Positions 1 through 22,818 of a DNA stretch of 22,818 bases are shown here, piece by piece. The translations under genes were made by a program, and so were the position numbers. The notes below the pieces were generated by a model, which saw only the letters and a program-made list of their open reading frames with translations, searched no databases and had not been told where the DNA came from. Numbering within the stretch: the first letter of the stretch is position 1; the number at the start of each line of letters is the position of its first letter. The DNA is taken from the IMG/VR virus record IMGVR_UViG_3300020129_000442, positions 1 to 22,818 of that record; one strand, 5' to 3'. This DNA is from a virus.

Positions 1-2
1 GC

Positions 3-539
3 GCCGCGAGCCTGCCCACCTCCTGCCGCGTCTACTCCATCGCCAGCCAGCTCGCGGTAATCAGCAACACGTCCCCGTCGTGGCTGAAGCCGGACGGGTC
101 CAGCGGCGCGAGCGCGGGCGGGGGATGGTGCAAGGCGGCGGTCTCCGGCACCCTGCCGGCCGGGTCCTACAAGGTGGCCGTCTACAACAGCGCCGGGGCG
201 ACGGCGGCCTGGTCGCCACGGGAGTACGGGTACTTCCTGACCGGCGCCGGGAGCAGCGGCATCAGCTGGGGGCCTGTCAGCTCGCCCGCGCAGGGCAGCG
301 CCGCGCCCGCCTACGTCTACCAGCCGAACCCGGGGGCGACCCCGCCGTACACCAACGGCAGCCAGCAGGAGCCGAGCAACGGCACCTTCTACTTCAACGC
401 CGACCAGTACCCCTACCTGGCCGTTGACTTCAACTTCAGCTCCGGCGCCCCCGCGGGCGCGATCGCCGAGTCGTTCTGGAACGACCTTGAGGTCACCCCG
501 GTCCCGTCCGGCATGCTCATGGCGTCAGGGATCACCTGA
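3..539 (+). CDS. DUF4082-like virion-associated protein, 5' end outside window
   Basis: The frame is open from the window edge, so the true start is not visible; 178 residues can be read before TGA at 537-539. The sequence is rich in Ser, Gly, Ala and aromatic residues. It carries a segment around 'LPAGSYKVAVYNSAG', a 'REYGYFLTG' stretch and an ending 'ESFWNDLEVTPVP' that resembles the C-terminal strand of DUF4082 domains. This beta-sandwich family is often found in actinobacterial surface and phage proteins. The stop overlaps the start of the next gene (TGATG), so it belongs to the same late operon. A surface-exposed decoration or head-tail accessory role is an inference from position. The family call rests on recalled motif shape only. 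Confidence 0.55.
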   Translation, partial: AASLPTSCRVYSIASQLAVISNTSPSWLKPDGSSGASAGGGWCKAAVSGTLPAGSYKVAVYNSAGATAAWSPREYGYFLTGAGSSGISWGPVSSPAQGSAAPAYVYQPNPGATPPYTNGSQQEPSNGTFYFNADQYPYLAVDFNFSSGAPAGAIAESFWNDLEVTPVPSGMLMASGIT

Positions 540-1183
540 TGGCCGTCATCCTCGACGAGGCGGGCGCCGCGATCCTCGACGAGGCGGGCAGCGACATCCT
601 CGACGAGGCCGGGCTGCCGCAGGGCGAGCGGCAGCTGGTGCGCCTGGCCGTCGCGCAGTACTTCGGCGGCACCCTGGTGACGGCCGACGCGGGCGTGTGC
701 TTCCAGGGCGGGCCGCTCACCGCGTTCGGCCTCGGCACGTCCTACCCGTACTCGGTGCGGAACGTCCCCGACGAGTACTTCACCGCGGGCATGCCGGCCG
801 GGCAGGACTGGGGCGCCGTCATGTCGACGACCCGCGTCGAGCGGACGTCGACCCGCGACTCCTACGGCGGCCGGCTCTCCGGCTGGCGGGCCCGCGCGTA
901 CGTGATCACCTGCGAGCTGGCGCTGATCTGCGAGCTGCCGCACATCGAGGTCGCCGGCGCCGGGCTGGATGACCTGATCGACGAGGTCCACGCGCTGATC
1001 GCGGCGGACCGGACCCTCGGCACGAACGGCGCGCCGAACGGGGTGCAGATCCTGCAGGCGGGCGAGGGCCGGACCGGGATCCGCGACGTGACGGAGAAGT
1101 TCGCGGCGCTCGACGAGGTGAAGGGCCGCTACGCGGCCGAGGCGACGATCACTTTCGATGTCCTGACCATGGTGGAGGGCTGA
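539..1183 (+). CDS. Tail terminator/completion-like protein with N-terminal octapeptide repeats
   Basis: 214 residues. It lies directly upstream of a small gene and the major tail protein, the usual place of the tail terminator (lambda gpU-like), which caps the tail tube at the head-proximal end. The C-terminal part (about residues 118-214) alternates strands and helices: 'YVITCELALICELPH', then a helix 'LDDLIDEVHALIAAD', and a final strand 'AEATITFDVLTMVEG'. This layout suits a terminator fold, but no diagnostic motif was recognised. The N-terminus has three tandem octapeptides of the form ILDEAGxx (residues 4-27). Translation is coupled to the preceding gene by a TGATG overlap. An alternative is a neck or head-tail joining protein. 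Confidence 0.5.
   Translation: MAVILDEAGAAILDEAGSDILDEAGLPQGERQLVRLAVAQYFGGTLVTADAGVCFQGGPLTAFGLGTSYPYSVRNVPDEYFTAGMPAGQDWGAVMSTTRVERTSTRDSYGGRLSGWRARAYVITCELALICELPHIEVAGAGLDDLIDEVHALIAADRTLGTNGAPNGVQILQAGEGRTGIRDVTEKFAALDEVKGRYAAEATITFDVLTMVEG
548..619 (+). repeat. Three tandem 24-bp in-frame repeats (ILDEAGxx)
   Basis: The units start at 548, 572 and 596. Each begins ATCCTCGACGAGGC and ends in a variable hexamer. They encode ILDEAGAA, ILDEAGSD and ILDEAGLP at the start of the tail-terminator-like protein. The first 18 bases are identical in units 1 and 2; unit 3 differs near the end of that stretch. Confidence 0.9.
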
Positions 1184-1390
1184 ATGGCCAAGTACAGGTA
1201 CGAGGGGCCGCAGCCGGACGTCGATGACGCCGGCGAGCTGGTCCACCCGGGCGATGTCCGGGAGTTCGGCTCCGAGCCGGATTGCCCTCCGTGGGTGCCG
1301 CTCGAGGAGGAGGCGCCCGCGCCGCCTCCGCCGGATCCCCCGAAGGCGCCAGCGACCACGCCCGCCACGGGCACTGAGGGAGGCATGTGA
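1184..1390 (+). CDS. Small acidic, proline-rich phage protein
   Basis: 68 residues, starting with ATG right after the stop of the upstream gene. The N-terminus reads MAKYRYEGPQPDVDDAG. The C-terminal third is Pro/Ala/Glu-rich (EEEAPAPPPPDPPKAP) and probably disordered. The motif 'VHPGDVREF' is reminiscent of the small proteins in tail operons whose cores carry a short beta-sandwich. No enzymatic motif is seen. The stop codon overlaps the major tail protein start (TGATG), so the two are translationally coupled, and a structural or assembly role is likely. I do not recognise a named family. Confidence 0.6.
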   Translation: MAKYRYEGPQPDVDDAGELVHPGDVREFGSEPDCPPWVPLEEEAPAPPPPDPPKAPATTPATGTEGGM

Positions 1391-2676
1391 TGGCACCCCC
1401 CACGACCTTTTCGCCCGTCGCCGAGAGGGAAATCTACCTGGCCCGCGAGCTGGTGCCCGGCACCATCCCCGCGACGGTCGGCTTCCCCTGGCCGGTGACG
1501 AGCTTCAAGCCGTCCAACAAGCCCATGTGGATCAACGACGAGTCGTTCCAGGGCAGCATGGGCGACAACTTCGGCGTCTACCAGGGACCGCTGATCGCCG
1601 GGTGGGACGCGGGCGGCCACGTGTTCGCCGACGTCTTCCCCCTGCTGTGCTGGTCCATCCTGGGCGACTACACGGCCAGCGGGACGGCGGCGTCGCCCGC
1701 CGGCACGACCAGCGCCCCCGTCTCCGCGGGCGCGACCAACCTGACGGTCGCCTCCGGCGGCGCGAGCTTCACCGCGGGCATGTTCGTGTGGATCGAGGAC
1801 GCGGGCACCCCGGCCGCCAACGAGGTCGTCAAGATCGGCGCCGGGTCGACGTCGACCAACGTGGTCCTCGACGCGACGACCCCGACGCGGTTCGCGCACC
1901 TGACCGCGACGCCGTTCACCAACACGACCGCCCCGTACACCCACGTGTTCGCGCTCCTCAACGGCAGCACGGGCGCGCTGGCCGGCCCGGGTCAGCCGCC
2001 GACGCTGTGCGCCACCAACCGCAACGGCATCGCCGCCAACGGCGCCGAGCAGTACGCCTACAGCTGCCTGTCCGAGCTGACGCTGACGGGGAACGCCGAG
2101 AAGCTGCTCGACTTCACCGCCAAGGCGGTCTGCATGTCCCGGCAGACGGCGGCCGCGCCGGTCGGGTTCGCGAACATCTCATCCGAGCTGGCCACCCCGT
2201 CATGGCGCACCGCGGCCGGGATCGGCGGCATCGCCAGCGGCGGCACCCAGGTCAAGTCGATCGCCGAGCACACCGTCACGCTGTCCCGCGCCGTCAAGGC
2301 GTACAACACCGAGCAGGGGTCGCAGGCCCCGTTCGTCATCGCGCGGGGCAAGCAGGGCAACACGGGGAAGATGGTCGTCTCCCCGGCGATCGACGACTCC
2401 ACCCTGATCGCCTTGCTGGCCAACAGCCAGCCGCAGCTCCAGTTCGTCACCGACAACGGCCTGGCGGGCGCGAGTCACCGCCTGGTCCAGGCGGACATCC
2501 TGCTGGCCGCCTACGACACCGACGACGAGAACGACGGGTCGGAGCTGTTCGGGTTCGACGTGTCGTTCAGGGCCGTCCACACCGCCGCCAGCTCGGGCGG
2601 CATCACCACGACCGGCGCCTCTGGCGGCAAGGGCGCGGTCAAGATCACGGTGGTCAATGCCACCCCGACGTATTAG
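1390..2676 (+). CDS. Major tail (tube) protein
   Basis: 428 residues from ATG 1390. A GTG at 1387 is also in frame, but GAGGGAGG at 1376-1383 is better spaced for the ATG. Position identifies it: after the terminator-like gene and directly before the tail assembly chaperones and tape measure. N-terminal residues 'REIYLARELVPGTIPATVGFPWPV' and a central 'WDAGGHVFADVFPLLCWSILGDY' resemble actinobacteriophage major tail proteins. A Gly/Ser/Thr-rich beta insertion spans about residues 105-180. The C-terminus 'SFRAVHTAASSGGITTTGASGG' is flexible and ends in a strand. It would polymerise as rings around the tape measure to form the tail tube. Confidence 0.75.
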   Translation: MAPPTTFSPVAEREIYLARELVPGTIPATVGFPWPVTSFKPSNKPMWINDESFQGSMGDNFGVYQGPLIAGWDAGGHVFADVFPLLCWSILGDYTASGTAASPAGTTSAPVSAGATNLTVASGGASFTAGMFVWIEDAGTPAANEVVKIGAGSTSTNVVLDATTPTRFAHLTATPFTNTTAPYTHVFALLNGSTGALAGPGQPPTLCATNRNGIAANGAEQYAYSCLSELTLTGNAEKLLDFTAKAVCMSRQTAAAPVGFANISSELATPSWRTAAGIGGIASGGTQVKSIAEHTVTLSRAVKAYNTEQGSQAPFVIARGKQGNTGKMVVSPAIDDSTLIALLANSQPQLQFVTDNGLAGASHRLVQADILLAAYDTDDENDGSELFGFDVSFRAVHTAASSGGITTTGASGGKGAVKITVVNATPTY

Positions 2677-2684
2677 GAGCAGCG

Positions 2685-2984
2685 GTGCGCACTGACCTGC
2701 AGTCCGGCGCGTGGATCGAGCACGTGCCCGTCCAGGCGCTCACCTACGGGCACAAGCGGGCGCTGGAGCGGTCCGTGCGCCTGGTGGTCCCGGAGGGAGC
2801 GGTCGACGAGGAGTTCAACCTCGACGTCGCCGCGCTCACCGCGGGCCTGGACATGAACGCCATGAAGGCCGCCCGCGAGGAGGGCCTGTGGGCGCTGCTG
2901 ATCACCGCCTGGTCCTACGACATGCCCGTGCCGGAGCTGGACAAGGCCAGCGGCATCGTCACCGGCGGCGCGTCGCTGGACTAG
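2685..2984 (+). CDS. Tail assembly chaperone, upstream (gpG-like) frame, ending at an amber codon
   Basis: 99 residues from GTG 2685, with GGAGCAG at 2676-2682 as a modest ribosome site. Lying between the major tail protein and the tape measure is the hallmark of tail assembly chaperones, which coat the tape measure before tube polymerisation. The protein is mainly helical and acidic with no catalytic motif ('LDVAALTAGLDMNAMKAAREEG', 'SYDMPVPELDKASGIVTGG'). The frame ends at TAG 2982-2984. However, the same frame stays coding-like beyond it (VPIDDAEEITAILAPHAAK, then RRPDPK) up to a classical slippery site at 3059. The natural upstream product was probably longer, ending at TGA 3129-3131. The amber codon may be a mutation or a recoded stop. 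Confidence 0.7.
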   Translation: MRTDLQSGAWIEHVPVQALTYGHKRALERSVRLVVPEGAVDEEFNLDVAALTAGLDMNAMKAAREEGLWALLITAWSYDMPVPELDKASGIVTGGASLD

Positions 2985-3289
2985 GTCCCGATCGACGACG
3001 CCGAGGAGATCACGGCGATCCTCGCCCCCCACGCGGCCAAGCTCGCCCGGCGGCCGGACCCAAAAAGCTCGACTACCTCAAGCTCAAATGGCTCGTCTCC
3101 GGCAAGGGCAGGCGGCTCCCGGAGGGGCTGAGCCGGCAGGCCTATGAGGACATCCTCCACGTCATCCGCTTCGGCCTGCTGCCCGGCGAGGACAGGGGCC
3201 GGGACGGGCTGCCGGTGGAGGTGGGCACCTGGCTGATGCCGGTGCAGATGGCGATCGACCAGGCGCAGAGGGAGGCGAGCAAGGGATGA
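2985..3289 (+). CDS. Tail assembly chaperone downstream (gpT-like) extension, needs -1 frameshift
   Basis: After the amber codon the original frame stays open and coding-like to the slippery site C CCA AAA. In the -1 frame the protein continues KKLDYLKLKWLVSGKG and ends 'MPVQMAIDQAQREASKG' at TGA 3287-3289. No ATG, GTG or TTG lies in either frame between 2985 and the slippery site, so this part cannot start on its own in the usual way. With the amber read as sense and one slip, the fusion would be 201 residues, typical for a G-T type chaperone. The stop overlaps the next gene's ATG by four bases. Either the long form needs amber bypass or the gene is damaged. Confidence 0.6.
3059..3065 (+). 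promoter_or_regulatory. Programmed -1 ribosomal frameshift heptamer CCCAAAA
   Basis: In the upstream frame the codons read gaC CCA AAA, an exact X XXY YYZ heptamer with X=C, Y=A, Z=A. Slipping back one base re-pairs both tRNAs (CCC, AAA) and enters the frame that encodes the chaperone extension. It lies where siphophages place the G/GT frameshift. A possible 6-bp stem lies downstream (3113-3118 with 3130-3135), but it is distant and weak as a stimulator. Confidence 0.75.
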
Positions 3290-3753
3290 CCCCGGCTGAG
3301 CTTCCCGGCCGCCTGCGCCGCCTCGCCCGCGACGTCCGGGACCGCGCCGCGCTCGACGCCGCCGGCGCCATGGCGCAGGCGTACCAGCGCAGCGTGGTCA
3401 AGAGCATGCGCGGCCCGTCACCGTCCCCCGCCGGGACGCCCCCGGCGCGCCGCACGGGCACCCTGGCCCGGTCGGTGCGACCCGAGCCGGCCGTCCCCGC
3501 GGGCGCCTGCCGGGCCACCTCGAGCGTCGCCCCGCACGCGGTGTACGCGCGGATCCAGCAGAAGGGCGGCGTCATCGTCCCGGTCCGCGCGAAGGTGCTC
3601 CGCTGGAAGGAGGGCAAGCGCTACCGGTACGCCAGGCGCGTGGTGCTGCCCGCGCGGCCGTACATGGTGATGACCGGCGCCAGGCGCCAGGAGTGCCATG
3701 ACGCCGCCGTCGCCGCGGCCCGCCGGGTGATCCGGGAGGCCCTCAGTGGATGA
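3286..3753 (+). CDS. HK97 gp10-like / virion morphogenesis protein
   Basis: 155 residues from ATG 3286, four-base overlap with the chaperone stop. The sequence has a helical, Arg-rich N-terminus ('GRLRRLARDVRDRAALDAAG'). It then has a 'GTLARSV' segment, 'HAVYARIQQKGGVIVP' and 'VVLPARPYMVMTG'. The pattern of 'R...S', 'YA..Q..GG' and 'PARP' is what I associate with HK97-gp10-like and P2 gpS-like tail completion proteins. These sit at the head-tail junction. Its placement between the chaperones and the tape measure, rather than upstream of the major tail gene, is less usual. Length fits the family. Confidence 0.6.
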   Translation: MTPAELPGRLRRLARDVRDRAALDAAGAMAQAYQRSVVKSMRGPSPSPAGTPPARRTGTLARSVRPEPAVPAGACRATSSVAPHAVYARIQQKGGVIVPVRAKVLRWKEGKRYRYARRVVLPARPYMVMTGARRQECHDAAVAAARRVIREALSG

Positions 3754-6214
3754 GCTGGAGGACGTAAGGCAGCAGTTCATCGCCGACGTCGGCGCCTACG
3801 TCGAGGACGTCCAGCTGGCGGCCGAGGAGGCCCGCGGGTTCGCCGAGAGCGCCCGGGCGGCGAAGGACGAGGCGGACGGGCTGCGCGACGGCCTGTCCGA
3901 GGCCGCCGTCGCGGCCGGGATCTACCGCGACGAGATGGGCCGCCTGCGCGACGCCCAGGGCAGGTTCGCGTCCGCCGCCTCGGTGGCTGCGACCGAGATG
4001 GGCCACGTCCGCGACGAGGCCGCCGCGGCCGCCGTCTCGGTGAAGGAGCTGGGCAAGCAGGCCGACGAGACCGCCGCCAAGCTCGACCTGATGGGCCTGT
4101 CCGGCGCGTCCACGTTCACCAGCCTCGGCGGGCTCATCGGCCTCATCGGCGGCCTGGTCGTCGTCGGCGCCGGGGTCGCGCCCGCGTTCCTCGCCGCCGG
4201 CGCCGGGATCGGCGCATTCGGGGCGCTGGCCCTCCCCACCCTGCAGAACGTCTTCTCCGCCGTCCAGCAGGTCAGCAAGGCCCAGTCGGTACTGAACAGC
4301 GCCACCTCCACCGCCAAGCAGCGCGCCACCGCCCTGCAGCAGGAGAAGGCCATCTGGGCGTCCCTGCCCGCCCCCATCGCCATGGTCGTCACCGAGGTGA
4401 TGAACCTCAAGGCCCAGTGGCAGGACCTCGGCAAGCAGTTCCAGATGCCCGTCGTCCAGGACCTGTCCCAGGTCATCGGGATCGTCTCGGACCTGCTGCC
4501 GAAGATCGTCCCGCTGGCGACGGCCGGCGCCGGGGCGGTCCACATGCTGCTGTCCGCCCTGGGCACCAGCGTCGGCTCGTCCGGGTTCACCCAGTTCCTG
4601 CAGCTCCTGACGAACTTCGTCGGCCCCGCCACGCAGGCGATCATGCACCTGGCGGGCGCCCTCACCCACATCCTGGGCAGCGCGATCGAGACCCTGATGG
4701 GCAACGCGCCGCCGCTGATCAACTTCCTGGCCGACCTGGTCACCGCGCTCGGCGGCCCGCTGGTGACCGCCATCCACTTCGTCGTCGACCTGCTGGTCAA
4801 CCTGCTCGGCGCCATCGACCCGCTGCTGCCCGGCCTGTCGCAGATCGCGACCCTGCTCGTCACCGACATCGGCACCTCGTTCGAGGCCCTGATCCCGGTC
4901 CTGTCCCAGGTCATCCAGCTGATCGGCGGCTCCCTGATCACCATCTTGCAGGAGCTGGAGCCTGTGATCGCGAACGCCCTGACCCCGAACGGGCCGTTCA
5001 TGGCGGCGCTGGCCATGCTGCCAAGGCTGCTGCAGGCGATCCTGCCCCTGTTCACCGGCCTGGCGTCGGTCCTGAAGAACCCCATGTGGGCGTCGCTGGC
5101 CGTCGACGTCCTGTCCGGCATCGTCGCCCTCAAGGCCGTCATCGGCATCATCTCCCTGGTGCGCGGGGCGTTCATCGCGCTCACCGCGGTGATGGAGATA
5201 AACCCGTTCATCCTGATCGCCACCGTCATCGCCGCCCTCGTGGTCGCGTTCATCGAGCTGTGGAACCACTCGGCGGCATTCCGTAACTTCTGGATCGGCC
5301 TGTGGCATGACATCCTCGCCGCCGCCGCCCCCGCGATCGCGTTCGTGAAGCAGGAAATCGGGATCCTCACCACCTGGTGGAATGCCCACTGGACGGAGAT
5401 CCGCGAGGTCGCCCGCATCGCGTGGGCGCTGATCAGCGGCTACGTGACGACCTACGTGAAGGTCGTGATGATCGAGATAAAGCTCGCCCTGGAGCTGATC
5501 TCGATCATCTGGCGGATCGCCTGGGGGGAGATCCGAGACCTGTTCCTGCTGGTGTGGAACGTGATGCGGGCCGCGGTCACCGCGTTCACCCGGGTAATCC
5601 TCGACATCGTCGCGATCTTCCTCGACGTGATCACCGGGCACTGGTCCAAGGCGTGGCACGACATCCAGAAGCTGTTCCACGATTACGTCAACGGCATCGT
5701 GTCGATCGCGCGGGCGTTCGGCTCCGGCCTGGTCCGGTTCTTCGTGGACCTCGGCCACAACATCATCCAGGGGCTGATCAGCGGCATCAAGGACATGGCC
5801 GGGGCGGTGTTCGGGGTGCTGGGCACCATCGCCCACGGCATCAGCTCGACCTTCAGCTCCGTGCTGCACATCCTGTCGCCGTCGCGGGTGTTCTACGAGC
5901 ACGGCCGCAATACGCTGCTCGGCTACATCCAGGGCATCGCCGCGGTGGCGCCGCAGGTGCAGGCGGCGCTCGCCGCGGTAGGCGGCCACGTGGCGATGGG
6001 CGGCCTGCCAGGGATCGCCGTGGCGGGCGCGGCCGGGGCGGCCGGCTTCGCCAGCGGCCACCTGAACGTCACGGTGACGGTCGCCCCGGGGGCGGGGAAC
6101 ATGGCCGATGCCCGGTGGCTGCAGTGGCTGCAGCAGGCCTTCCAGGAGGCTGCGCTCCGGTATAACCTGAACAACCCGAATAACGGGCTGGCGTTCGGCG
6201 CCGGGCGCGTCTGA
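3746..6214 (+). CDS. Tail tape measure protein
   Basis: 822 residues from GTG 3746, with GGAGG at 3735-3739 as ribosome site and an 8-bp overlap with the upstream gene. Residues 1-120 are Ala/Glu/Arg-rich and coiled-coil-like. They are followed by strongly hydrophobic segments (about 127-170 and again about 450-510) typical of tape measures, which are ejected and cross the membrane. The motif 'SPSRVFYEHGRNTLLGYIQG' near residue 710 is a hallmark of phage tape measures. At about 1.5 angstrom per residue, the length predicts a tail near 120 nm, a moderate siphovirus tail. No peptidase or lysozyme motif was seen. It works with the chaperones upstream and the minor tail proteins downstream. Confidence 0.9.
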   Translation: MDELEDVRQQFIADVGAYVEDVQLAAEEARGFAESARAAKDEADGLRDGLSEAAVAAGIYRDEMGRLRDAQGRFASAASVAATEMGHVRDEAAAAAVSVKELGKQADETAAKLDLMGLSGASTFTSLGGLIGLIGGLVVVGAGVAPAFLAAGAGIGAFGALALPTLQNVFSAVQQVSKAQSVLNSATSTAKQRATALQQEKAIWASLPAPIAMVVTEVMNLKAQWQDLGKQFQMPVVQDLSQVIGIVSDLLPKIVPLATAGAGAVHMLLSALGTSVGSSGFTQFLQLLTNFVGPATQAIMHLAGALTHILGSAIETLMGNAPPLINFLADLVTALGGPLVTAIHFVVDLLVNLLGAIDPLLPGLSQIATLLVTDIGTSFEALIPVLSQVIQLIGGSLITILQELEPVIANALTPNGPFMAALAMLPRLLQAILPLFTGLASVLKNPMWASLAVDVLSGIVALKAVIGIISLVRGAFIALTAVMEINPFILIATVIAALVVAFIELWNHSAAFRNFWIGLWHDILAAAAPAIAFVKQEIGILTTWWNAHWTEIREVARIAWALISGYVTTYVKVVMIEIKLALELISIIWRIAWGEIRDLFLLVWNVMRAAVTAFTRVILDIVAIFLDVITGHWSKAWHDIQKLFHDYVNGIVSIARAFGSGLVRFFVDLGHNIIQGLISGIKDMAGAVFGVLGTIAHGISSTFSSVLHILSPSRVFYEHGRNTLLGYIQGIAAVAPQVQAALAAVGGHVAMGGLPGIAVAGAAGAAGFASGHLNVTVTVAPGAGNMADARWLQWLQQAFQEAALRYNLNNPNNGLAFGAGRV

Positions 6215-9200
6215 TGGTCAGCATCGCGGGCACGTGGACCGGCGGGTACGCGCAGCCGACCGGGTTCTTCTTACCCCGCTCGGCTACCGGCCCGGTGCAG
6301 GTCAGCGTCGCGAACGTGACCGGGGACTGGATGATCGCGGTCATCGCGCTCCGCCCCCCCGCGCCGGCCGCCGCATGCTCGGTGTGCGTCTCCGATGACG
6401 TCCATAACTGGTGGGAGCCGGCCGGCGCCCCGAACGCGGACATCGCGGCGCCCGCCACCGTCCGCACCGTCATCTGGGCCGCGCCCGCCGCCCGCGCCGC
6501 CAGCTCCGTGCAGGTCACCCCGACCGGCCCGTACACCTCCCTGGCCGTGGCCGTCTACGACGTGGCGGGCCTCGGCCCCGGCTGGCTGCCGTCCCTCATC
6601 GGGCAGGCCCACGCCTCGCCCGCGACGTCGCTGACCGTGCCCGGCGGCAGCGTCGCCGCCCAGTCGCTGGTCCTGGCGATCCTCGCCGCGGGCGAGACGG
6701 GCGGCACCATCACCCCGCCGGCCGGGTGGACGGCGCTGACCGGGTCAACGATCTCCGGCGGCGGCACCGCCGCGGGCGACATCACCGTCTCGGCCGCCTA
6801 CCAGGTGATCACCGGCAGCGTCCCCTCGGCGGCCTGGTCCTCGTCAGTGTCGTGCGCGCTGGCGGGCACCACGGGCGCCGTCGCCGTCGCCGCCCCGGTG
6901 CCATCCCTCCAGTCGCCGGACTGGCCCGCCGTCATCACCGAGGCCGCGATCGGGGCGGGACCGCAGTCGTCCCCGGCCTTGATGACGTGGACGGACCTGT
7001 CGGCCCGGTCGCTGGCCCTGCAGGTGCAGCAGGGCCGCCAGTACACCCTGTCCCAGCTGCAGGCCGCCCAGGGAACCATCACCCTGGATGACCCGGACGG
7101 CGCCCTCATCCCGCCCGGCACCGGCGGCTTCGCCGGGATCGACTCCGGCACCCCGCTGCGCCGCCGCTGCTACTGGCCGGGCGGGGCGTGGCAGGTCCAG
7201 TTCTCCGGCAACGGCTCGAGCAGTTCCCCGCAGCTGCAGTCATCGGGCAGCCAGGTGCCCGTCACCCCGGGCGTCACCTACACGGCGCCCGTCTGGCTGG
7301 CCTGCTCGGCGCCGTACGCGTCCGGCGTGCACAGCGGGATCGTGTGGCGCAACTCCGGCGGCGGCGTCATCTCCACGGTCACCTCGGCCGCGTCGGCGAC
7401 GGGCCCGGCGCCAGTGCTGGCCATCGCGTCGGGCATCGCGCCGGCGGGGGCGGTCACCGCCGACGTCCTCATCGGCGCGTCCGGCACCCCGCCAGCGTCC
7501 ACCGTGTTCACCGCGGCGGCCGGCCCGTACGTCACGGGGCAGGTCACCGCCCCGCCGGGGGTGTCCTGGGTGGCGCAGAACGGCGCCGCCGCCACCACGC
7601 TCGCGGCCTGGCAGCCGGACCCGCGCGGCGCCCCGGACCCGTCTCCCTGGAGCGTCCCGTTCGCGGGGTTCTTCCGCCGCTGGCCGTTCACGACCGCCGC
7701 CGACCTGCTGCGCGGCCAGGTGACGGCCGAGGTCTCGGATATCTGGGCCTACGCCACGGGCTCGCTGGACTCCATCGCCCGGGAGGAGCTGCTGACCGAC
7801 GGCCCCTATGCGCTGTGGCCGCTCGGCGACCAGGCCGGGGCGGCCGCGGGCAGCAACATCGCGCCCGGCAACAGTAGCCCGCTGACGCTAGTGACGTCCA
7901 AGATGGGCGCCGGCAGCGCCACGGCGGCGTTCGGCGCGACGCCGCCCGGCGGCGGCCTACTGGGCGACAACTCCGCCAAGACGGGCGCGAACGGCATGTT
8001 CCGGCAGGTGGTCCCCGCATCCGGTGAGGGCGTCAACGGGTTCGGGTACGCCCTCGGCTGCTACGACTCCGGCTTCCCCGCCATCTCGGCCGGGGTCACG
8101 CTCGAGTGCTGGGCGCAGGGCACCGTCAACCAGAACACGACCGGCAACGGGTTCGGCGCCGTCACCACGGGCAGCCTGTTCACCGTCACCGGCAGCAGCT
8201 TCCCCAACGGCACCCCTGTCGTGCTGACCGCCGCGGGCGGGTTCACCTTCCCGGGCGGCTTCACCGCGGGCACCGTGTACTACGTCATCTCCGCTAACGG
8301 CGCCAGCTTCCAGCTGGCCGCGACGGGCGGCGGCTCGGCGATCACCGTGACCGGCAATGGCAGCGGGTTCCTGCAGACCACCACCAGCTGGAACCCGGTG
8401 GTCATCAGCGCGCGGAACGTCAAGGGCCCCGTCGTGGAGCTCAACGTCCGCAACACTGACGGGGCGCTGCAGCTGCTGTACGCCACCGCCTCCGGCGCCC
8501 GCACCACGCTGGTCATCGACACCAGCCTGGACTACCGCAACACCGCGCTATGGCACGCGAGCGTCGCGTTCAGCGCGACGACGTACCGGGTGCTGGTCAA
8601 CGGCGGGGCGACCGCGACGGCCAGCGGGTCATTCTCCGCGGCGCTGCCCGCGTTCTTCGACGAGGTGTGGTGCGGCGGGATCCTCGACCGGCAGGTCACC
8701 GGGTTCACCTTCCCCGGGTACCTGGCGCTGGCGGGGGTGTGGCCGGGGATGCTCGCCCAGGTCCGCGTCGTGGCCCACTTCTGGGGGGCGCACGCCGGGA
8801 TGAAGCTCGACCCCGCCCATGAGCGCCTGGACCGGGTCCTGGGCTACGCGGGGATCGCGGGGCGCCGGTGGATCGGCCAGCAGTCCGTCACCTACGAGAC
8901 GGACATCCTCGCGTCCGGGCAGGACATCGGCGGGCAGTCCGCCGCCGCGAGCGCGGGCAACGTCGCCGCCTCCACCGTCCCGGCGCTGCTGTACATCGCG
9001 CCGACAGGGGACATCTCGTACGCGGCGAAGGCCTACCAGTGGAACAACGCGGTCGACTGGGTGCTGGGGGACAGCACGGCGGCCGGGGAGATCCCGTTCA
9101 GCCTCACGTCGTTCAGCACCGATTACGACCCGGCCAGGCTGTACAACGACGTGCAGCTGACACAGCTGGACAGCCAGTCAGTGACGGTCCCGGCCGGGTC

Positions 9201-9675
9201 GACCGCGACGACCACCGTGGCGGCGATGGTGGCGGCCAGCGAGGCACAGTACGGCGACCAGCCGTACCAGCAGACCGCCTACCTGCAGAACGACGGCAAC
9301 GCCGCCTACAACGCCGGCTCCGGGCTGACGGACCTGGCGGCGTGGATCGCGATGGTGTACGGCAAGCCCCGCAACCGGGTGCCGGGCGTCACGGTGAACG
9401 CCGCGGCGTACCCGGCGGCGTGGCAGCTGTTCACCCGCGCGGCGGTGGGCGACATGGTGCAGGTCAACGTGCGGCTGCCGACCGCGGCGGCGTCGCCGCT
9501 GGTGTCGGTGATCGCCCGGGTGACGCAGACGGCCAGGTCGATGAAGTGGGACACCGACTCGCCGCCTGTCGCGTCGATCGCGCTGACGCTGGACGCGGCC
9601 CCGGAGTACAACGCCCTGACCTGCGATGACGCGACCCGGGGGCTACTTAACGGGGTGAACGTCCTTGCGTGGTAG
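6214..9675 (+). CDS. Large minor tail protein with LamG-like domain and nested beta insert
   Basis: 1153 residues; the ATG overlaps the tape measure stop (TGATG), and it is the first gene after it. Residues 1-230 form a beta-rich module ('DDVHNWWEPAGAPN', 'VYDVAGLGPGW'). Residues about 230-520 contain 'LQAAQGTITLDDPDGALIPP' and a jelly-roll-like carbohydrate-binding stretch. Residues about 530-880 look like a concanavalin/LamG fold ('DGPYALWPLGDQAG', 'TLECWAQG', 'YRVLVNGG', 'GYLALAGVWPGMLAQVRVVAHFWG'), interrupted at about 648-722 by a separate repeat-like domain. The C-terminus ('QLFTRAAVGDMVQVNVRLP') resembles baseplate hub or adhesion proteins. It probably forms the tail tip and host contact. 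Residue 20 is encoded by TTA (6271-6273), rare in high-GC actinobacteria. Confidence 0.8.
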   Translation: MVSIAGTWTGGYAQPTGFFLPRSATGPVQVSVANVTGDWMIAVIALRPPAPAAACSVCVSDDVHNWWEPAGAPNADIAAPATVRTVIWAAPAARAASSVQVTPTGPYTSLAVAVYDVAGLGPGWLPSLIGQAHASPATSLTVPGGSVAAQSLVLAILAAGETGGTITPPAGWTALTGSTISGGGTAAGDITVSAAYQVITGSVPSAAWSSSVSCALAGTTGAVAVAAPVPSLQSPDWPAVITEAAIGAGPQSSPALMTWTDLSARSLALQVQQGRQYTLSQLQAAQGTITLDDPDGALIPPGTGGFAGIDSGTPLRRRCYWPGGAWQVQFSGNGSSSSPQLQSSGSQVPVTPGVTYTAPVWLACSAPYASGVHSGIVWRNSGGGVISTVTSAASATGPAPVLAIASGIAPAGAVTADVLIGASGTPPASTVFTAAAGPYVTGQVTAPPGVSWVAQNGAAATTLAAWQPDPRGAPDPSPWSVPFAGFFRRWPFTTAADLLRGQVTAEVSDIWAYATGSLDSIAREELLTDGPYALWPLGDQAGAAAGSNIAPGNSSPLTLVTSKMGAGSATAAFGATPPGGGLLGDNSAKTGANGMFRQVVPASGEGVNGFGYALGCYDSGFPAISAGVTLECWAQGTVNQNTTGNGFGAVTTGSLFTVTGSSFPNGTPVVLTAAGGFTFPGGFTAGTVYYVISANGASFQLAATGGGSAITVTGNGSGFLQTTTSWNPVVISARNVKGPVVELNVRNTDGALQLLYATASGARTTLVIDTSLDYRNTALWHASVAFSATTYRVLVNGGATATASGSFSAALPAFFDEVWCGGILDRQVTGFTFPGYLALAGVWPGMLAQVRVVAHFWGAHAGMKLDPAHERLDRVLGYAGIAGRRWIGQQSVTYETDILASGQDIGGQSAAASAGNVAASTVPALLYIAPTGDISYAAKAYQWNNAVDWVLGDSTAAGEIPFSLTSFSTDYDPARLYNDVQLTQLDSQSVTVPAGSTATTTVAAMVAASEAQYGDQPYQQTAYLQNDGNAAYNAGSGLTDLAAWIAMVYGKPRNRVPGVTVNAAAYPAAWQLFTRAAVGDMVQVNVRLPTAAASPLVSVIARVTQTARSMKWDTDSPPVASIALTLDAAPEYNALTCDDATRGLLNGVNVLAW

Positions 9676-10126
9676 AAGGCGGGATCACGTCGCGCAGCGG
9701 CTTCCACGGCGGCAGCTCCGGCGGTTCGGGCAGCACCATGTCATAGGGAGCGACCTGCGCGCCCTCCATGGTGAGCGGCACCAGCGAGCAGCGGCACTTC
9801 CGGTTCAGTACCGGGCGCTCGCCTCCCAGTGCGGCAAGCAGGCCGTAGTCCTCGCCGCTCTCGATCGTCCGCCGCAGCCCGTCAAGCTCTCGGTCGGCCT
9901 CATCGAACGCGCGCCCCATGGCGGCCACCGCCTCAGCCTGGACCTGCTCGCTGACAAGCTCAACCGCACGGTCGATGACGGCGTCGATGTCGGCCTTGAA
10001 CTCCGCCAGGATCTCGCGGACGCCCTCGACGATCTCCTGCTTGGCGTACGGCCCCTCGCTGGCGTTCTCGCCCCAGTTCAGCTCAACGCGCCGCATGATC
10101 TCGTCGAGGAACTCCTTCGCGCTCAT
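9647..10126 (-). CDS. Leftward moron-like gene between tail genes, function unknown
   Basis: 159 residues, transcribed against all flanking structural genes; its 3' end overlaps the minor tail gene by 29 bp. The ATG at 10126 has GAGG a few bases upstream, leaving only 26 bp before the next rightward gene, so its promoter must lie inside that gene. The protein starts MSAKEFLDEIMRRVELNWG and has a long acidic helix-rich middle ('GVREILAEFKADIDAVIDRA', 'ELVSEQVQAEAVAAMG') suited to coiled coils. A basic Cys pair (RKCRCSL) and a Pro-rich tail 'PEPPELPPWKPLRDVIPP' follow. I do not recognise the family. The orientation suggests expression in the prophage state, for example lysogenic conversion or superinfection exclusion, but that is inference. 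Confidence 0.65.
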   Translation of the reverse strand: MSAKEFLDEIMRRVELNWGENASEGPYAKQEIVEGVREILAEFKADIDAVIDRAVELVSEQVQAEAVAAMGRAFDEADRELDGLRRTIESGEDYGLLAALGGERPVLNRKCRCSLVPLTMEGAQVAPYDMVLPEPPELPPWKPLRDVIPPSTTQGRSPR

Positions 10127-10152
10127 GTCCTCAGCGTAGGGGCGGTGACCTG

Positions 10153-11268
10153 ATGCCGCAGGCCTCGCTCCCCGCCCCCCGCACCTGGTCGTCAGGCGAC
10201 TACGTCACCGTGCCGCGGCTGCGCGCCGACGCCGTCAACGCGATCGCCTTCCTCCGCCAGCGGCCCTACTTCTACGGGCAGAACACCACCGGCGCGTCCT
10301 GGTCGGCCGGCGCGGACAACACCCTCGGCCTGGACAGCGAGCTCACCGACGCGTGGGGCGGCCACGTCCCCGTCTCGGCGAACGGGGCGCTGACCTCCCA
10401 GTACTGGGCGCCCGTCCCCGGCTGGTACCTCGCCCGCTCCATCGTCACCATGGCCAGCCAGGCCAGCAACGCCGTCGTCGCCGGCGGCTTCCAGGGCATC
10501 ACGTCCGGCGTCGCGTTCGGGCCGCTGCGCGGGGCGCTCACCATGGTCAATAGCAGCAGCCAGGCCGCCGCCCAGTGCTGCGACGTCGTCCAGCTCGCCG
10601 CCGGCGGCCCGCCGGGCGGCTCCGGCGACTACGTGCAGGCCACCGCGTTCACCTCAACCGGCGGCGCCCTGTCCACTACCACGGGGCTGCTCCCGGCCGT
10701 CAGCGTCCGGTGGGCGGCCGCCCTGTCCGGCACGCAGCCGCTGCCCGTCCCGCCGCTGGCCGCCGTCCCGACGCCGGTCACGCACGCGTGGCTGAACGCC
10801 GACGTCCGCGACACCATCAACTACCTCACCTACCCGCCGCTGCTGAAGGCCTACGGAGTAGGCGCGGCGTCGCTGGCGGCCAGCTCCTACCCGTCGGGGT
10901 CGGTGGTGCCGCTCGGGTCCGTCGCCGTCGACACCTACGGCGGGTACAGCACGCTCACCCGCGGTTACACCATCCCGGTCGCCGGGCGCTACCTCGCCTA
11001 CGGCCAGTACTCCCTGCAGCCGTCCTCGTCGACGGTGCTGCTGGCGTGCGGCGTCACCGTCAACGGCGGATCCCCGCAATGGGGCGACTCGGCGTACTTC
11101 GCCCCGGGGGCGTCGCTGGCCGGCGGCGCGTCGTTCTCCCGGTACCTGCGCCTGGCCGCCGGGGACGTCGTGAAGCTGGTCGGCGGGACGACGTCGGGCA
11201 GCTCGATCTCCTACAACGCGTCGGGCGTGAACGAGTGCCGGATGATCCTGATGTGGACGGGGATCTAG
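10153..11268 (+). CDS. Tail fibre-like minor tail protein with two fibre-start modules
   Basis: 371 residues from ATG 10153. The N-terminus 'RTWSSGDYVTVPRLRADAVN' followed by 'AIAFLRQRP' matches the start of many actinophage fibre proteins, of the type 'tW..G..vt...lNa.vrd...fl'. A second similar unit begins near residue 207 ('THAWLNADVRDTINYLTYPP'). Each unit is followed by a Ser/Gly/Thr-rich beta domain. The last, 'GGYSTLTRGYTIPVAGRYLA' then 'YLRLAAGDVVKLVGG', resembles a C1q/jelly-roll trimeric head. It probably binds the host surface together with the next gene, which has the same architecture. Confidence 0.7.
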   Translation: MPQASLPAPRTWSSGDYVTVPRLRADAVNAIAFLRQRPYFYGQNTTGASWSAGADNTLGLDSELTDAWGGHVPVSANGALTSQYWAPVPGWYLARSIVTMASQASNAVVAGGFQGITSGVAFGPLRGALTMVNSSSQAAAQCCDVVQLAAGGPPGGSGDYVQATAFTSTGGALSTTTGLLPAVSVRWAAALSGTQPLPVPPLAAVPTPVTHAWLNADVRDTINYLTYPPLLKAYGVGAASLAASSYPSGSVVPLGSVAVDTYGGYSTLTRGYTIPVAGRYLAYGQYSLQPSSSTVLLACGVTVNGGSPQWGDSAYFAPGASLAGGASFSRYLRLAAGDVVKLVGGTTSGSSISYNASGVNECRMILMWTGI

Positions 11269-11814
11269 ATGCCGCTTCCCCTCGTCCCCGCGGTCCCGGA
11301 CATCCCGGCCGGCTACGCGCCCGTGCAGGCCGACCTGGACGCGTGGGTCACCACCCCGTTCAGCTTCCTGGCGTCGCCGGTGGCGTTCCGCGGCTCCCTG
11401 ACCGGCGGCCAGGCCGTCAGCGCCGGCGGCTCGTTCGCCCACCTGGACACCATCAGCGAGGACCCGTACGGCGGCTGGTCGGCGACCGCGACCGGGTCGC
11501 AGGCCGCGTTCTCCTGGCTGTGCCCGGCGGGGTGCTCTGGCTGGTATGAGGTGACGCCGACCAGCTTCACCGGGTCGCAGACGCCGCCGCAGGTCATCGC
11601 CGCCCGGCTGGTGGTATCCGGGGTCCTGTGGACGGAGGGCGCCCGGAGCGAGGCCGGGTCGGCGGGCACGAACGGGTGCTCCGGCTGGTCGGAGGTGCCC
11701 TTGCTCGGCGGGGTCGACTACGTCCAGCTGTTCATCTACAGCAGCGGCGCGGTGTCGGTGCCGACGAGCACCGGGCAGGTGCCGACGATGGAGATCGCAT
11801 GGGTATCGGCATGA
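11269..11814 (+). CDS. Second fibre-like protein, single-module paralogue
   Basis: 181 residues; the ATG follows the upstream TAG with no gap, so translation is coupled. Residues 14-35 ('GYAPVQADLDAWVTTPFSFL') repeat the fibre-start module seen twice in the upstream gene. The rest is beta-rich: 'GGSFAHLDTISEDPYGGWSA', 'YEVTPTSFTGSQTPPQVIAA', 'GGVDYVQLFIYSSGAVSVPT'. It has several Cys residues (WLCPAGCSGWY, NGCSGW) that could form disulphides or bind metal. It ends just before the holin-like gene. Likely an accessory tip or fibre subunit that trimerises with its neighbour. Duplication followed by divergence is the simplest origin. Confidence 0.65.
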   Translation: MPLPLVPAVPDIPAGYAPVQADLDAWVTTPFSFLASPVAFRGSLTGGQAVSAGGSFAHLDTISEDPYGGWSATATGSQAAFSWLCPAGCSGWYEVTPTSFTGSQTPPQVIAARLVVSGVLWTEGARSEAGSAGTNGCSGWSEVPLLGGVDYVQLFIYSSGAVSVPTSTGQVPTMEIAWVSA

Positions 11815-11824
11815 GAGGAGTGGC

Positions 11825-12121
11825 GTGAAGTGGCAGTTGTCGAAGGCGTGGCCGGTGCTGCGGGACGCCGGGATAACCGGCACGGGCCTGGTCATCGTGT
11901 GGGCTCAGCTGCTGCTGTGGGCGGTGGCGGGGCGCACGCCGTCGGACGTGCTCATGGCGGTGGGGATGGCCTTGCTGGCGCCCGGGGCCACGGCGCACGT
12001 CAAGACGGTGATGGGCGCTGGCAGCACTGGCGAAGCTGGCTCATCCTCGCCCTCATCGCCGGAACGGTCGCCGCTGCCGTCGCCGGGTACCTCGTCAGCC
12101 ACGGAGGTGCATGGTGAGTAG
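11825..12121 (+). CDS. Holin-like small membrane protein
   Basis: 98 residues from GTG 11825, with a strong GAGAGGAG at 11813-11820. The N-terminus MKWQLSKAWPVLRDAG is basic and amphipathic. It is followed by two likely membrane helices (about residues 17-35, 'GITGTGLVIVWAQLLLWAV', and 41-58, 'VLMAVGMALLAPG'). The C-terminal tail is hydrophilic, Ser/Pro/Glu-rich. Size, two helices and charged tail fit small holins, and the position before the lysin supports this. It may permeabilise the membrane to time lysis. The region after about 12017 also encodes a good membrane helix in the -1 frame, reported as a finding. Confidence 0.6.
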   Translation: MKWQLSKAWPVLRDAGITGTGLVIVWAQLLLWAVAGRTPSDVLMAVGMALLAPGATAHVKTVMGAGSTGEAGSSSPSSPERSPLPSPGTSSATEVHGE

Positions 12122-12359
12122 GAAGCTCAGGCGGGCGATCGCCGTGCTGATCGCGCTGCCGCTGCTGCTGACGGCGGCGAACTTGCTGTACACGGCGAGT
12201 GAGATCGCCGGCAATAACCGGCAGTGGTGCGACACGCTCACGCTGCTGACGTCCAAGCCGGTACCGAGGCCGACCGACCCGCAGGCTAACCCGAGTCGCA
12301 TGCAGACGTACACGCTCTACGCCGATTTCGTGACGCTGCGGCGTCACTTCGGCTGCTAA
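12111..12359 (+). CDS. Small single-pass membrane protein of the lysis cassette
   Basis: 82 residues from ATG 12111 (a GTG at 12114 is an alternative). GGAGG at 12103-12107 sits close to the start, and the gene overlaps the holin-like stop. A basic N-terminus (MVSRKLRRAI) precedes a membrane helix at about residues 9-31. An external or periplasm-side soluble domain of some 50 residues follows ('WCDTLTLLTSKPVPRPTDPQ', ending 'YADFVTLRRHFGC' with a terminal Cys). There is no lipobox. The context suggests a lysis accessory, such as a second holin or anti-holin, but the sequence alone does not decide this. Confidence 0.6.
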   Translation: MVSRKLRRAIAVLIALPLLLTAANLLYTASEIAGNNRQWCDTLTLLTSKPVPRPTDPQANPSRMQTYTLYADFVTLRRHFGC

Positions 12360-12384
12360 AAAATTAGCGCTAAAGATTTAGCGC
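12355..12384. promoter_or_regulatory. Two adjacent TTAGC inverted repeats upstream of the lysin
   Basis: GCTAA-AAAA-TTAGC (12355-12368) abuts GCGCTAAAGATTTAGCGC (12367-12384), a perfect 8-bp inverted repeat with a 2-bp centre. The two overlap by two bases and could be alternative hairpins. This is an AT-rich island in GC-rich DNA. The lysin ribosome site AGAAAGG (12391-12397) follows directly. It may be an operator, a terminator without a U-tract, or a translational switch. Confidence 0.55.
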
Positions 12385-12404
12385 CCCGAAAGAAAGGCCA
12401 GGTC

Positions 12405-13169
12405 ATGGCCACTGCAGTCCTGATGTACGACGGCATCAACTCCCTGGCCGCTGGCATCGCCCGCGCCTTCCCGAACGCGGCGAAGGTCGCCGGGTACGTC
12501 AACGGCCGCTACGCGTGGTCGCAGGCGGAGTGGGACCTGTTCCCGCACGCCGACCACGTGACCATCAGCGTGACCGCCAGCGCGGACGAGGGCGACGTCC
12601 TGGACGTCGAGACCGGCGACGCCACCCCGGCCGAGGCGGCGGCGTGGATCCGGATGCGGCACGCGGCAGGCCTGTACCGGCCGACGACCTACTGCTCGCT
12701 GAGCGTGGTGCCGGACGTGCGCCGGGAGACGGGCAGCCTGATCCTCGGCGTGGACTATGACATCTGGGTGGCGAAGTACGACCGGTCGCCGTCTGAGCCT
12801 GCGGTGCCGGGGCTGCCGGCCGCGCGGTTCGCCGCCAAGCAGTACGAGTCGGATGCGGACTGGGACATCACGGCTGTCTACGACACTGAGTGGCCTCACC
12901 GCAAGCCTGTCCACCCGGCGCCGGTGCCCGCTCCGGCCAGCCCGTCGGGGACGGCGACCGCCGCGAACGTCTCCTGGCACGCGGTGACCGGGCCGGACGG
13001 GCAGCCGGTGGCGTCGTACCGGCTGCAGCACCGCGACGGCGCGGGCACCATCGTGCAGTCGATGGTGGCCGGGGTGCACGCGTCGGTGTCGCTGTCGGGG
13101 CCGGGGCCGCATGCGTGGCGGGTCCAGGCGGCCGGGGGCGCGTGGACTGGCTGGCTGCCTGTCAGCTAG
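12405..13169 (+). CDS. GH25-like cell-wall hydrolase (endolysin) with C-terminal FnIII-like domain
   Basis: 254 residues from ATG 12405 with AGAAAGG at a spacing of 7. Residues 1-165 look like a TIM-barrel lysozyme-like domain: strand 1 'VLMYDG' places Asp9 where GH25 enzymes have an acidic residue. The segment 'DVLDVETGD' gives the family-typical Asp-x-Glu pair at 67-69, and 'YDIWVAKYD' and 'RFAAKQYES' fit later strands. Residues about 170-254 form an FnIII-like beta sandwich ('NVSWHAVTGPDGQPVASYRL', 'PHAWRVQAAGGAWTGWLPVS') for wall or protein binding. It has no signal peptide, consistent with holin-dependent release. Sequence divergence leaves catalytic activity unproven; a wall-binding pseudoenzyme is possible. 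Confidence 0.65.
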   Translation: MATAVLMYDGINSLAAGIARAFPNAAKVAGYVNGRYAWSQAEWDLFPHADHVTISVTASADEGDVLDVETGDATPAEAAAWIRMRHAAGLYRPTTYCSLSVVPDVRRETGSLILGVDYDIWVAKYDRSPSEPAVPGLPAARFAAKQYESDADWDITAVYDTEWPHRKPVHPAPVPAPASPSGTATAANVSWHAVTGPDGQPVASYRLQHRDGAGTIVQSMVAGVHASVSLSGPGPHAWRVQAAGGAWTGWLPVS

Positions 13170-13181
13170 CTCTCCCGCTGG

Positions 13182-13352
13182 CTACTCGGCGTCGACCCAC
13201 GGTCCCCAGAGCGCCCAGCCGTTCGCTTCGGTGGGCTTCTCGGACTCGCGGTAGGCGACGCGGTCGCCGACGGCCCGGTTCATCTGCTCGGCGTCGGGGC
13301 CGGTCACCTGCAAGACGATCTCACCGTCCCGGAACGCCGCCCACGTGCGCAT
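13182..13352 (-). CDS. Small leftward protein, 56 residues, unknown
   Basis: The reverse strand from ATG 13352 reads MRTWAAFRDGEIVLQVTGPD, continues AEQMNRAVGDRVAYRESEKP and ends 'NGWALWGPWVDAE' before TAG. GAGAGGATGAGG lies just upstream as a ribosome site, and the preceding gene's TGA is only 3 bp away, so the two are coupled. The composition is protein-like: balanced, with three Trp at the C-terminus and high GC third positions. It converges with the lysin gene across a 12-bp gap. The pattern 'F.dGEivlqv.G' suggests a small beta-rich domain. No family recognised. Confidence 0.6.
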   Translation of the reverse strand: MRTWAAFRDGEIVLQVTGPDAEQMNRAVGDRVAYRESEKPTEANGWALWGPWVDAE

Positions 13353-13355
13353 GCC

Positions 13356-13505
13356 TCATCCTCTCCCGCTGGCGACGACCGCCGCCAGCCTGTCCGTCTC
13401 GCTGCCGCCCTCCGGTACCGGCCGCCCCGACAACGCCAGCAGCAGCAGGCACAGCCGCGCCAGCTCCTCCCGCAGCAGGGCATCGGCGGGCATGCGGGTA
13501 TCCAC
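13356..13505 (-). CDS. Small leftward protein, 49 residues, unknown
   Basis: Starts at GTG 13505 with AGGAG six bases upstream. The product reads MDTRMPADALLREELARLCL, continues with a Leu-rich helix (LLLALSGRPVPEGG) and ends 'SETDRLAAVVASGRG'. The mixed Leu stretch could be a short amphipathic or membrane-associated helix. The stop is 3 bp from the next gene's ATG, typical of an operon. No known family is recognised. Small size lowers confidence, but the ribosome site, coupling and high-GC third positions support it. Confidence 0.5.
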   Translation of the reverse strand: MDTRMPADALLREELARLCLLLLALSGRPVPEGGSETDRLAAVVASGRG

Positions 13506-13546
13506 GGTCACTCCTGAGGATGGGGCGCGAGCGCGCCGCCATCAGG

Positions 13547-13759
13547 CTACCGGTTGTCGTCCCGCTCCAGCGCAGTCAGCAGCACGCCCAGGTCGGCCGC
13601 CTTCTCATCCAGGATCGTGCCGTCCGGCCGCTTCCACCGCACCCGGTGCAGGATCTCCCGGCCCTCCGGCCGGGTCCACTCCGCGCCCGGGTGCGCCTTC
13701 ATCCACTCCTCCATCGCGGCCACGTTGTCGCGCCACACCGGGGGCTTCCCGCTCACCAT
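13547..13759 (-). CDS. Small leftward protein, 70 residues, unknown
   Basis: The start is set at ATG 13759, which overlaps the upstream gene's stop by 7 bp and has GGGAG about 8 bases upstream. A longer form from 13813 is open but would overlap the neighbour by 61 bp. The protein reads MVSGKPPVWRDNVAAMEEWM, then 'HPGAEWTRPEGREILHRVRW' and 'DEKAADLGVLLTALERDDNR'. It looks like a small mixed alpha/beta domain with two conserved-looking Trp residues. Similar-looking small proteins are seen in actinophage accessory operons. No function can be assigned. Confidence 0.6.
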   Translation of the reverse strand: MVSGKPPVWRDNVAAMEEWMKAHPGAEWTRPEGREILHRVRWKRPDGTILDEKAADLGVLLTALERDDNR

Positions 13760-13986
13760 GTCACGTGCTCCCATTCCTCGTCGGCCGTCAGCTTGCGGAT
13801 CGTCTTCCCGCACCCGGCGCAGATCGTTGTCAGCGGGTGATCGGAGCGCGACGGCTCCGAGGTGCCCCAGTAGCCGCGCAGCGCCGCAAGCCGGTAGTAG
13901 GCCTCGCCGTCGCGGGGGGACGGCTCGTGCTCGTCGCGCCCGGGCTCGTCGCGCTCGGCCGCCAGGTCCGCCACGTCGCCGGTCAC
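13753..13986 (-). CDS. Small leftward protein with a CxxC zinc knuckle
   Basis: 77 residues from ATG 13986. The N-terminal 30 residues are acidic (ERDEPGRDEHEPSPRDGEA). The core 'AYYRLAALRGYWGTSEP' precedes 'TTICAGCGKTIRKLTADEEW', a single CxxC knuckle as in half of a zinc ribbon. It ends 'EEWEHVTW', with a His that could complete a site in a dimer or partner complex. It overlaps the upstream gene by 4 bp (ATGA type) and the downstream gene by 7 bp. A DNA-binding or adaptor role is possible but not shown. Family not recognised. Confidence 0.6.
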   Translation of the reverse strand: MTGDVADLAAERDEPGRDEHEPSPRDGEAYYRLAALRGYWGTSEPSRSDHPLTTICAGCGKTIRKLTADEEWEHVTW

Positions 13987-14177
13987 GACAGCTCGCCCCT
14001 CTCGCGCTCAGGCGAGATCACCTTCCCGCCGCCCGACCTGAGCCACCGCCCGGCCGGCTTCTTACCGCCCTCCGACAAGACGACGTACCGCACCGTGTCG
14101 GACTTCTCGCCGCCGTAGTGGTAATCGGAGCCGTTCTCCAGGTAGTCATCCACGACCTTGTCCCTGAACCACTTCAC
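13983..14177 (-). CDS. Small leftward protein, 64 residues, unknown
   Basis: Starts at ATG 14177, overlapping the upstream stop by 4 bp, and ends overlapping the next start by 4 bp. The product begins MKWFRDKVVDDYLENGSDYH. It has a Tyr/Gly turn 'YHYGGEKSDTVRYVVLSEGG' and a basic end 'AGRWLRSGGGKVISPERERG'. Aromatic, charged and soluble. It looks like a small alpha-plus-beta domain. No catalytic or metal motif. Tight coupling argues that all members of this operon are made together. Confidence 0.6.
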   Translation of the reverse strand: MKWFRDKVVDDYLENGSDYHYGGEKSDTVRYVVLSEGGKKPAGRWLRSGGGKVISPERERGELS

Positions 14178-14383
14178 GGCCGGCCCCCGCTCCAGCGCGG
14201 GCGCGGCTGGTCATCGTCCCTGCCGCGCCTGCGGCCCATCTGGTGCTCAATGTCCCGCCAGCGCATCGCCTGCCCGCCGTGCTTGAGCATCTCCCGCTGC
14301 GGCCGCGACCCGTGCATCGTCGGCCGGCCGATCGGCTCGAAGGTCTCCTGCTCCGCGCGGAGGATGATCCTGAACAGTCCCAT
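14174..14383 (-). CDS. First gene of the small leftward operon, 69 residues, basic
   Basis: Starts at ATG 14383 behind a good GGAAGGA (spacing about 6), the strongest ribosome site in this group and probably the entry point of the operon. The protein begins MGLFRIILRAEQETFEPIGR and is Arg/Gln-rich toward the C-terminus ('MGRRRGRDDDQPRPRWSGGR'). The basic tail suggests nucleic-acid contact. It follows the GTTAGC-rich non-coding gap after the TraB-like gene. Function unknown. Confidence 0.6.
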   Translation of the reverse strand: MGLFRIILRAEQETFEPIGRPTMHGSRPQREMLKHGGQAMRWRDIEHQMGRRRGRDDDQPRPRWSGGRP

Positions 14384-14556
14384 CGTGATTCCTTCCGGTT
14401 AGCCCGCCAGGTGGCGGGTTAGCTTCCTCATCTCGCCCGCAGCCACGGCTAACCAGCCCGTGACCTGCGGAAAGTTAGCCAGTTAGCCCCTGGAGCGGGG
14501 TTAGGCGGCAGCATCCCCGGGGCACCAGGAGAGCGTTTCGCGGGCATCGCGCCCAC
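14384..14556. repeat. Non-coding gap with clustered GTTAGC repeats and a CCCGCCA hairpin
   Basis: No gene is seen in these 173 bp. GTTAGC occurs at 14398-14403, 14418-14423, 14474-14479 and 14482-14487, GTTAGG at 14500-14505, and the inverse GCTAAC at 14448-14453; another CTAAC lies at 14557-14561. Two copies bracket the inverted repeat CCCGCCA-GG-TGGCGGG (14403-14418) and two bracket CCCC...GGGG (14487-14500). The AT-containing hexamer stands out against the GC-rich background. The cluster abuts the 3' end of the TraB/FtsK-like gene. It could be a TraB recognition (clt-like) locus, an operator for the small operon, or an origin element. Confidence 0.7.
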
Positions 14557-16620
14557 CTAACTCACCTCCCTGCGGGCCAGCGCCGAGCGCAGGTCAGCCG
14601 GGTCAAGGCGCGGAACGTTGCCCGTGTTCGTCCACCGCACGTCCTCGGCGTCGAGCCGGGCGGCCAGCTCCTTGCCGGTCAGCTGCCGGTACTCGCCCCA
14701 CGACGGCGCCAGCTTCCGCAGCCGCGCCGGGAGGTCCGCCAGGCGAACCGGCTCGCCGTCATCCCTGGTCACCTCGGCCAGGTCCGCCAGCAGGTCCCGC
14801 TGCTCGATCATCGGCAGGCCGCTGCCGGGCAGCTCCCGGCCCTTGCGCGCCATCTCCGCCAGCGCCCGGTTCACCAGCGGCGTCACCTGGTCGTCGTCGC
14901 TGCGCACGTTCAGCCGGTGCACCTGCACCATCTCCGACCGCTCGCCGGAGAAGCCCTTGCACAGGGCCGTCCCGCGGTCCACTCCCGGGATGAGCTCCGT
15001 CGCCCGGTGCCCGGCCCGGTACGCGCCCTGGCCGAGCAGCGCGTCATTCGCCACGTGGTCGCCGACGGCGTGCGCGATGCCCACCGTGCAGTTCCGCGTC
15101 ACGTCCCGCGGCATGGAGTCCTTCGTCGGGGCCTGCGTGGAGACCATCACGTGCACGGCGCGCTTGCGGTCCAGCCTGACCACGTCGCACAGCAGCCCCG
15201 AGATTTCCTTGCCGTGCCTGTGGTGCTGGATCGCGACGTGGGCCTCCTCTAGCAGCCAGAAGACCGGGTGCAGGCCCACCCCGGCGTGCGCGAGCTCGCG
15301 GGTGACCTCCTGCTGCTCGTGGTCGATGAGCAGCTGGCCGCGCCGCTGGATCTCGTCCTTCAGCTCCTCCAGCTCGCGCAGGATGCGCTCCATGTGCTCG
15401 TCCTCGGCGCCCATGACGTAGCGGGAGCAGCGCCGCTTGAACGGCTCGAAGTCAAAGTTGGTGTCCGGGACGAATATCCGCAGCTCAGTGATGATGTCCA
15501 GCGCGTACCCGGCCGCCACGATGCGGGCGCTGTTGCTCTTGCCCTGCTCCGGGGCGCCGCCGCAGATGCTGTTGCGGCCGATGGCCGGGAAGCGCACCGG
15601 GTCGCCGCGCAGCGTCCGCCCGAACGGCAGGCCGCGGAACACGTCGGTGAAGCCGCCCTCGGCCAGCGGGTACGGCCCGGCGCCCTCAGCCAGCGCGCCC
15701 TTGTCGGCCACCCACAGCTTCAGGTGGGACGCGTCGGCGCCGGTTGACGGCCACACCTCGGTAGGCAGCCGGTACAGGCCTGAGGCCAGCTTGGCGCGGC
15801 GCCTGGCCACCTCCTCCGCGGTGACTCCCTTCGGCAGCCGCACCTCGGCGTACGTGCCGCGGCCCTCCTGCCGGGGCGGCACGATGTAGGGCATCGGCAG
15901 GCCGTCCTTGAGGTAGTCGGCGATCAGCTTCAGGCCGAGCACCGCCAGGGCCTGCGTGACGGCCCGCTCGTCTATGCTGATGTCGGCGTCGGAGTCGGCC
16001 GAGACGGCCGTCCACGACGGCGCCATGCTGCCGCCGGTCCGGCCCAGCTGCCACAGCCCGGCCACGACGGCCAGCGGGGCGGCGAACGTGGCCACCGTCA
16101 GCGCCACTGAGACGACCTCGGCGACCAGGGCGATGGCGTGCGCCGCCCAGGCGTACGGGGTGACGACGTCGAGCAGGTCGTGATGGTCGAACGCCAGCGC
16201 CAGCCCGAGCAGGCCCGGGGCGACGGCCGAGCAGGCGAGGACGGCCAGGCCGCCCTTGATGATGACCGGGATCAGCTCGACGAGCGCCCGGCGCCGCTCA
16301 TGGCGCTGCTTGCGCTCCAGCTCGGCGTGCTGCTGCCAGGCCAGCATCGCCTCATGGTTGCCCTGCGCCTCCAGCGCCCGCAGCGTCCGCTCGTGCCGGG
16401 TGCGCCGGTGGCGCCAGCGGCGCCAGGCGACGACCGCCCCGGCCGCCACATAGCCGGCGTGGCGCAAAGCGGCTGGAACTGTCCGGGATCGTCCAGGATC
16501 GTCTAGCCGGGCGGCGGCCACCCCGGTCGCCGTGGCCGCCGCCTCGTCTACCACCTCGCCGTCCAGCACCAGCGGCTCAACCGCGGCGGCCGGGACGGCG
16601 GGCAGGTTCGTCTCAGGCAC
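14557..16620 (-). CDS. FtsK/SpoIIIE-type (TraB-like) DNA translocase
   Basis: 687 residues. Residues 1-110 are cytoplasmic with a basic Arg/Trp stretch. Membrane helices follow at about 119-144 and 157-190. The motor domain has Walker A GGAPEQGKSNSARI (G355-K361-S362) and Walker B 'VFWLLEEAH' (453-461), with a sensor-like 'HVMVSTQAPTKDSMPRDV'. The C-terminal 60 residues ('LTGKELAARLDAEDVRWTNT') may be a winged-helix DNA-reading domain. TraB proteins of Streptomyces plasmids and integrative elements share this plan and move double-stranded DNA between hyphae. The start overlaps the DUF2637 gene by 8 bp. In a phage, alternative roles are plasmid-like spread, partition or packaging help. Host FtsK is excluded by size and context. 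Confidence 0.85.
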   Translation of the reverse strand: MPETNLPAVPAAAVEPLVLDGEVVDEAAATATGVAAARLDDPGRSRTVPAALRHAGYVAAGAVVAWRRWRHRRTRHERTLRALEAQGNHEAMLAWQQHAELERKQRHERRRALVELIPVIIKGGLAVLACSAVAPGLLGLALAFDHHDLLDVVTPYAWAAHAIALVAEVVSVALTVATFAAPLAVVAGLWQLGRTGGSMAPSWTAVSADSDADISIDERAVTQALAVLGLKLIADYLKDGLPMPYIVPPRQEGRGTYAEVRLPKGVTAEEVARRRAKLASGLYRLPTEVWPSTGADASHLKLWVADKGALAEGAGPYPLAEGGFTDVFRGLPFGRTLRGDPVRFPAIGRNSICGGAPEQGKSNSARIVAAGYALDIITELRIFVPDTNFDFEPFKRRCSRYVMGAEDEHMERILRELEELKDEIQRRGQLLIDHEQQEVTRELAHAGVGLHPVFWLLEEAHVAIQHHRHGKEISGLLCDVVRLDRKRAVHVMVSTQAPTKDSMPRDVTRNCTVGIAHAVGDHVANDALLGQGAYRAGHRATELIPGVDRGTALCKGFSGERSEMVQVHRLNVRSDDDQVTPLVNRALAEMARKGRELPGSGLPMIEQRDLLADLAEVTRDDGEPVRLADLPARLRKLAPSWGEYRQLTGKELAARLDAEDVRWTNTGNVPRLDPADLRSALARREVS

Positions 16621-17335
16621 CCGGCGCGCTCCCGTTCAGCGACGGCTCCGCAACCGGCTCCGCCAGCGCCTGGCGGACCTTATGACGGGTCACGCCGAAC
16701 CGGTCGGCGAGCGCCTCTTCCCCGTACTGCTCGCCCTCGTCCCGCAGCCGCACGCGGGCCAGCGGGAGCGCCTCCGCCAGCGACGCCGGCGGCGGCGGGC
16801 ACGAGCAGTTGAGCGCCGGTTGAGGATCCTCCCCGCGCGCCACCCTGCGCACCTCGCCCAGCAGCCAGAACGCCACGGCGGACATGAGCACGACGGCCAC
16901 GCCGGACGACGCCGACACGGCCGGGCCGAGCCAGGCGACGCGGACGTCGGAGTAGTAGTTCGCGGCGATCGTCGCCGCTATGCCGGCCAGCATCACGCCT
17001 CCCGGTTGCCATAGCCGGCGCAGCCCGCGGACGCCGTACATCGCGGCCCACAGCAGCGCCGCCCCGGCGACGAAGATCATGCCGTCGAGGGTGAAGGGAA
17101 CCAGCGCGGCGACCCAGCGCACTTGCCCGTTGGCGCGGGCGAGGACGTACTCGTGCTCGTAGCTGACGGCGGAGGTGATGCACATCCCGGCGCCGACTAC
17201 GGAGAAGATGACGGCGAGGAAGACTTGCTCGGCCGGCCAGCGGCGCGGCGCCCGGTCGGCGCGGTTGCGCGGCGGTTGCGCGGCGGCTGACGGCTGACTA
17301 CTTCCGGCGCTGGCGACACTGCCGTTAAGGTTCAT
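16613..17335 (-). CDS. DUF2637 membrane protein (plasmid spread type)
   Basis: 240 residues from ATG 17335 with GAGG a few bases upstream; an upstream extension to 17485 lacks a comparable site. A disordered, Arg/Pro-rich N-terminus (1-35) is followed by four likely membrane helices (about 36-57, 75-97, 112-126, 137-160). A cytoplasmic tail carries an HTH-like segment 'EEALADRFGVTRHKVRQALA' (206-225). DUF2637 proteins are typically encoded beside FtsK/TraB-like genes in actinobacterial plasmids and integrative elements, where they are thought to help intermycelial spread. The gene is co-directional and overlaps its FtsK-like partner. The tail helix could bind DNA or contact the pump. Confidence 0.75.
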   Translation of the reverse strand: MNLNGSVASAGSSQPSAAAQPPRNRADRAPRRWPAEQVFLAVIFSVVGAGMCITSAVSYEHEYVLARANGQVRWVAALVPFTLDGMIFVAGAALLWAAMYGVRGLRRLWQPGGVMLAGIAATIAANYYSDVRVAWLGPAVSASSGVAVVLMSAVAFWLLGEVRRVARGEDPQPALNCSCPPPPASLAEALPLARVRLRDEGEQYGEEALADRFGVTRHKVRQALAEPVAEPSLNGSAPGA

Positions 17336-17432
17336 TCGGGCCTCAGTCCTTGGTAGCTCAAGGGGTGGGGTGGGCCGGTTCCGACCGGTCCCGGGCCGGG
17401 TGGCTGTTGACGCAGCCGCCTGGCCCGCTTCT

Positions 17433-17462
17433 GTTATATGGGGGCAGACTACATCCTGTCTC
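17433..17462 (-). promoter_or_regulatory. Candidate leftward promoter for the DUF2637-FtsK operon
   Basis: On the reverse strand GAGACA (17457-17462) and TATAAC (17433-17438) are separated by 18 bp; the -10 matches TATAAT in five of six bases. It lies about 100 bp upstream of the DUF2637 start, in the divergent gap with the GntR gene. Confidence 0.45.
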
Positions 17463-17470
17463 CATACAGC

Positions 17471-17498
17471 ACCAGGCAGGATCATGCAGGACCAGGCA
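17471..17498. repeat. ACCAGGCA direct repeats, two helical turns apart
   Basis: ACCAGGCA occurs at 17471-17478 and 17491-17498, start to start 20 bp, between the leftward promoter candidate and the GntR gene. The spacing places both copies on one DNA face, as expected for a regulator site. Binding by the adjacent GntR protein is inference. Confidence 0.4.
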
Positions 17499-17522
17499 TA
17501 CGCGAGCGTTTAGAGTGGTCAC

Positions 17523-17828
17523 GTGCTGTCTACGGTGATCACCATGACTGAAGAGGACGGGCAGGCACCGGAGGATGACCAGGCCCCGATCGTCCCGCGC
17601 GGCTACGACCTCGCCTATGAGGTGGTCGCCAGGCGGCTGGAGAGGCGCATCAAGGCGGGAGAGTGGGGCTATCACATGCCGCTGCCGTCCGAGCCGGCGC
17701 TGTCGGAGTGGTACGGCGTCTCGCGGACGACGATCCGGTCAGCGGCCCGGCTGCTGGAGGAACGGGGACTGGTGGAGGTCATCAGCGGCCGCGGCACGTA
17801 CGTCGCGTGGCGCCCGGATGCCAGCTAG
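17523..17828 (+). CDS. Small GntR-family transcriptional regulator (KorSA-like)
   Basis: 101 residues from GTG 17523, or 94 from ATG 17544. A TAGAGT -10-like box at 17511-17516 would place the transcript start at or near the GTG, allowing leaderless translation. After an acidic N-terminus comes the whole GntR winged helix: 'AYEVVARRLERRIKAGEWGY', 'MPLPSEPALSEWYGVSRTTI' and 'RSAARLLEERGLVEVISGRG'. The protein stops right after the wing, with no effector domain. Such short GntR proteins control transfer genes in Streptomyces plasmids and integrative elements (KorSA type), and here it is divergent from the TraB/DUF2637 pair. A palindrome GGTGATCACC (17534-17543) inside its 5' end may serve in self-control. 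Confidence 0.85.
   Translation: MLSTVITMTEEDGQAPEDDQAPIVPRGYDLAYEVVARRLERRIKAGEWGYHMPLPSEPALSEWYGVSRTTIRSAARLLEERGLVEVISGRGTYVAWRPDAS
17534..17543. promoter_or_regulatory. Perfect palindrome GGTGATCACC at the GntR start
   Basis: A 10-bp perfect palindrome directly before the internal ATG (17544) of the GntR gene. It could be a self-repression site; GntR proteins bind short palindromes. Chance cannot be excluded. Confidence 0.35.
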
Positions 17829-17848
17829 CGCGCCAGCCCACACGTCGG

Positions 17849-17862
17849 ACGTTCGCGAACGT
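17849..17862. promoter_or_regulatory. Operator-like palindrome ACGTTCGCGAACGT
   Basis: A perfect 14-bp palindrome 21 bp after the GntR stop codon. Its core recurs near 17915, 18641, 20985 and 21056, at promoters on both sides of the att site. Probably bound by an element-encoded repressor, with the XRE protein the best candidate. The gap 17829-17945 contains no gene; it holds this palindrome, the arm-like repeat at 17880-17889 and a promoter-like site. Confidence 0.6.
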
Positions 17863-17914
17863 CTTGGGTCGGTTTTCCGTTCGGGAAACGGGCCGTCAGG
17901 AGCGTGGTACCATG

Positions 17915-17936
17915 TACGCGAACGTCTGCGTACTAT
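17915..17936 (+). promoter_or_regulatory. Operator-promoter pointing into the att site
   Basis: TACGCGAACGT (17915-17925) is followed by a TACTAT -10-like box (17931-17936). The 19-mer 17918-17936 matches the excisionase promoter region 21052-21070 in 16 of 19 positions. The -35 is weak. A transcript from here would cross the tRNA fragment and meet the hairpin terminator. Confidence 0.45.
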
Positions 17937-17945
17937 GCGTACGTA

Positions 17946-17993
17946 GCACTCGTAATGCGTAGGTCATCGGTTCGATTCCGATAGGCGGCTCCA
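17946..17993 (+). other. attP-type core: 3' part of a tRNA-Thr(CGU) gene
   Basis: The segment holds anticodon loop CTCGTAA (17949-17955, anticodon CGT), a complete T-arm (ATCGG / TTCGATT / CCGAT, 17966-17982), 3' acceptor strand AGGCGGC (17983-17989), discriminator T and CCA. Nothing upstream supplies the 5' acceptor strand (GCCGCCT expected) or a D-arm, so this is not a functional tRNA gene. It is the identity segment by which an integrating element restores the host tRNA. Phage-type genes and shared operators flank both sides, so an attP state is favoured over a chromosomal attR. Confidence 0.8.
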
Positions 17994-17998
17994 GGCCA

Positions 17999-18031
17999 GG
18001 GCCGGTTTCCCGAAACCGGCCCTTTGTATTT
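17999..18031 (+). terminator. Rho-independent terminator after the tRNA fragment
   Basis: GGGCCGGTTTC pairs with GAAACCGGCCC (17999-18009 with 18012-18022; tight centre, about 10 effective pairs), followed by TTTGTATTT. It would stop tRNA transcription in the integrated state and insulate the downstream gene in the attP state. Confidence 0.85.
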
Positions 18032-18073
18032 GCCAGCCACGGTGCCAGCCAAGAGGGTCAGAAAGGGCGCGTC

Positions 18074-18628
18074 ATGGCGAGCGTTTATGACACATGGCAC
18101 CAGGCGAAGGTGAACGGCGCGGAAGTCTGCAAAGACCACGGCCAGGTGCCGTCCGCCCGGCATGGCAGCGGCAAGCGCTGGCAGGTCCGCTGGCGCGACG
18201 GCGGCCATCAGCGGAACGCGAAATTCGACAAGCGCGCCGACGCCGAGCGCCACCTTAAGCAGCTCGGCGGAGCGTGGTGCATCGTGCCCAAGTGCGACAG
18301 CTCCGCGGCAACAGAGCCGCCCGTCCTGCTGTGCGCCGATCACCGGGACCTGCTGCTGGCCCAGCTCGGGCGCAAGCGCCCGAGCGTGCATGACCCACTC
18401 GTCTACTTCATCCGGAACGGGACGCGCATCAAGATCGGATGGACGACCAACCTAAAGGCGCGCCTGTCATCGCTGGCGCTTCCCGCGACCGCAGTGGCGC
18501 TGACGGTGGCCGGCGGCCCGGAGCAGGAGGCGATCCTGCATCAGCGGTTCGCTCGTGCCCGGGTCGGCCGCACGGAGTGGTTTGAGGCGGCTCCTGAGAT
18601 AGAGGCATTCATCGTCTCCCGCACCTAA
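18074..18628 (+). CDS. Integrase-type N-terminal domain fused to T5orf172/GIY-YIG domain
   Basis: 184 residues from ATG 18074 with GAAAGGG six bases upstream. Residues 1-65 ('MASVYDTWHQ', 'CKDHGQVPSARHGSGKRWQV', 'RWRDGGHQRNAKFDKRADAE') match the N-terminal arm-binding part of pSAM2-type tyrosine integrases. A zinc-like cluster follows (C69, C74, C87, H90). Instead of a catalytic recombinase domain, residues 107-180 form a T5orf172 domain: 'VYFIRNGTRIKIGWTTNLKA' then 'QEAILHQRFARARVGRTEWF', with Y111, K120-IG, R130, E152, H156. This family is a GIY-YIG relative, presumably a nuclease. The gene occupies the place next to att where integrases usually start. It may bind att DNA and nick it, or act in exclusion; the role is unknown. 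Confidence 0.75.
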   Translation: MASVYDTWHQAKVNGAEVCKDHGQVPSARHGSGKRWQVRWRDGGHQRNAKFDKRADAERHLKQLGGAWCIVPKCDSSAATEPPVLLCADHRDLLLAQLGRKRPSVHDPLVYFIRNGTRIKIGWTTNLKARLSSLALPATAVALTVAGGPEQEAILHQRFARARVGRTEWFEAAPEIEAFIVSRT

Positions 18629-18640
18629 GGGAATCCGTGT

Positions 18641-18668
18641 ACGTCCGCGTAATCCGTCGCAGTACACT
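18641..18668 (+). promoter_or_regulatory. Operator-like site and -10 box upstream of the MmpS-like gene
   Basis: ACGTCCGCGTA (18641-18651) differs by one base from the operator at 21056-21066. A TACACT -10-like box (18663-18668) follows. The -35 region is weak. A leaderless ATG at 18678 is possible, but the better ribosome site favours 18717. Confidence 0.45.
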
Positions 18669-18716
18669 CCGCGTCATATGAGCGTTACGGACAACGCCAG
18701 ACAAGGGGAACAGATC

Positions 18717-19163
18717 ATGGCCGGCAGGCAGCCTCAGCAACCCTCGCCCCAGCAGCGGCCCCCGGCGGTGCAGCCCCGTCGCCGCCGGGGCGCAGTCATC
18801 CTCGGCATAGGCGCCGTCATCTGCGCCGCCATCGTCGCCGCCGCGATAGCGCATGACCGCAGCCAGCAGCCAGCATCCACGGTCACGTTCGTGACCACCG
18901 GCTCGCCTGCCGACGTCACCTGGGGCGATGCCGGCAGCAGCGCCAAGGGCGCCGTCCCGATGCGCGAGACGATCCCCATCGGCAACCCGCTGTACTACTC
19001 CCTCAACGTCCAGCTCAACGGCGACGGCAGCGCCTCCTGCCAGATCCTCATCGGCGGCACGGTCATCTCGCAGGCCACCGCCACCGGCGGCTACACCATC
19101 GCCAGGTGCCAGGTCAGCAAGGACGCCTCCGGCCAGTGGCGGGACGACACCAGCGGCGGTTAG
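18717..19163 (+). CDS. MmpS-like single-pass membrane protein
   Basis: 148 residues from ATG 18717, chosen because AAGGGG lies just upstream; ATG 18678 is a longer in-frame alternative. A Gln/Pro/Arg-rich cytoplasmic N-terminus is followed by one membrane helix ('GAVILGIGAVICAAIVAAAI', about residues 25-45). The extracytoplasmic beta domain reads 'STVTFVTTGSPADVTWGDAG', 'PLYYSLNVQLNGDGSASCQI' and 'GGYTIARCQVSKDASGQW'. Strand pattern and Cys pair fit the MmpS family, known in mycobacteria as partners of MmpL exporters. Mobile elements of actinobacteria often carry stand-alone versions. No MmpL gene is present here, so a cell-surface or exclusion role is possible. It converges on the integrase. 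Confidence 0.7.
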   Translation: MAGRQPQQPSPQQRPPAVQPRRRRGAVILGIGAVICAAIVAAAIAHDRSQQPASTVTFVTTGSPADVTWGDAGSSAKGAVPMRETIPIGNPLYYSLNVQLNGDGSASCQILIGGTVISQATATGGYTIARCQVSKDASGQWRDDTSGG

Positions 19164-19169
19164 CCGCCG
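19154..19169. terminator. Hairpin CGGCGG-TTAG-CCGCCG at convergent stops
   Basis: A perfect 6-bp GC stem with loop TTAG. The loop holds the TAG of the MmpS-like gene on one strand and the TAA of the integrase on the other. No U-tract is present, so it may only weakly terminate, but it works symmetrically for both convergent transcripts. Confidence 0.5.
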
Positions 19170-20296
19170 AACCGCGCGTCCAGCCGGGACACTACCCGCG
19201 CGTGCATCACCGGCCGCACGTGCGTGTAGATCTCGGCCATCGCCGCCGTCGACCAGCCCATCAGGTCCTGGACCACGCGCGGGTCCTCCCCCGCCTCCAG
19301 CTGCTCCGTCGCGTAGGCGTGCCGCAGGTCATGCACCCGGTAGCGCGGCAGCCCGGCCGACGCCAGCAGGTCCTGCCAGTCCTGCCAGTCATCCCGCGAG
19401 TGCACCGGCTCCCCGTTCGGCCGGGTGAACACCAGCCCGCGGATATCGGCTACCGGCTGCCGCTCGAAGTGCGCCGCCAGCGCCCGCGCGCCGATCGCGG
19501 GCAGGGGCACGGTACGGCGGGACTTCCGCGACTTCGGGTCCTTCCACACCCACTCCCCGGCGATCCGGGACTGCGGCTTGCGCACCGTCACCGACGCGGG
19601 AGCCGCCAGCCGCACGTCTGTGCGGCGCATGCCGAGCGCCTCGCCCTGCCGCAGGCCCGTCGTGATCGCCAGCACCCACCGCGCCCCATTCGGCCACGCC
19701 TCGCACGCCGCGAGCACCATGTCCAGCTCGGCCGCCGACGGCGGCTCGGGCAGCTGCCGCTCCGCGCGCGGCGGCGTGACGATGCTGGCCGGGTTGTACG
19801 GCATCCGCTTGCGGCGCACCGCCTCATTCAGGCAGCTGGACAGTATGCGGTGCGCCGTGACGATCGTGGACGGCGAGATCGTGCCGCCGCGCCGCGAGGG
19901 CCGCTCCAGCATCGCCGCGTGCCAGTCCTCGATATCCTCCGCGGACAGCTCCGCCAGCGGCACCCGCTGGAAAAACGGGGCGATGTAGTCCTCGCATTTC
20001 TGCCGGTACGACCGGTACCAGGTGTTCGGGTCAACCTTCGCCCTGGCTGTGTTGTGACACCAGTGCAGCACCCATTCCGACACGGTCGGCTGCCGCCCGC
20101 GGGGCAGCGTGAAGCCGTCCCGGCGGCGGCCAAGGAACGCGGCCCGCTTCTCCAGCGCGGCATCCGGCGTCGGGCCGGTGAACTCCCGCCGGTCCCGCTT
20201 CCCGCCCTTCCATCCCAGGTCGGCGACCGCCACCCACTGGTTACGGGACGTCCGGTGGTAGAGGCTCCCCTCGCCGTGCTGCCTCCGCCCTGGCAC
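19160..20296 (-). CDS. int: Tyrosine recombinase/phage integrase
   Basis: 378 residues from GTG 20296 with GGGAGGAAG six bases upstream. The N-terminus ('GEGSLYHRTSRNQWVAVADL') fits an AP2-like arm-binding domain. A SAM-like core-binding domain spans about 68-165 ('TVSEWVLHWCHN'). The catalytic domain is complete: R216 in 'TTGLRQGEALGMR', a Lys in 'KDPKSRKSRRTVPLP' near 254, H322-x-x-R325 in 'VHDLRHAYAT', W348 in 'GWSTAAM' and the nucleophile Y357 in 'AEIYTHV'. It catalyses site-specific recombination, very probably at the tRNA-Thr segment about 1.2 kb away. The MmpS-like gene and the T5orf172 fusion gene lie between int and att, an unusual spacing. It overlaps the small membrane gene by 56 bp. 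Confidence 0.95.
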   Translation of the reverse strand: MPGRRQHGEGSLYHRTSRNQWVAVADLGWKGGKRDRREFTGPTPDAALEKRAAFLGRRRDGFTLPRGRQPTVSEWVLHWCHNTARAKVDPNTWYRSYRQKCEDYIAPFFQRVPLAELSAEDIEDWHAAMLERPSRRGGTISPSTIVTAHRILSSCLNEAVRRKRMPYNPASIVTPPRAERQLPEPPSAAELDMVLAACEAWPNGARWVLAITTGLRQGEALGMRRTDVRLAAPASVTVRKPQSRIAGEWVWKDPKSRKSRRTVPLPAIGARALAAHFERQPVADIRGLVFTRPNGEPVHSRDDWQDWQDLLASAGLPRYRVHDLRHAYATEQLEAGEDPRVVQDLMGWSTAAMAEIYTHVRPVMHARVVSRLDARFGG

Positions 20297-20408
20297 CCTG
20301 CTTCCTCCCGATCATGCGCCCGGCCCGGTAACTGGCCCGGACCGGCTCGACTCCCCATCTCAGGTAGGCGCCGGCGACGACTATGGCCCCGGCCCAAAAG
20401 AACTTCAC
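20241..20408 (-). CDS. Tiny membrane protein upstream of the integrase
   Basis: 55 residues if started at GTG 20408, which has GGAGGAG upstream; an ATG at 20432 would add 8 residues. The product reads MKFFWAGAIVVAGAYLRWGV, a membrane helix followed by a basic stretch 'RASYRAGRMIGRKQGARAEA' and a short acidic/proline end. The 56-bp overlap with int suggests coupled expression. Small membrane proteins next to integrases are common in actinobacterial elements, and their role is unclear. No family name recognised. Confidence 0.55.
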   Translation of the reverse strand: MKFFWAGAIVVAGAYLRWGVEPVRASYRAGRMIGRKQGARAEAARRGEPLPPDVP

Positions 20409-20469
20409 CCCTGTTGTCTCCTCCCCTGGCATACAGCGCCAGACAAGGAGAACATACGCTCCTAAGTCA

Positions 20470-20928
20470 CTAACTGACCACAAGCGGGCAAATGTAAATT
20501 AATTCACCTCCGCCACGGAGGGCGCGCAGGTCCTCGGCGATCATCGCCGCCAGCGCGGCGCGCTGGCGCGCGCTGAGGCCGCGGGCCTCGCCTGCGGCGC
20601 GTGCCCCTTCTGCGGCGGCGGCCTCGTCGGCGTCGGCCTGCGCGGCGTGCTCCGCGGCCAGCTCCTCAAGGATCACGGCTGCCTCCGGGTAGCCGTCGTC
20701 CCTGAGCTCGGCGGGGGTCACGCCCACGGCTAGGGCCATCCGGGCGAGGGTGGCGGGCGGCGCGGGCTCGGGGGCGTAGCCGAGCGGGGTGCTGCGGGAG
20801 CCGCTCTCCAGCTGGCGCCATCGCGCCTCGGAGATGCCGGCGGATGCGGCTGCTTGCCTGATGGACTGCTTTCGCCGTTTCTGGATGAGCTGCATCACTG
20901 ACGGCTGGGGCGGGCGTGGCGCGGTCAT
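20470..20928 (-). CDS. XRE (Cro/CI) family repressor candidate
   Basis: 152 residues from ATG 20928 with AAGGAC eight bases upstream. Residues about 12-75 form a Cro/CI helix-turn-helix: 'LIQKRRKQSIRQAAASAGIS', 'EARWRQLESGSRS' and 'LARMALAVGVTPAELRD'. An Ala/Glu-rich helical C-terminus follows, perhaps for dimerisation. It is divergent from the excisionase-like gene across a gap with two copies of the shared operator, so it is the leading candidate for the immunity repressor. One TTA codon (20500-20502) lies near the 3' end; in Streptomyces such codons depend on the bldA tRNA. The last codons are unusually AT-rich. Confidence 0.8.
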   Translation of the reverse strand: MTAPRPPQPSVMQLIQKRRKQSIRQAAASAGISEARWRQLESGSRSTPLGYAPEPAPPATLARMALAVGVTPAELRDDGYPEAAVILEELAAEHAAQADADEAAAAEGARAAGEARGLSARQRAALAAMIAEDLRALRGGGELIYICPLVVS

Positions 20929-20972
20929 GTCCGTCCGTCCTTTGCGGGTTCGTGCTACCCCCTATGCACGCG

Positions 20973-21001
20973 AGGATAACACGCACGTTCGCGAACTTGA
21001 G
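20973..21001 (-). promoter_or_regulatory. Repressor promoter with operator in the spacer
   Basis: Reverse strand: TATCCT (20973-20978) as -10, 17-bp spacer, weak -35 CTCAAG (20996-21001). The palindrome GTTCGCGAAC (20987-20996) sits in the spacer and overlaps the -35 by one base, so a bound repressor would shut off its own gene. Confidence 0.5.
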
Positions 21002-21041
21002 TGACGGCGCAATCCCAATTTCACGTGCCTTCAGGCCAGGG

Positions 21042-21070
21042 TTGCGAAGATGCGAACGTTCGCGTACTCT
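21042..21070 (+). promoter_or_regulatory. Excisionase promoter with operator in the spacer
   Basis: TTGCGA (21042-21047), 17-bp spacer, TACTCT (21065-21070). The perfect palindrome GCGAACGTTCGC (21052-21063) fills the spacer. The expected transcript start falls on or next to the ATG at 21078, so the mRNA is probably leaderless. No Shine-Dalgarno sequence lies before the ATG. Confidence 0.65.
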
Positions 21071-21077
21071 ACTCGGC

Positions 21078-21311
21078 ATGACGAACCCAACCCGCGCCGA
21101 CGCGATGCTCACGAGCGCCGAGGTGATGGAGCAGCTGGGGATCAAGAAGACCGCCTTTTACAAGCTGCTCAACGCCGGAGAGCTGAAGGCGGTCGACGTG
21201 TCCGCCGCGCCGCGCAAGCGCCGCATCGGCGAGCCGGGCAGGCGCCGCACCCTTCGCATCCCCCAGTCGCAAGTCGACGCCTTCAAGGCGCGCAACGCGA
21301 TCACCGCCTGA
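21078..21311 (+). CDS. Excisionase-like MerR/HTH_17 DNA-binding protein
   Basis: 77 residues from ATG 21078. The core 'MLTSAEVMEQLGIKKTAFYK' and 'LLNAGELKAVDV', then 'RRTLRIPQSQVDAFKARN', is the winged-helix pattern shared by phage excisionases and HTH_17 proteins ('sv.eva..LgvskstvyrLi..GeLpa....g..rri...dl..f'). It is divergent from the XRE gene and is the first gene of the rightward early operon. Xis proteins bend att DNA so the integrase can run in reverse. A purely transcriptional role is the alternative. No ribosome site is present; leaderless expression is likely. Confidence 0.8.
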   Translation: MTNPTRADAMLTSAEVMEQLGIKKTAFYKLLNAGELKAVDVSAAPRKRRIGEPGRRRTLRIPQSQVDAFKARNAITA

Positions 21312-21317
21312 AATGAC

Positions 21318-21341
21318 GCCGCCCCCAGGCACGGGGGCGGC
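21318..21341 (+). terminator. 9-bp GC hairpin after the excisionase gene
   Basis: GCCGCCCCC (21318-21326) pairs perfectly with GGGGGCGGC (21333-21341) around a 6-base loop AGGCAC. There is no U-run, so it could attenuate or protect the transcript rather than fully stop it. The next gene starts at 21401 with its own ribosome site. Confidence 0.55.
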
Positions 21342-21400
21342 AAGCCCGGCGGGAGACCCTCGCGCCGGAACAACCTCAACGATAACCGGAGGAGACCCAG

Positions 21401-22057
21401 ATGCGAATCCAGGCGCCGAACCCGCAGCCGCGCGGCGACGGCGAGTACAGCACCTACGTCAACGGCGTGGCCTACGGCAGGCCGTACGGCGAGATCACCC
21501 TCGACGAGGGCGGGGCGCTCACCCTGGGCGACTTCACCCTTGCCGACGCCCGGCGCCTCGCCGCAGCCGCGGCGCGGGTCGAGCGGGAGCTGGCCAGCGT
21601 TCACGCCAGGATGACCGCCCCGCACGGCCGGCGCAACATCCACAAGGGCACCTGCCAGCTGTGCGGCAAGCCCGAGAATGACGGCCTGCACGCCGAGCCC
21701 GCCGCCACCGCCGCCGTGCGCGGGCTGCAGGACCCTGCGCCCGTCGCCCGCGTGCTGGACGCCCGGGGGACGGCACTGGCGGCAACCGCCCGGGCCGCCT
21801 ACGGGCAGCCCGGCGACGAGCCGCTCCCGGACTGCGCCCGCTGCGGGCACCCGGAGGCCGGGCACCGCCTGGGAATCGGCGCGCTCCGCGCCTCCGGCGG
21901 CATGTGCCTGCACGCCGCCTGTGACTGCGAGGCCTACGCGCGGCCCGTGATGGACGACGAGGACCCGGGCGAGGCTGACGGCTTCGGCGCCGCCGAGGCG
22001 GCCAGCGCCGAGGCGATCGACGCGCAGGAGCGCGCGGGACTGAGGGCCGCCCGGTGA
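21401..22057 (+). CDS. Early-region protein with two Cys/His zinc-like clusters
   Basis: 218 residues from ATG 21401 behind GGAGGAGA. The N-terminal domain ('GEYSTYVNGVAYGRPYGEIT' then 'GALTLGDFTLADARRLAAAA') resembles a small beta-alpha domain. A first cluster 'GTCQLCGKPENDGLHAE' and a second 'PDCARCGHPEAGHRLG' with 'MCLHAACDCEAY' follow. The second resembles the CxxCGHP.aGH type zinc site seen in actinobacterial mobile-element proteins. The C-terminus is acidic and Ala-rich. The stop overlaps the next gene's GTG by four bases. Function unknown; nucleic-acid or protein binding is likely from the metal clusters. Confidence 0.7.
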   Translation: MRIQAPNPQPRGDGEYSTYVNGVAYGRPYGEITLDEGGALTLGDFTLADARRLAAAAARVERELASVHARMTAPHGRRNIHKGTCQLCGKPENDGLHAEPAATAAVRGLQDPAPVARVLDARGTALAATARAAYGQPGDEPLPDCARCGHPEAGHRLGIGALRASGGMCLHAACDCEAYARPVMDDEDPGEADGFGAAEAASAEAIDAQERAGLRAAR

Positions 22058-22614
22058 GCTACGTAGTCAAGAACTTCGAGCCGGGCCTGTGGACGGTCGG
22101 CCACTACCAGCCAGACGGCAAGTTCGACCCCGAGGCCGACTACGCCGACCAGGTCGCGGCCGGCCAGCGCTGCCACTTCCTGAACGGCGGCACCAGCGCG
22201 GCGCTGGCCGAGCAGCTGGCGAGCGTCACGGCCGAGCGCGACGAGCTCCGCGAGCTCATCAATGCCCACCAGCCCACGCTGGCCAGCCAGGTACTGCAGC
22301 TGCGCCGCGAGCTGGCCGACCTGCGCACGTCGCTCGACTACGCGGCCGGCCAGTGGGAGTCCAACGCGATGCCCCACACGCATCCCACGCGCAGCGGCGA
22401 GTACCGCAAGGTCATGGCGGATTGCGCCCGCGATCTCCGGTACGCGCTGAAGGCGAACGCGCCGGATGCCGTCAACCTCCGTGAGCTCGTCGCCGAGATC
22501 CTCGCCGACTTCTGGCCCGGGGAGCGGTTCGAAGGCATCAGCGAGGGCCTGCGGGACGCGCAGGCCCGTGTTGACGACTACCGCAAGCGCGCCGGGCTGG
22601 AGCGGCAGTCATGA
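22054..22614 (+). CDS. Early-region coiled-coil protein, unknown
   Basis: 186 residues from GTG 22054 (GTGA overlap with the upstream stop). The N-terminus MSYVVKNFEPGLWTVGHYQP with 'GKFDPEADYADQVAAGQRCH' looks like a small beta domain. Residues about 48-98 ('LAEQLASVTAERDELRELIN', 'VLQLRRELADLRTSLDYAAG') form a clear coiled coil. The C-terminal half is helical and acidic ('NLRELVAEILADFWPGERFE'). It ends with an ATGA overlap to the next gene, so three early genes form one operon. No family recognised. Confidence 0.7.
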   Translation: MSYVVKNFEPGLWTVGHYQPDGKFDPEADYADQVAAGQRCHFLNGGTSAALAEQLASVTAERDELRELINAHQPTLASQVLQLRRELADLRTSLDYAAGQWESNAMPHTHPTRSGEYRKVMADCARDLRYALKANAPDAVNLRELVAEILADFWPGERFEGISEGLRDAQARVDDYRKRAGLERQS

Positions 22615-22818
22615 CCCCCGGCCGTCACCGCCGCGACGGGCAGTACCGCGACGCCATCCGCGCCTGGCTGCGCTCAGCGCTCGCCCGGTGCTCCGCCGCC
22701 GCCGAGTGGCGCGCGCTGGCCGCCGACGTGCGCGCGCTGAACGCCGTCCTGCTCGGCGTCCTGACCACCCTGATCCCCCGCCGCGTGCCCCGCGCGGCGG
22801 GCGGCGCGCCCGCCCCCA
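22611..22818 (+). CDS. Third early gene, 3' end outside window
   Basis: The ATG at 22611 overlaps the upstream stop (ATGA). 69 residues are visible: MTPGRHRRDGQYRDAIRAWL, then Ala/Arg-rich helices ('RCSAAAEWRALAADVRALNA', 'VLLGVLTTLIPRRVPRAAGG'). The Leu/Val-rich segment near 50-60 may be a short membrane or amphipathic helix. The frame is open to the window end. No function can be assigned. Confidence 0.55.
   Translation, partial: MTPGRHRRDGQYRDAIRAWLRSALARCSAAAEWRALAADVRALNAVLLGVLTTLIPRRVPRAAGGAPAP

Follow-up and report, generated by a model that had tools for sequence, protein, structure and literature searches.

A private in-frame TAG codon ahead of the slippery site in a predicted tail assembly chaperone gene of an uncultivated virus

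The importance of the G and G-T products for tail assembly is known from two well-described phages. In TP901-1, a stop codon in gpG abolishes tails and leaves capsids alone, and a forced G-T fusion is not infective; therefore, both products and the ratio between them matter (PMC4493119). The ratio of G to GT likewise matters in lambda (PMC5009743). The wider frameshift family of double-stranded DNA tailed phages is that of Xu, Hendrix and Duda (2004), as cited in PMC5009743.

We analyzed a 22,818-base record of an uncultivated virus, referred to here as the window, in which a putative chaperone gene of this kind is interrupted by a stop codon. The G-like frame (2685-2984, plus strand, like all features of the locus) opens at GTG 2685, eight bases past the stop of the tail tube gene (2674-2676), and 99 sense codons precede an in-frame TAG at 2982-2984, so that the product is truncated here to 99 aa. 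Past the TAG, the same frame continues for 25 codons, reading VPIDDAEEITAILAPHAAKLARRPD, and then through CCA AAA. This remainder (2985-3065; VPIDDAEEITAILAPHAAKLARRPDPK) would by rule go untranslated and resembles the corresponding part of the relatives. The heptamer C CCA AAA occupies 3059-3065 and is correctly phased for -1 slippage. Beyond it, the unshifted G frame (3066-3131; SSTTSSSNGSSPARAGGSRRG) terminates at TGA 3129-3131, and relatives are arranged alike, while the -1 frame encodes a T-like part of 75 aa (3062-3289; KKLDYLKLKW...REASKG) that terminates at TGA 3287-3289. From 2985 to 3062, the G frame contains no ATG, GTG, or TTG, and in the T frame a usual start first appears at GTG 3215, deep within T. 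We also considered -1 slippage upstream of the TAG, where the -1 frame is open from 2711, and rejected it, as its product would be low in complexity, Arg rich, and without homologues, and no heptamer lies upstream.

Relatives were reached via the tube protein and then via G and T profiles. The tube protein search yielded eight related viral contigs, each with a chaperone homologue downstream, and the T and G profiles raised this number to 21 distinct IMG/VR contigs, or ~19 independent sequences, given that the pairs L026/L027 and L030/L031 are alike at the chaperone locus. A direct search of viral contigs with the 99-aa G fragment gave no match, as did a search of the same contigs with a 36-base pattern across the TAG codon (first base free). 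Phage sequences searched by DNA and by protein also gave no match, and a search of genome contigs gave no relative.

The architecture of the locus is shared throughout this set. In all 21 relatives, CCCAAAA has this same phase and leads into a T frame in -1, and the heptamer is invariant in the 22 records of the family (window 2685-3289; L018-L035, L041, L054, and L055). Counted from the TAG position to the AAA of the heptamer, the spacing is 28 codons throughout, window included; four records possess a second, overlapping heptamer, and CCCAAAA is still found at the 28-codon distance there. Identity of the T-like part is 62-72% to close relatives and 40-43% to the most distant two. To judge from these alignments, the post-stop segment is homologous to the 21 related records, as are the heptamer and T frame, so their presence is not due to chance. 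An initial annotation, made from the window alone, had described a TAG in the chaperone frame, 25 coding-like codons beyond it, a -1 site at CCCAAAA, and no usual start codon between the two. It was exact in every coordinate.

The TAG itself has no counterpart in the 21 relatives. When the homologues were aligned, as had been proposed for establishing which residue the stop replaces, the codon facing it was GAG in 17 relatives, GAC in 3, and GAA in 1, and so acidic (Glu or Asp) in every case. The G frame is open from start to heptamer in 21/21 relatives and broken in this record only. On this alignment, the TAG is private to this record and differs by a single G-to-T change from GAG, the codon commonest in the family.

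We assign the gene to the lambda G/GT-type tail assembly chaperone pairs on the basis of gene order, conserved heptamer, and two frames, which agrees with the earlier assignment as a frameshifting tail chaperone, and the conserved anatomy suggests that -1 frameshifting would take place at CCCAAAA. Neither G nor T has a sequence match in Pfam or PHROGs, and the chaperone has none in the PDB. A model of the G part of a relative (mean pLDDT, 87) has no structural match in the PDB. Against viral models, Foldseek returned weak matches only, the best being an unnamed phage protein (E value of 1e-3), and the weaker ones include several named tail assembly chaperones. In the model, the codon aligned with the TAG falls just before the last predicted helix of the G domain (residues 102-119 in the relative's numbering), and truncation at this point would remove that helix plus all of T. 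As a by-product, the analysis thus brings to light a putative frameshifting tail chaperone family of uncultivated high-G+C phages that is absent from Pfam and PHROGs.

The chaperone lies between the tail tube and tape measure genes. The tail tube (major tail) protein gene (1387-2676, plus strand) itself ends in TAG; 429 of its 429 residues are aligned in relatives at 44-89% identity, and its match to Phage_tube_2 is weak (E value of 0.07, below the cut-off). Between T and the tape measure gene (3746-6214, plus strand; phrog_58, E value of 9e-31) is a gene for a tail completion or neck-like protein (3286-3753, plus strand; phrog_26, E value of 4e-7).

Several other observations concern the surroundings of the locus. 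A sharp mosaic boundary is seen when 1387-2676 and 2685-2984 of the window are compared with L058, the tube being 89% identical to that of record G001 and the G part ~42%. Inserted DNA of ~0.35 to 0.85 kb separates tube and chaperone in L006, L007, and L008 (after 5278) and in L003 (after 4045); the insert of L006-L008 contains a small open reading frame (ORF) (MTLVANRDERDPKLIVV...). A minus-strand ORF of the window (9647-10126), whose GC3 is lower (0.86), lies within the block of plus-strand tail genes; the related records that were searched gave no match to it. Farther along, 14557-21311 encodes a tyrosine integrase, a GntR-type regulator, a DUF2637 protein, an HTH_17 (excisionase-like) protein, and a 687-aa protein with a Walker-A-like motif (GGAPEQGKSN) and no Pfam match, a mix of genes that we take to resemble that of actinobacterial integrative elements.

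It is also important to consider how old the change could be. The post-stop segment scores 3.06 BLOSUM per column against the relatives, whose own range is 2.11-3.93, and its GC3 is 1.00 over 25 codons, with G or C at every third position. Private changes are not in excess in the window's T, neck, and tube genes, and no other interrupted gene was found among window genes with a recognised homologue. Because the post-stop segment is undecayed and no other lesion is visible, the change appears to be recent and isolated. Conservation of the post-stop segment is, however, equally expected under functional readthrough, and every relative is at least about 40% divergent in G, leaving no near-identical sister record by which to date the change. 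Across ~28,000 aligned residues of the relatives' g539, tube, G, T, and tape measure homologues there are no internal stops, and amber codons are thus not habitual in this group. In L057/L033, the neck gene has an in-frame stop that proved to be its natural end, two residues before that of the window. A few of the matches to the 6214 and 10153 genes also contained stops; as no composition correction was applied in those searches, we considered these spurious or paralogous.

Taken together, these results point to a private nonsense codon in an otherwise ordinary two-frame chaperone gene, arising either as a true inactivating mutation or as a base error of metagenome assembly, a joint reading to which we assign a probability of about 0.92. 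The odds are about even between a real mutation of a single (pro)phage genome and a wrong assembly base; a literature search on G-to-T sequencing artefacts returned nothing sufficiently specific. In the family, G would be read from 2685 past the TAG position to CCCAAAA, where a fraction of ribosomes would slip into -1 and produce G-T. In this record, reading would halt at residue 99, and therefore neither full G nor G-T would reach its normal level. Provided that the TAG is real, the genome would, by analogy with known systems, probably be unable to build tails unless helped.

The headline proposal of the initial annotation was that a few ribosomes read through the amber codon and that a share of those then slip at CCCAAAA, giving a doubly regulated G-T. 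The conserved, coding-like frame past the TAG and the intact heptamer and T frame are what such a scheme would call for, and if it were true, two recoding events in series would set a very low level of G-T. Programmed readthrough would, however, be expected to conserve the stop codon, which is present in 0/21 relatives. G itself would also be ~48 residues shorter and lose its last predicted helix, and G-T would be the product of two low efficiencies, yet the G:GT ratio matters (PMC4493119, PMC5009743). Nor did a search 3' of the slippery site find conserved RNA structure, the result being 9 weak pairs and no compensatory change. We consider this scheme very unlikely. Still less probable is decoding of TAG as an amino acid by the phage or its host, through a suppressor tRNA or an alternative code such as code 15. 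Gut viromes do contain TAG-recoding phages (PMC9523058, PMC10879173), and the contig lacks the left part of the genome, so that a suppressor may possibly lie there or in the host, although we saw no sign of amber suppression by the host. Against this, TAG terminates about ten other predicted genes of the window (an approximate count, as gene calls in the right half are ORF based), including the tube gene just upstream, whose end coincides with the C-terminal end in relatives, and no other conserved window gene contains an internal TAG. ARAGORN found no tRNA in the 22.8-kb window, itself an incomplete contig, or in 15 stretches of 11 related records, and hence no suppressor with anticodon CUA, for which the initial annotation had suggested a search. 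Since TAG ends about ten genes and no tRNA was found, it is unlikely that TAG is generally decoded as an amino acid; TAG is not avoided as a terminator and placed inside many genes, as in a TAG-recoded genome. In known recoding, moreover, TAG is read as Gln, but the family residue at this position is Glu or Asp.

Alternatively, the chaperone could naturally end at the TAG, with the downstream part translated from its own start by reinitiation. The window does contain a Shine-Dalgarno-like GAGGAG (3003-3008) followed by ATC 3018, but GAGGAG encodes the Glu-Glu of a conserved DD..EEI motif, and the G and T frames lack a usual start over 2985-3062 and before 3215, respectively. Relatives whose chaperone ends at this position were looked for, and none of the 21 does so; all have one continuous G frame. 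We regard reinitiation as no less improbable than recoding. The private nonsense codon accordingly fits two options that the initial annotation had itself listed, a single G-to-T change from GAG to TAG (GAG in 17/21 relatives) and a read error (a sense codon in 21/21). Its gene assignment and these two options stand, and its double event of readthrough followed by frameshifting is unsupported, with the stop absent from the relatives, TAG an ordinary terminator, and no suppressor tRNA found. The apparent double recoding dissolves once relatives are aligned, and this cautions against reading a single metagenome contig as biology.

Compared with described systems, the locus shares with the code 15 TAG-recoding phages (PMC9523058) an in-frame TAG in a structural gene. 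Unlike in those phages, the internal TAG of the window is single and at a Glu/Asp position, and TAG is elsewhere an ordinary terminator, with no suppressor tRNA found. The gpG::Ter mutant of TP901-1 is a closer parallel, in that a stop within gpG prevents both gpG and gpGT (PMC4493119). The TP901-1 stop is a laboratory construct with a demonstrated loss of tails, whereas the stop in the window is known from a metagenome contig alone. Compared with lambda G/GT, the G and T of the window are without Pfam or PHROGs sequence matches, and the structure matches are weak, several of them bearing the name tail assembly chaperone. Like lambda, however, the window has the order tail tube, G/T, one gene, and tape measure; two overlapping frames, the second in -1; and an X XXY YYZ heptamer near the end of G that is conserved across its relatives. 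A further difference from the lambda G/GT family is the stop before the heptamer, and this occurs in the present record alone.

Follow-up and report, generated by a model that had tools for sequence, protein, structure and literature searches.

The window analyzed here is the whole of a linear record of 22.8 kb (22,818 nucleotides) from an actinobacterial virus of soil, in which phage genes occupying the left part, including those for a tape measure protein (3746-6214) and a neck protein, are followed by genes for a TraB/FtsK-like protein, a DUF2637 protein and a GntR regulator, an att site, the fusion gene that is the subject of this report, a second cargo gene, and an integrase gene (Table 1). 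Transfer genes of the AICE type (14557-17828) share the element with phage tail genes and adjoin attP, and the block of TraB/FtsK-like, DUF2637 and GntR genes is retained in two relatives (L052 and L053). The tail protein encoded at 6214-9675 had no relative among the phages searched, and a candidate aspS RNA at 17515-17575 was rejected, its score falling far under the gathering score.

Table 1. Features of the fusion gene and its surroundings (window positions)
Feature	Position	Strand	Evidence or remark
TraB/FtsK-like transfer protein	14557..16620	-	tblastn, actinobacterial FtsK/SpoIIIE plasmid proteins, E to 3e-42
DUF2637 (SpdB2-like) membrane protein	16613..17485	-	Pfam
GntR regulator, KorSA-like by position and type	17523..17828	+	Pfam GntR, 3.6e-19
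P-side paired arm-type sites, YGCCAGCY-N4-YGCCAGCC	17819..17838	+	motif scan, expected 0.00
attP core, 3' part of tRNA-Thr(CGT)	17949..17993	+	exact match to intact tRNA-Thr genes
P'-side paired arm-type sites, TGCCAGCC-N4-TGCCAGCC	18031..18050	+	motif scan, expected 0.00; conserved in relatives
Fusion gene	18074..18628	+	ATG start, 184 aa; integrase head, Zn module and T5orf172 nuclease
pSAM2-type integrase N-terminal (arm-binding type) head, residues 1-66	18074..18271	+	HMM, integrase frames, model
Cys/His module C69-x4-C74...C87-x2-H90, residues 69-90	18278..18343	+	invariant in nuclease relatives
T5orf172/GIY-YIG nuclease domain, residues 110-175	18401..18598	+	Pfam, alignment, model
Cargo gene, membrane-anchored/secreted-looking protein	18678..19163	+	homologue directly after attL in L039
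Resident tyrosine integrase	19160..20296	-	Pfam Phage_integrase, 4.5e-19; relatives 50-82%
HTH_17 excisionase-like protein	20916..21311	+	Pfam

Domain architecture of the fusion protein

Judged by its sequence, the 184-residue ORF is a confirmed fusion of a pSAM2-type integrase head to a T5orf172/GIY-YIG nuclease module (residues 105-181), as the first-pass annotation of this DNA had observed. The label "pSAM2-type" follows the general understanding of this integrase class; the alignment covered members other than pSAM2 Int. Pfam recognized residues 110-175 as MUG113 (E = 3.8e-7; 31 bits against a cut-off of 22.3) and as T5orf172 (6.7e-6; 27 bits against 20), with no match at the N-terminus; the Phage_integrase catalytic domain was absent from the ORF in the same search, and the protein is therefore not an integrase. 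When 395 actinomycete genomes were searched, residues 1-60 found their matches at the beginning of long frames, with E values down to 5e-13 and approximately 50% identity in the better matches, and these frames carried the Phage_integrase domain wherever this was tested; residues 105-181 matched separate T5orf172 proteins, and no frame matched both segments. Despite the lack of a Pfam match, the N-terminus is thus a genuine integrase head. With HMMs built without the window's own row, the fusion ORF was the sole match among the window's six frames for both the head (9.7e-23) and the nuclease module (2.2e-28). The third-position G+C content is 0.86 in the head and 0.84 in the remainder of the ORF, codon usage resembles that of the window in both halves, and direct reading reveals a plausible ribosome-binding sequence ahead of the start codon.

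All the invariant residues of the head (D6, W8, H9, G31, G33, R35, W36, Q37, R39, and R41) are retained in the fusion, although its identity to head-type integrases, of which many exist, reaches at most ~55%, too low to point to a recent donor integrase or a nameable rival. Searched alone against plasmids and phages, the head gave only weak integrase matches. The head and nuclease halves were modelled separately for structure prediction. The first of these models (pLDDT 87) comprises three β-strands followed by an α-helix, which is how integrase arm-binding domains are built, and the second (pLDDT 94) is GIY-YIG-like; structural matches of the head were weak and included AP2 domains along with the HPI integrase arm-binding domain. 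Foldseek returned no significant match for either half. The best eight structural matches of the nuclease model were all GIY-YIG proteins with modest Z scores of 3.0-4.7 (Slx1, 4.7; UPF0213, 4.4; UvrC, ~3), compared with at most 2.5 for unrelated entries.

The nuclease likewise retains its invariant residues (V110, Y111, K120, I121, G122, R130, E152, and H156), with the VYF, KIG, R130 and E152 elements of the core motif conserved, in agreement with the initial guess that Y111 and E152 are catalytic. Given that key residues survive in the head and in the nuclease, both halves look functional, with the active-site residues intact. The cluster C69-C74-C87-H90, noticed at the outset as a Cys/His cluster, does not vary among the Zn-T5orf172 proteins that Gordonia phages and Streptomyces plasmids encode; the fusion therefore consists of a head and a complete nuclease module, and the cluster is, by this conservation, a part of that module native to actinobacterial T5orf172 proteins and not a scar of the fusion event. 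The proposal that an older integrase was cut and fused at this att site is accordingly not borne out: no remnant of an integrase core follows, and the C-terminal two thirds of the supposed integrase stump are a normal Zn-T5orf172 module.

Among actinobacterial viral contigs, T5orf172 domains (L096, L098, L100, L101, L102, L099, and L108) were found behind several unrelated N-termini, some of them apparent multi-pass membrane regions without a Pfam name, suggesting that the T5orf172 domain acts as a swappable C-terminal unit in these proteins. Coreless use of the head was also encountered. In IMGVR_UViG_3300036820_000005 (L080), an ORF of ~95 residues at 2989-3273 consists of a head and a helical-looking tail, and its end overlaps the start of a full integrase that carries a head of its own; this ORF, possibly a competitor for integrase-binding sites, is the only other apparently intact coreless use of the head found among virus contigs. 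A further contig (L135, 1965-2444) encodes a secreted-looking protein of 160 residues that has a signal peptide and, in one segment, matches the integrase-head profile (E = 7e-13).

Integration site, resident integrase, and cargo slot

The 45 bases of the attP core are identical to a segment within intact tRNA-Thr genes of actinomycete genomes, in accordance with the tRNA att site initially placed beside the ORF. In a relative (L039), an intact tRNA is followed by a right arm of the same type as that of the window; the presence of both arms identifies the window site as attP. The complete second integrase proposed in the first-pass annotation was recovered as well, and is the likely owner of this attP. 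It was not detected by the head profile even at an E value of 10 and therefore belongs to a head subfamily different from that of the fusion.

The paired arm-type sites lie beside the integrase 3' end in seven of the nine loci closest to that of the resident integrase (L183-L191, with L184 and L185 near-identical), and five of these seven also carry the tRNA-Thr core. There were two to four copies of TGCCAGCC at each of seven resident-type integrases checked, compared with three copies in 65 kb around 59 head-type loci, some of which are duplicates. Because the pairs recur at resident-type integrases and are nearly absent at head-type ones, they are very likely the arm sites of the resident integrase, so that the head of the fusion is not expected to recognize them. 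A repeat search for the arm sites of head-type integrases yielded no shared motif. Thus, contrary to the initial suggestion, binding of the fusion protein to the arms of its own element's att site is improbable, provided that the head subfamily determines which arms are recognized. Nor does the ORF occupy the position at which such integrases usually begin, as had been proposed: among ~40 head-type integrase loci, one starts beside a recognizable tRNA and one ends beside one.

The orientation of the attP core varies, the core being on the integrase strand in L187 and L188 and on the opposite strand in the window, L183, L186, and L191; with resident-type integrases found on either side of the core, the integrase gene must have switched sides of attP. 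Separately, a tRNA-Thr core devoid of the tRNA 5' half stands alone in a bacterial genome (L047, G290:C77); this orphan probably marks a terminus of a different element that uses the site.

What lies between the right arm and the integrase gene differs among relatives, making this stretch a slot for variable cargo and the location of the fusion gene an accessory one. In L037 and L055 the slot holds lipoprotein-like genes beside attP; L052 carries other small ORFs there, and L039 has a gene homologous to the second cargo gene. Neither the fusion nor any T5orf172 gene was present in the stretch read at the loci of the resident-integrase relatives.

Distribution

The gene is known from one copy on one metagenomic contig. 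No second fusion was found in pattern scans of IMG/VR based on alignments of the head and of the nuclease or in searches of ~860 genomes, where rarity does not equal absence, given that pattern-based scans miss diverged members. Searches with the whole protein found no relative in genome contigs and none in viral contigs apart from one distant T5orf172 protein, and matches in plasmids and phages were to the nuclease part only. The taxonomic order of a genome with the same tRNA core yielded one head-type integrase and no fusion. Short head-containing frames considered as further fusions were rejected, being mostly truncated or frameshifted integrases, along with one secreted-looking protein. 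In the literature searched, no T5orf172 domain joined to an integrase domain was reported. Each component, be it nuclease, Zn module or head, is already known; it is their combination that was not encountered in the literature or collections searched.

A candidate nuclease directed at integration sites

The exclusion of competing elements, one of the roles suggested in the first-pass annotation, is supported by a published precedent with the same domain order, Odn, the origin-directed nuclease of Vibrio phage ICP1 (gp88), which cuts the origin of a rival (PMC8263062). The reading that we favor, at somewhat less than even confidence, is that the fusion protein is a targeted nuclease built as an Odn-type chimera, encoded in the cargo of a temperate phage-like element of actinobacteria and aimed at the integrase arm sites of rivals. 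The head, taken from a pSAM2-type integrase, would bind arm-type sites at the att of rival integrating elements, the targeted rivals presumably being those that use the integrase class of that head; the T5orf172 domain, aided by its own Zn module, would cut rival DNA at these sites; and the cutting would block integration, excision or spread of the rival. The element itself would be spared by virtue of a resident integrase with a different head and different arm sites, the TGCCAGCC pairs. We count in favor of this reading the two separate strong homologies within one frame, the invariant residues retained in both halves, the GIY-YIG matches of the nuclease model and the arm-binding topology of the head model, the domain order of Odn, the near-absence of the resident arm motif at head-type loci, and the lack of the gene at the loci of relatives. 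We count against it the head identity of at most ~55%, which leaves donor and rival without a name, the single copy on a metagenomic contig, the frequency of homing endonucleases among T5orf172 genes, the weak structural matches of the head, and the possibility that the Zn module itself could be the source of DNA specificity.

That last point leads to a different reading, under which the gene is defense or other cargo with no particular target, its specificity residing in the Zn module and the head being a passive leader acquired by chance fusion. Actinobacterial Zn-T5orf172 proteins do have many different N-termini, or none, and there is a weak match to the phage-defense candidate PDC-S57 (E = 3e-4), but the retention of all head invariants over 60 residues, at ~50% identity to integrases, would hardly be expected of a passive leader, and we find this explanation improbable. 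Somewhat better placed, albeit still unlikely, is a free-standing homing endonuclease, that is, a T5orf172 gene with an acquired integrase head that copies itself into allelic sites of related phages, for example, within or beside integrase/att regions. In phages, T5orf172 genes are for the most part regarded as homing endonucleases whose DNA-binding domains can be exchanged (PMC10448857), and the gene is present here and missing from the slot of the relatives. However, that slot is filled by unrelated genes, so that there is no clean, uninterrupted allele, no cleavage-site allele was seen, the head differs from the one in the resident integrase, and the arm motif of the latter is nearly absent at head-type integrases.

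The same mismatch of head subfamily and arm motif weighs against a regulator of the element's own integration, in which the head would sit on the resident attP arms and the nuclease would nick or occupy the DNA, controlling excision or integrase competition. The ORF does start 23 bp downstream of the P' arm sites, and the head-only ORF of L080, directly upstream of a full integrase, indicates that heads can serve as separate proteins there; yet an active nuclease acting on its own attP would harm the element, and the gene is missing from relatives that have the same attP, leaving this account with a rather low probability, slightly below that of the passive leader. As for an assembly chimera or a recent, dead fusion without function, a single metagenomic contig with no second copy in the collections searched is what an artifact would produce, but one open frame with coding-type composition runs across the junction, the flanks are as in relatives, with attP on the left and the cargo gene and integrase on the right, and the catalytic residues are retained, all of which renders it very improbable.

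Returning to the Odn-type reading, if it is true, the Odn principle extends from replication origins to integration sites, and integrase recognition sites would become a second class of essential sites, after origins, to be attacked via captured DNA-binding domains. Counter-evolution of arm sites and integrase heads would then be predicted in actinobacterial integrating elements, and head-only and head-fusion proteins would be worth seeking as weapons of element against element. Overall, the initial interpretation is partly supported.

Comparison with known systems

In Odn, an N-terminal domain 42% identical to the RepA_N of the rival precedes T5orf172, and E180 is the residue mutated as catalytic (PMC8263062); Odn-like genes are predicted in coliphages, where different RepA_N domains match different satellites (PMC10448857). 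The fusion resembles Odn in having an N-terminal DNA-binding domain similar to a protein of another mobile element and a C-terminal T5orf172 domain, and in the position of the catalytic glutamate, with E152 and H156 aligning with E180 and H184 of Odn. Unlike Odn, with its RepA_N domain and origin cutting, it has a head of the integrase arm-binding type, a Zn module, an actinobacterial host, and an activity that is predicted. Its DNA-binding domain places it outside the definition of Odn, and it would work like Odn only if the prediction holds.

T5orf172 homing endonucleases with CapR-type Zn fingers share with the fusion the T5orf172 domain, a Cys-rich module and exchangeable DNA-binding parts (PMC10448857), but differ from it in that the pattern of the fusion is CxxxxC...CxxH and an integrase head is added. 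The likeness to pSAM2-type (AICE) tyrosine integrases covers the first ~65 residues, beyond which the fusion has neither a SAM-like nor a catalytic recombinase domain. Zn-T5orf172 proteins of Gordonia phages (such as Frokostdame gp83) and Streptomyces plasmids correspond to residues ~65-181 in the same order, Cys/His module included, but have no integrase head. Whereas the only nucleases known to follow this plan, those of the Odn type, borrow the front end of a replication protein, the fusion borrows that of an integrase, and it may, at somewhat less than even odds, represent an att-directed nuclease, in which the arm-binding domain of a rival integrase class has been repurposed to cut rivals where their integrase binds.
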